Positions 1 through 47,807 of a stretch of DNA of 47,807 nt are shown piece after piece. Source of the stretch: Thermoproteota archaeon (GTDB taxonomy: Archaea; Thermoproteota; Thermoprotei_A; Sulfolobales; Desulfurococcaceae). Position numbers and translations under genes: made by a program. Below the pieces are notes generated by a model, which was not told where the DNA came from, did not search any database, and worked only from the letters and a program-made list of their open reading frames with translations. The stretch lies in contig JAUQPA010000006.1 of NCBI GenBank assembly GCA_030550615.1, forward strand, positions 1-47,807, in the 5' to 3' direction. The stretch's first letter is position 1, and each line of letters begins with the position of its first letter.

Positions 1-999
1 CTTGAATTGATCGTACCTTTTAATTTGGATCTCCTTGTTGTCAACATATACTCCGGGATTAGTATTAGCCGCAACTCCAATAACGGCGTAGTCTATGTTA
101 AAATACTCCAATTCCTTAATGAGATTATTTAATCCACCTGGTTTTACACCCATGACTACTCCGTATTCTTCGCCACCTAGTAGTGTATACTCTATAAGGC
201 ATTCTACGTTGTTGCTACATATTTCTACGAGGTCTTCCGGGGTTTTCGGCGGGTTCGTTAGCTTTATCCCGCATCCGCTTAGCTTGCTTAGCTCGTTGAG
301 GGTGTAGCCGAGTCCATCACTTACATCCATACTAGCTGTTATTAATCTATAGTTGTTTTCAATAACATACCCTACTTCCAGCTTCGCCTTGGGTCTCTTG
401 GTGAATGATACTACCCAATGCTCCCTGGAAGATTTCTCGAGCCCATGTTTTACCACGTATCCCATTGCACCATAGATGCCTGTAGCGATGATGATGTCTC
501 CAGGTTTTAAACCACTTCGACGAGGCGGGTTTTTAGTAGTGGTGAATCCTATTGCTGAAACAGCTATCCATTCATCATTACTACTATTAGTATCTCCTCC
601 GAGAACTTTCACCCCGTAGTATTTACTTGCCTCGCTTATACCCTCTACTAATTCTTCTAAAAAACAAACCTTCATTGTTTTAGGTAAACCTAGTGCTATC
701 ATGCAGGCATGCGGAATACCTCCTTTAGCAATAATATCACTAATAGCGCCTGTTAAAGCAGCCCAACCAACATCAGAGTATGTTCTCCAGGGAAGTTTGA
801 GGGATTTTATGGAATAAGCATCTAGTGATAACAATATTCTGGGGGCCTTCGGTATTAGATCTCGTGCATCATCCGGGTGCTTTAGGTATTCCCCTTTTCC
901 AGGTCCATCTATAATTCTCTTCGTTATTATCTGAATTACTTCTTCTTCTGTTAATTCACCTAAAGTTATCTCTTCAGAACTCTCACATGATTCAATCAT
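1..999 (-). CDS. thiL: Thiamine-monophosphate kinase (ThiL), C terminus cut by window edge
   Basis: The minus-strand frame opens with ATG at 999-997 and runs without a stop to base 1, giving 333 residues; the last few residues probably lie outside. ThiL phosphorylates thiamine monophosphate to thiamine diphosphate with ATP. Seen in the sequence: a GDD-like metal-binding stretch (HPDDARDL near residue 42), the AIR-synthase-like pattern SDIIAKGGIP near residue 85, and LGGDTNSSNDEW near residue 130, a metal/ATP loop of the PurM/ThiL/SelD superfamily. Selenophosphate synthase and hydrogenase HypE share the fold, but the spacing and length fit ThiL. The start codon overlaps the end of moeA by 8 bases, so it is the last visible gene of the argS-EamA-moeA-thiL run. 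Confidence 0.85.
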   Translation of the reverse strand, partial: MIESCESSEEITLGELTEEEVIQIITKRIIDGPGKGEYLKHPDDARDLIPKAPRILLSLDAYSIKSLKLPWRTYSDVGWAALTGAISDIIAKGGIPHACMIALGLPKTMKVCFLEELVEGISEASKYYGVKVLGGDTNSSNDEWIAVSAIGFTTTKNPPRRSGLKPGDIIIATGIYGAMGYVVKHGLEKSSREHWVVSFTKRPKAKLEVGYVIENNYRLITASMDVSDGLGYTLNELSKLSGCGIKLTNPPKTPEDLVEICSNNVECLIEYTLLGGEEYGVVMGVKPGGLNNLIKELEYFNIDYAVIGVAANTNPGVYVDNKEIQIKRYDQFK

Positions 1000-2242
1000 A
1001 CAAATATACCTGGATCAGAGTATTCTTCTCATATCCCTCAATATCCTCGGGAATAATAACATACCCGTTTGTTCTCAGTAGGCTTGATATTACTCCACTA
1101 CCTCTTAACATGTATGGGTCTGCATAGTAAACTCCGTTTTCATAACGAATCATCACCCTTATCACCGAGCTGTATCCAACTGTATTAGGAATTCTTCGAG
1201 TTAGAACTGCATTCACCACATGTCTTTCAAGTTCACGTATATTCAGCCATTTTATGAATGCGCGACGTAGAAGAACTTCGTAACCAGCCCACGCTGCAAC
1301 AGGGAACCCGGAGAAATTTACAACCAATTTATTACGGTAGATAAAACTAGATGTTGGTCTACCAGGACGCATTCTAACTCCTCTAAAAACTACAGAGTCC
1401 CCTTTCTTAACCAAATGAGAGACAACATCTGATTCGCTAATACCAGTACCTCCTGTTGTTATCACGAGATCTGCACCATTACTTATTTCTCTGGCGATAG
1501 CTTCCTCTACTTCACGCGCGTCATCCGGGATGATCCCACTGTACTTAACCTCAAATATTCTATCCTGTTGAAGAAGGGAGAGAACTATATAAGCAGTTGA
1601 GTTGTATATCTTTCCATCTACGCGTTCTTCACCTGGCTCTACTAGTTCATCGCCAATTGCAAGTACAGATACATTAATTTTTCTAAATACCTTAACTTTG
1701 CTTATTCCCAGCGCAGCTAGTGCCGCGATCATCGACGGTTTAATGAGGCTTCCTCTACGAACAAGCAATTCTCCTTTGGCAAAATCCTCGCCTTGACGAA
1801 TGATATTTGAACCATGAGGCACTGGTTTAAAAACTACCACGTGTTTCTCGGATACATCTACATCTTCATCCATTACTACTGCGTCGGCACAGTAGGGTAT
1901 AGGTGCACCAGTGTGAATTCTAACAGCTGTGCCAGGTTCTAGGCATGTTTCGCTTGGTTTTTGACCAGGTTTAACGACTCCCACTATGCTCAGTTCCACT
2001 GGATTGTATTGGGTTGCTCCAGTTGTATCAATGCTTCTAACAGCATATCCGTCAACAGCTGCTATATCGAACTCTGGTCTGTTGTTTTCAGCGTATATAT
2101 CAACTGCTAGAACTCTATTGACGGAGTTAACCAGACCTGCTTCTTCTACCTCGAGCTGTATTGTTTTACTGAGCGCTTTAACTAAACGTTCGACAGCTTC
2201 ATTTAAGTTTATGAGAGAGGTTAGCTTACTCAAATCAATCAC
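992..2242 (-). CDS. moeA: Molybdopterin molybdenumtransferase MoeA
   Basis: 416 residues with a GTG start at 2242. MoeA inserts molybdate or tungstate into adenylylated molybdopterin, the last step of cofactor assembly, in the cytoplasm. Domain signs in order: the N-terminal DIAAVDGYAVR motif (family AMDGYA) near residue 59, RIHTGAPIPYCADAVV near residue 108, the MoCF-type TTGGTGISESD near residue 264, then MRPGRPTSS and SGFPVAAWAGYE. The last replaces the bacterial LPGNPVSA and is common in archaeal MoeA (from memory). No C-terminal PBP-like domain is fused. The start overlaps the end of the EamA gene by 8 bases and the stop overlaps thiL. In this organism the cofactor probably carries tungsten for the AOR-family enzyme at 5459-7420. 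Confidence 0.93.
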   Translation of the reverse strand: MIDLSKLTSLINLNEAVERLVKALSKTIQLEVEEAGLVNSVNRVLAVDIYAENNRPEFDIAAVDGYAVRSIDTTGATQYNPVELSIVGVVKPGQKPSETCLEPGTAVRIHTGAPIPYCADAVVMDEDVDVSEKHVVVFKPVPHGSNIIRQGEDFAKGELLVRRGSLIKPSMIAALAALGISKVKVFRKINVSVLAIGDELVEPGEERVDGKIYNSTAYIVLSLLQQDRIFEVKYSGIIPDDAREVEEAIAREISNGADLVITTGGTGISESDVVSHLVKKGDSVVFRGVRMRPGRPTSSFIYRNKLVVNFSGFPVAAWAGYEVLLRRAFIKWLNIRELERHVVNAVLTRRIPNTVGYSSVIRVMIRYENGVYYADPYMLRGSGVISSLLRTNGYVIIPEDIEGYEKNTLIQVYLYD

Positions 2243-3116
2243 TCAACCTATTCATATTTGAGCTTGATACAGTAATAAAAATAGTGATCATGATAGCTAA
2301 ACCAAATAAAATGTGATTTAGAGCAATTTCCTGTCCTAGTATGAAATATGCAAGTAAACCAGCACCAAACGGCTCACCGTAGCTAACCGAAGTAATAATC
2401 GATGCAGAATACTTCTCGAGGAGAAAATTCATCAAGGTATGTCCAAGTAGCATTGGAATAGCGGCCATTAGTACAAAATACGCGTATTTTGCTGTATCGT
2501 AATAAATTAAATCAATTCCTTTAAGAATAGCAATTATCATAGTAAATAAAGTAGCAACCAAGTAAGATTTAATTGCGTAATCCAATGTTGCTTCCTTTAA
2601 TCTAGATCTTGCATAATGTCCCGCCATGAAGTATACAGCCGCAAACAACCCGGCGATCAAAGCTTCTATGGCCCCCGCGCTAAACATCAACTCGTTAATA
2701 CCCAGATACAATGATAGTAATATTGTACACGTGATCATGCCTATGGCCTGTACGAGGGAGGGTTTCCTGTTAAACAGTAGGAACTCCATTATTAGCGAGT
2801 ATAAGGGATACAATGTAACTAGAAGTGTGCTCACGTATATTGGGATCAAAACTAAACTATGCATCCAGAGAGCAAAATGAAACGATAGCGATAACCCTGA
2901 TATCAAGTGGTGAAATTTAACTTCTTTAATGCTTGGAGGTTTTCCACTCAGTAATCCCACGACGTACAATAGAGGGAGTGAAAGGAAAAGCCTCCAAAAA
3001 GCACAAGCTTCAGCAGGTGCTTTCGATAAAACCACTAATATGCTGGCAGAGCTTATTGCCATCCATATAACTAGTAATGATAATGGTAGCAAAGAACGAT
3101 GTTTACTATAATTCAT
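2235..3116 (-). CDS. EamA/DMT-family membrane transporter
   Basis: 293 residues, starting at ATG 3116. The protein is strongly hydrophobic, with about ten predicted membrane helices in two repeated halves, as in the drug/metabolite transporter (EamA) superfamily. Features include an APAEACAFWRLFLSLPLL segment near residue 33, typical of the first EamA repeat, and GEPFGAGLLAYFILGQEI near residue 246, which matches the repeat-two pattern (EP..a.l.a...lgE.l). The substrate cannot be told from sequence. The gene lies 13 bases after argS and overlaps moeA, so it is co-transcribed with them. A link to moeA substrates (for example anion or cofactor export) is only a guess. Confidence 0.85.
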   Translation of the reverse strand: MNYSKHRSLLPLSLLVIWMAISSASILVVLSKAPAEACAFWRLFLSLPLLYVVGLLSGKPPSIKEVKFHHLISGLSLSFHFALWMHSLVLIPIYVSTLLVTLYPLYSLIMEFLLFNRKPSLVQAIGMITCTILLSLYLGINELMFSAGAIEALIAGLFAAVYFMAGHYARSRLKEATLDYAIKSYLVATLFTMIIAILKGIDLIYYDTAKYAYFVLMAAIPMLLGHTLMNFLLEKYSASIITSVSYGEPFGAGLLAYFILGQEIALNHILFGLAIMITIFITVSSSNMNRLSD

Positions 3117-3129
3117 GTACCAGTCAACT

Positions 3130-5355
3130 TTACATTTTCCTGAGTTTGGGGAACCCCATTATATCCATCAATTCCGAAAGTGCAATTAATGTGAGAATTG
3201 TTATTAATATGCGTAAGCTTTTCTTACTTTCATCCCTTTCGCTTATGATAGGGTGTTTCTCATAGAATTTATTAAAGTCAAGTGATAGACTTACAGCATA
3301 TTCTAATATTTTATTTGGTTTCATTTCATTATATGATTCAATTAATATGTTTTTAAATCTTGCAAGAGACTCGACGAGTTTTTTCTCCTCTATTGATAAA
3401 TCGGTTTTATAAATTTTCTTCGTCAATTCAAGTGCTTCGGAAAGTACTTCACTTTGGTCATCTAGAAATTCGAGATTCCACAGATTTCTAATGATTCCCT
3501 GTGCTCTAACAAATGCGTACTCCACTATAACACCATATTCCATTTCACTAATCTTCCTAGGGTCAAACACTAGGACCTTGCCGGGATCGACAGATAATAA
3601 AACCCCCCTAGTGTTAGCTACGGCGATTTTCTCGGCTATATTAGCTAATTTAGTTACGTCGGGTGTTCTTTCTTTCTCCATTAACTTCTGGAGGATCAAT
3701 AGTTTATTGTCAACTAACATCTCATCCAGGGTATAGTATATTCCACGCCGCCCACTCATCCTCATTCCTTTTAAGTGAACCATTTCGTACGCGAAATGAT
3801 GTAGATTCTCTGCTTCCTTGCTGTATCCAAGCATATATAAGACGGCCTTAAGTTGCTTTTGCTCTCTTGCTTGCTCAATCGCTATTACATTGTATACCCT
3901 CTCGGCTTTAAGCTTCCTGAATTTATATAAAGTATACGCTATGTCCCTTGTAATATACAAGGTTGTTCCATCACTTCTTCTGATTATAAACCTACCCGCT
4001 TGATCTGGGCGAAATAAGTTTTTTATGTAATCGTGATCTTTCGATGCAGCATTAAGATCTACTTCAACAGCTCCTCCTTCAACGATTTTGACGTAATTGG
4101 TTTTCAGTAATTCGTTGACAACGTTGTGAGCTTCATTTAATATTTCATTGCTTGATTCAAAGTCAAACCCATCGAAATATATGTTGATGTTTTGAAGAGT
4201 TTGCTTAAATCCTTCGAGGACATCTTCGCTTATTCTTCTAAACAATGATACTGTATTAGGGTCTTCTTTTTCAGCTAGTGACATTAGTTTAGATATCTCC
4301 ACTTCTGCTTCTTTATGGTCTTTTATCCCGCTCCTTAGCGCATTATATATATCTGGGTAGTAAAGAGCGAGTCTTCTCTCTGCTTTTACGTATTCACTAT
4401 ATTCTTTTACTTTGTTCTTCAGGTTTTCAAGTGTCTTTAGGAGCAAACCGAACACATCATTAGAACCCATGTTCTTCATTTGCTTAAGTTTAGTGTATAA
4501 GAATCTAGCGTATCTTAATGCTTCAATTTTTAAATTTCGTTTCCACGTTATTTCACATATAGCAAACATCATTTCTCTTGGAATACTCTCAGCTCTCTCT
4601 TCGGAAAGAATATTCATGCATAAATTTGCGCATAGATCAAGGAATTTACTTAATTCATGATTTACTTCTTCTCTTAACCTACTTAGTTCAATTATTATAT
4701 GTGTTAATGCATATATAACACCATACCAATGATCAGGCTTGAAGTCCTTCGGCCTCGATATATTCTTCGACTCTAATACTTTAACACCGTATGCTAATAT
4801 CGCAACCTGTCTACCAAGATCATTCACGTAGAATCTCGTCTCGACATCAAATCCTAGTTTTCGAAGTAATCTAGCGTAAGTATCACCTAATACACTGTTT
4901 CTTCCGCTACCAATATGTAGCGGATGTATTGGATTCGCACTTGTATGTTCAACTATAACCTTAGTTCCTTTACCAATGCTCGTTAGCTCTTCTCTAAGAT
5001 TACCTTTAATGAATGAATCAACTAGTTTTTCGAGCATATTGAAGTAATTAACTGTAAAATTCACATAACCATTAATGAAATTAACTTTTTCAACCCAACA
5101 CTTATCCCTTGTAACCGTGTATAATTCTTCCGAAAGAACGCTGCCTATATCCTCCCATTTATCTTTTTCAATAGTTTTCAGTAGTACGTGAAGTGAGATT
5201 CCATAATCACCTAGCTTAGGATCTGGCGTAGACGTAATTCTTAGTTTACCGGATTCGATGAGTAGCTTAACTGATTCCTTGTTTACATTTAAAACTTTGC
5301 TGAGCACTTCGGGCAAAACATCTAGTATACAGTTCGCTATTTCGCTCATTTTCAC
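3130..5355 (-). CDS. argS: Arginyl-tRNA synthetase (long form)
   Basis: 741 residues, class I synthetase charging tRNA-Arg. Seen: an N-terminal additional domain (residues 1-110), the HIGH-type motif in HPLHIGSGRNSVLGD near residue 138, a KMSK-type motif HLKGMRMSGRRG near residue 530, and a DALR anticodon-binding domain ending in GFPKLRKM. Archaeal ArgRS is usually about 630 residues. The excess is mostly a helical insertion of roughly 100 residues between about 205 and 345, after DHWYGVIY in the catalytic half. The start may be GTG 5355 (AGGTT five bases upstream) or ATG 5349. It is the first gene of the overlapping run to thiL. An AT-rich promoter lies in 5356-5458. Confidence 0.92.
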   Translation of the reverse strand: MKMSEIANCILDVLPEVLSKVLNVNKESVKLLIESGKLRITSTPDPKLGDYGISLHVLLKTIEKDKWEDIGSVLSEELYTVTRDKCWVEKVNFINGYVNFTVNYFNMLEKLVDSFIKGNLREELTSIGKGTKVIVEHTSANPIHPLHIGSGRNSVLGDTYARLLRKLGFDVETRFYVNDLGRQVAILAYGVKVLESKNISRPKDFKPDHWYGVIYALTHIIIELSRLREEVNHELSKFLDLCANLCMNILSEERAESIPREMMFAICEITWKRNLKIEALRYARFLYTKLKQMKNMGSNDVFGLLLKTLENLKNKVKEYSEYVKAERRLALYYPDIYNALRSGIKDHKEAEVEISKLMSLAEKEDPNTVSLFRRISEDVLEGFKQTLQNINIYFDGFDFESSNEILNEAHNVVNELLKTNYVKIVEGGAVEVDLNAASKDHDYIKNLFRPDQAGRFIIRRSDGTTLYITRDIAYTLYKFRKLKAERVYNVIAIEQAREQKQLKAVLYMLGYSKEAENLHHFAYEMVHLKGMRMSGRRGIYYTLDEMLVDNKLLILQKLMEKERTPDVTKLANIAEKIAVANTRGVLLSVDPGKVLVFDPRKISEMEYGVIVEYAFVRAQGIIRNLWNLEFLDDQSEVLSEALELTKKIYKTDLSIEEKKLVESLARFKNILIESYNEMKPNKILEYAVSLSLDFNKFYEKHPIISERDESKKSLRILITILTLIALSELMDIMGFPKLRKM

Positions 5356-5458
5356 ACTTCAACCTGGGAATTCTGCTAGAAAAATATATTGTGAAGTATT
5401 TTATAAAAACTAGCTGAAAAATAAAACAAGTTTTTATAGTCACTACTTAGGCATATCT

Positions 5459-7420
5459 CTACTGAGTTAACAGTTCTTCTATTTTCTTGTAAAATCTATT
5501 CCACCACTCCTCTGCTGCACCGTGGATATCCTTCTTGAATAATTCTGCCCACTTAGAGTTTCCATATTCTTCGGCTGCTTTAGCAATAAATTCTGTTATT
5601 CTCTTGGAGTCCCATGGTTGTGGCTGGGAACCTGCGAGTTTTTGATATTTTGCTATGAGTTTATACGTTTCTTTGGCTTTCTTTAATGGCTCGTGAATGC
5701 CGTAGTATTTTTCAAGCAATATAGGTATCGTTTTCTCAGCCCAACCTCTATGGAACCTACAATACCCTGCATTTTCAACTAACAGTTCATATATTGCTCT
5801 TTCAAAGCTTTTTGATGCAAATTCCTCGGGCTCCATGAATACTCCGCTGTAAACTGTCCAATACTTACCAAGGACATATAGTGGAGCTACTAATCCAGGT
5901 GTCCAGTAGTAGTTGGGGGATATGTGGCCTTTTTCCCCGAATACAGCATATACTGGTAAATCGCTGAATTTAACACCTACAACAGCAACTCTCTCAGCGT
6001 AAAGTAGATCCAGTATTTTTGCTCCATCACGCACTCCTCGCTCACCTATTATTCTTAGAACAGAGTTTAAGCCGAATGCTAGTTTCTCAATTAATTCAAC
6101 TGCTAGTTTAGCATTCCACGCTGAGGTTTCTGGACTTGCTTTCTCTGGGTCTAGCTCTGGTATACCGCTTAAACCGACTTCCTCGGGTTTTAATAATCCA
6201 CGATATACTGCTTCGAAAATAAATCCTATTATATATCCGAGCTCAATAGCATCTATTCCATACGCATCTGCCAATTCCACTACTTTCTCTACTTCATGAA
6301 TGTCGAATATTCCTATGAAAGGCCCTAGACCATTGTACGGCTCATAATCGCTCTTGTATTTACCTTTTCTAACTTTTTTACATACTAATGGGCATGGTTC
6401 ACCACACGTCTTCCAGCTCTTTGTCTCAATCGCTTCCTTGTTGAATGGTTCCCACATATACTTCATTATAAGATCGTGTAGTTTTTGCCTTACTTTTTTA
6501 TCGTAGTATATTGAGTTCCAGTGTAGCATGGGGGTAGTTACTCCAAGGTGTGGGTAGTTTCCACCCAGAGTTCCTCCGGATTTCACCTTAGGATCATACC
6601 TATATTTTACACCAGCTTCTATGACTACCTGCGTGTAGGGTTTACCCATTAGTTCTGTGTATATTTTGTTTAGTGCAGCAATATCTGTTAAATCAGCGGG
6701 TCGATCTTTAGATCGATCATATAAACCACCGTAAATTATCGCGGCAACTCCATGAGCTTTTAACAACACGCTTCCTCCGCCAGCTCTTGCAGCAAAATCC
6801 TCGCTACCGTAATCTATTTGACCTTTAACCAATGAAAGAGATACTAATGCTCCCGTATTGGTGTATAATGAGCCAGGACCAACTAATATACTTCGACTAG
6901 GATACCTCTCGTAGAAATCTCTGAACATATCCGTTAGAAATTCTTGGAGAGCATAAACTCCTTTTAATCCCTTGTAATCTCTCCATATGTTTAGCAATTT
7001 CTCTAATTCTAGTTCATAAAACTCTACAACGGGATCCCCATCCCCCCTGTCGAATATCTTTACAATTAGAGGCTTACTGCTTTTTCCAACTATTACAATA
7101 GCATCAGCATTCACGTTGAATTGGTATGCTGCACCTCCCATTGCAGCAGCATGTAATCCATTCGTCATTGGACTCTTGAATACAGCAATAAATCGATGAG
7201 AACCATATAATTTTGTTCCAGTAAATAACCCGGCACCTATAATTAATGCATTATCTGGATGATACGCAGGCTTTCTCCATGATTCATAGCGCTCTAAGTG
7301 TAGAATTACACCTAAATCCACAGGCCCTGTTATTTTCTCGTATGGATATTCCTCGATCCAGTGTGTTCGTTTGGATACATCAATAAAGATTGCTCTATAA
7401 ATGCGTTTTGAACTCTGCAA
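5459..7420 (-). CDS. Tungsten-dependent aldehyde:ferredoxin oxidoreductase family, probably glyceraldehyde-3-phosphate:ferredoxin oxidoreductase (GAPOR)
   Basis: 653 residues from a TTG start preceded by AGGGGAT. AOR-family enzymes oxidise aldehydes with a tungstopterin and one 4Fe-4S cluster, reducing ferredoxin. Cluster ligands seen: C339, C343 and C347 (CGEPCPLVC) and C554 (GYCRFHRGW). An AMGGAAYQF stretch near residue 93 and DAYGIDAIELGYIIG near residue 385 are family signatures. The length and the CGEPCPLVCKK and YEPYNGLGPFIGIFD patterns recall the Pyrococcus GAPOR branch rather than AOR or FOR. That is my recollection and was not tested. In glycolysis it would turn glyceraldehyde-3-phosphate directly into 3-phosphoglycerate, supplying reduced ferredoxin for the hydrogenase at 35703-43759. 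It is divergent from the ABC importer at 7615. Confidence 0.85.
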   Translation of the reverse strand: MQSSKRIYRAIFIDVSKRTHWIEEYPYEKITGPVDLGVILHLERYESWRKPAYHPDNALIIGAGLFTGTKLYGSHRFIAVFKSPMTNGLHAAAMGGAAYQFNVNADAIVIVGKSSKPLIVKIFDRGDGDPVVEFYELELEKLLNIWRDYKGLKGVYALQEFLTDMFRDFYERYPSRSILVGPGSLYTNTGALVSLSLVKGQIDYGSEDFAARAGGGSVLLKAHGVAAIIYGGLYDRSKDRPADLTDIAALNKIYTELMGKPYTQVVIEAGVKYRYDPKVKSGGTLGGNYPHLGVTTPMLHWNSIYYDKKVRQKLHDLIMKYMWEPFNKEAIETKSWKTCGEPCPLVCKKVRKGKYKSDYEPYNGLGPFIGIFDIHEVEKVVELADAYGIDAIELGYIIGFIFEAVYRGLLKPEEVGLSGIPELDPEKASPETSAWNAKLAVELIEKLAFGLNSVLRIIGERGVRDGAKILDLLYAERVAVVGVKFSDLPVYAVFGEKGHISPNYYWTPGLVAPLYVLGKYWTVYSGVFMEPEEFASKSFERAIYELLVENAGYCRFHRGWAEKTIPILLEKYYGIHEPLKKAKETYKLIAKYQKLAGSQPQPWDSKRITEFIAKAAEEYGNSKWAELFKKDIHGAAEEWWNRFYKKIEELLTQ

Positions 7421-7614
7421 TAAAATCCCCTTGTGTTTAATTAATTACATCGGTGTTTTTAAACATAGCTTTGATAAATAAAAAATTGATCTAATAAAAA
7501 TTTATTTGATTATTTTAAAAAAATTCAACGGAGGCGCGTTCTCGAAATCAATACATTATTAAGATTTAAAAATGCTGTTTCCATAAAGCACTTTGAAAAA
7601 GATGGGAGGAAGAA
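7421..7614. promoter_or_regulatory. Divergent promoter region between the AOR-family gene and the ABC importer
   Basis: A 194-base, very AT-rich spacer with no gene. For the rightward importer a TATA-like ATTTAAAAA lies at 7564-7572, placing a start of transcription near 7594. The SD GGGAGGA at 7604-7610 is four bases before GTG 7615. Leftward signals for the oxidoreductase are not sharp enough to pick among several AT runs. Confidence 0.55.
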
Positions 7615-9243
7615 GTGAGAAAGAAAATATATCTCATGGGAGTGTTTTTAGTTATAGCAGTAGCAATATCCATGATACTTGTAAACATTTACACCAGGCA
7701 GCCCACACCTAGTTTAAAACAAAGAATCGTAGTATACGCATATAATGATAAAATAACTGGAATAGATCCAAGCATTGAAGATGACACTGGTTTAGTCGTC
7801 CTCGGCTCCATTTATGAAACATTAACATATTACGATTACAAAACAGGTGCTGTAAAACCGCGTTTAGCTATTAACTGGAGTGTTGATAGTGGCGGAAAAG
7901 AATGGATGTTTCAATTAAGAAGAGGAGTGAAGTTCCATGATGGAACACCATTTAATGCAACAGCAGTTAAAATAAGTATTGAACGAGCACGGGATATATA
8001 TAGAGAAACAGGTAGAGGAATGGGATACATCTGGGATGCTGTGGAAGAAATAGAAATTATAGATGAATACACCATTAAGTTCATACTTAAGTATCCCCAA
8101 AGGCTAGATCTATTGGCTTCCGGCTCATATGCTGCTTACATTTTTTCACCAAGTGTAATCGAGAAAGCTAATGTAACTAGTTACATGGATGAAAAACTAG
8201 AGGATTGGTTTAATAGTGGAAATGCTATAGGAACTGGTCCATATAAATTAATTTCATATGATCCAACGAGAGAGATTCGACTAGAGAAATATGATGAATG
8301 GTGGGGATGGAAGGAAATAAACAACCCTAATGCCCCTGACATAGTTATTATAAAAATCGTAACAGAGCCCGTTGCTCAATACAATGGTCTTTTATCTGGA
8401 GAAATAGATATAGCTTCGAGTATTCCACGTGAAAATGTTAGAATGCTACTTGAAAAAGGGTTTAAAGCAATTAATTTACCAACATATCACAACTTCATAC
8501 TGTTCTTTAATACCAAGAGGTATCCTACAAATATAAGAGAATTTCGTTTAGCAATAGCGCATGCCCTAGATATATCTAGAGTAATTCGTGATGCTTTACT
8601 AGGCTACGGAAAACCTGCCAGTGGGATTATACCACATGAATTCCCTGGCCACGTGGAGGGTTTAACATATGAATATGATCTTGCCGAAGCAAGAAATTAC
8701 TTAAATGCTTCAGGTGTAAAACTACCAGTTACAATTAACTTACTGTACCAAGTGGATTATGAGGAAACAAGGAAATTCGCGGAGATATTTAAATCTATGA
8801 TGGCGGAACTAGGAATAATTGTCGAGTTAAATCCCCAAGATTGGGCAAGACTTAAAGATATCGCTAAAGGCGTCTGGACAAGCCCCGAGGAGACACCACA
8901 CCTGGTAGTAGCTGATTGGTGGCCTACTATTCCTTCGCCATACGATTACTTGTATACAATGCTACATAGTGATTCAAAAGAATGGAATTTCGCCGGGTTC
9001 GAAAACAAGGCTTTTGATGAACTGATAGATTCAGCGTGGATATTGGAAGGTGAAGATTATGCTAAGGCAATGGAGTTATATGAGCAAGCGCAGAGGCTTG
9101 TTCACGAAGACGCCGTAGTTATAGGATTATGGGATGAGGTTAGACCGTTTGTATATTCAAGTAGAATAAACATGCCTGAAGATGCTTTAAACCCACTATA
9201 TATGTTTGTTATAAGATTCGAGCTAGTAGAAGTAAGGTTGTAG
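7615..9243 (+). CDS. ABC transporter substrate-binding protein, family 5 (peptide/oligosaccharide)
   Basis: 542 residues from GTG 7615, chosen for the strong SD GGGAGGA. An N-terminal hydrophobic segment (about residues 5-26) acts as signal or membrane anchor, so the protein sits outside the cell tethered to the membrane. Family 5 (DppA/OppA) features follow: LGSIYETLTYYD near residue 62, WMFQLRRGVKFHDGTPF near residue 98, and a late lobe with DPQDWARLKD-like and EWNFAGFENKAFDELI patterns. Substrates of this family include peptides and, often in hyperthermophilic archaea, di- and oligosaccharides; the sequence does not decide. It is the first of five contiguous importer genes. Confidence 0.9.
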   Translation: MRKKIYLMGVFLVIAVAISMILVNIYTRQPTPSLKQRIVVYAYNDKITGIDPSIEDDTGLVVLGSIYETLTYYDYKTGAVKPRLAINWSVDSGGKEWMFQLRRGVKFHDGTPFNATAVKISIERARDIYRETGRGMGYIWDAVEEIEIIDEYTIKFILKYPQRLDLLASGSYAAYIFSPSVIEKANVTSYMDEKLEDWFNSGNAIGTGPYKLISYDPTREIRLEKYDEWWGWKEINNPNAPDIVIIKIVTEPVAQYNGLLSGEIDIASSIPRENVRMLLEKGFKAINLPTYHNFILFFNTKRYPTNIREFRLAIAHALDISRVIRDALLGYGKPASGIIPHEFPGHVEGLTYEYDLAEARNYLNASGVKLPVTINLLYQVDYEETRKFAEIFKSMMAELGIIVELNPQDWARLKDIAKGVWTSPEETPHLVVADWWPTIPSPYDYLYTMLHSDSKEWNFAGFENKAFDELIDSAWILEGEDYAKAMELYEQAQRLVHEDAVVIGLWDEVRPFVYSSRINMPEDALNPLYMFVIRFELVEVRL

Positions 9244-9245
9244 AA

Positions 9246-10277
9246 TTGCCTGTGAGCTTAAACTATATTTTTAAAAGAATAATTCTTTCCATACTCGTAA
9301 TTCTCGGAGTCATTGTTTTTTCCTACTTGCTCTTAATGCTTTCACCAGGAGACCCAGCTGTCAAATGGGCTGGAAATCCAAGGGGACCGGGGGCTACTAA
9401 AGCCATTGAATTGGCACGCGAGGAACTAGGCCTTAATAAACCACTATACATGCAGATAGTTAACTTCATTTACAATTTTCTCACAGGAAACCTCGGGTTA
9501 AGCATCGCATATAAAATACCGGTCTCTCAGGTAATTGTTTCCGGGTTCGCTGCTACCTTGGAATTAATGTTGTTTACGTATTTCTTTTCTGTTCCTCTAG
9601 GTATTTGGCTTGGAATATACTCTGCTATTAACCGCGGTAGTAGAATAGATAGCTTTATTCAGTCAATAAGCATAATTCTCGCAAGCACACCTACTTTCTG
9701 GCTCGGATCACTCTTACTTCTAGCTTCAAATAGTCTTACAGGTTTCTTCCCATATGGTAGGGTTTCAAGTAAATTAGCGTTGAGCACCGGGTTTACTCCA
9801 ATCACCGGATTTTACTTGCTCGACTCACTAATACAGGGTAATATACAAGTTTTCATAGATGTATTAGTGAGGCTTATACCTCCTGCTCTAACTATTTCAG
9901 TTTACCCAATTGGAGTTTTAGCGAGAGTAACTCGAACTCTTGTCGCTGAGGCATTATTGGAGGATTATGTCCGCGCAGCTGTTGCGTGGGGAATTAAAAG
10001 AAAAACTATTATTCGTCAATTCGTGCTGAGATCAATAGTTCCACCAGTTATTCAAATATCTGGATTGTCGTTTGTCTACAGCCTTGTAGATGCCATGGTG
10101 GTTGAAACGGTTGTCTTCGGTAGAGAAGGGCTTGGAAGTATTCTAATAGATTCCCTGCATAAAGCTGATTTTCGCGTCACGCTAGCTCTCGCAGTGTACC
10201 TTACTGCATTTTATATCATAGTAAATACCCTAGTTGATATTGTTCAAGCAACGATTGATCCGAGAATAAGGCTGTAG
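9246..10277 (+). CDS. ABC transporter permease, DppB/OppB type
   Basis: 343 residues from TTG 9246 (GTG 9252 is an alternative), two bases after the binding-protein stop. About six membrane helices. The LGLNKPLYMQIVNFIYNFLTGNLG stretch in the first loop is typical of DppB (AREELGLNKP precedes it). The EAA loop that contacts the ATPases is LLEDYVRAAVAWGIKRK near residue 240. It forms the membrane channel with the next gene product. Confidence 0.9.
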   Translation: MPVSLNYIFKRIILSILVILGVIVFSYLLLMLSPGDPAVKWAGNPRGPGATKAIELAREELGLNKPLYMQIVNFIYNFLTGNLGLSIAYKIPVSQVIVSGFAATLELMLFTYFFSVPLGIWLGIYSAINRGSRIDSFIQSISIILASTPTFWLGSLLLLASNSLTGFFPYGRVSSKLALSTGFTPITGFYLLDSLIQGNIQVFIDVLVRLIPPALTISVYPIGVLARVTRTLVAEALLEDYVRAAVAWGIKRKTIIRQFVLRSIVPPVIQISGLSFVYSLVDAMVVETVVFGREGLGSILIDSLHKADFRVTLALAVYLTAFYIIVNTLVDIVQATIDPRIRL

Positions 10278-10280
10278 ACC

Positions 10281-11180
10281 ATGCTCCTGCCTACATATTA
10301 TTCAAGGATCATATACAGAAACCTCAAGAAAACAAGGTTTAAGATCGGCGTTGGGATATCTACGATTATAGTTGTTCTCGCGATAATAGCTCCTCTCATA
10401 GCTCCATATCCCGATGAAGGCTATGGATATATACCCGCAGATGCAGGTGAAAGAAAACTCGTTCCTCCATCAATTGAGCACATCTTCGGGACTGATGCAT
10501 TAGGTAGAGATCTATTCTCCAGAGTAATAATTGGGACAAGAACAGCAGTTATCCAAGCAGTAAGCGTGATCTTCATAAGTCTTATCATAGGAATGCTTAT
10601 AGGCGTTTGTGCTGCTTATTTCAAGGGTATAATAGAAATAACTTTAAATTACTTCATTGAATTATTCATGGCTATTCCTTCTATAGTAATTGCTTTATTT
10701 CTAAGACTTACGATAGGTCAAGGTTTACACGTTGTGATCGCGTCACTGGTAATTACGTGGTGGGCTTGGTATGCTAGAATATCATATGTATATGCTAAGA
10801 GCGTTGTTGAATTAGAATACGTTGTTTTAGCGAAATTATCTGGGCTAAGTGCATTGAAGATTATTCCACGCCACGTGATTAGAAACATTTTTCAAGCTTT
10901 AACCGTTCAAGCAATATCAGATCTAGGAAGCGCGTTGCTCGAGGCATCAGCCATAAACTTCATGGGCTTAGGGCTTCCATCAGGCTTCCCCGAGTGGGGG
11001 GTTATATTATATGAAGCAATCACTGAACGAGGCATAGAGGCTTTTCTACGCTCTCCATGGCTGGTTGTTTTCCCGGGAATATTGATCCTTGTAACTACTC
11101 TTGGGTTTAGCTTAGTAGCAGATCCTCTGAGAGAAGATCTCGATCCAAGATTACGTAGAAGGTGGAAATTGTGGTTTTAG
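10281..11180 (+). CDS. ABC transporter permease, DppC/OppC type
   Basis: 299 residues from ATG 10281, three bases after the DppB-type permease. The TDALGRDLFSRVIIGTRTA motif near residue 72 is characteristic of DppC. The ATPase-contact loop is YVVLAKLSGLSALKIIPRHV near residue 180. Five to six membrane helices. The 3' end overlaps the first ATPase gene by 19 bases, which supports translational coupling. Confidence 0.9.
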   Translation: MLLPTYYSRIIYRNLKKTRFKIGVGISTIIVVLAIIAPLIAPYPDEGYGYIPADAGERKLVPPSIEHIFGTDALGRDLFSRVIIGTRTAVIQAVSVIFISLIIGMLIGVCAAYFKGIIEITLNYFIELFMAIPSIVIALFLRLTIGQGLHVVIASLVITWWAWYARISYVYAKSVVELEYVVLAKLSGLSALKIIPRHVIRNIFQALTVQAISDLGSALLEASAINFMGLGLPSGFPEWGVILYEAITERGIEAFLRSPWLVVFPGILILVTTLGFSLVADPLREDLDPRLRRRWKLWF

Positions 11181-12136
11181 CTATACGGGCAGAAAACCTG
11201 AAGATAGGATACCTCGACGAAGAAGAGGAACAAGTCGTGTGGGCTACTCGGGGGGTTGATTTAAATGTGGAAGAAGGAGAGTCTTTCTGTCTAGTTGGTG
11301 AAAGTGGTTGTGGAAAATCAACATTAGCAAGCGCAATTGCAGGCATTCTTCCTCCTCACGCTTTAACTATGGGTAAATTATATATCTTCGATCAGCTGGT
11401 AATAGATGACTCGAAGAGAAACTACAATGGTATAAGAGGAAAAATAGTTGGTTTAATTCCACAGAATCCGGGCACGAGTCTTAACCCTTTTCTCACCATA
11501 GAAGATCATTTCTACTATGTTCTCAAGGATTCAAAGAATATGAATAAATCTGAATCAAGAAAAATTGCACATGAATATCTTTTAAAAGTAGGATTGAATA
11601 AAGATGTCCTTGAGAAATATCCTCATGAACTTAGTGGCGGCATGCAACAAAGAGTACTAATAGCTATAGCATTAGCCAGTAATGTTAAGATAGTTGTTGC
11701 AGATGAACCCACATCTTCAATTGACGCTAATCTTAGGGCACAAATATTGAACTTGGTTAATAGCTTAGTTAAGGAATTCAAAGTTACTTTGTTCATCGTC
11801 ACCCATGATCTAGCCTCAGCCGGTAAAATCTGCGATAAAATTGCCGTGATGTATGCAGGTAGAATAGTTGAAATGGGTCCAACATCGATCATTACCAATA
11901 AACCGAGGCATCCATACACGAAAATGTTATTTGAAAGCATTCCAATACTAGGTTGGAAAAGAGCCCTTAATCCACTACCAGGGGAACCTCCAAACGTAAT
12001 AGAGGAGATTACATGGTGTTCTTTCAGAGAGAGATGTCCTTTGAAAATTGAAATATGCAACAAGGAACCACCGTTAATGCTTACGGACGAGAATCTTCAT
12101 TTCACAAGATGCTGGAGATTTAAGGAGGTATCATGA
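11162..12136 (+). CDS. ABC transporter ATP-binding protein, DppD/OppD type
   Basis: 324 residues; starts considered are GTG 11162 and GTG 11171, both inside the upstream permease gene. Walker A GESGCGKST near residue 44, signature LSGGMQQR near residue 157, Walker B VVADEPTS and switch VTHDL are all intact. After residue 250 comes the oligopeptide-transporter C-terminal region (RHPYTKMLFESIP...) with several cysteines (CSFRERCPLKIEICNKEPP and a final RCW). These are typical of OppD/DppD proteins, where such cysteines may bind an Fe-S cluster. Pairs with the next gene as the nucleotide-binding heterodimer. Confidence 0.92.
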   Translation: MEIVVLAIRAENLKIGYLDEEEEQVVWATRGVDLNVEEGESFCLVGESGCGKSTLASAIAGILPPHALTMGKLYIFDQLVIDDSKRNYNGIRGKIVGLIPQNPGTSLNPFLTIEDHFYYVLKDSKNMNKSESRKIAHEYLLKVGLNKDVLEKYPHELSGGMQQRVLIAIALASNVKIVVADEPTSSIDANLRAQILNLVNSLVKEFKVTLFIVTHDLASAGKICDKIAVMYAGRIVEMGPTSIITNKPRHPYTKMLFESIPILGWKRALNPLPGEPPNVIEEITWCSFRERCPLKIEICNKEPPLMLTDENLHFTRCWRFKEVS

Positions 12137-12137
12137 A

Positions 12138-12947
12138 ATGAACAGCGGTGTCGAAGTAATAAAACTACGGAATGTTACAGCAGGATATAAAACAACACTG
12201 GGATTTAAGTCCATTTTTAAACACTACCAGGTAGTTTTGAGGAACATTAACCTAAGTATTACTAGAGGAGAGAAAGTAGCTATCATAGGTGAAAGTGGAT
12301 CAGGTAAATCAACATTGCTCAAAGTAATAATAGGATTGTTGAAACCCATTAAAGGAGACGTACTCATATACGATAAGCAGATATATAAGTTGCCATGGAG
12401 GGAGCGCGTTAAAATAATCAGAAAAATTGGTTATGTACCCCAGGATCCATACAAGGCTTTGAATCCTTTGCTAAAGATTAGGCAAATTCTTGCGGAACCG
12501 CTAGAAGCCAGTGGTTTAGACGATAAAACAATTGAGCAACGTGTAAGAGAAGTAGTGAGATTTGTCGGCTTACAACGAGAAATACTAGATGCAACCCCAG
12601 ATGAACTCAGCGGAGGAATGAGACAAAGGGTACTCATTGCACGTGCTTTAATCGCAGACCCGGAGATCCTCATTCTCGACGAACCAACTTCTGCCCTCGA
12701 TGTATCCATTCAAGCACAGATCATTAACTTACTTAACGATATTTATAATAAGCTCGGAACGACAATGATAACTGTGACTCATGATTTGGCAGTTGCACAG
12801 TATTTAGCAGATAGAGCTATTATATTGAAGGAGGGTACAATAGTGGATGAAGGCTCGTTTGATCAAATACTGAGCAATCCGAGAAGTGAATACACGAGAA
12901 AACTTATTTTAAGCTACTATGTAACTACTTTTAAAACAGTAGAGTAG
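12138..12947 (+). CDS. ABC transporter ATP-binding protein, DppF/OppF type
   Basis: 269 residues from ATG 12138, preceded by the SD GGAGGT at 12124-12129 and one base after the upstream stop. Walker A GESGSGKST, signature LSGGMRQR, Walker B LILDEPTSALD and VTHDL are intact. The long oligopeptide C-terminal tail of the partner is absent here. Last gene of the importer. Confidence 0.92.
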   Translation: MNSGVEVIKLRNVTAGYKTTLGFKSIFKHYQVVLRNINLSITRGEKVAIIGESGSGKSTLLKVIIGLLKPIKGDVLIYDKQIYKLPWRERVKIIRKIGYVPQDPYKALNPLLKIRQILAEPLEASGLDDKTIEQRVREVVRFVGLQREILDATPDELSGGMRQRVLIARALIADPEILILDEPTSALDVSIQAQIINLLNDIYNKLGTTMITVTHDLAVAQYLADRAIILKEGTIVDEGSFDQILSNPRSEYTRKLILSYYVTTFKTVE

Positions 12948-12972
12948 TCTGAAATTAGTTTAGATGCCAGTG

Positions 12973-12980
12973 TTTTTAAA
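12973..12980 (+). promoter_or_regulatory. TATA box of pheS
   Basis: TTTTTAAA lies about 26 bases before position 13003. Transcription starting there would exclude ATG 13000 and leave a short leader GGGTGTTTTG in front of GTG 13012. This supports the later start. Confidence 0.5.
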
Positions 12981-13011
12981 CAATAACACGTAATCATTTA
13001 TGGGTGTTTTG

Positions 13012-14559
13012 GTGGAATCATTTACATATGTAACACCAAGGCAGTGGAGAATAATCGATCAAATTATTAACAAGGAAAATACCACACTAAGCGATATCGC
13101 GAAATCTCTAGGTGTTAAACCAGAGGACCTGATGAGAGATGTATCCGAGCTCGAATCAAAAAACCTGGTAAAAACCGAGAAAAAAATTATTCCATACTAC
13201 GTTCTTACAGAAACTGCAGAAAAATATCTAAAGCACGGATTTCCAGAGGAAAAAGTATACGAAGTCTTGAAGGACTTTATTCAGAAAAATATCGATGAAC
13301 TAATAGAGTACGTCGTAGAGAAAACCAATATGACAGAAGAAGATGTGCAAATAGGCATACAATACCTTGTTAAAAACAAATGCATAATCATAGAGAAAAA
13401 GAAAATCTCAACGGTAGATCAAGACAAATGCGTAGAAACACTTAATGCAACAGCTCTTATAAGGAAAAAACTCAATGCATTAGAGCACGGGGAACTCCCA
13501 GATGTTGAATCAATAAGTCTATTAAAGAGAAGAAAGTTAATAGAGCAACGCAATAAGGTACTAATAATTCTCAAACCCACAGAGAAGCTATTAAACTTGT
13601 GGACTCGCGGTTTGTTGAAAGAAAGAACTTTGGTAACCGTTGTGAAACCAGAATACGCTATGGAACTTGAAAAATACTTGATTAAGGAGTTCGACTTGAC
13701 CATAGAGCCTCCTTCACCACCCCTCTCGAAGAAGCATCCATTCATGCAGTTCATAGATGAACTAAGGGAGATAATGATTAGCATGGGATTCGAGGAAGTT
13801 AAAGGACCTCACGTAGAAGCAGAACTATGGAACTTCGATGCATTGTTTCAAGCACAGGATCATCCCGCGAGGGAAATACATGATACGTTTTTTATTAAAA
13901 ATACAATGAAAGCATCTCCGCCTCAGGATATACTAGAACGTGCAAAAAGCGTTCACGAAACCGGTTGGAAATACAAATGGAACCCGGAGAGAGCAATTAG
14001 ATTAGTGCTGAGAAGTCAAACAACCGCGGTAACGGCGCGAGCAATATATGAGCGTGGCCCAGGTGAATACAGGGTTTTCACCATCGACAGGAACTTTAGG
14101 CCCGAGAACCTTGATGCTAAACACAGCATGGAGTTTTACCAGCTAGATGGTGTAATAGTCGGTAAAAACGTTAACTTCAAACACCTATTATACTTCTTCA
14201 AAGAATTAGCCGCAGCCCTTGGTATCAAAGAAGTATGGTTTAAACCAGGGTACTTTCCTTTCACCGAGCCCAGCGTTGAAGGATATGTTAAGCATCAAAA
14301 GCTCGGGTGGATCGAGGTATTCCCAGGTGGTGTTTTCAGACCAGAAGTTATGGAGATTCTTGGAGCTAAAGGATACAATGCAATCGCATGGGGCATAGGA
14401 GTTGATAGATTAGCTATGACTGTTCTTGGCATAGATGACATAAGGCTATTATTTACACGTGATTTAAACGTTCTTCAAAGTATTAAATACGTTGGTCTCC
14501 CATACTTCACGCGTAGAACTTCAGGTCAATATGTGAAGGTTGTACCAGTTCCACTATAA
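13012..14559 (+). CDS. pheS: Phenylalanyl-tRNA synthetase alpha chain
   Basis: 515 residues from GTG 13012. ATG 13000 is in frame but would sit at the predicted transcription start and lacks an SD, while GGGTG precedes the GTG. PheS is the catalytic class II subunit. The first 200 residues are winged-helix domains (for example TTLSDIAKSLGVKPEDLMRDV), as usual in archaea and eukaryotes. Class II motif 1/2 signs include GFEEVKGPHVEAELWNFDAL, HPAREIHDTFF and YRVFTIDRNFRPENLD. Motif 3 is AWGIGVDRLAM near the C terminus. The partner pheT is about 12 kb downstream, not adjacent. Confidence 0.95.
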   Translation: MESFTYVTPRQWRIIDQIINKENTTLSDIAKSLGVKPEDLMRDVSELESKNLVKTEKKIIPYYVLTETAEKYLKHGFPEEKVYEVLKDFIQKNIDELIEYVVEKTNMTEEDVQIGIQYLVKNKCIIIEKKKISTVDQDKCVETLNATALIRKKLNALEHGELPDVESISLLKRRKLIEQRNKVLIILKPTEKLLNLWTRGLLKERTLVTVVKPEYAMELEKYLIKEFDLTIEPPSPPLSKKHPFMQFIDELREIMISMGFEEVKGPHVEAELWNFDALFQAQDHPAREIHDTFFIKNTMKASPPQDILERAKSVHETGWKYKWNPERAIRLVLRSQTTAVTARAIYERGPGEYRVFTIDRNFRPENLDAKHSMEFYQLDGVIVGKNVNFKHLLYFFKELAAALGIKEVWFKPGYFPFTEPSVEGYVKHQKLGWIEVFPGGVFRPEVMEILGAKGYNAIAWGIGVDRLAMTVLGIDDIRLLFTRDLNVLQSIKYVGLPYFTRRTSGQYVKVVPVPL

Positions 14560-14570
14560 GGGTTCCTGAA

Positions 14571-15797
14571 TTGTCTATTAATCCTCAAAAAACCCGCTTT
14601 TATGCTACAATCTTATTAAATAGAATTCTTGAAGGCAAAGCTAGCTTTGATTCCGGATTTAGTGAATTAGTCAAAAAATATAAAATCAGTCCACGTGAAT
14701 CAGCTATTCTGTACAGATTGTTCTATAAAATAGTGCTATATTACCATAGTTTAAAATTTCTAGTTCGTTACCATGGGTATCCACCTAGAGTTAACGGAGT
14801 AATAGAATACCTCTACATGAAGGGATTTAACTTCGATGCCATACTAGATGAAGTCAAGGAAATAGCTTCTACTCTCTCACCTGTTCTCAAAATATCAGTA
14901 ATGTATGGATATCCTGAATGGTTCGTGCGAGATCTCTACGGTAGAATTCCACATGAAGAACTAGAGCTTATTTTAAAGTCCTTAAATGAGAAGAAAAGAT
15001 GGCTACGCGTAAACACATTGAAAGCATCTATTGAAGAAGCCTTGGAGTGCCTGGAGAAAACCGGTTTAAAGATAAAACCCCACAGTAAATTCAACGACTT
15101 AATCCTAGTCAATGATCCGTTCATTAAAATAGGTCAAAACAACTGCGTAAAGAAAGGACTAGTTATTCCTCAGGATATTAGCTCGTATATTGCAACAATG
15201 ATGGTGAAATTAAACGAGGAAGACACCATAGATGCTTGCAGTGCTCCTGGAGTTAAACTACTGCAAATATACTCCTGTTGTAAACCAAGGAGAATTATAG
15301 CGGTAGATTTAAGCGAGAAGCGCTTAAAAGCTCTAATTAAACTCGTTAAATCATATATAGGGAACACCTATAACATCATAGTTATGAACGCTAATTCCGC
15401 AGAAGCAGAATATAACTCACGCAATGCTTCAATAATAATAGATGCACCATGTAGTAATAGCGGGGCAATATATAGCGATCCGGCAATTAAACTTAATATA
15501 TCGCGAGAAACCGTGAGAAGACTTAGTTTAATCCAGAGGAATATATTGGAGAAAAACTTGATGAAGCGAGGAACAATATACTTTATGACCTGTAGTATTC
15601 ATCCGAGTGAAGGTGAGGAGGTAATTGATTACGTGCTGGGAAAGTATGGTAATAAAATAGAACTAAGAGGTGACGTTAGTTTCCCAGGCGTAGCTAAGGG
15701 GTATCCAGGGTTCAAGTCATCGAGTGTTGTTTATCGAATTCAACCTCACATAGTCAATGGACAAGGTTTTTTCATAGCTATTCTAGAGGTGAAGTAG
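14571..15797 (+). CDS. RsmB/NOP2-family RNA (cytosine-5) methyltransferase
   Basis: 408 residues from TTG 14571, 11 bases after pheS. S-adenosylmethionine-dependent m5C methyltransferase acting on rRNA or tRNA. Seen: an N-terminal NusB-like helical region (residues 1-110), motif I DACSAPGVKLLQIY with IIAVDLSEKRL, the catalytic-loop motif IIDAPCSNSGAIYSDP with its PC cysteine, and FMTCSIHPSEGEEVI with the second catalytic cysteine. Both cysteines of the m5C mechanism are present. The exact target base cannot be read from sequence. The stop is followed directly by the next start. Confidence 0.88.
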   Translation: MSINPQKTRFYATILLNRILEGKASFDSGFSELVKKYKISPRESAILYRLFYKIVLYYHSLKFLVRYHGYPPRVNGVIEYLYMKGFNFDAILDEVKEIASTLSPVLKISVMYGYPEWFVRDLYGRIPHEELELILKSLNEKKRWLRVNTLKASIEEALECLEKTGLKIKPHSKFNDLILVNDPFIKIGQNNCVKKGLVIPQDISSYIATMMVKLNEEDTIDACSAPGVKLLQIYSCCKPRRIIAVDLSEKRLKALIKLVKSYIGNTYNIIVMNANSAEAEYNSRNASIIIDAPCSNSGAIYSDPAIKLNISRETVRRLSLIQRNILEKNLMKRGTIYFMTCSIHPSEGEEVIDYVLGKYGNKIELRGDVSFPGVAKGYPGFKSSSVVYRIQPHIVNGQGFFIAILEVK

Positions 15798-16796
15798 ATG
15801 AGTGAACCGAAAGTCGATTTCATCTACGGTATTTACCCAAGCAGCGTTCATGGTAATTTGATCTTAATTGATCCAATACTACCTCCTAGGAAATGTATAT
15901 TAAACTGCGCTATATGCCCATTGATCAGCAGCTATAAGACCACCGATAAAATAAAAACAGATTTAAAAATCTCCCCAAGCAGTGTTCTAAGCAGCATTGA
16001 TAAATGCAAACCAATGCGAATAGAAATAAATGGAATATTATTATGGGGGTATGGTGACCCGCTATTAGCCAGCAATATTTACGAGCTATTGATCATCCTA
16101 CGGGCCTCTATACCTAGAAGCGGTTTTCAAGGAAAACTATACATTCACAGCAGTCTCGTTCCACTAGTAGAGGCATGTAGTGTGGATATTGAAAAACCGG
16201 AATGTACCCTGATGAAATCCATAATTGAACAAATTGATGGTATAATATTGCCGTTTCTATGGTATGATGTCGATAAGTATGTTCTGGGTTGGCCGCAAGA
16301 GCTGAATTTTAATATCTACGAAAACACAATCCGACAAGTATTCGAGAACAAATATGATAAATTATTCATTGAATTATACTTGTTTAAGTTACATGAAAAT
16401 TACTACCCTGATATATCTCATTTAGATGAAATAACGATCTTTTTAAGGCATATACGCTCAAAAAACATCATTCTTAAACCAATAGATAGACCTACTATTA
16501 ATCCACGACTAAAGCCTGTTCCAGAGAGCCATGTTACAAAAGTAGAGGAATATTTCTTAAATGAGGGATTTAAAACCCAGGTAGAGAGGTTTAATCGAAT
16601 CCCTTCGATTTCATGGCAATGCGGAGTAGCGCACCTTTTGTATAATTATATACTTAGAATTCCATTAAGGTACAATGAGATAAGATCCTTGTTTGGAGAA
16701 ATCGGTTTAATAGCATTGAATAATCTTCTTTCGAAAAACTATGCATCGAAGACTACCTGGGCTGGAGAAGTATTTTTTATTGGTAATTATAAATGA
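15798..16796 (+). CDS. Radical-SAM-like protein of unknown function
   Basis: 332 residues from ATG 15798, immediately after the methyltransferase stop, so co-translated. The only clear signature is CILNCAICP near residue 33, a CxxxCxxC motif as in radical SAM enzymes, followed by ILLWGYGDPLL near residue 82 in the place where the family has its GEP motif. The rest looks like a TIM-barrel alpha/beta protein. Similar small radical SAM proteins in archaea modify RNA or cofactors. Its pairing with an RNA methyltransferase makes an RNA-modification role conceivable, but that is inference. I do not recognise the precise family. Confidence 0.55.
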   Translation: MSEPKVDFIYGIYPSSVHGNLILIDPILPPRKCILNCAICPLISSYKTTDKIKTDLKISPSSVLSSIDKCKPMRIEINGILLWGYGDPLLASNIYELLIILRASIPRSGFQGKLYIHSSLVPLVEACSVDIEKPECTLMKSIIEQIDGIILPFLWYDVDKYVLGWPQELNFNIYENTIRQVFENKYDKLFIELYLFKLHENYYPDISHLDEITIFLRHIRSKNIILKPIDRPTINPRLKPVPESHVTKVEEYFLNEGFKTQVERFNRIPSISWQCGVAHLLYNYILRIPLRYNEIRSLFGEIGLIALNNLLSKNYASKTTWAGEVFFIGNYK

Positions 16797-16804
16797 CCAC
16801 TAAG

Positions 16805-16936
16805 CTAGTTTTCACTTGTTGGCATGCTCCGTTTAAATTTTCTACGACGCTTAATGAGTAATATAAGAGATAGCAACGATATAATCAAGGGGTAAGAAAA
16901 AATAATAACTACAATCCACTGGGTCTCGATGCTCAC
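16805..16936 (-). CDS. 43-residue single-span membrane peptide
   Basis: GTG at 16936-16934, stop TAG at 16807-16805. It follows the gamma-glutamyltransferase-like stop by 10 bases, and GAGG stands about eight bases before the GTG. Residues 7-28 are a continuous hydrophobic helix (WIVVIIFSYPLIISLLSLIL), followed by a very basic tail (KRRRKFKR). This is a classic inside-positive single-span protein with the C terminus in the cytoplasm. It looks like the last cistron of the CaiB-GGT unit. No function is recognised. Its size means chance cannot be excluded. Confidence 0.45.
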   Translation of the reverse strand: MSIETQWIVVIIFSYPLIISLLSLILLIKRRRKFKRSMPTSEN

Positions 16937-16946
16937 GGCTTAATCC

Positions 16947-18446
16947 TCAATATGATAGTGGCAGCCCCTCACTCCGTGGATCACACGATAAGAACGATGA
17001 CTTTCCCTTGAGTATTCCAACGTGTACATGCCCCTTTGCTTCACCGTAATCTACTGTATTCACATATATATCTTCTCCTGGATTTATTGGCTGAGGTAGG
17101 GGTTTTTCAATAACTAGTTCTTGTTTACCATAAGGTTTCGTATAAATAAATCGTGGAGCAGCAACAGCTTTATCAATTCTCATCTTGTATACAAAAATAT
17201 TCTCGAAGACCCTTAAGTGAAGTTGTGGTCTCATATCTCCTCCAACGCACCCAATAATATATTTCGTCTCGCCAGCATCTACGCCAAGAATGGATAAAGT
17301 ATGTAATGGTAGTTTCCTGGGGGCCGGGCTGTTCGGAAGCCCCTTTCTCTTAGAGAACCCTACTCCTCTATTCTGTATGGGAAATCCGCCTGCGATTAAT
17401 CCTGAGCCGAAGCTATGGAACAAACTCTGAATAAAGCCTATTATTGTCTCGCCATCCGACACGATGAAAAATGTTGTGTCTCCATTGGTTTCAATATCTA
17501 CATATTGTTCTTCAAGAGGTAATGATTTGAGCGATGAATACTTCACGTAGTTTTGTGGATCCAAGTTCATATAATCGGGGTCTCCTAGATACAAGTCTCT
17601 AAATAAATAAACGTCTTTAGTTGGCTTACTCCAGCCCAGTACTCTACTTTGTGAATCAAATTGTTCTTTGTCTAGTTCTAATTCATACATAGCACTTATT
17701 AACTGAAGTGTTGAAACCCCCTGCGTGTTCGGGGGGAGTTCATACAGTGTTAAATTATCCGCGTCTAATCTAAGTGGAATTACCTTGGCACCTTCATGCT
17801 CCATTAAATCATCTAATCCGATGTTGACGCCTTGATCCTGTAATTCTCTAGTTAGTGTTTCGGCGAGTTCACCATAGTAGAATTCTTCGAACCCTCTTGA
17901 AGCTATTATTCTAAGTGTTCTCGTCATTTCTTTGTTCTGGTAAATTTCCCCTAGTTTAAGTCCTTTAAAGTACTTAGACCACTTATATTGCTCTAGTTCT
18001 TTCTCCACTAATTTGCATGCTTCAGCGAGCGATGTTCCCACGTAAAATCCTTCATATGATAGTTTAATTGCTGGTTTTAATAAGCTATCTAGGGGCATTG
18101 TGGCGTATTCTTCATATATTTGACTCCATAAATACACGAGCCCAGGTACAGTAACCGTTAATGGGCCGCGTAGAGGTTTTGTTTTTAAATATTCTTCATC
18201 ATCGAATCCGCTGGGTGTTCTCCCCGAAGAAGCATATGCTATTACCTCATCCCCCATGAAACCGAGGAGAAAGGCATCACCACCCGGGCCACCCATGTGT
18301 GGTTGAACAACGGATAATGCAGCACTAACTGCTATTGCAGCATCAAAAGCGTTTCCCCCGTTCTTTAATATCTCGATTCCAATTTGAGTTGCTAGTTGGT
18401 GATCAGATACTACTCCTTTATGTCCTATTGATATTTTTCCAATCAT
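16947..18446 (-). CDS. Gamma-glutamyltransferase-family protein (Ntn hydrolase)
   Basis: 499 residues from ATG 18446. The GGT fold is recognised from GGNAFDAAIAVSAALSVVQPH near residue 30, MGGPGGDAF near residue 51, and the maturation site NGDTTFFIVSD near residue 321, where T324 would be the nucleophile freed by self-cleavage. GSGLIAGGFPIQNRGVGFS follows, as in the small subunit. No signal peptide is seen, so it should act in the cytoplasm, unlike the secreted bacterial enzymes. Its start overlaps the end of the CaiB/BaiF gene by four bases (ATGA type). Substrate unknown: glutathione is not expected here, so a different gamma-glutamyl amide or another amide is likely. Confidence 0.85.
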   Translation of the reverse strand: MIGKISIGHKGVVSDHQLATQIGIEILKNGGNAFDAAIAVSAALSVVQPHMGGPGGDAFLLGFMGDEVIAYASSGRTPSGFDDEEYLKTKPLRGPLTVTVPGLVYLWSQIYEEYATMPLDSLLKPAIKLSYEGFYVGTSLAEACKLVEKELEQYKWSKYFKGLKLGEIYQNKEMTRTLRIIASRGFEEFYYGELAETLTRELQDQGVNIGLDDLMEHEGAKVIPLRLDADNLTLYELPPNTQGVSTLQLISAMYELELDKEQFDSQSRVLGWSKPTKDVYLFRDLYLGDPDYMNLDPQNYVKYSSLKSLPLEEQYVDIETNGDTTFFIVSDGETIIGFIQSLFHSFGSGLIAGGFPIQNRGVGFSKRKGLPNSPAPRKLPLHTLSILGVDAGETKYIIGCVGGDMRPQLHLRVFENIFVYKMRIDKAVAAPRFIYTKPYGKQELVIEKPLPQPINPGEDIYVNTVDYGEAKGHVHVGILKGKSSFLSCDPRSEGLPLSY

Positions 18447-19630
18447 GATTTATCATCGGGATAATATATTATTCCTTCATTTTTTAACTTAGCTATCTCA
18501 TCGTCATTGTATCCCAGTTCCTTTAATATCTCAACGGTATGTTCTCCTAGTAGTGGAGGATGCCTCTCGCTATTAAACTTGGTTCCATTAACAACTACAG
18601 GTTCGCTTAGTAAAGATATTCTTCCTAGCTTTGGGTGAACCTGTTGTTTAATTATATTCTCGGATCGCACGTATGGATCTTCAAATACTTCATCTACGTC
18701 ATAAACGGGTGAAGCCGGCACACCTCGTTCTTCGAGAAGTTTAATCCAGTGATCCCTTGGCTTCTTATTAAATATTTCCTGTAGAATTGTAACGAGTTCA
18801 TCTCTATTCACTACTCTGTCCGCGTTGGTTCTGAACCTTGGATCATCGGCGAGATCTAACCTGCCAATAGCTTCACATAATAGTTTCCATAATCTATCAT
18901 TTGCTGCTGCAACAATAAACCATTTGCCATCAGAGTCCCTGAAAGCTTGGTAAGGCACCATGGATGGATGTGCATGACCCATTCTCCTCGGCTTTAGTCC
19001 TGTTGTTAAATAAATCACGGGCACATAACACATGGAAAATATTGCGGCATCATACATAGGTACTTCTATTTTGACAGGTCTAATTCCCGCATGAAGAGCT
19101 GCCAGCGAGTATATTACTGCCATCATCCCGGTTATCACATCAAATAAGGCAAAACTCACTCTTACTGGGGGGTCTCCGTCTTTACCAGTTGTTAGCATTA
19201 GACCGGACATCGCCTGAATAATGATATCGTATGCTGTTCTATGTTCATAAATACTTCCTTGTCTGAATCCCTTTATGCTTACATATATTATGTTGGGATT
19301 AACTTTAACTAAGCTTTCATAATCTACACCTAGTTTCTCGGGGATCCCGGGTTTAAAATTCTCGAAAACTAATTGAGATTTCTCAGCGAGCTTGTATAGT
19401 ATTTCTCTTCCTTTTTCCGTCTTGAGGTTTATAACAATGCTTCTCTTGCCTCTATTAATGGATAAGTAATATGCGCTTTCTCCATTGATATACGGTGCCC
19501 AGGTTCTTGTCTCATCTCCGTGAGGTGCTTCCACTTTGATAACATCTGCTCCTAGATCAGCCAAGATCATTGTTGCAAAAGGTCCGGCCAGTGTGTGACT
19601 TAGATCAAGTACTCTGATACCTTTCAGCAA
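18443..19630 (-). CDS. CaiB/BaiF-family (class III) CoA-transferase
   Basis: 395 residues from TTG 19630, preceded by AGGTG seven bases upstream. Class III CoA-transferases move CoA between carboxylic acids. Seen: VLDLSHTLAGPFATMILADLGADVIKVE split as the usual N-terminal signature (residues 7-34), NRGKRSIVINLKTEKG near residue 59, the catalytic aspartate D164 in FALFDVITG, and the C-terminal RHPPLLGEHTVEILKELGY. The donor and acceptor acids cannot be told. Four-base overlap with the GGT-like gene implies a joint pathway. Confidence 0.88.
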   Translation of the reverse strand: MLKGIRVLDLSHTLAGPFATMILADLGADVIKVEAPHGDETRTWAPYINGESAYYLSINRGKRSIVINLKTEKGREILYKLAEKSQLVFENFKPGIPEKLGVDYESLVKVNPNIIYVSIKGFRQGSIYEHRTAYDIIIQAMSGLMLTTGKDGDPPVRVSFALFDVITGMMAVIYSLAALHAGIRPVKIEVPMYDAAIFSMCYVPVIYLTTGLKPRRMGHAHPSMVPYQAFRDSDGKWFIVAAANDRLWKLLCEAIGRLDLADDPRFRTNADRVVNRDELVTILQEIFNKKPRDHWIKLLEERGVPASPVYDVDEVFEDPYVRSENIIKQQVHPKLGRISLLSEPVVVNGTKFNSERHPPLLGEHTVEILKELGYNDDEIAKLKNEGIIYYPDDKS

Positions 19631-19934
19631 AGTTCTGCACCTTTTCTATTAAATCAACTAATGTCTATAAATTCTCCGAATTAGAGATTTTCTGAAAACA
19701 CAGCATTATTTATCGAGAGGAACAATACTTGGTTCAACATGGTTCTTTGTAATAGAGATTCGCAATGCTTCGATGAAGAAGAGAGCAAAGCGTAGATCTT
19801 CATAAAAATTTCTCATCTTGTTTTAAATTTAATGAAATTCAATTTTCCACTAAAGTCCCGGTATTACGATGACCCTCCTTTAAAAGCGTTTGCTATTGGC
19901 ATTAATTTGTTGGAACGGTGGTAGAGGGGACAAT
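19631..19934. promoter_or_regulatory. Divergent intergenic region between the CoA-transferase and cdvB
   Basis: 304 bases with no gene. For cdvB, TTTAAAA at 19879-19885 is a good TATA box, placing the start near 19908. For the leftward CoA-transferase an ATTTATAG element lies about 25-35 bases before its SD. No CdvA-like frame fits here (CdvA is over 200 residues). A purine-rich stretch (19778-19800) has no assigned role. Confidence 0.5.
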
Positions 19935-20939
19935 ATGCCTACAACGGTATCAACGAGTAGCATTTTCGGTAAATTCACATCTATCTTTAAATCAAAAGAT
20001 CCACTTAAACGCGAAATAATTCAATCAGCTAGTATTCTTGATCGAATGCTCAGAAGCCTTGAGTTCTCGAGGAAAAACCTTGAAACAGCTATTGAAGAGC
20101 ATAAGAAGAAGCTTAAACTTCAAAGTGGAGATGATGAAATGGCTAGAATTATAGACGAAGAGATAAGGAATATTCACGGCTACATATCCATAATAAACAA
20201 AACAATATATGATCTCGCAAGGGTAAAATATAGATTGGAGACACTATTCTATGTTGAGGAACCATTAAAGGTCCTACCTGAAATAATAGAAGAATTAAGA
20301 GCAGTAGAGCCAGTTATAGAGAAAATAAACCCACAGTTAATTAATCACATTAAATCACTTGAGCAAAAGGTTGCTAGCATAATGACTCTCTCATCGTCTT
20401 ATATACCTGGTTACACAGCGGGTTTCAATACCAGAGTATCTGATAGAACAAGTCAAGCAAACATGCTAAGTGAACAATCCATGGAAACGCAACGAGTAGT
20501 GCTACCCGATAAGAAAAAGGAAAAAACACCGCCTCAAATGCTCGATCAAAGGCTAGTTCAAAGAGATGCAGGTTTGATTCAACAAAATAATAATCAGTTG
20601 AATGCAGAAACTAAACCTGCAGTAACGAAGCCAACCCGTATTCACACTGAAAATACTAATTCAGTAAGCAATGAGATTCCCGTTTCGAAAGGAAATGAAC
20701 AGGTTAAAGAACTCGTCTCCTCCATACATGATGTTAATGTAAATCCAAGTACAAATACAGCTGTAACAAACATTCCCCTTAACATTGTTGAGCAATGGAT
20801 ATTAGAGGAGCTGAAGATAACAGGTGGTATAATAGACTTAAAGTTATTTGAAACAAAATATGGAGTGTCGAGAAACGTTGTTTTAGAAGCCCTTAGTTCC
20901 TTGGAATCGAAGAACCTTATAAGAATTAGAAGAAAATAG
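19935..20939 (+). CDS. cdvB: ESCRT-III-like cell division protein CdvB
   Basis: 334 residues from ATG 19935, chosen because GAGGGG lies five bases upstream; in-frame TTG 19890 adds 15 unlikely residues. CdvB polymerises on the membrane at the division site. Residues 20-150 are the charged helical ESCRT-III core (for example LRSLEFSRKNLETAIEEHKK and LARVKYRLETLFYVEEPLKV). Then comes a disordered linker with KKKEKTPPQMLDQRLV, a candidate proline-containing MIM2 motif that binds the MIT domain of CdvC. The last 55 residues are a winged helix (IVEQWILEELKITGGIIDL), which in Sulfolobus CdvB contacts CdvA (established knowledge). cdvC follows 37 bases on. Confidence 0.92.
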   Translation: MPTTVSTSSIFGKFTSIFKSKDPLKREIIQSASILDRMLRSLEFSRKNLETAIEEHKKKLKLQSGDDEMARIIDEEIRNIHGYISIINKTIYDLARVKYRLETLFYVEEPLKVLPEIIEELRAVEPVIEKINPQLINHIKSLEQKVASIMTLSSSYIPGYTAGFNTRVSDRTSQANMLSEQSMETQRVVLPDKKKEKTPPQMLDQRLVQRDAGLIQQNNNQLNAETKPAVTKPTRIHTENTNSVSNEIPVSKGNEQVKELVSSIHDVNVNPSTNTAVTNIPLNIVEQWILEELKITGGIIDLKLFETKYGVSRNVVLEALSSLESKNLIRIRRK

Positions 20940-20976
20940 CAAATATTAATTAAATCTATGCGTTAGGGGTGTTTAG

Positions 20977-22140
20977 GTGAGCATGTATCATTTAGCCGAT
21001 CAAGGCATCGAATACGCTCAAAAAGCTATCTCCGCTGATAGAGCAGGTGATTATGAAAATGCGATAAAATACTATAAGATCGCCGTTGACTTCTTATCAA
21101 AATACCTTGTTTTATACCCGGATACTCCTTTAGCAGATTTCTACAAGGAGCTTATTTCGAAGTATAAGAATAGAATCTCGGTCTTAGAGAAAATGATGGT
21201 GGAAAAATCACGAGTTGAAGCATCTCCCAGCACGTCGACAAGTAATCAAATAGATGCATCGATCTTCGAGGTGTTAAAACCAGAACAAAGAGCGAAAAAA
21301 ACTTTTAATGACCTAGTGGATCTAGAGAGCGTTAAAAGAGCGCTCAAGAGGTCAGTAATATATCCTGTTAAGGATCCATCATTATATCCGCTGGGATGGC
21401 CTAAAGGCATTCTTCTTTTTGGCCCCCCTGGATGTGGTAAAACCGAGATCACGTTGGCGTTAGCAAATGAAATAAACGCCGTATTATTGAATGTGAGCCC
21501 CGCTAATATAATGAGTAAGTGGCTTGGGGACACCGAGAAGAATGTAAAAGCATTGTTTAATATTGCAAGAGAATACGCTATGAAAGGGCAGCCAACAATA
21601 ATATTTATTGACGAAGTAGACGCGCTGTTTCAACAATATAGCGTTGAAATTGGAGGAGAAAAACGAGCCAGAAACCAGTTCTTGATTGAAATGGATGGAT
21701 TAGCTAGTAAAGAGCACGCAAAAATACCTTTATTCGTGATTGGCGCAACGAATAAACCGTGGAATCTCGACATAGGATTTATAAGGAGATTCGAGCGAAG
21801 AATATATGTTCCTCCGCCTACTCGAGAAGTGCGTAAATTGTTATTCGAGCACTACACCAGTAAACTCGCTAATACTTTCCAACTTGAACAAATAGACTAC
21901 GATAAATTAGCGGATCTAACTGAAGGCTACAGTTCATCTGATATCGTCTCGATAGTTAAAGAGGTTCAAAACAACATAGTAGAGGAGATCAACGAAAGAA
22001 ATCTTAAGCCAGCCGATAGAAAGGTAAGAACAGAGGACTTCATAGAAGTAATAAAGAAGCATAAGCCAAGTATTGATCAAAGGCTTTTAGATGTATATAA
22101 AGAGTGGAACAAGCAATATGGAACATATAGCGAGGATTGA
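20977..22140 (+). CDS. cdvC: Vps4-like AAA ATPase CdvC
   Basis: 387 residues from GTG 20977 with AGGGGTG five bases upstream (ATG 20983 is a weaker alternative). CdvC disassembles ESCRT-III polymers using ATP during division. Residues 1-72 form a MIT domain (GIEYAQKAISADRAGDYENA), which binds CdvB. The AAA core has Walker A GPPGCGKT at 149-156, Walker B IIFIDEVD at 208-215 and a pore-loop segment SKWLGDTEKN near residue 180. An arginine-finger region is RRFERRIYVPPPTREVR. A C-terminal Vps4-type helix completes it. Operon with cdvB; cdvA is not in this window. Confidence 0.94.
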   Translation: MSMYHLADQGIEYAQKAISADRAGDYENAIKYYKIAVDFLSKYLVLYPDTPLADFYKELISKYKNRISVLEKMMVEKSRVEASPSTSTSNQIDASIFEVLKPEQRAKKTFNDLVDLESVKRALKRSVIYPVKDPSLYPLGWPKGILLFGPPGCGKTEITLALANEINAVLLNVSPANIMSKWLGDTEKNVKALFNIAREYAMKGQPTIIFIDEVDALFQQYSVEIGGEKRARNQFLIEMDGLASKEHAKIPLFVIGATNKPWNLDIGFIRRFERRIYVPPPTREVRKLLFEHYTSKLANTFQLEQIDYDKLADLTEGYSSSDIVSIVKEVQNNIVEEINERNLKPADRKVRTEDFIEVIKKHKPSIDQRLLDVYKEWNKQYGTYSED

Positions 22141-22267
22141 TGAAAAACACCTCTATCAACCACATGAAGTACGCTTTAAATATATAGTATATATTTTAAA
22201 TTTTAATTAAATCGCAATACTTGTCCATCATGCACATTATTTTAAGCATGAAAAATACAAATATTAC

Positions 22268-22329
22268 ATGAATGATGAGAGTCATGCCTATTGACTCGGT
22301 GAAATCAAACCCTGGGGTAGCTGATCATT
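22268..22329 (+). ncRNA. Candidate box C/D guide sRNA
   Basis: Box C ATGATGA at 22272-22278, a 12-base guide GAGTCATGCCTA, D'-like TTGA at 22291-22294, a degenerate C' (GTGAAAT, 22299-22305), a second guide CAAACCCTGGGGTAG, and box D CTGA at 22321-22324. The span and spacing fit archaeal C/D sRNAs (about 55 nt), and the flanks AATGA/TCATT can pair as a terminal stem. The D guide can pair over 11 positions (one wobble) with CUACCCCGGGG, which I recall as the 23S rRNA segment just before the peptidyl-transferase GAUAACAGG sequence. C' and D' are imperfect. It lies between cdvC and cren7. Confidence 0.4.
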
Positions 22330-22722
22330 TTTAAATCAGCTTGAATTATTCACGAGCTATTTCGCTTCATGATCGCTGGAATTAGCGTGCTGGGGGGACT
22401 CCCAAGAACAATCCTCGTCCATCTACTACTATCCATCTTTTTGATCGAATAGTCATGGGCACTTTGGTTCAAAGAACCTAATTACGAAGCTAATATGTTG
22501 ATTTATCAAAATAGCTTTACTATTGCAATCCGGTATGCTGATTATGCGTTTTATTCATCATTGTTTTCTTTATTTTCCATAACTCCATAACATAGTTATT
22601 TCCCACGGGTTATGAATATTGAACTCGCATAAGCATTAATTAATTAAGAATCTAAAACTTTTCAATTGTTAAATACATTTTTAAAAATCATTACAGTCTT
22701 TAAAAAGGAATAAAACATAAAG

Positions 22723-22761
22723 TATTTAAAACCATAACAGCATTATATGTTAAATGGTGAG
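22723..22761 (+). promoter_or_regulatory. Promoter and SD of cren7
   Basis: TATTTAAA at 22723-22730 is about 26 bases before 22753. Transcription starting there gives a leader of roughly 14 bases containing GGTGAG (22756-22761), five bases before the ATG at 22767. Confidence 0.6.
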
Positions 22762-22766
22762 TTACC

Positions 22767-22952
22767 ATGCCCTGCACTCAAAAAGTCAAAGTGAAAACAC
22801 CTGGCGGCAAAGAACTAGAACTTGTTCCAATAAAAGTGTGGCAACTAGCTCCAGCGGGCAGAAAAGGTGTTAAAATAGGATTATTCCAGGATCCAGAGAC
22901 GGGCAGATACTTCAGAGTAAAGGTGCCGGATGATTACCCTGTTTGTGGTTAG
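22767..22952 (+). CDS. cren7: Chromatin protein Cren7
   Basis: 61 residues. Cren7 is the small DNA-bending chromatin protein conserved in Crenarchaeota, an SH3-like beta barrel binding the minor groove without sequence specificity. The sequence closely follows the family along its length: [38 protein letters not shown] and a final KVPDDYPV. Lysines in these stretches are methylated in Sulfolobus (known). The two cysteines (C3, C60) are not a family requirement. It stands alone with its own promoter and a T-rich terminator region. Confidence 0.96.
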
Positions 22953-22975
22953 AACAACAAGTACTTTTCTAAGTG

Positions 22976-23005
22976 TTTTTAATTATTTAGAATTTTTTTG
23001 TTTTT
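22976..23005 (+). terminator. T-rich terminator downstream of cren7
   Basis: Three T runs (22976-22980, 22993-22999, 23001-23005) start 23 bases after the cren7 stop. Oligo-T tracts are the usual archaeal intrinsic termination signal. The opposing glucan phosphorylase ends at 23067. Confidence 0.5.
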
Positions 23006-23066
23006 AACGAAATTTGAATTCCATAACTTAAAATGTATGTCATATTTCCGAACTTTATTAGTTACG

Positions 23067-24599
23067 TTAGCTATTTTTTGATGTTAAGTAATATTGTTTT
23101 AGAACGTTTCTTATGTCTACTTTCAACGGGGTGTTTCTCCACGCGTTGACAGATATTTCCCAGTATTTTTCTCCGTTCGAGTAGTATAGGTCTATTATCT
23201 TGAACAATTTTTCTTTGAATTCCATATACTCTTTTTCATCTATTTCTTTTGCCCGCGGATCTTCATAGATGTTTATGAAATCACGTATGTCTGAACCGAA
23301 TAGCCAGCCGTTTACATTATCTTCAACGAGTTCTAGTACCCCTCCATCTCTACTTGAAAGTACTGGTACACCATTTACAAGCGCTTTCATGTAGCTTGTT
23401 CCGCATGCTTCCCATCCGCTGAATGGTGTGAATAACCATAAGTCAGAACTTTTGACCAGTATTTTGGCTACGTCAAGATCGTAATCAGGTATGTATACTA
23501 CATTTCTTAATTTCAAATTAAGTTCTCTGAACCACCTTAAGTACCGTATTCCATCAACGTCTTTGGGGTGAGGTTTACCAGCCAGAACATAGATTACGTC
23601 AAGATCCGGGTTTTCCTCAATGAATCTTGCAATGAAGTATGGTCTCTTGTATTTCGATAATCTTCTGGACCAAGTAATTACCATTTTATTTTCGACACTT
23701 ACCTCGGGCTTGTATTTCCTTAGTAATGCATCTAGCTCTTTCTTTGCTTTTCTTCTAGCTTCTTCGAGAATGGCTTTGTTTACTTCGCCTTTTCTCCACG
23801 CATTTAAGAGTAAAGGATCCATCCACCTTTCTAAATATATTCCGTTTGTTATTGACCTTAATTTGCCTTTTACTTCGGGAAAGATCCTCGGAATTATATC
23901 GCTCTGCTTTCGAGAAACAACTATTACTTCCTTGAGTTTTTTAACAGCCTCACTAGTTATATTAATTAATCCTTTCGGAACACTAGCTCCTAGTTCTCTC
24001 TCAAGGAACTCGCTGGGATAAACAGGGTGCCCCCATGGACCCGGAGTGTGTAGAATTATCCTTGCTTTATCAACTATGTCAAGTATGTATAGTATTAACG
24101 CAGTGTAGGATTCCTCGAGGTCGATTACATGTACATTCTCCAAGCCAATGTTTTTAACTAAGTATTCAGCACTTGCTTTAGCTAGAAGAATGTATTTGAG
24201 ATATTTTTCTTCATCATTATCCTCTACGTAAACTCTATTAGTTAGTTTACGAGCCCACTCAGGGCAGGTGGCTTCAAATAAGATAGCTTTTGCTGTTTTA
24301 TACGTGTAGATCCATGGCCTTACGTAGACGTTGGAATTTTTTAGCGTAATCACGATTTCTCTATCCGGCTTTAGTTTATTATAGAACTCTGGGTCTTGTA
24401 CTTCCTCTTCGAATGCCATCTCGTTATTCTTCATGTTGACTTTCGTGTATCCATGAGTGTAGAAAAGACTCAGTACGGTGTAATCTAGGCCCATATCTCC
24501 TGCGGCGTAGAATTTATCTCCCTCTAAAACACCAAGTCCACCAGCATATGTCCGTGATTTTTCCAATGCGATTTCAGGGGTAATGCTGACAATAACCAT
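23067..24599 (-). CDS. glgP: Alpha-glucan phosphorylase (glycogen phosphorylase family, short form)
   Basis: 510 residues from ATG 24599, with AGGTGGT just upstream. Releases glucose-1-phosphate from alpha-glucans. Family signs: YAGGLGVLEGDKFYAAGDMG near residue 18, ITNGIYLERWMDP near residue 248, TWSRRLSKYKRPYFIARF near residue 308, LAGKPHPKD near residue 338, then GWEACGTSYMKALVNG near residue 405. In the last, the MK lysine aligns with the pyridoxal-phosphate-binding lysine of the family. Many phosphorylases are 700-850 residues, so this is a compact form. It could also be a GT35/GT4-like glucosyltransferase of related fold. Monocistronic between cren7 and the DUF4910 gene. Confidence 0.82.
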   Translation of the reverse strand: MVIVSITPEIALEKSRTYAGGLGVLEGDKFYAAGDMGLDYTVLSLFYTHGYTKVNMKNNEMAFEEEVQDPEFYNKLKPDREIVITLKNSNVYVRPWIYTYKTAKAILFEATCPEWARKLTNRVYVEDNDEEKYLKYILLAKASAEYLVKNIGLENVHVIDLEESYTALILYILDIVDKARIILHTPGPWGHPVYPSEFLERELGASVPKGLINITSEAVKKLKEVIVVSRKQSDIIPRIFPEVKGKLRSITNGIYLERWMDPLLLNAWRKGEVNKAILEEARRKAKKELDALLRKYKPEVSVENKMVITWSRRLSKYKRPYFIARFIEENPDLDVIYVLAGKPHPKDVDGIRYLRWFRELNLKLRNVVYIPDYDLDVAKILVKSSDLWLFTPFSGWEACGTSYMKALVNGVPVLSSRDGGVLELVEDNVNGWLFGSDIRDFINIYEDPRAKEIDEKEYMEFKEKLFKIIDLYYSNGEKYWEISVNAWRNTPLKVDIRNVLKQYYLTSKNS

Positions 24600-24705
24600 G
24601 ATACCACCTAGACTACTTGTAGTTTAATGTAGCTGGCAAGAATTAAATACCATTTAATACACATGCATCAAATAAACACTAGTAGCGCGTTTAGTTATAC
24701 ATTAG

Positions 24706-24739
24706 TTTATAACTCTGTTAATGTTATCACTTATAGGTG
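24706..24739 (+). promoter_or_regulatory. TATA box and SD of the DUF4910-type gene
   Basis: TTTATAA at 24706-24712 predicts a start near 24735. AGGTG at 24735-24739 precedes GTG 24745. This argues against the in-frame ATG at 24721, which would lie upstream of the transcript. Confidence 0.5.
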
Positions 24740-24744
24740 TCCCC

Positions 24745-26364
24745 GTGAGTAAATTAAATCAATTGGTTGAACAATATAAACGTGTTCCATTAGTAGGTAT
24801 GGGAAGGGATTTATTGAGGAAAATAACTAACTATCATAGAATTCAAGGTAGTATGGAGCTTGAGAACGCTATACGTGAAATAAATAATATCTTCATGGAA
24901 AAGGGTTTTGAAACGCGATTATTTGAAATACCTACTAGTATCATTAAAGGGTTCATGGAGATTCCCGCCTCGTGGAATGTAAAAAAAGGGGTTGTTGAGT
25001 TTAACGCAGAAGATGGTTTCAGGAAAAGGTTTGACTACTTAGATCACCCTACTTTAATTGCAGCTCACTCTCCACCTGGAGAGGGATGTAGTGAGGTAAA
25101 GGTATGCAAGGATGTTTCAAATTGTGATGGTGAAGCAGTAATATTAGAAGCTCCCGCATTTGTTGCTTACAAAGAAATCGACGCCGATCTTATTATTCTA
25201 TACGATAGCAAGCGTTATCCTGAAGCAGTGCCGTACACGGGGCTATTCATCGGTATGAACGATGTGAAGAAAACGAGCGTTGTAAATATTCCATATAGTC
25301 TTGCTTTAGAGTTAATGTCGAGGATTTCAAGAGGACGTAAGGTCGTGGCTTGTTGGAAAATAGAAACAGAGTTTTCAACTAGTTCAATGCATGGGTTACT
25401 AGCATATAAAGGAGAAGATCCCGGGGTACTCTACGTTAGTCACATATGCCACCCTAAGCCGGGTGCACATGACAATGCTAGTGGTGTAGTAGCTAACGTA
25501 TTGGTCTCCGAGCTCGCCGAGAATTCCTCTAATAAATTCCCACACGCTCATCTTTTTATTCCAGAATACTCTGGCACCATATTTGCGGACAGAGTTTTAC
25601 CGTGGGTACCTAAAGCTGTTATAAACTTAGACATGGTTGGTTCAAAACAATGGATTACTGATTCTACATTGAATATCGTAAATACACCATTATTTATTCA
25701 TTCTACGGCTTTACCTCGTGTTTACTTAGCGATTAAACTTGTATTTGATGAAGCAAGTTCTTTTGGTGGATTTAAACTACCTTCATTAAGATATTCAATA
25801 TCACCGTATACCGCAGGTAGTGATCATGATGTAACAGTTCTATGGGGATTAGATAGCGTCATGCTGAATGAATGGCCAAGTAAGTACTATCATACCGATA
25901 GAGACGATATTGATACTATTTCATTGACGCAAATAGCAAATACTTCAGTAGCATCAACGCTGGCTGGCTACTTGATATCGATTGAACACGAGAAGGAAGA
26001 AACCGAGAAAAGATTCATTGAATACCTTAAAGCATGGTACTCTATAGAGGCGTTGAAAACAGGTATTGATACATCTAGGTTAAGTAAGGTCCTGGAATCT
26101 AGATTAATACCGCATTTCTCCCCCAACGTTACTCCTGTCTCACTACGTTACTTATACAGAGAACTTGGTTTAGAAAAATACAATAAGCTTAGAAACATAA
26201 AAGGAGCGCATTCCTTCATCACAGTATATGCTCCACTAGCGCACCTACACGGTATTAAAGACTACATTGAAATATTTCAGGTTGAAAATTTACTGCACTG
26301 GACCAGCGAGGAGAAACAAGTAATATTGGAGGCAGTAGATATTATTAAAGAAAAACTTGGGTGA
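24745..26364 (+). CDS. DUF4910/aminopeptidase-like zinc peptidase (M28-type fold)
   Basis: 539 residues from GTG 24745; ATG 24721 adds eight residues but lacks promoter and SD support. Probable zinc-dependent exopeptidase or amidohydrolase in the cytoplasm. Metal-site candidates seen: SHICHPKPGAHDNASG (near residue 233, H and D ligands), FIPEYSG (near residue 281), SDHDVTVLW and YHTDRDDID (near residues 370-395). No signal peptide. The C-terminal 120 residues may be a winged-helix domain, as in the DUF4910 architecture. Related genes occur in carbohydrate or surface-glycan loci in other organisms. No such neighbours are evident here. Its stop (TGA 26362-26364) overlaps the SD of pheT. Confidence 0.72.
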   Translation: MSKLNQLVEQYKRVPLVGMGRDLLRKITNYHRIQGSMELENAIREINNIFMEKGFETRLFEIPTSIIKGFMEIPASWNVKKGVVEFNAEDGFRKRFDYLDHPTLIAAHSPPGEGCSEVKVCKDVSNCDGEAVILEAPAFVAYKEIDADLIILYDSKRYPEAVPYTGLFIGMNDVKKTSVVNIPYSLALELMSRISRGRKVVACWKIETEFSTSSMHGLLAYKGEDPGVLYVSHICHPKPGAHDNASGVVANVLVSELAENSSNKFPHAHLFIPEYSGTIFADRVLPWVPKAVINLDMVGSKQWITDSTLNIVNTPLFIHSTALPRVYLAIKLVFDEASSFGGFKLPSLRYSISPYTAGSDHDVTVLWGLDSVMLNEWPSKYYHTDRDDIDTISLTQIANTSVASTLAGYLISIEHEKEETEKRFIEYLKAWYSIEALKTGIDTSRLSKVLESRLIPHFSPNVTPVSLRYLYRELGLEKYNKLRNIKGAHSFITVYAPLAHLHGIKDYIEIFQVENLLHWTSEEKQVILEAVDIIKEKLG

Positions 26365-26370
26365 ATTAAA

Positions 26371-28041
26371 ACGCCGGTAGTAGAAATCAAGACAAGGGAT
26401 CTTCAGTTACTACTTGGAAAAAAACTCGAGGCTAAAGATATTTACTGGTTATTTACAAAGTTAAAATGCGAAATTGAATCAATAGATGATGATTCAATTA
26501 TATATGAGGCAAACAGCGATAGACCAGATCTATTTAGTGTTGAGGGGGTTTCTCGTGCACTAAAACCATGGCTAGGACTAAGCTGGAGGAAATATAGCAT
26601 CGTGGAGTCCGGAATAAAAGGATATGCGAAAAATATACCTGAAAGACCCTATGTTGCCCTAGCAGCTGTAAAAGATCTTCAGTTATCTGACGAAGCTGTT
26701 TCCCAAATAATGCAATTACAGGAAAAAATTACCCAAACCTACGGGCGTGGACGTAGAAAAGTAAGTATTGGAGTATACGATTTAGACCTCATCAAGCCTC
26801 CCATAACATATGACCTAGCTGATCCCAACGCGACGGTTATCCGGCCATTAAATGAGAGTAAGCAAATGAACTTGAAGGAGATTCTTGATAAAACCGAGAA
26901 AGGTATATTATACGGATACATAATAAGGAACATGCCAAAATACCCTGTTCTACGGGATTCCGAAGGCAGGATACTCAGCTTAGTACCTATTATTAATAGT
27001 GACGATTGCAAAGTAACGCCTGCTACGAAAAACATCCTCATAGATGCAACAGGAACTAGTTTAGATGACGTAATAAACGCTGTCACTATTATGGCGACTA
27101 GTATTGCTGAACGCTCTACGACGGGCGTAATTGAAAACGTGAAGGTGGAATATGAAAACGGCCTCATAGTTGAGGCTCCGCGTAGAGAATCGGTGGAAAT
27201 AAAGGTAGATTTAAGTGATGTGAATAATTTACTAGGTACTAATTTTACACTAGAACAAGTCGCTGATTTCTTAAAGTATTTCTACTATGAGATCATTGAA
27301 GCAACAAACAACTCGTTAGTTGTTAAACCCCCTGTTTACAGAATAGATGTAAAGAGCTGGGTTGATGTCGCAGAGGATATTGCAATAGCGTATGGTTACG
27401 AAGCACTTGGCTCAGATGCATTATATCTTCCCCCAACAAATAAACCGGGAAAAATACATCCACTTGAATATTTGTCACGTAGACTAAGGGATATTTTAAC
27501 GGGAATGGGTTTCCAGGAAATAGCTAACTACATGATGAGTAGTAAGAGCATTCAACAAGATCTCTTGGGAATACGGCAAGAAATGTTTCTCGTTGAAAAC
27601 CCGAGATCGGAGAGATTTGAGGGTCTTAGAATATGGCTTACTCCGCAGTTAATTGAGGTTGTCAGAGAAAACACAGATAAGTATGCAAGAATAATGTTAT
27701 TCGAAATAGGTGACGTAGTTGTACCGGATTCAGAACAAGAGACAAAAGCACGTGTTGAAAGAAGACTTGGAATAGTGTTATCACATGATAAGGCAACATT
27801 AACTGATGGACTAGCATATGTAAAGGCATTACTACGTGAATTAAATGTAGATGTGGCATACGAGAAAAGCATCATTCCCGGTTTTCTCCCGGAGAGAACA
27901 GCTTTAATTAGGGGATGCGATGGAGAATTAGGTTTTGTTGGGGAAATTGATCCAAAGATCCTCTATAAGCTCGAGATCAAGAACCCCGTAGTAGTAGCGG
28001 AACTCTACTTGAATAAAATTATAAATCTTTGTATACAGTAG
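26371..28041 (+). CDS. pheT: Phenylalanyl-tRNA synthetase beta chain, with apparent ACG start
   Basis: 556 residues if read from ACG 26371. The first in-frame ATG/GTG/TTG is GTG 26602, which would delete 77 residues. Those include the conserved opening PVVEIKTRDLQLLLGKKL and SDRPDLFSVEGVSRAL (family NRPDL) of the archaeal beta chain. GGGTGA (26359-26364) stands six bases before the ACG, and the previous in-frame codon block ends in a TGA at 26362, so the start must be ATT 26365, AAA or ACG. The rest is normal: B3/B4 editing region, B5 (PPVYRIDVKSWVDVAEDIAIAYGY) and the class II-like core ending near SIIPGFLPERTALIRG. The archaeal type lacks the bacterial B1 OB-fold and B8 ferredoxin-like anticodon domain. 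Confidence 0.93.
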   Translation, partial: TPVVEIKTRDLQLLLGKKLEAKDIYWLFTKLKCEIESIDDDSIIYEANSDRPDLFSVEGVSRALKPWLGLSWRKYSIVESGIKGYAKNIPERPYVALAAVKDLQLSDEAVSQIMQLQEKITQTYGRGRRKVSIGVYDLDLIKPPITYDLADPNATVIRPLNESKQMNLKEILDKTEKGILYGYIIRNMPKYPVLRDSEGRILSLVPIINSDDCKVTPATKNILIDATGTSLDDVINAVTIMATSIAERSTTGVIENVKVEYENGLIVEAPRRESVEIKVDLSDVNNLLGTNFTLEQVADFLKYFYYEIIEATNNSLVVKPPVYRIDVKSWVDVAEDIAIAYGYEALGSDALYLPPTNKPGKIHPLEYLSRRLRDILTGMGFQEIANYMMSSKSIQQDLLGIRQEMFLVENPRSERFEGLRIWLTPQLIEVVRENTDKYARIMLFEIGDVVVPDSEQETKARVERRLGIVLSHDKATLTDGLAYVKALLRELNVDVAYEKSIIPGFLPERTALIRGCDGELGFVGEIDPKILYKLEIKNPVVVAELYLNKIINLCIQ

Positions 28042-28049
28042 TAATTATT

Positions 28050-28112
28050 AACGAGGATGAAGCTTGGAAGGGATGACCAGTCGGGATGAATTGACGGGCC
28101 TAGCTGAATTAA
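28050..28112 (+). ncRNA. Candidate box C/D guide sRNA between convergent genes
   Basis: In the 106-base gap between pheT and the HAD gene: box C AGGATGA (28054-28060), guide AGCTTGGAAGGG (12 bases), D'-like ATGA (28073-28076), spacer of six, C' GGGATGA (28083-28089), guide ATTGACGGGCCTAG (14 bases), box D CTGA (28104-28107). Flanking TTAA sequences can pair. The geometry fits archaeal C/D sRNAs, but C, C' and D' each deviate at one position. No convincing rRNA target was found by eye. The reverse strand shows no such boxes. Confidence 0.38.
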
Positions 28113-28122
28113 CCTACATTTA

Positions 28123-28134
28123 CCTGGCTCCAGG
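28123..28134. repeat. Short inverted repeat CCTGG-CT-CCAGG
   Basis: A perfect 5-bp inverted repeat with a two-base centre, lying between the sRNA candidate and the 3' end of the HAD gene. It could be a weak 3'-end hairpin for either transcript; nothing else supports a function. Confidence 0.3.
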
Positions 28135-28147
28135 AAATTAGTTCATT

Positions 28148-28894
28148 TCACTGTTTAACGAGACAAACCGTTTTATATACATCTATGAGCTCTGTTAAAT
28201 TGGTGATCAACGCCACTCTTAGCTCGGGAACTATTATTTTTTTATTGGATCTACGCGAGATTAAAACTCCAAATCCTCCGGCCGATAAAGCACCTCCTAC
28301 ATCTTCTATAATGTTGTCGCCTACATATATTAAGTATTGAGGCTCGGAATTCATTAATTCAACGAATCGTAGGAATACCTTACGATCTGGTTTAAATGCA
28401 TTTACTTCATCTGAGAACAAGGTTACCTTAAAGTACTCCGATATATTTAGTTCATTTAAAAGTATTCTCGTATACTTACTTGGCCAAAACAACACATTTC
28501 CAACCGCTCCCATACGTATATTCATGTTCCAGAGCGTTTTGAGAGCTTGTAGGGCATCTTCATATATAACATTCTTACCAACTCCATGAAAAGCAGCATT
28601 AATGATTTCATCTACTTCATGTAAGGGTATATTAAATGACTCCGTGAGCAGTTTCTTCGAGGTTTCCAGTAGTACGTCTGATGAAATATCGGGATTGATT
28701 CGTCTGATTTTCTTCGCGGCTTCGTGAACTTCCAGCATCTTTTTTACTGCGTGTGATTCATTTAGGTTTAACCTCTTAGCCATGTTTATAGCTATTGCTT
28801 CAAGCACTCTATTTAAGTCAAGTAATGTTCCCCAGATATCGAATCCAATAATGCAAGGTTTGCTTTCCTCAAGGTTGTCTATGCGGAGACTCAA
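28148..28894 (-). CDS. HAD-superfamily hydrolase
   Basis: 248 residues. Motif I is GFDIWGTLLD, with nucleophile D19 but W21 where phosphatases carry the second aspartate. This resembles the DxYGT form of 2-haloacid dehalogenase-like and some phosphoglycolate phosphatase-like HADs. Motif III lysine is in FKPDRKVF, and motif IV is YVGDNIIEDVGGA. The cap is an inserted helical domain (residues 25-100). Physiological substrate unknown; it could be a small phosphoester. The start lies 26 bases inside the end of moaB, so the two are co-translated. Confidence 0.78.
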   Translation of the reverse strand: MSLRIDNLEESKPCIIGFDIWGTLLDLNRVLEAIAINMAKRLNLNESHAVKKMLEVHEAAKKIRRINPDISSDVLLETSKKLLTESFNIPLHEVDEIINAAFHGVGKNVIYEDALQALKTLWNMNIRMGAVGNVLFWPSKYTRILLNELNISEYFKVTLFSDEVNAFKPDRKVFLRFVELMNSEPQYLIYVGDNIIEDVGGALSAGGFGVLISRRSNKKIIVPELRVALITNLTELIDVYKTVCLVKQ

Positions 28895-29372
28895 ATCTAT
28901 CTACCTCTTCAACTAGGTGATCTACTATTTGAGATAAAATTTCTACACCAATAGATACTGCACCGGGTGATCCAGGCAACACTACTACAATTTTTCCATC
29001 ATGTAGCACACAAAGAGTTGAGCGAGATAAAATAGCACGAATACCTATCTGCTGATATGAAATATATCTAAATAACTCCCCGAAGCCTGGTAGACATCTC
29101 CACGCTGTATTTTCCACTACATCAACTGTTATATCCCTAGGGCTTACCCCGGTTCCACCAATGAACAATAGTATTCTTTCCCGCGACTCTCTCATCGTCT
29201 TTACTATATCCCTGTAGTTGTTTCCAATAATTGTTTTGCCACAAACACTAAGTCCTTTCCCCCTCAATTTTTCTAGTGCAAATTCACCACTTGTATCTAC
29301 ATCTAAGCCTTCGCGTATTCGATCACTCACGACTATTATTCTAACACAATTCTCTGCCTTCTCTGTACTCAT
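28869..29372 (-). CDS. moaB: MoaB/MogA-family molybdopterin adenylyltransferase
   Basis: 167 residues from ATG 29372, chosen because GAGAGGG lies six bases upstream; an in-frame TTG at 29387 sits before this SD. It adenylylates molybdopterin before metal insertion by MoeA. Seen: IIVVSDRIREG at the N terminus, the MPT-binding GGTGVSPRDITVD near residue 90, LPGFGELFRYISYQQIG and VVVLPGSPGAVSIG. Followed by the overlapping HAD gene and divergent from the HTH regulator. Confidence 0.9.
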   Translation of the reverse strand: MSTEKAENCVRIIVVSDRIREGLDVDTSGEFALEKLRGKGLSVCGKTIIGNNYRDIVKTMRESRERILLFIGGTGVSPRDITVDVVENTAWRCLPGFGELFRYISYQQIGIRAILSRSTLCVLHDGKIVVVLPGSPGAVSIGVEILSQIVDHLVEEVDRFESPHRQP

Positions 29373-29460
29373 AAAAAGCCCTCTCAATAACTGCTTATTG
29401 TATTTAAGTCATTAAAGTTAATAATGATATTTGATAATATTTATAACAGAGTTATTGTGG

Positions 29461-29847
29461 GTGATATCGACGAGATCTTATTGTGAAATTTACACCAAAA
29501 AAATACTCCCCGCGGTTAAAGCGTACATAGCGTGTTTATTAGTCAAAGAGTATGGAGTTCCACAGCTAAGAGTAGCTAAATTACTCGATATGGCTCAGCC
29601 AGCCGTAAATTACATTGTTACGGGTAGGCGTAGATTAAAATGTGTAGATCTCGTGGAGAAATGTCCTGAATTAAGGAATTTACTGAATTACTACGCAATG
29701 GAAATATACAATGGAGCTGCCTTTGACCCATGCATAATATGTGAAAAAATAACTAGAAATGATTTGTTGTTAAAATCCATACTCAATATCCTCGGTGAAA
29801 AAGATATTACTGGCCGCTCTTGTTTAGCAGGTCCCCTAGGTCAATAA
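29461..29847 (+). CDS. Small HTH transcriptional regulator with C-terminal cysteines
   Basis: 128 residues from GTG 29461; an in-frame TTG at 29431 overlaps an AT-rich TATA-like element (29440-29446), so the start is uncertain. Residues 10-60 form an XRE-like helix-turn-helix: GVPQLRVAKLLDMAQPAVNY, followed by YIVTGRRRLK. The C-terminal half contains CIICEK and two more cysteines (one in EKCPEL, one near the end), which could bind metal or an Fe-S cluster or sense redox. Divergent from moaB, so it may control molybdopterin genes, as inference only. Its 3' end overlaps ogt by 41 bases on the other strand. Confidence 0.68.
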   Translation: MISTRSYCEIYTKKILPAVKAYIACLLVKEYGVPQLRVAKLLDMAQPAVNYIVTGRRRLKCVDLVEKCPELRNLLNYYAMEIYNGAAFDPCIICEKITRNDLLLKSILNILGEKDITGRSCLAGPLGQ

Positions 29848-30181
29848 TACAGTCACGGGATACTCTATTATCATCTTCAAAAATTACTCCTTCTAATTCA
29901 AGAAGCTTCTTCTTAAATAATGCACCAAGTTCACTGTAGCCTCCTAGTTTACCAGTATTGTATACTACTCTATGACAAGGTATTACTATTAACTCTGTGT
30001 TTTTCTTCAGGCAGAACGCTACTTTACGTGGATGTATACCAAGAACTCTAGCTAAGCTACCATAGCTCGTTACGAAACCAGGTGGTATAAGCATAATTAA
30101 AGTGTAGACCGCCATACATATATCTTCTAAACTAGATGTTCTAAATTCTACGTTATTTCCTTTTTTCTCAACAACAAGCAT
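29807..30181 (-). CDS. ogt: Methylated-DNA-protein cysteine methyltransferase (Ogt)
   Basis: 124 residues. Suicide repair of O6-alkylguanine: the methyl group passes to C69 in IPCHRVVY. The DNA-binding HTH is IPPGFVTSYGSLARVLGIHP. Only the active C-terminal domain plus a short N-terminal stub is present, shorter than most archaeal Ogt proteins (about 150-170). The 3' end runs convergently into the HTH regulator gene. Seventeen bases separate it from the upstream DUF89 gene. Confidence 0.9.
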   Translation of the reverse strand: MLVVEKKGNNVEFRTSSLEDICMAVYTLIMLIPPGFVTSYGSLARVLGIHPRKVAFCLKKNTELIVIPCHRVVYNTGKLGGYSELGALFKKKLLELEGVIFEDDNRVSRDCIIDLGDLLNKSGQ

Positions 30182-30197
30182 TTCTACTTCAACCTTA

Positions 30198-31085
30198 CTA
30201 CTGCTTTAACAGCACTACTATTTTACCTCTAGAATTTTCTCGTATTCTTCGTGCTACTGGGTCGCATTTAGGTATGAGAATAAAGCAGACTGGTTTACCT
30301 ATATTCACTTCCGACAAGTATTCGAAGTGGCTCATTCCTTTTGCTACTATTAAATCGGATCTCTCTATGAGAGATCTTGCTTCGTAGCTTATGTGATCAA
30401 GATGAATGGTTGAACATCTGCAACCATATGTTTTAATATCGTCTAAGTAAGCTCGCAGATCTAGGTGGTCTGCATCTTCAGCAGAAATATCGTTTTGAAA
30501 ACCAGGTTCATTTTTCACCAGGCCAAAAACGGTGTTCCCCATTTTACGTATTTCATTGATTAAAAGCATATCGTAAACAGCTTCGCCAGCGTTGTCAAAT
30601 AACCACGTTATTTTAATGCCTCCATTTTTTAACAACTCGTATAATCTATGTGAGTCGTCAACGGCTATTTCATATTCTTCAACCATGACGGGGGTTATGG
30701 GCTTATCGAGCGGCTTATGATCCGCCACGCCGTAATCAAGTAGATTACCTATCGCCGATAATTTAACAAGGTATTTAAATTTACTGTAGCCATGCAGTAA
30801 CTTGATATGTTGCTCGTGGATATCCTTGTTTTTCAATGCAATTTCATTCAAAGCACGCTTAGTGATTTTGTATTGATCTGCTACTTGTGGAGCTTTTGAT
30901 ACAAGGTATTTAAATACTTCAGAGGCTAACTCGGTTAACTCGATATCCCAGTTGAAATACTCGGTTATTTTCGCGATAATCTCCTTCGATAACTTCAATT
31001 TCTCTTCTTTATCGAGATTTAATTGCCCAATTTCCCTCAACCTCGTTGATACAATGCATCTTAAGCATTCAATGTCCGGCTTCAT
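30198..31085 (-). CDS. DUF89-family metal-dependent phosphatase
   Basis: 295 residues from ATG 31085. DUF89/ARMT1-type proteins are metal-dependent damage-control phosphatases acting on sugar or cofactor phosphates. Seen: an N-terminal CxxC (C7, C10, in ECLRCIVSTRLRE) typical of the archaeal subfamily, the metal-site LFDNAGEAVYDMLL near residue 170, KNEPGFQNDISAEDADHL near residue 198 and VAKGMSHFEYLSE near residue 250. Exact substrate unknown. Transcribed with ogt, which itself repairs chemical damage. Confidence 0.82.
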   Translation of the reverse strand: MKPDIECLRCIVSTRLREIGQLNLDKEEKLKLSKEIIAKITEYFNWDIELTELASEVFKYLVSKAPQVADQYKITKRALNEIALKNKDIHEQHIKLLHGYSKFKYLVKLSAIGNLLDYGVADHKPLDKPITPVMVEEYEIAVDDSHRLYELLKNGGIKITWLFDNAGEAVYDMLLINEIRKMGNTVFGLVKNEPGFQNDISAEDADHLDLRAYLDDIKTYGCRCSTIHLDHISYEARSLIERSDLIVAKGMSHFEYLSEVNIGKPVCFILIPKCDPVARRIRENSRGKIVVLLKQ

Positions 31086-31174
31086 TTAGAACACCCTATT
31101 CTTGCACGCTACTTATTTAACTTATTTAATAATAACCCTGTTATAATTAATAATGATAGAGAGATGATGAGGTA

Positions 31175-32116
31175 ATGACGACTAACATACTTATAGATCC
31201 TTATGGAAGAACCATTGACAATCTACGTGTACTTGTTACATCTAAATGTAACTACAAGTGTATTTTCTGCCACGGCGAAGGATTATTCTACGCGCCACTC
31301 GACGCATTCAATGCGGATGACTATGAATTCATAGCTAAAACAGCTAGCAAGATTGGAATCAAATACTACAAGTTAACGGGGGGAGAACCGCTTGTTCGTG
31401 AAGATATTTCAAGCATCGTTGAAAACATTAAACCATATGCATTAGAAGTATCACTTGTCACAAACGGATCACTACTATTGGAGAAGGCGAAAGAACTCGC
31501 AGAGGCCGGGTTAGATAGATTAAATGTAAGTCTTCACTCTCTGAGCGAGAAAACATACGAGTATATAACGGGTGGTTCAAAACTCCTAAATAAGGTAATA
31601 CTTGGAATAGATGAAGCCATTAAGTATGGATTAAAGGTTAAATTGAATTTTCTTGTCATGAAATCCAATATAAGTGAATTCAAGAAAATAGTCGAATTCG
31701 CGGAGTCCAGGGGATTAAATATTAATGTCATCGCGCTTATTCCACTAGGTGTACCTCGCAGTGTTTATGAAGCAGAACATGTATCTATTGATTCTATTAC
31801 CAGGCATTTGGAGGAGAGAAGTATTCATAAGTACTATAGGGAACTGCAGCATCGACCTGTCTACGTACTGGAAAGCGGAATAAAGGTTGAAGTAGTCATA
31901 GGATATGAAAACTACTTATTTTGCGGAAAATGCTCACGAATACGTTTAACGCCGGATGGTTATCTTAAGCCATGCTTGTATGTTGAGGAACCACGTGTTA
32001 GTATTGTTGATTCCGTTAAAAAACGCGATGAAGAAAAACTCATTAATGCATTCAAGGAGATAACAAAACTTAGAAAACCATACTTCATGCCCCGAGGGGT
32101 TATAGGTAATGGTTAA
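31175..32116 (+). CDS. moaA: GTP 3',8-cyclase MoaA
   Basis: 313 residues from ATG 31175. First enzyme of molybdopterin synthesis, a radical SAM protein with two 4Fe-4S clusters. N-terminal cluster: C25, C29, C32 in TSKCNYKCIFCHGEG. GGEP is in KLTGGEPLVRED near residue 68. The C-terminal GTP-site cluster is represented by LFCGKCSRIRLTPDGYLKPC. Its C terminus reads GVIGNG, whereas many MoaA proteins end in GG. It overlaps moaC by eight bases, forming moaA-moaC-moaDE. AT-rich TATA-like elements precede it at 31122-31130 and 31141-31150. Confidence 0.94.
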   Translation: MTTNILIDPYGRTIDNLRVLVTSKCNYKCIFCHGEGLFYAPLDAFNADDYEFIAKTASKIGIKYYKLTGGEPLVREDISSIVENIKPYALEVSLVTNGSLLLEKAKELAEAGLDRLNVSLHSLSEKTYEYITGGSKLLNKVILGIDEAIKYGLKVKLNFLVMKSNISEFKKIVEFAESRGLNINVIALIPLGVPRSVYEAEHVSIDSITRHLEERSIHKYYRELQHRPVYVLESGIKVEVVIGYENYLFCGKCSRIRLTPDGYLKPCLYVEEPRVSIVDSVKKRDEEKLINAFKEITKLRKPYFMPRGVIGNG

Positions 32117-32549
32117 AATGATAGATATCACGAATAAACCTCAAGTTAAGCGAGAGGCCGTTGCAACCGGATTTATAAAGTTAAAACGTGAAACAGTGGA
32201 ATTAGTGAAAAATAAACTCGTGGAAAAAGGAGATGTTCTAACTGTTTCAAGTATTGCTGCAATAAACGCGGTTAAAAATACTTCGAATCTGCTGCCGTTA
32301 ACACATAATATTCCAATAACTAATGTCGATGTGAAATACGAGATCCAAGATGAAGGAATCAGAGTATATGTTACGGTAAAAACTACTGCTTCAACGGGCG
32401 TGGAAATGGAAGCCTTAATGGGTGTAGCTGTTGCTTTACTCAATATCTGGGATATGGTTAAAAAATATGAAAAAGATGAACTAGGTCAATACCCTTTCAC
32501 CTCGATAACAGATATACGAGTAGTTCAAAAAGTAAAGCAGAGTGAATGA
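32109..32549 (+). CDS. moaC: Cyclic pyranopterin monophosphate synthase MoaC
   Basis: 146 residues. Converts the MoaA product to cyclic pyranopterin monophosphate. Seen: MIDITNKPQVKREAVATG at the N terminus, LLPLTHNIPITNVDV near residue 57, TASTGVEMEALMGVAVALL near residue 93 and KDELGQYPFTSITDIRVVQK at the C terminus with the catalytic lysine/aspartate region. Overlaps moaA by eight bases and moaDE by four. Confidence 0.95.
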   Translation: MVKMIDITNKPQVKREAVATGFIKLKRETVELVKNKLVEKGDVLTVSSIAAINAVKNTSNLLPLTHNIPITNVDVKYEIQDEGIRVYVTVKTTASTGVEMEALMGVAVALLNIWDMVKKYEKDELGQYPFTSITDIRVVQKVKQSE

Positions 32550-33244
32550 AAGTGAAAATAATTATAAAATCATTCTCAATAATACGGGATGTTATTGGAG
32601 AGCATGTTGAATTAGACTTTGAGAGACCCATTACCATTAAGGAACTAATAGAATTGATTCGGGACAAATATAATGTACCGAAAGATATAGAGTTGCTAGT
32701 TATTTTGAATAATAGAATAGCTAGCGAGGATCAAATCATTGATAGAGACTCCATTATTTACATAACTCCGCCGTTTTCAGGAGGCGGAAGAGTAATTGAT
32801 GTAAAGATTCTTCGTGAAAAAGACAAACCGGATTTCAATGCAATAATACGTGACCTCACACATTTAGACAAGGAATCAGGTGCACTAGCAATATTCATCG
32901 GCTTCGTCAAGGGAAAAATAGGGGATAAGGAGGTTCATGAATTAGAATACGATGCCATTGACGAACTAGCTATTAAGCAACTTGAGAAAATAGCTAGAGA
33001 AGAAGCCGATAATTATGGCCTGAGCTCCGCAGTCATCTGGCACTACGTTGGAAGATTAAAACCCGGAGATATAACACTTGTAATAGCTACTACGTCTAAT
33101 AGCAGAGAATCAGCAATTAACGCCATGAGAAAAATACTTGAAAGAGTTAAGAAAGAAGTACCTGTATTCAAGCTGGAGAGAAGAAGTGATGGCGAGTACT
33201 GGGTTGTTGGAGATGGAATAAGGTATAAGAGACCCGGGAAATAG
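32546..33244 (+). CDS. Fused molybdopterin synthase MoaD-MoaE
   Basis: 232 residues. Residues 1-80 are a MoaD ubiquitin-like sulfur carrier ending ITPPFSGG; residues 82-232 are MoaE. MoaE signs: SGALAIFIGFVKG, ELEYDAIDELAIKQLEKIA, the arginine in NSRESAINA and the active lysine region VKKEVPVFKLERRSDGEYWV. MoaD works only with a free C-terminal Gly-Gly thiocarboxylate, so GG79-80 followed directly by G81-R82 implies proteolytic release, as reported for fused MoaD-MoaE in Deinococcus by a JAMM protease (from memory). No internal stop or start near the junction separates the parts. Confidence 0.92.
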   Translation: MKVKIIIKSFSIIRDVIGEHVELDFERPITIKELIELIRDKYNVPKDIELLVILNNRIASEDQIIDRDSIIYITPPFSGGGRVIDVKILREKDKPDFNAIIRDLTHLDKESGALAIFIGFVKGKIGDKEVHELEYDAIDELAIKQLEKIAREEADNYGLSSAVIWHYVGRLKPGDITLVIATTSNSRESAINAMRKILERVKKEVPVFKLERRSDGEYWVVGDGIRYKRPGK

Positions 33245-33294
33245 AGGTCTTTAGTAAATAACAAAGTTATAGAATAATACATTGGTGCAGTTAG

Positions 33295-35619
33295 GTGAAT
33301 GCTTCTAGAGAGAAGAACACCATAGCATTAAAACTCGTTGTAACAGGTCTTGTTCAAGGAGTTGGATTTAGACCATTCATATCCCGATTAGCACTTAAAC
33401 ACAAATTAGGAGGATATGTAAAAAACATCGGGGGAAGTGAAGTAGAATTATGGATTGAAGGCAACGAAGCAGATGTCTACGAATTTCTTTACTCATTGTT
33501 CATTGATAAACCTCCTGTTGCAATCCTAGATCAGGTTTTTGCATCAAAAGAGACTCCGCAGGGCTTTACAGCCTTTAATATCGAGAAAAGCTCTACTAAT
33601 GTATTAACTAGATCTAATATTCCTCCAGATTTTGCTATTTGCAAAGATTGTTTAACAGAAGTACTAACCCCGGGGGATAGAAGATATCTCTATGCATTTA
33701 ATTCATGTGCATGGTGCGGTCCCCGTTTCTCAATGATGTATAAAACACCATATGATCGTGAAAACACAGCCATGTTCAAGTATGTTTTGTGCGATGAATG
33801 TATACATGAATACAATGATCCGGATAACCTACGGAGACACCATGCTCAGGGAATAAGTTGTCCACGTGATGGACCTAAACTCCTGCTACTGGACAAGAAC
33901 TTCAATGAAGTTTCATGTGAGAACCCTGTTACTGAAGCAGCGAGATTAATAGAGGAAGGGTATATTGTAGGTGTAAAAGGAATTGGAGGTTATCATATTG
34001 CAGCTTTAGCAACAAACGATGATACTGTAATAGAGCTTAGAAAAAGGAAGAAACGGCCAAGAAAACCTTTCGCCATCATGGGGCTTAATACCGAGGTGTT
34101 AAAAAAATTAGTTTACATGGATCCCGATGACGAAGCTTTATTGAATTCTCCTCAGGCCCCGATACTGATCCTACCTAAAAGACCGGAAACACCAGTATCG
34201 AAATACGTTTCACCAGATTTATCACATGAAGGAGTATTTATAGCATACTCCGCACTACACTACCTTCTTCTAATGAACACCAAGGATAAATTCTTAATAA
34301 TGACAAGTGGAAATACTCATGGAGAACCAATGTGTATTGATGAGGAATGTGCTAAAAACAAGTTATCTAAAATCGTGGATTACTTCCTCGTACACGATAG
34401 GGAGATCGTTAACCGAGTTGATGACAGTGTGTTGAGAAAAACAGGTAATTCATACTTATTTTTGAGGAGAAGCAGAGGGTATGCTCCAGCATGGATCACC
34501 ATAAATAAAGACCTGGGAGGGGAATTCATAGCATTCGGCGGAGATCTATCCAATGTAGGAGGAGTGGGCTTCGAGAATAAAATAGCTTTAACACCATACG
34601 TTGGTGATTTAGAATCGTTGCAAGCACAGAAAGACCTCTTGAAATACGTTGATTTCCTCGTGAAAAACTACCATATAGGTAAATCGAGTAAACCCATTGT
34701 TGTTGTTGATTTACATCCTCAAATGCACTCTAGGTCTCTGGGAGTAAAATACGCTGAAATGTACTCGTTTCCGTGGATTCAGGTACAACACCACTACGCT
34801 CATGTGCTTGGTGCTGCTATCGATAATGAACTTGATGGAACAATAGCTGGGTTGGCGATAGATGGGCTGGGGTGGGGACTTGATAAAACCATTTGGGGCG
34901 GCGAAGTTTTAATCTTTAGAACGGATTCCCGTGGTTTTAAAAGAACGGGTTCTATTAGTCAATTACCATTAACATCAGACAGGGATACTCTTAAACCAAT
35001 ACGTTTACTATTTGCCTATTACTCACGCCGCGGATTTGACTTCGCTGAGATAATGAAATTAGCTAAAGCTGAGAATTCGCTACTAGAATGTAAATCAGCA
35101 TTTACACTAGTAAGAAATGGAAGATATGTGCCCGCCTCCAGTACCGGTAGGCTGATAGATTTAGTTACAGCTATACTGAATCCAACCGTGGAGAGAACAT
35201 ATGAGGGGGAACCAGCCATATGGCTTGAATCCATTGCCTTCAAGGGGGAGCAATTGATACTAGATGATTTTAGAATACTATACGAAGACGGTATTCTCAG
35301 GTTAAACTATGATGACGTCATCGACTGGATTATTGAAAACAAGAGTAGATATAGGGCCGACACGCTTGCGAGAAGTTTCTTGTATAGCCTCGGATACTGG
35401 CTTGGGGAACTAGTCGTTGAGTCAATTAAAGGTTCACGTGTAGACAACGTAGTGATTTCTGGAGGAGCTGCTGTTAATGAATTCATATATCGCGGTTTAC
35501 GTGATAAATTATTCGAGGTTAACTTAACTCTCCACCTACCTAGGAGAATTCCCCCGGGCGACGGTGGATTAGCTTTTGGGCAGATAATTGCTGCATCATT
35601 GAACTACATGGATTCATAA
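33295..35619 (+). CDS. hypF: [NiFe]-hydrogenase maturation carbamoyltransferase HypF
   Basis: 774 residues from GTG 33295. HypF makes the thiocarbamate that becomes the CN ligands of the Ni-Fe site. Domains: acylphosphatase (residues 8-95, GLVQGVGFRPFISRLALKH), zinc-finger region (C116, C119, C138, C141, C166, C169, C189), YrdC-like (about 205-385, KGIGGYHIAALATND) and Kae1-like carbamoyltransferase (about 400-770, QHHYAHVLGAAIDN and GLAIDGLGWG). The final CxxC of the zinc fingers reads CPRD (D192 for Cys). It sits just before the hydrogenase operon that needs it. No other hyp genes are in the window. Confidence 0.94.
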   Translation: MNASREKNTIALKLVVTGLVQGVGFRPFISRLALKHKLGGYVKNIGGSEVELWIEGNEADVYEFLYSLFIDKPPVAILDQVFASKETPQGFTAFNIEKSSTNVLTRSNIPPDFAICKDCLTEVLTPGDRRYLYAFNSCAWCGPRFSMMYKTPYDRENTAMFKYVLCDECIHEYNDPDNLRRHHAQGISCPRDGPKLLLLDKNFNEVSCENPVTEAARLIEEGYIVGVKGIGGYHIAALATNDDTVIELRKRKKRPRKPFAIMGLNTEVLKKLVYMDPDDEALLNSPQAPILILPKRPETPVSKYVSPDLSHEGVFIAYSALHYLLLMNTKDKFLIMTSGNTHGEPMCIDEECAKNKLSKIVDYFLVHDREIVNRVDDSVLRKTGNSYLFLRRSRGYAPAWITINKDLGGEFIAFGGDLSNVGGVGFENKIALTPYVGDLESLQAQKDLLKYVDFLVKNYHIGKSSKPIVVVDLHPQMHSRSLGVKYAEMYSFPWIQVQHHYAHVLGAAIDNELDGTIAGLAIDGLGWGLDKTIWGGEVLIFRTDSRGFKRTGSISQLPLTSDRDTLKPIRLLFAYYSRRGFDFAEIMKLAKAENSLLECKSAFTLVRNGRYVPASSTGRLIDLVTAILNPTVERTYEGEPAIWLESIAFKGEQLILDDFRILYEDGILRLNYDDVIDWIIENKSRYRADTLARSFLYSLGYWLGELVVESIKGSRVDNVVISGGAAVNEFIYRGLRDKLFEVNLTLHLPRRIPPGDGGLAFGQIIAASLNYMDS

Positions 35620-35654
35620 ATATTCTTCTGTTGATGTAGGTACATGATGTAAAG

Positions 35655-35692
35655 TATTTTAAAGCCCGGGGTTAATAGTAAGCCTCTTGGAG
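35655..35692 (+). promoter_or_regulatory. Promoter and SD of the hydrogenase operon
   Basis: TATTTTAAA at 35655-35663 predicts transcription start near 35685. GGAG at 35689-35692 lies ten bases before ATG 35703. No other good TATA box interrupts the next 8 kb of tightly packed genes. Confidence 0.55.
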
Positions 35693-35702
35693 AGTGCTTA
35701 TA

Positions 35703-36170
35703 ATGATGCAGGAGCAAAAAGCTAGGAAAACAGGGTACAGGATTATAAGGTATAGTCCATGGCTCGTACATTTCAATACAGGAGCTTGCAATGGATGTGA
35801 TATAGAGGTTTTAGCAAGTATAACTCCACTATATGACCCCGAGCGTTTCGGAGTAAAGCTTTCTCCCAGTATAAGACACGGTGATATACTCGTAGTCACT
35901 GGAGCGGTTACAAAGAAAGCTGCGGATAGGCTTAAGCGATTATATGATCAAATGCCTTGTCCCAAATTCGTGGTAGCTGTTGGCGCATGCGCTATTGATG
36001 GCGGTGTTTTCTCTAAATCCTATAGTGTTGTAGGAGGCGCTGACAAAGTTGTCCCAGTTGCAATATATATACCGGGTTGCCCTCCAAGACCTGAAGCAAT
36101 TCTAGATGGATTAGTTAAGCTACTAACCGCGCTCAGGGAGGAAGAGGTGCAGAATAATGGATGTAGCTGA
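35703..36170 (+). CDS. mbhJ: Membrane-bound hydrogenase small subunit MbhJ (NuoB-like)
   Basis: 155 residues from ATG 35703; GTG 35694 is in frame but has no room for an SD. Small subunit carrying the proximal 4Fe-4S cluster next to the Ni-Fe site. Ligands seen: C29 and C32 (GACNGCDIE), a cysteine in GACAIDGG near residue 95 and PGCPPRPE near residue 126. First gene of the operon; overlaps mbhK by 14 bases. Confidence 0.9.
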   Translation: MMQEQKARKTGYRIIRYSPWLVHFNTGACNGCDIEVLASITPLYDPERFGVKLSPSIRHGDILVVTGAVTKKAADRLKRLYDQMPCPKFVVAVGACAIDGGVFSKSYSVVGGADKVVPVAIYIPGCPPRPEAILDGLVKLLTALREEEVQNNGCS

Positions 36171-36606
36171 AAAACTGAAATTACTAGAGGATTTTGCTCT
36201 AGAAAAGAGTGTTCTGAAACCCAATAGAAAACTATTTGTTGTTGAACCAAGTTATGTTAGAAGAATATTTGAGTCTTTGATTGAAAAATTAGGTCACGGA
36301 GGATTCTACTTATCTACAATAGTAGGTACTGATCTAAAAGAGGAAAACAAAATCCGTTTAGATTACTATGTTGTAATGTTACCAGAGGAGGAAACTGTAG
36401 TGATAAGAACCTTCTTACCTAGAGAAAACCCGGTTATAGATAGCCTAATTGACATAATCCCCGGCGCCCTAGCAGGTGAATGCGAAACATACGATTTACT
36501 GGGAGTGGTTTTCCGTGGAAATCCATTTCTTAAACGTGGTTTCTTTGTTCCAACAGATGTATCCGAGAAAGGGATTTATCCATTGAGAAAAGATAGCGGT
36601 GTTTAA
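36157..36606 (+). CDS. mbhK: Membrane-bound hydrogenase subunit MbhK (NuoC-like)
   Basis: 149 residues, matching the 30-kDa complex I subunit (NuoC) family: DYYVVMLPEEETVVIRTFLP, ENPVIDSLIDIIPGALAGECE, YDLLGVVFRGNP and FVPTDVSEKGIYPLRK. Structural partner of the large subunit, on the cytoplasmic side. It begins inside mbhJ and is followed after one base by mbhL. Confidence 0.88.
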   Translation: MDVAEKLKLLEDFALEKSVLKPNRKLFVVEPSYVRRIFESLIEKLGHGGFYLSTIVGTDLKEENKIRLDYYVVMLPEEETVVIRTFLPRENPVIDSLIDIIPGALAGECETYDLLGVVFRGNPFLKRGFFVPTDVSEKGIYPLRKDSGV

Positions 36607-36607
36607 T

Positions 36608-37810
36608 ATGGGTATAACAAAAGTAGTTGAAATACCAGTAGTTACAACGGAGGTTCCAATTGGTCCGCAGCACCCAGCTTTACACGAGCCAATAATGCTC
36701 AAAGTGTACGCAGATGGAGAAGAGGTAGTAAAGGTAGAAGTGAATACTGGCTATAATCACCGGGGAATTGAAAAACTGTGCGAGAAGAACACGTTTTACC
36801 GAGATATATTCATTGTTAGTAGAGTCTGTGGTATATGTAACGCTGTTCATGCGAATTGCTATGTAAGAGCATTAGAGCAGATACTCGATGTTACACCAAA
36901 TAGAAGGGCGAAGTTTCTTCGTGTTCTCTCAATGGAGCTTGAGAGAATACACAGTCACATGTTAATAAACGCCGTTATGGCTGAAATAGTGGGCTTCGAG
37001 ACGTTGTTCATGCAAATAATGCTAGATAGAGAAAGAGTTATGAAAGCAAAAGAGATACTTACTGGTAATAGAGTTTCAGCAGATTACATGATGGTAAGCG
37101 GTGTTCGCAGAGACATTGATGAAGTTAAAAGAGACAAGATTAAAGAGATATTGTTAAAACTCAAATCGAAAATTGAATACTATAAAAAGGTCTTCGAGGA
37201 AGATGAAACACTCGTGAAGAGACTTGTGGATGTAGGCAGAGTAAAATACGAGGATGCCACTAGCCATAGTTTTGTGGGACCATTAGCTAGGGCTTCAGGA
37301 GTTCGAATTGATAGTAGAGCGAGTGATAAATATGATGCTTATGACGAAATACCATTCAATGTCATAACAAGAACTGAGGGGGATTCATGGGCTAGAATGA
37401 TGGTTAGATGGGATGAGATACTAGAATCCATAGAAATGGGTATTTACATCCTAAATAACCTACCATCCGATGGCAACCCTGTTCCAGATGAAAGAAGGCT
37501 TCCAAGGAGATTCCCTCCGGGTGAAGCTTATACAAGAGTAGAAGCGCAGAGAGGAGAGTTAACCTACTACGTTATGAGTGATGGAAAGACGCAGAACCCG
37601 TACCGGGTTAAAATTAGAACCCCTAGCTTCAATAATATAGTGAACTCGGCATTTATGTATGTGAAACACACATTAGCAGACGTCCCAGTTATATTGACTT
37701 CCATAGATCCATGTATTTCCTGCATGGAGAGAGTAACATTAATAGACTTGGAGAAAGGAGTTAGGCAACGCATACCACTTAAACAGTTATCTTCTGGTGG
37801 AAGAAAATGA
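36608..37810 (+). CDS. mbhL: [NiFe]-hydrogenase large subunit MbhL
   Basis: 400 residues from ATG 36608, directly after the mbhK stop; GTG 36599 is in frame but less likely. Holds the Ni-Fe site where protons are reduced to H2. All four nickel ligands are present: C74 and C77 (RVCGICNAVH) and C369 and C372 (DPCISCMER). A 25-residue tail follows R375, the usual cut site of the hydrogenase maturation endopeptidase. IGPQHPALHEP at the N terminus is shared with complex I NuoD. These features separate it from the sulfur-reducing MBX/MBS type, which has lost nickel ligands (established, from memory). Overlaps mbhN by four bases. Confidence 0.93.
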   Translation: MGITKVVEIPVVTTEVPIGPQHPALHEPIMLKVYADGEEVVKVEVNTGYNHRGIEKLCEKNTFYRDIFIVSRVCGICNAVHANCYVRALEQILDVTPNRRAKFLRVLSMELERIHSHMLINAVMAEIVGFETLFMQIMLDRERVMKAKEILTGNRVSADYMMVSGVRRDIDEVKRDKIKEILLKLKSKIEYYKKVFEEDETLVKRLVDVGRVKYEDATSHSFVGPLARASGVRIDSRASDKYDAYDEIPFNVITRTEGDSWARMMVRWDEILESIEMGIYILNNLPSDGNPVPDERRLPRRFPPGEAYTRVEAQRGELTYYVMSDGKTQNPYRVKIRTPSFNNIVNSAFMYVKHTLADVPVILTSIDPCISCMERVTLIDLEKGVRQRIPLKQLSSGGRK

Positions 37811-38208
37811 GGCGACCCAAGTTAATTGAAGTTATATTCAGGAACTTGGTTACTAAACCATCAACTGTACAATATCCACGCGAGAAAACAGAGGTGGAAC
37901 CCGATTCACGTGGAATTCAATACGCTGATTTATCTAAATGTACTGGTTGTTCACTGTGCTCAATAGAGTGTCCTGCTGACGCTATTAAAATGACGCTTAT
38001 TCCTCAAGAATACGAGGTTCCAAAAACTAATCCCCGCAGGTTATTTCCTTTGATAAACTACGGGAAATGCGTCTATTGTTATAGATGCGTCAAAATATGT
38101 CCTGTAAATGCTTATATCGTAACAAATAAATACGATATAGCAAGCTCTACGAGGTATACTTCAGAGAATTTATCGCTTGCAACACTCAAAAAGGTGGTAT
38201 CGAGTTGA
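37807..38208 (+). CDS. mbhN: Hydrogenase ferredoxin-like subunit MbhN (NuoI-like)
   Basis: 133 residues with two 4Fe-4S motifs: CTGCSLCSIECP near residue 46 and CVYCYRCVKICP near residue 82. Carries electrons from ferredoxin to the small subunit. In Pyrococcus mbhN is the last gene of the operon; here it follows mbhL. Overlaps the next gene by four bases. Confidence 0.9.
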   Translation: MRRPKLIEVIFRNLVTKPSTVQYPREKTEVEPDSRGIQYADLSKCTGCSLCSIECPADAIKMTLIPQEYEVPKTNPRRLFPLINYGKCVYCYRCVKICPVNAYIVTNKYDIASSTRYTSENLSLATLKKVVSS

Positions 38209-38474
38209 TCTGGGAGATAATTTTAGCTATTTCAATAATATACACCATAGCTATCGCATTACTGACCGTAATTGCTCTTAAAGGTCCAACGTTGGGAGAC
38301 CAGGTTTTAGCAATAGATACCATAACGTATGCTACAGTGGTATTAATGGTATTATTTTCTGTTTTCTTTAAAGAACCGATTTTAACCGTTGTCGCTATTC
38401 CGTTGGCGCTGTGGATTTACGCTCTTGATATCTATGTAGCGAAATACCTGGAGAAAGGTGATCTCGGTGCTTGA
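38205..38474 (+). CDS. mbhB: Mrp-type antiporter subunit MrpF/MbhB
   Basis: 89 residues from TTG 38205; three membrane helices. ALKGPTLGDQVLAIDTITYA is the MrpF/MnhF signature. Part of the cation/proton antiport module of the complex. Confidence 0.83.
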   Translation: MIWEIILAISIIYTIAIALLTVIALKGPTLGDQVLAIDTITYATVVLMVLFSVFFKEPILTVVAIPLALWIYALDIYVAKYLEKGDLGA

Positions 38475-38841
38475 TATTGTTGAACTAATACTCAAATTTG
38501 TTGGATTAGGATTAATAATTCTAGGAGGATTCGCTAGTTTGATTTCAGCAATAGGATTTCATAGGTTTAGAAACTTTTATCTAAGATTACACGCCACGAC
38601 AATTGGAACCATATGGGGATGTGTATATCCATTAATAGGGATTTCATTATTATCTATTACATTAAACGATCTTGGTGCAAGCAGATGGTTTATCGCTGGA
38701 GCGAGTTTTATTACAGCTTTAATAATTTTGATTCTTGCTCCAGCGGGATCGCACGCGATTGCACGAGCTATTCATAAATCTAAAACCGCTAGAGTTCAGC
38801 CATGTATCGCGGATTTATTAGATAAAGATCTCTGTGGGTGA
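38467..38841 (+). CDS. mbhC: Mrp-type antiporter subunit MrpG/MbhC
   Basis: 124 residues from GTG 38467, preceded by a perfect GGTGAT at 38457-38462; GTG 38458 is also in frame but overlaps this SD. Three membrane helices; GFHRFRNFYLRLHATTIGT matches the MrpG/MnhG signature. Starts inside mbhB and overlaps mbhD. Confidence 0.83.
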   Translation: MLDIVELILKFVGLGLIILGGFASLISAIGFHRFRNFYLRLHATTIGTIWGCVYPLIGISLLSITLNDLGASRWFIAGASFITALIILILAPAGSHAIARAIHKSKTARVQPCIADLLDKDLCG

Positions 38842-39116
38842 GCGGGATGTTAGCCGAGTTAATTATTTACCTAATAATGGCCGTTCTTGGAATAATGTCA
38901 ACGATAGCTGTTTATCTAGCTATTAAAGAACGCGACTTAGTGAAAGCCGTTGTATATAGTGCTCTTCAAAGTAGCTTCTACGCTGTATTATACTACTTTT
39001 TAATGGCTCCCGATATAGTTCTCGTGTACTTGCCTGTTGCAGTAGGATTGGTTCCGGGAGTATTGTTGATCCTAATTAGTAAAACTGAGAGGTGGGAGAA
39101 GAATGAAGCTAGCTGA
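38838..39116 (+). CDS. mbhD: Hydrogenase membrane subunit MbhD
   Basis: 92 residues, three membrane helices. IKERDLVKAVVYSALQSSFYA and LVYLPVAVGLVPGVLLILIS match the MbhD (MrpA C-terminal-like, DUF4040) family. Overlaps the next gene by 14 bases. Confidence 0.82.
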   Translation: MSGMLAELIIYLIMAVLGIMSTIAVYLAIKERDLVKAVVYSALQSSFYAVLYYFLMAPDIVLVYLPVAVGLVPGVLLILISKTERWEKNEAS

Positions 39117-39885
39117 ATTAACTCTATTAGTTACTCTTATTTTATCATTGGCTTTAATGCTTACTTTTGCATACAATTACTTAGCACCTACACCTGAAGT
39201 TAGAAATCTTGCGTTATTCTATTTAATTACAACGTATAATCCGCAATTACCTTACTATACTGTTAACTCCCCTGAAGCTGTCACAGCGATCGTGTGGGAT
39301 TATAGAGGTCTTGATACATTATTTGAAACAGCTGTTTTCTACTTAGCGTTAATCGCTGGATTAGCACTTGCACGCAGACTATACAGGGAGAACCCGGTTT
39401 CGTTTCTTAGCACTAATGGGGGATTATCAATTATAGTTAAAACTGTAACGAAGATAACTTCTCCAATGATCATTGCCGTAGGAGCATCCATCGGATTACA
39501 TGGACATTTAACTCCAGGCGGAGGCTTCCAGGGAGGTGCAACGATAGCTGTAGCACCCATGGTAATAATTATAACATTCTCGGTGTTCTACCTTCTTACT
39601 AGAAAAGTAACAACTGAGAAAATGCTTCTTATTCGAAGCATAGGGTTGATTGGAATAGGTTTAACGGCGATTTCGGTGTTCATTATAGGTTTAGCTGCTG
39701 GAAGATTAGCTTTTGTTTTTCAAAATATGCCGAAGGCGAATGCGCCCATGGGACTCCCAGGTCAAGTGAACGGGGTTTTAATAAGTGGTACCTTGTGGTT
39801 TTTCAATTTATTTGAAATGTTGGCGGTTGCCGCTGGATTTACCATGGCATTCGCGGTTTTGATGCTTGCAGGTAAAGAGAGGTGA
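39103..39885 (+). CDS. Fused MbhE-MbhF (MrpA tail plus MrpB) membrane subunit
   Basis: 260 residues from ATG 39103. Residues 1-105 resemble MbhE (NSPEAVTAIVWDYRGLDTLF followed by a helix); residues about 110-260 are MrpB/MbhF with the characteristic LHGHLTPGGGFQGGATIA near residue 130. In Pyrococcus these are two genes. Here one continuous frame covers both, with no internal start of good context near the junction. About six to seven membrane helices. Confidence 0.85.
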   Translation: MKLAELTLLVTLILSLALMLTFAYNYLAPTPEVRNLALFYLITTYNPQLPYYTVNSPEAVTAIVWDYRGLDTLFETAVFYLALIAGLALARRLYRENPVSFLSTNGGLSIIVKTVTKITSPMIIAVGASIGLHGHLTPGGGFQGGATIAVAPMVIIITFSVFYLLTRKVTTEKMLLIRSIGLIGIGLTAISVFIIGLAAGRLAFVFQNMPKANAPMGLPGQVNGVLISGTLWFFNLFEMLAVAAGFTMAFAVLMLAGKER

Positions 39886-39889
39886 TCTT

Positions 39890-40297
39890 ATGGCTGTGGA
39901 CTTTGCGGGTACATATTTGCTTCTAGTTTTGCTTTCGTCATTATTAGTCAACTTTGTACTAAGTATTTACGGGATATTTTTCAAACCCCACTTTACCAAG
40001 AAAGTAATTGCTTTAACTATTTTATCTGATACATTAAATACGTTCGCAATATACATAGGGTATAGAAGATGGCTGGAAGGAGTTAATCCCAGACCACCGG
40101 TTTTAACGACGACTCCTACATGGGAGTCTATTACAGAATTCTCGAGGCGTGCTGTTGATCCATTGCCGCAGGCACTAGTCTTAACAGCTGTTGTTATTGG
40201 ATTAGCTGTTACGTTGTTCCTCGTATTCCTCGGGTATATTCTCTACATGCATTATGGAACACTTGATATGAGGGAAATAAGAAGATTAAAGGGTTGA
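39890..40297 (+). CDS. mbhG: Mrp-type antiporter subunit MrpC/MbhG (NuoK-like)
   Basis: 135 residues from ATG 39890, chosen for the perfect SD AGAGGTGATC just upstream; in-frame TTG 39866 is earlier. Three membrane helices; KVIALTILSDTLNTFAIYIG and DPLPQALVLTAVVIGLAVT are MrpC/NuoK signatures. Confidence 0.85.
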   Translation: MAVDFAGTYLLLVLLSSLLVNFVLSIYGIFFKPHFTKKVIALTILSDTLNTFAIYIGYRRWLEGVNPRPPVLTTTPTWESITEFSRRAVDPLPQALVLTAVVIGLAVTLFLVFLGYILYMHYGTLDMREIRRLKG

Positions 40298-40301
40298 GGA
40301 T

Positions 40302-40808
40302 ATGACTAAGATATTAAATATGTTCATAGTAGCGTGCTTAACGTTCATGGTTTACATTATTTTCACCGGAAGCTCAAGTGTTTACGACCTAGTAACAGGG
40401 TTCATAGTAGCGCTAATAGTTGGTGCATTATTTTCGAATATAACGTTAAGTAACGCATTAAAAGTACTTGAACCACGTAGATGGTATTATTTATTAAGAT
40501 ACGCTATAAGGTACTTCATTATTGATGAAACGTTAGCTCATGTAGATGTAATAAAGAGAATTCTGAATCCACGGATGCCGGTTAACCCCGCCATAGTAAA
40601 AGTGCCGTATAACGTAGAAACAGATTACGCAAAAACATGTATTGCATGCAGCATTACCAATACTCCTGGAACCGTTGTTGTTGAAATAGATGAAAATGAA
40701 AAATCTTTTTATATCCACTGGATAGATGCAAAAACCTTAGAACCAGAAAAAGCAAGGGAGTACATTTCAATGGTGTTTGAAAAATACTCGAGGAAAATAT
40801 TTGACTAG
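40302..40808 (+). CDS. mbhA: Mrp-type antiporter subunit MrpE/MbhA
   Basis: 168 residues from ATG 40302. Two to three N-terminal helices, then a soluble domain; VKVPYNVETDYAKTCIACSI and NTPGTVVVEIDE (family SITLTPGT) identify MrpE. In Pyrococcus mbhA is first in the operon; here it lies between mbhG and mbhH. Confidence 0.85.
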   Translation: MTKILNMFIVACLTFMVYIIFTGSSSVYDLVTGFIVALIVGALFSNITLSNALKVLEPRRWYYLLRYAIRYFIIDETLAHVDVIKRILNPRMPVNPAIVKVPYNVETDYAKTCIACSITNTPGTVVVEIDENEKSFYIHWIDAKTLEPEKAREYISMVFEKYSRKIFD

Positions 40809-40819
40809 AGGTGAATTAC

Positions 40820-42421
40820 ATGGAATTAGCAATGCAAATGCTAGGTTTACTTACACCTGTTTTAATAATACATGCATTTGTAATTCCAATACTTAAATTA
40901 CTCAAGTCTACTCGCTTACCTGGAGTTATTGCATTAATGGGATCAGGGTTCGCGGTTGTAGCAACAAGCATTATCTTCTACGGGGTACAAGAAGGGGGCC
41001 CAATGGTGTATACTTATGGTGGATGGCCGCCGCACTTCGGCATAGTCTATGAGGTTGATTACTACAATGCTCTTCTGGGATTTCTCACAGCTTGGATAAT
41101 GCTTGTAATAGTCATATACTCTATGTGGTATGAGCATCACATAGATGACCCGTCTTGGTATTATGTACTACTAATAGGGCTCGAAACTGGAATCCTAGGT
41201 TGCTTGTATACAGGCGACGCATTCAACTTATTCGTAATGCTCGAAGTACTCAGTATAACCGCGTATGGGCTAGTTGCCTATCACAGAGACCGAGCGGAGG
41301 CTGTAGAGGCTGCTGCTAAATACGCTCTCATAGGTGCTGTAGCAACTTCATTGTACTTTACAGCTGTCGTATTGCTATATGCAGGGTACGGTTCAGTTAA
41401 CATGGCAGTATTATCCATTTACTCTAGAACATATGTAGCTAAAGTATCAGCAGCATTTAAGTACCTTAGTCTTCTATCAGTTGCCCTGGCATTATGGGTA
41501 TTTACGTATAAATCCGCTTTAGTCCCCAATCACTTCTGGCTACCAGATGCTCACCCGGAAGCCCCAACTCCGGTTTCAGCGGCTTTGTCAGGATTAGTTG
41601 TCAATGTAGGCGTATATGCAACCGCCCGGTTCCTCTACACTATCTTTGGTCCAGATAGTACAATTGCGAGTTACCGCGAAGTAGTGCTCCTGGTAGTTTT
41701 TATTCTAGGTGCTATTAGCGGCATTATAGGTGCTTTAATGATGATGGCTCAAAGAGATATTAAAAGACTACTAGCATACAGCACTGTTTGCCACATTGGC
41801 ATAGCTTACATGGGAATATCAGCTGGTTTCATTATTGGAAACGAGGAAGCCATTAGACTAGCAGTTATGGGAGGTATTGTTCACATTGTTGCACACGGAA
41901 TAGCTAAGGCCCTGCTCTTCATGTCTAGTGGAGTGTTAATAGATGCAGCTGGGTCACGAGACCTGGATGAAATGAAAGGCATAGGTAGATACCACCCATT
42001 GACATCTATATCCATGATACTTGGGTTCTTTAGTTTAGCTGGATTAATTCCATTCATAGGCTTTTATTCTAAATTACTCATAGCTCTAGGATATATAAAT
42101 TCAGGATTTATTTTGGGTGCAGTGTTAATCATAGTCATATCTGCTTTATCGATCCCAGGTTACTTGAAAGCTATTTCAGCCGTAGTGTTCTCGACAGGCG
42201 GAGAGCCTAGACAACGCCTCGAGAAAACATGGATAGAACCAATTTTATTTGCAATGGCGCTATCTCTACTGGTACTAGGCGTCTTATTCCAGTACCTCTG
42301 GCCTGTTTACGATGAAGCTTCAAAAGCGCTTGTCACCGTAGATGGTGTTAATGAATACATATCCAGAGCCTGGAACCTTATACCTGTAGAGTTAAAATTA
42401 TTCATGGGTGTTACTCCATGA
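40820..42421 (+). CDS. mbhH: Antiporter-like proton-pumping subunit MbhH (MrpD/NuoN-like)
   Basis: 533 residues from ATG 40820, after AGAGGTGA; in-frame GTG 40811 overlaps this SD. About 14 membrane helices. Proton-channel residues seen: the TM5 glutamate in VMLEVLSITAYGLVAY, lysines in AAAKYALIG, YKSALVPNHFWLPDAHPEAP and the TM12-type segment IAKALLFMSSG. It couples electron transfer to ion movement. Only one antiporter-type subunit is encoded, as in MBH; MBX complexes carry two. Overlaps mbhI by four bases. Confidence 0.92.
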   Translation: MELAMQMLGLLTPVLIIHAFVIPILKLLKSTRLPGVIALMGSGFAVVATSIIFYGVQEGGPMVYTYGGWPPHFGIVYEVDYYNALLGFLTAWIMLVIVIYSMWYEHHIDDPSWYYVLLIGLETGILGCLYTGDAFNLFVMLEVLSITAYGLVAYHRDRAEAVEAAAKYALIGAVATSLYFTAVVLLYAGYGSVNMAVLSIYSRTYVAKVSAAFKYLSLLSVALALWVFTYKSALVPNHFWLPDAHPEAPTPVSAALSGLVVNVGVYATARFLYTIFGPDSTIASYREVVLLVVFILGAISGIIGALMMMAQRDIKRLLAYSTVCHIGIAYMGISAGFIIGNEEAIRLAVMGGIVHIVAHGIAKALLFMSSGVLIDAAGSRDLDEMKGIGRYHPLTSISMILGFFSLAGLIPFIGFYSKLLIALGYINSGFILGAVLIIVISALSIPGYLKAISAVVFSTGGEPRQRLEKTWIEPILFAMALSLLVLGVLFQYLWPVYDEASKALVTVDGVNEYISRAWNLIPVELKLFMGVTP

Positions 42422-42774
42422 GATCTAGTATTGTTTTAAATCCCTATGAACTAATCTACATGATTACTTTGATAACAGGCTTCACTACAATAGTGCTTGC
42501 TCTATTATACTATGCTCTGAAATCCAAGGAAGCCAGAGTTACAACTGTTTACCTATCAGGAGAATCTGAAAGCGTTATAGCGTCGATTACACCTAGTATT
42601 GCATCTTTGTATTGGGGATTTATGAAAAAGTTCGCCAGATCGATATATAGAGTTCTAGTGGAGAAAATTCACACTGGTAGTTTACATGATTGGTTTAAGT
42701 TTATATCCTCGTGGTTTTCAATACTATTGATTACCGCTATTATAGTATTTATATTAACTCTGCTTGTGAGGTGA
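42418..42774 (+). CDS. mbhI: Hydrogenase membrane subunit MbhI
   Basis: 118 residues with an N-terminal helix, an amphipathic middle (YWGFMKKFARSIYRVLVEKI) and a C-terminal helix. This fits MbhI, the lateral-helix subunit joining the antiporter and hydrogenase modules. Assignment rests mainly on position between mbhH and mbhM and on this layout. Confidence 0.72.
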   Translation: MRSSIVLNPYELIYMITLITGFTTIVLALLYYALKSKEARVTTVYLSGESESVIASITPSIASLYWGFMKKFARSIYRVLVEKIHTGSLHDWFKFISSWFSILLITAIIVFILTLLVR

Positions 42775-42781
42775 GTTGGCT

Positions 42782-43759
42782 ATGAACATAATTGAGATAA
42801 CGTTCAGTATATTAGTTTTCCCAGGCTTACTGTTCTTGATTTCGCTGGCTTTTTTCACGCAATACATTGTAAGAAAACTAAGTGCAAGATACCAGAAGAG
42901 AATGGGTCCGAGCTATGTGGGACCATATGGCATTCTACAGCCGTTTTTTGATTTTGTAAAATTACTGAGAATCAAGGAAATTGTTGGAACAAAATATAGT
43001 ATGATACGTGTAGCAGAGTTTTCTCTGATATTGGGAATAGCATTCATCGTTTCTTCTACTCTACTGCTTCCTCTGAGTCCATATAACTTAGTTAGCGAAT
43101 TTGATATACTGATATTCTTCTATATGACGAGCATTATGCCTTTATTTATGCTGGTTCTGGCAGCTCTCTCAATGCCCAACCCCTACACCAATATCGGTGT
43201 TTCAAGATTACTCTCAATAGTAACAATTGCTGAGCCAGCGTATTTCGCTAGTTTAATTGTTCCGGTTTATCTCGCTACACGCGGTAAAATACCTTTCATG
43301 AGTATAAGTAAAGCATATGCATATGTTCCTAGCTTATGGCTACAGGTAGCTACATTGGTGATAATGTTGCTCTCATTAATAGCTTACATTATAAGTATCC
43401 AGGTAAAAGCGATGTTTCCACCATTCAACATCCCGGAAGCAGAACAGGAGATTATTGCAGGCTTTGAAACAGAGTTCTCCGGACCAATACTAGCATTAGC
43501 GAGGTTGCTACATGACTTAGATCTCACGATAGCTCTTCTAGCAGGGGTATACATACTACTTGGGGGGCCAGCACCATATAGGCATTTCTCCATTGAAGGA
43601 GTAGTTGTATTAGTAGTGAAATATTTTGCACTATTATTCATAGTGGTAGCGGTGAAGAACGTAATGGGTCGATATAGAATTGAACAAGCATTAACCCAGA
43701 TCTTCAAGTACAGTCTAATACCAGCAATAATCTCCTCTATTCTCGCTTTGATGATATGA
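42782..43759 (+). CDS. mbhM: Hydrogenase membrane anchor MbhM (NuoH-like)
   Basis: 325 residues from ATG 42782 with GAGGTGAG upstream; TTG 42776 is in frame but earlier. About eight helices. NuoH-family signatures: RYQKRMGPSYVGPYGILQPF near residue 40 and FPPFNIPEAEQEIIAGFETEFSG near residue 215. It links the peripheral arm to the membrane arm. Last gene of the operon, convergent with the pilin-like gene 16 bases away. Confidence 0.92.
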   Translation: MNIIEITFSILVFPGLLFLISLAFFTQYIVRKLSARYQKRMGPSYVGPYGILQPFFDFVKLLRIKEIVGTKYSMIRVAEFSLILGIAFIVSSTLLLPLSPYNLVSEFDILIFFYMTSIMPLFMLVLAALSMPNPYTNIGVSRLLSIVTIAEPAYFASLIVPVYLATRGKIPFMSISKAYAYVPSLWLQVATLVIMLLSLIAYIISIQVKAMFPPFNIPEAEQEIIAGFETEFSGPILALARLLHDLDLTIALLAGVYILLGGPAPYRHFSIEGVVVLVVKYFALLFIVVAVKNVMGRYRIEQALTQIFKYSLIPAIISSILALMI

Positions 43760-43774
43760 AGTTACTTATAGTTT

Positions 43775-45019
43775 TCAATTCAAATTAAACCGTATATTAA
43801 TATAGACATTATCACCCGTGGTAATAATCTCTGCGCCTACTGCAACCACAACTTCACTATAACCATAATCCATCGGGTTTATAGTTAGGGAATATTCTCC
43901 AGCGAGAGGTCCATATGTTGAGTCCGTGCTATTATATGGCAAACTGTATGGAGGATATTGAGCTAGGAGAAATCTATTAAGCCACCCCGTATTCGAGCCC
44001 GAGTCTATTCGCGGCGGCGCAAGCGTTATTACATCGGTTACTTCGTTGAATGATGGATGTAAAACATATGCTACAATATTGACCCAAGTAGATGATAGTT
44101 CATTCGAGAATAACCTTATAAACGTTACGTTACAGTGGAAAGTAATATTTCTAGGGCTCGTTGATCTAACCCTGGCTAGTTTCACAGCCTGAACGTAAGC
44201 GTAGCCGGAGCCGTATACATTCAAGGATATGCTCCATGGCTTAATATAAAGAGTTTCATTCTCAATTCTCCAGTTAGGTGAAAGAGAAGTAAAATTATAC
44301 AGAGTTATAAATGAATAGTAGTATGCATTGTAGTATGAAACGTAATTAGTGGTAACCGCGATATTGCAGGCGTATAAATCAGGAGCACCTTGGCAAGCAA
44401 TAGGACCTCGATTAATCAAATCATTAACTTTTTCAAGAGAAACTCTTCCTACGAGAACTTTGTAACCAACACCACTTAAAACCTGAACATCATGATAATT
44501 ATTGGCGAGATCACCTGTTTCAGTTGAATTTATTGACGCTAAATACTTCACCAGCTCTTCATCAATAAACACTTTGTTCTTAATGTAATCAGGTGCCGTC
44601 GATAAATTTGGATCTAGTTTAGGCACGTAGTAATACACTATGCCGTTCTTAGATATCACCATTAGAACAACAGGGTCTAGGGGCTTTGGAATCTCAATAC
44701 TAAACGAGCTAGTGACTATTGTATTTACATACCTGTCGAAAAGAATGTTTCCGCTTAGATCTCTAATTACTATTTCTTCGATATTTACTGGGATATATGG
44801 ATATATCGTCAACTTAATGAAGCTTTCGTTGACGTAACTTAGTGATAATACCGGTGGATAATTAACGTAATATATTTTCTCCAAGTTATTGTTGAACTGA
44901 TCATTCATACTCTTGCTCGAATTATAAATATTCGTGTAAAATCCAAGCATAATGCTTACTATCAGGATAATTGCTAAATACGCTCCAATTATTGACTCAA
45001 CTCCACGCAATTTCAACAT
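43775..45019 (-). CDS. Type IV pilin-like surface protein with large ectodomain
   Basis: 414 residues from ATG 45019 (upstream GTG and TTG codons are possible). The N terminus LKLRGVESIIGAYLAIILIV looks like an archaeal class III prepilin peptide, with cleavage after the RG of LRGVES followed by a hydrophobic assembly helix. The remaining 380 residues are predicted mostly beta, rich in Tyr, Ser, Asn and Thr. Many N-x-S/T sequons (NES, NST, NFT, NET, NIT, NVT) suggest heavy N-glycosylation outside the cell. No close family is recognised. TTAATTAAAA (45037-45046) puts transcription start close to the ATG, so the mRNA may be leaderless. An S-layer- or adhesin-associated pilin is an alternative description. 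Confidence 0.68.
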   Translation of the reverse strand: MLKLRGVESIIGAYLAIILIVSIMLGFYTNIYNSSKSMNDQFNNNLEKIYYVNYPPVLSLSYVNESFIKLTIYPYIPVNIEEIVIRDLSGNILFDRYVNTIVTSSFSIEIPKPLDPVVLMVISKNGIVYYYVPKLDPNLSTAPDYIKNKVFIDEELVKYLASINSTETGDLANNYHDVQVLSGVGYKVLVGRVSLEKVNDLINRGPIACQGAPDLYACNIAVTTNYVSYYNAYYYSFITLYNFTSLSPNWRIENETLYIKPWSISLNVYGSGYAYVQAVKLARVRSTSPRNITFHCNVTFIRLFSNELSSTWVNIVAYVLHPSFNEVTDVITLAPPRIDSGSNTGWLNRFLLAQYPPYSLPYNSTDSTYGPLAGEYSLTINPMDYGYSEVVVAVGAEIITTGDNVYINIRFNLN

Positions 45020-45100
45020 CACCAATCAATGACATGTTTTAATTAATAGGAGAGTTCAGCGAAAATAACTAGATAACAAATAGAAAAATGAAAATTCTTC

Positions 45101-46174
45101 CTAGTATTCTACCTTAAACTTCAAAATACCTGCTATACCATTGAATGTTTTATTAAACCAATCTGATTCGGGGAGATCATCGCTTATAATAACCGTTTTT
45201 ACTCCTTTTTGAGAAGCAAGCTCCAGCCATTGGTTTACATCTTCTCTTGTTTCACCTATGAGAAGAGTTTTCAGTAATCCTTGTTCAAGTGCTAATTTTA
45301 CTTCTTCGTCACCGTAAACTATTAATCCATCGTCTTTAGCTAGGTGGTATTTAAACTCCTCGAGCTGTTTCATTGAATCAGCGTATTCATATTCTTTTAG
45401 TAGATCTCCCGCTTTACTTATTAATTCTCTTAAACCTACTTCACCTTGGTATGATACATCAATTATCTCTGGTGCTATTATTTGCTTAAGCCTGTAATCT
45501 AGGTAGTTCCCCTGTATAAAATCCTGTTTAGCGTAGCCAGGTCCACCTATAATCAACGTCTTGAGTTTACCCTGCTCATATAGGGGCAGAAATATGTTGT
45601 TAGCGTGTTCACCAACTTTCTTGTAGAAGTCCTCTACCATTTGCTCAATAATTCTATCAAATCTTCTCTGACTCTGGCCTCCTTTGTGGTGTTTACCTGG
45701 AATATATGCTTCCAGTTCCTCCACTACTTCAAGTCTATTACCTTTTAGTAATCCTATTGTAGCGGCATCTCTTTCAATTATTAGTAATCCCGCAATATTG
45801 CTCTCGGTAACCATGTCCTCGAGGAACTCGGTGTGGAAATACTTATCAGTTCTATAGAAGAACACCTGGACTTTCTCCGGTGGAACGAGCATTATGACTG
45901 TTGATTCATAAGTATCCGGGTTCATTCCAGCAAATAATACTAAGCCGTTATCAGGTACTTTGGGTATCTTGCTTAGTCTATCGTATGCTACGCTGAGCGC
46001 CCATGTTACTGCATTACGTGTTTTCTTCAATTTAATGTTCTCGGCAACCGCTGATTCCTGTCTTAGTAATGCTAGAACATCACTTATGGGTCTACCTGGA
46101 GGGATGTAGAGACTAAGTAGTATTGTTGCATGCGCTCTCCATTTCTTAAGTTCCTTGATGATCTCACGTAGCAT
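45101..46174 (-). CDS. prf1: Peptide chain release factor aRF1
   Basis: 357 residues in the uninterrupted frame from ATG 46174; the true N terminus is probably 17 residues longer through a +1 frameshift (see 46175-46229). aRF1 reads all three stop codons and releases the peptide. Seen: stop-codon loop NIKL at 46-49 (family NIKS; NIKL is, from memory, usual in crenarchaea), LRQESAVAENIKLKKTR around it, and GGQ at 165-167 (GKHHKGGQSQRRF). The C-terminal domain lacks the zinc-ribbon cysteines of some euryarchaeal homologues. The ATG at 46174 has no SD, and upstream codons continue a normal aRF1 helix. Confidence 0.93.
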   Translation of the reverse strand: MLREIIKELKKWRAHATILLSLYIPPGRPISDVLALLRQESAVAENIKLKKTRNAVTWALSVAYDRLSKIPKVPDNGLVLFAGMNPDTYESTVIMLVPPEKVQVFFYRTDKYFHTEFLEDMVTESNIAGLLIIERDAATIGLLKGNRLEVVEELEAYIPGKHHKGGQSQRRFDRIIEQMVEDFYKKVGEHANNIFLPLYEQGKLKTLIIGGPGYAKQDFIQGNYLDYRLKQIIAPEIIDVSYQGEVGLRELISKAGDLLKEYEYADSMKQLEEFKYHLAKDDGLIVYGDEEVKLALEQGLLKTLLIGETREDVNQWLELASQKGVKTVIISDDLPESDWFNKTFNGIAGILKFKVEY

Positions 46175-46229
46175 TTGTTTATCTACTCTCAGTTTCTCTA
46201 ATTGTTCCTCACTATAGCTAAAAACTCAT
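46175..46229 (-). other. 5' segment of the aRF1 gene with candidate +1 frameshift at TTTTT-AG
   Basis: On the minus strand ATG (46229-46227) is followed by AGT TTT TAG, so the direct frame stops after three codons. Skipping one T (the run is 46224-46220) gives ATG AGT TTT AGC TAT AGT GAG GAA, which reads on in frame through EEQLEKLRVDKQ into the main aRF1 frame with no stop. That stretch matches the extra N-terminal helix expected in aRF1. In the main frame a TGA at 46228-46226 blocks any earlier start, and no ATG, GTG or TTG lies between it and 46174. SD-like GGAGG and GAGGT stand upstream of ATG 46229. Confidence 0.7.
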
Positions 46230-46272
46230 GACCTCACTCCTCCTTAAACACATCCATGGAGTAGTTTTAAAA
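46230..46272 (-). promoter_or_regulatory. Promoter and leader of the aRF1 gene
   Basis: TTTTAAAA at 46272-46265 (minus strand) predicts a transcription start near 46242. The leader of about 13 bases reads GAGGAGTGAGGTC immediately before ATG 46229, making that ATG the first and best-supported start codon. Confidence 0.55.
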
Positions 46273-46380
46273 CATGAAGCACCTTAAATACTTCCACCGT
46301 GCTAATAAATGTTTGTTAATAATGGGAGTATTTTAAGCTTAATTCTACGCTTGATCATAACTACTTCTTGGACTAATGTT

Positions 46381-46418
46381 TATTTAATGTAGATAGTATT
46401 CATAATCTAAGCTGGGGT
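46381..46418 (+). promoter_or_regulatory. Promoter and SD of the half-size EamA gene
   Basis: TATTTAA at 46381-46387 predicts a start near 46410. GGGGTG at 46414-46419 lies ten bases before ATG 46429. Divergent from the aRF1 promoter. Confidence 0.45.
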
Positions 46419-46428
46419 GTTTTTCACC

Positions 46429-46848
46429 ATGAATACATGGTTCATATACGCTTTATTAAGTGCACTGACAGCCGCATTGGCTACTATTTTCGCTAAAATA
46501 GGTTTGCAAAACGTGGATTCTATTACAGCTACAGCGCTTAGGTCAGTTATCATGATGATCTTGGCATTCGCGGTGCTATATTCATATAGGGGATTTGGAG
46601 ACTTATTCAAGCTTGCTCAACGAGAATACTTGTTCATAATATTAAGTGGAATAGCAGGCGGAGCATCATGGATTTTCTATTTTGCAGCTTTGCAGAGAGG
46701 AGAAGCAAGTAAAGTTGCGTTAATTGATAGATCGAGCATACTATTCGTAATTGCACTATCTGTCTTAGTTCTAAACGAGGAACTAACTATTAGAAAAGCA
46801 ATCGCAGCACTGCTGATCTTCACGGCTTTAGTAATACTTGTATTCTAA
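46429..46848 (+). CDS. Half-size EamA/DMT-family transporter
   Basis: 139 residues from ATG 46429; in-frame GTG 46417 is part of the SD. Four to five helices making a single EamA repeat: YALLSALTAALATIFAKIGL at the N terminus and the end-of-repeat pattern LIDRSSILFVIALSVLVLNEEL near residue 100. Single-repeat members must dimerise. Substrate unknown. Another, two-repeat EamA protein is at 2235-3116. Confidence 0.85.
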   Translation: MNTWFIYALLSALTAALATIFAKIGLQNVDSITATALRSVIMMILAFAVLYSYRGFGDLFKLAQREYLFIILSGIAGGASWIFYFAALQRGEASKVALIDRSSILFVIALSVLVLNEELTIRKAIAALLIFTALVILVF

Positions 46849-46957
46849 TCATTAATATCAGAACACGGATTCATCAATAGATTAGAATAACTACTGTGAT
46901 TCATGGTGGTTGCCCGTGTTATTTGCTTAGGTGTTTTTGATAATCTTAGGTATTGTA

Positions 46958-46978
46958 GCCAAGGGCTCCTCCCTTGCC
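46958..46978. repeat. Imperfect inverted repeat GCCAAGGG/CCCTTGCC
   Basis: Arms of eight bases (46958-46965 and 46971-46978) pair at seven positions around a five-base loop. It is the leftmost hairpin of the GC-rich region. IS200/IS605-type element ends carry such subterminal hairpins, but no transposase is seen. Confidence 0.5.
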
Positions 46979-47129
46979 ACCTACTCACTTGTTGCAAGGT
47001 TCCTCGACCTCATCAGGGACTTAGGATGAACTTCAGATGAAGAAGGGCTCGCAACTGTTTTGATGCGTTAGGTTTATGAAGGTTTTGTGGGGGTTTCTTC
47101 GTGATGAGGGCTCGAAGGGTGCTCATGAC

Positions 47130-47169
47130 CCCTGCGTGGAGTGGTAGGTGACCACGGTGAACCGCAGGG
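47130..47169. repeat. Nested hairpin CCCTGCG...CGCAGGG
   Basis: A perfect 7-bp outer stem (47130-47136 with 47163-47169) encloses a perfect 5-bp inner stem GTGGT-AGGTG-ACCAC (47141-47155). The nested arrangement suggests a folded RNA. Confidence 0.6.
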
Positions 47170-47181
47170 CAGAAGGCACAA

Positions 47182-47217
47182 CCCGCCCTAGGAAAACACA
47201 CAGAAACCTAGAGCGGG
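47182..47217. repeat. Long hairpin CCCGCCCTAGG/CCTAGAGCGGG
   Basis: Eleven-base arms (47182-47192 and 47207-47217) pair at ten positions; the loop is the A-rich AAAACACACAGAAA. Only 12 bases separate it from the nested hairpin to its left, consistent with one structured RNA. Confidence 0.65.
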
Positions 47218-47545
47218 AAACGGTGGCCTCTCCTCTCTCTAGCAAGGATTGTTCAAGCAGGTTCTACGGCTTCTTCTACAGCTTGATGCGATTCAATGCA
47301 AGCTTTCTCGTAAGTATCCTCCGTAATAAACTGTCGCTGACAATAGGCTTCTCCGATCACTTTAACCAATTTTTAGGTTTTGGAGACCATGTACACCGCG
47401 GTTTAGGGCCTCGTCATGCACGCGATGGAATGCCATTTATGCACCGCGATCAAACGCTCTTTTCCACCTCTAAGTAAGCTCGGAGAAGGTTGTGTAGAAT
47501 TAGATAAACATCGCCAAAAGTGAGGCACGAAGAAGGCTCAGATCC

Positions 47546-47570
47546 TGTTCGGAGGCTTTCTCGCCGAACA
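47546..47570. repeat. Hairpin TGTTCGG/CCGAACA
   Basis: A perfect 7-bp stem (47546-47552 with 47564-47570) around an 11-base loop, about 330 bases right of the previous hairpins. Function unknown. Confidence 0.5.
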
Positions 47571-47713
47571 TTAAGCAGACCTCTGATGATATCTCTTTGA
47601 ACTCTCCACGTAGTTGAACATAGGAAGAGGCGACCCTATGGAAAGAGAGGGAGAGAATTTGTAAAAGTAAAAGTTATAGAAAATAAAAATAAATTTATAA
47701 ATCGGAGGAAATT

Positions 47714-47807
47714 ATGAAACCGCGGGATAAAATCCAATACGTACTTTCAGCAGCAATACTTGTAACAATCGCAATAACATTCATCATATTTCCTCCTTCT
47801 CCTACCT
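47714..47807 (+). CDS. N terminus of a membrane-anchored or secreted protein (cut by window edge)
   Basis: ATG 47714 follows GGAGG at 47704-47708 and the frame stays open to the end (31 residues). A basic start (MKPRDK) is followed by a hydrophobic stretch (YVLSAAILVTIAITFIIF) and PPSPT, as in signal anchors of archaeal binding proteins or surface proteins. AT-rich upstream sequence could hold a TATA box (GTTATAGA near 47673-47680). Too little is visible to name the family. Confidence 0.6.
   Translation, partial: MKPRDKIQYVLSAAILVTIAITFIIFPPSPT

What the first reader, a model, noticed from the sequence alone, without database searches (positions are those of the whole stretch)
46160..46275. 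Possible autoregulatory +1 frameshift in an archaeal release factor gene (aRF1)
Seen: the only well-supported start (TATA, short leader with SD, ATG 46229) opens ATG AGT TTT TAG. One skipped T in the T5 run gives ATG AGT TTT AGC TAT, which continues in frame into aRF1 and supplies an N-terminal helix (SEEQLEKLRVDKQ) the family normally has. The next in-frame start (ATG 46174) has no SD and loses that helix. Established: bacterial prfB uses a +1 shift at an in-frame stop read by RF2, so low RF2 raises its own synthesis. Here the stop is UAG, read by aRF1 itself, and the P-site codon UUU can re-pair perfectly with UUU after a +1 slip. Inference: a convergent feedback switch in archaea. The simplest alternative is a one-base homopolymer error or a strain-specific mutation.
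Basis: partly seen in the sequence, partly recalled or inferred. Interest (0 to 1): 0.86.

Follow-up and report, generated by a model that had tools for sequence, protein, structure and literature searches.

The report
Archaeal release factor made by frameshift
In this archaeon, and in about 45 related genera including Sulfolobus, the gene for the only protein that ends translation begins with a tiny reading frame that stops after three or four codons, so ribosomes apparently must skip one base to make the protein; bacteria use the same trick to regulate an unrelated release factor, and published work says archaea lack it.

Summary
On the minus strand, ATG AGT TTT TAG C (46229..46217) opens out of frame with aRF1; skipping one T joins it to the aRF1 frame. 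I collected aRF1 gene starts from across the order. The same layout (start, 1-2 codons, NTT, stop, aRF1 in +1) is in 117 genomes of about 45 genera: 38/38 of the window's family, 31/31 Sulfolobaceae, 15/15 of an Ignisphaera family, and most of three more. The Sulfolobaceae heptamer is usually CTT TGA C, the bacterial prfB site; others use CTT TAG C, the Mimivirus release-factor site. In 89 of 117 there is no in-frame start upstream; Sulfolobaceae never have one. A coding signature begins at the shift site. This excludes sequencing error or a strain mutation. Best reading: an ancient programmed +1 frameshift, gained once and lost several times, probably letting aRF1 limit its own synthesis. The frameshift is strongly inferred from comparison; the feedback only from logic. 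No held paper describes it, and one states archaea lack it. Caveats: three same-genus species could bypass the shift with an in-frame ATG or GTG, and no protein or ribosome data were available.

The parts
46265..46272 (-). TATA-like box TTTTAAAA of the aRF1 promoter (predicted leader of about 13 nt)
   Evidence: sequence; archaeal TATA spacing from general knowledge; no transcript data
46237..46243 (-). GGAGGAG, first Shine-Dalgarno-like element, about normal initiation spacing to ATG 46229
   Evidence: sequence; anti-SD energy peak at this place in the family
46231..46235 (-). GAGGT, second Shine-Dalgarno-like element almost touching the ATG; family equivalent is AGGG directly before the start
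   Evidence: AGGG abuts the start in 68 of 92 layouts with a 3-codon frame against 4 of 895 genes of G024
46218..46229 (-). zero-frame mini-ORF ATG AGT TTT TAG
   Evidence: conserved as start + 1-2 codons + NTT + stop in 117 genomes
46217..46223 (-). shift heptamer TTT TAG C: peptidyl-tRNA on TTT slips +1 to TTT, next codon AGC
   Evidence: heptamer NTT TRA N in 117 genomes; homologous Phe codon is TTT, never TTC, in the carrying families
45101..46219 (-). aRF1 coding region read after the shift (AGC 46219 to stop ending at 45101)
   Evidence: TIGR03676 aRF1_eRF1 430.8 bits, cut-off 234.7; Pfam eRF1_1, eRF1_2, eRF1_3; codon periodicity starts at the shift site
46172..46174 (-). first canonical in-frame ATG inside aRF1, without SD; not conserved in the family

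Best explanation
The aRF1 (prf1) gene is expressed by a programmed +1 ribosomal frameshift. Ribosomes start at ATG 46229, read AGT and TTT, and meet UAG in the A site. If aRF1 is plentiful they terminate after three codons. If aRF1 is scarce the ribosome pauses, the P-site tRNA slips one base forward onto UUU, and translation goes on at AGC in the aRF1 frame (product MSF-SYSEEQLEK...). Because aRF1 is the only class-I release factor and reads all three stops, it would repress its own synthesis. Shown here by comparison: the layout, its conservation, the coding frame after the site, and the lack of a conserved alternative start. Inferred: the slip itself, its efficiency, and the feedback. The SD-like AGGG or GGTGAT that abuts or contains the start codon may also stimulate the slip; this is the weakest step.
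For: Layout in 117 genomes, about 45 genera, 8 families: 38/38 window family, 31/31 Sulfolobaceae, 15/15 Ignisphaera family, 4/4 f4, 23/30 f2, 4/5 f5. Start is ATG 87, GTG 26, TTG 4; distance to stop 3 codons in 92, 4 in 23. Heptamers include CTT TGA C (19; identical to the prfB consensus in PMC3711429) and CTT TAG C (9; identical to Mimivirus R726, PMC3521657). No in-frame start upstream in 89/117; in an aRF1 identical over 230 aa to the S. acidocaldarius chain 8hku the first in-frame start would remove the first helix. The codon before the shift in the aRF1 frame is not a conserved start (GTC, GTT, GTA, CTA, GCA, ATA...). Substitutions by codon position are .33/.21/.54 after the shift and .59/.58/.53 upstream. 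Phe codon TTT, never TTC, although TTT is only 38% of Phe codons in these genes. One gain plus several losses on an aRF1 tree (7 changes).
Against: No peptide, ribosome-profiling or reporter data. 28 of 117 genomes have some in-frame start upstream of the shift, including three of the window's genus. AUU in the P site (46 genomes) re-pairs less well with UUU than CUU or UUU does. The SD-like pairing is in a relaxed register, unlike prfB's strained one. A few members of f2 and f5 do not fit (near-cognate starts, or GTG in the third frame).
Confidence: 0.87

Rival explanations
1. Direct initiation in the aRF1 frame at a non-canonical codon (GUU, GUC, GUA, CUA, GCA...) next to the shift site; the mini-ORF is a decoy or an upstream regulatory ORF.
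For: The aRF1 frame is open just upstream of the shift; some f5/f2 members seem to use ATA, ATT or ATC in place of the zero-frame ATG.
Against: The aRF1-frame codon before TTT differs between families and is not near-cognate in most, whereas the zero-frame ATG/GTG and the NTT-stop are kept. A stop overlapping TTT would not need to be kept.
Confidence: 0.06
2. Termination at the mini-ORF followed by reinitiation at an internal start, giving a shorter aRF1.
For: ATG 46174 exists in the window and keeps most of the first helix.
Against: No start codon is conserved: the next in-frame ATG/GTG/TTG lies anywhere from 14 codons before to 94 codons after that point, and in S. acidocaldarius it lies within SLYIPPG. 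The residues between the shift and that point evolve as coding sequence.
Confidence: 0.03
3. One-base sequencing error, assembly error or strain mutation.
For: A T5 run is a classical homopolymer error site; the genome is a 67-contig assembly.
Against: Same layout in 117 genomes including complete single-contig ones, most without a T run this long.
Confidence: 0.005
4. Transcriptional slippage or RNA editing restores the frame instead of the ribosome.
For: A T run is present in the window's clade.
Against: Sulfolobaceae and f2/f3 sites (CTTTGAC, ATTTAGC) have only three T, too short for usual slippage; a conserved in-frame stop would have no role.
Confidence: 0.02
5. The programmed +1 frameshift is real but not autoregulatory: a fixed-ratio device that only sets a low aRF1 level.
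For: No data on dependence on aRF1 level (searches found no study).
Against: A stop codon is kept in every layout; termination there is direct competition by the gene's own product (aRF1 as the sole factor, PMC8789281).
Confidence: 0.1

Closest known systems
Bacterial prfB (RF2) programmed +1 frameshift (E. coli AGGGGG UAU CUU UGA C)
   Same: Early in-frame stop read by the gene's own product; slip codon YTT overlapping a TRA stop; +1 P-site re-pairing to UUU; 4th base mostly C; SD-like G-rich element just upstream; old with repeated losses (PMC12421855: 64% of 12,753 bacterial genomes). Sulfolobaceae carry the identical CTT TGA C.
   Different: aRF1 is not homologous to RF2; the site is codon 3-4, right after initiation, not further into the gene; UAG is common here while prfB never uses it (PMC12421855); ATT is the commonest slip codon; the SD-like element abuts or contains the start codon and sits in a relaxed register.
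Mimivirus R726 / Megavirus mg280 release factors (PMC3521657)
   Same: eRF1/aRF1-type release factor with a +1 shift at CUU UAG C or CUU UAA C, tested by expression in E. coli; the same CTT TAG C heptamer is found in relatives of the window organism.
   Different: The viral genes also need a UGA readthrough, lie in viruses of amoebae, and form a separate clade. The authors say such autoregulation is absent from archaeal homologues; the present data contradict that.
Saccharolobus solfataricus fucA1 -1 frameshift (PMC8211752)
   Same: Programmed frameshifting in a cellular archaeal gene of the same order.
   Different: -1 shift on A-AAA-AAT with a stem-loop, one species, no stop-codon or release-factor link.

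Membership tests
aRF1/eRF1 class-I release factor (gene product) | Match to TIGR03676 above its cut-off; eRF1 domains 1-3; GGQ and NIK motifs | tested here: met
   430.8 bits against 234.7; Pfam eRF1_1/2/3; NIK invariant and GGQ present in the alignment and window protein
prfB-type autoregulatory +1 frameshift | Zero-frame start followed by YTT and an in-frame stop, with the protein in +1 | tested here: met
   Window TTT TAG C; CTT TGA C or CTT TAG C in relatives; ATT in part of the group
prfB-type autoregulatory +1 frameshift | The stop is one read by the gene's own product | tested here: met
   aRF1 is the single class-I factor of archaea for all three stops (PMC8789281, PMC3521657); stops seen are TAG, TGA, TAA
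prfB-type autoregulatory +1 frameshift | Internal SD-like sequence 3 nt upstream of the slip codon, strained register | tested here: inconclusive
   Anti-SD pairing peak ends 3-4 nt before the slip codon in the four families profiled, but 5-16% of shuffles do as well as the family mean, and the rRNA register is about 4 nt more relaxed than prfB
prfB-type autoregulatory +1 frameshift | Gene encodes RF2 | tested here: not met
   aRF1, an unrelated family (PMC2613156)
prfB-type autoregulatory +1 frameshift | Measured frameshifting that falls as the factor rises | not testable with these tools
   needs reporter or in vitro assay
Mimivirus-type recoded release factor | UGA readthrough in addition to the +1 shift | tested here: not met
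   aRF1 frame of the window has no internal stop
Archaeal -1 programmed frameshift (fucA1) | -1 slip at A-AAA-AAT with downstream stem | tested here: not met
   frame relation is +1, no such heptamer

The most novel reading that the evidence does not exclude
Release-factor control by +1 frameshifting has arisen at least three times (bacterial RF2, giant-virus eRF1-type, archaeal aRF1). In the archaea it is an order-wide ancestral device in which an SD-like element that abuts or contains the start codon both initiates translation and primes the slip two or three codons later, making aRF1 the first cellular archaeal gene with a conserved, autoregulatory +1 programmed frameshift.
Probability: 0.6. 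Interest if true: 0.93.

Novelty: new variant of a known kind. Interest (0 to 1): 0.87.

Why it matters
A textbook bacterial circuit would exist in a non-homologous archaeal gene, the sole release factor, and in laboratory organisms such as Sulfolobus acidocaldarius. It contradicts a published statement that archaeal release factors lack this control (PMC3521657), and reviews know only one cellular -1 case in archaea (PMC8211752, PMC9855744). It would be a clean case of convergent evolution, it means that aRF1 gene starts in these archaea need checking in annotations, and it opens archaeal frameshifting to direct test in a genetically tractable host.

Tried and rejected
Sequencing error and strain mutation: rejected by 117 genomes. 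Transcript slippage: rejected as a general explanation because most sites have only TTT. Non-canonical start: no conserved codon. Chance: the DNA motif alone is at chance frequency in the window, so motif counts were not used as evidence. The TTT count inside the 117 is by construction, so it was repeated without that condition: no TTC at the true site; three TTC-GAG first matches appear to come from the open frame upstream of it. The scan of G024 for other genes with this layout gave candidates that look like antisense or mis-started ORFs; they were not tested for conservation. Literature searches found no paper on aRF1 frameshifting.

Full report
What is in the window. On the minus strand the sequence reads ...GGAGGAGTGAGGTC ATG AGT TTT TAG C TAT AGT GAG GAA... 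(from 46243). The ATG at 46229 opens a three-codon frame closed by TAG. The long frame that encodes aRF1 is +1 to it, is closed upstream by the TGA inside ATGAGT, and has no ATG, GTG or TTG until ATG 46174. The encoded protein is aRF1 (TIGR03676, 430.8 bits, cut-off 234.7; eRF1 domains 1, 2 and 3). Skipping one T gives MSFSYSEEQLEKLRVDKQMLREIIKELKKW....

Is it more than chance? The short motif is not: RTG-N4-TTTRR occurs 13 times in the window against 19.6 expected. In the complete genome of a relative (G024, 1.32 Mb) 34 of 2187 ORFs of at least 100 codons fit the loosest form of the layout, one of them aRF1. The decisive evidence is comparative. I took the 5' ends of aRF1 genes from the order to which the window belongs and from outgroups and asked in each for a start codon, one or two further codons, a slip codon and a stop, with aRF1 in the +1 frame.

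Result. The layout is in 117 genomes from about 45 genera. By family label: f1 (window family; includes records named Desulfurococcaceae and Staphylothermus) 38 of 38; f11 (Sulfolobaceae) 31 of 31; f3 (includes Ignisphaera) 15 of 15; f4 4 of 4; f2 23 of 30; f5 4 of 5; f10 1 of 3; f12 1 of 1 (this one is also open to a direct GTG). It is absent from f6, f8 (includes Pyrodictium) and f9 (includes Fervidicoccus), which have ordinary in-frame starts, and essentially from f7. The outgroups looked at in the class and phylum have ordinary starts or at least no NTT-stop layout of this kind that is shared. The heptamers are ATT TAG C 28, TTT TAG C 26, CTT TGA C 19, ATT TAG T 15, CTT TAG C 9, CTT TGA T 7, TTT TAG T 4 and a few others. 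Sulfolobaceae therefore carry the exact prfB heptamer CTT TGA C, and several Desulfurococcaceae the exact Mimivirus heptamer CTT TAG C (PMC3521657). Family labels are the tool's anonymous codes; names come from matching records of genome contigs.

A model organism. G201 and G202 encode an aRF1 identical over 230 residues to the S. acidocaldarius chain of PDB 8hku as printed. Their genes read AAGGG ATG AGT CTT TGA C AGA TAC GAG..., and the first in-frame start is a TTG in SLYIPPG, after the whole first helix. The pattern AGGGATGAGTNTTTRRC occurs once in G201, at this gene.

Why the +1 frame is really read from the shift site. Between related genomes, substitutions at codon positions 1, 2 and 3 of the aRF1 frame are .33.21 and .54 in the 16 codons after the shift in f1, against .59.58 and .53 upstream; f11 and f3 behave similarly after the shift. 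The Phe codon overlapping slip codon and stop is TTT and never TTC in these families, although TTT is only 38% of Phe codons in the same genes. These counts are not independent between relatives, so they are given as description, not as p-values.

Why not another start. 89 of 117 genomes have no in-frame start upstream of the shift, and 69 have none before the residue aligned with Met 46174 either. The next start downstream is at no fixed place. The aRF1-frame codon just before TTT is GTC, GTT, GTA, CTA, GCA, ATA, GCT and others. What is conserved is the zero-frame ATG or GTG. An exception lies close by: G004 and G005 (ATG) and G002 (GTG), of the window's own genus, have an in-frame start six codons upstream of the post-shift codon, so the shift could be bypassed there. 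Complete conversions also exist: G035, G157 and G159 of f2 have an in-frame GTG start and no layout, but keep TTTAGY.

Signals around the site. In 68 of 92 genomes with the three-codon frame AGGG stands directly before the start, against 4 of 895 genes of G024. In f1 and f3 there are two anti-SD energy peaks, one at normal initiation distance and one ending 3-4 nt before the slip codon; f11 and f2 have only the second. AGGGATG pairs as AGG-GAU with one bulged A of the rRNA, and f2 has GGTGAT, which pairs without a bulge. The place resembles prfB (AGGGGG UAU CUU UGA C, PMC8710568), but counted on the rRNA the register is about 4 nt more relaxed, so strain cannot be assumed; and 5-16% of shuffles match the family mean. 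Its role in slipping is an open inference.

Structure. An AlphaFold model of the post-shift frame (mean pLDDT 88) has a short helix 5-9 and the first long helix 15-26; Met 46174 is residue 17. Starting there would trim, not abolish, the helix in this species; in S. acidocaldarius the first in-frame start would remove it.

Evolution. On an aRF1 tree the two states need 7 changes; the simplest reading is one gain after f7 and f6 split off, with losses in f8, f9 and parts of f2, f5 and f10 (some branches are weakly supported). This resembles prfB, old and repeatedly lost (PMC12421855).

What is known. Reviews of archaeal recoding list one cellular -1 case, a suggested magnesium-chelatase case and viral cases, and nothing on release factors (PMC8211752; PMC9855744). 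The GeneTack survey does not report it in its main text and says that prfB shifts closer than 50 nt to the start escaped it (PMC3711429); this one is 6-9 nt from the start codon. The 2025 prfB survey does not mention archaea. Jeudy et al. 2012 state that such control is absent from archaeal homologues. Only open-licence papers were searchable.

Verdict. The frameshift is very likely real and functional (about 0.9). That it is autoregulatory follows from the stop being read by the product itself, but is untested here (about 0.8). It is not a member of prfB by descent; it works like prfB.

Noticed in passing
L136 (G043) and L150 (G038), family f5: The same layout seems to start with a near-cognate codon: GGGGG ATA TCA ATT TAG C and GGGG ATT TCT ATT TAG C, as if a weak start were combined with the shift.
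   Followed up: no
L177 (G156) and L231 (G158), family f2: No ATG/GTG/TTG in the zero or the aRF1 frame near the start; only a GTG in the third frame, so neither direct start nor +1 shift explains them.
   Followed up: partly
L183 (G150) and L219 (G151): ATG AAG TAT TAG C: layout with a codon that cannot re-pair after +1, and no good in-frame start; an ATT start behind GGTGAT is possible.
   Followed up: no
L088 (G171), family f8, upstream of aRF1: The only plausible GTG start is out of frame with aRF1 and there is no slip site; possible error or unusual start.
   Followed up: no
G024 minus strand, reverse-complement positions 1080332-1081493: A predicted membrane protein ORF preceded by ATG AAC TTT TAA C AGAGGTGAT ATT; it may start at ATT after a strong SD. 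Not tested for conservation.
   Followed up: partly
PMC10516650 (PDB 8hku): S. acidocaldarius aRF1 was expressed in E. coli for cryo-EM and its N domain had no density; which start codon was cloned is worth checking in view of this finding.
   Followed up: no
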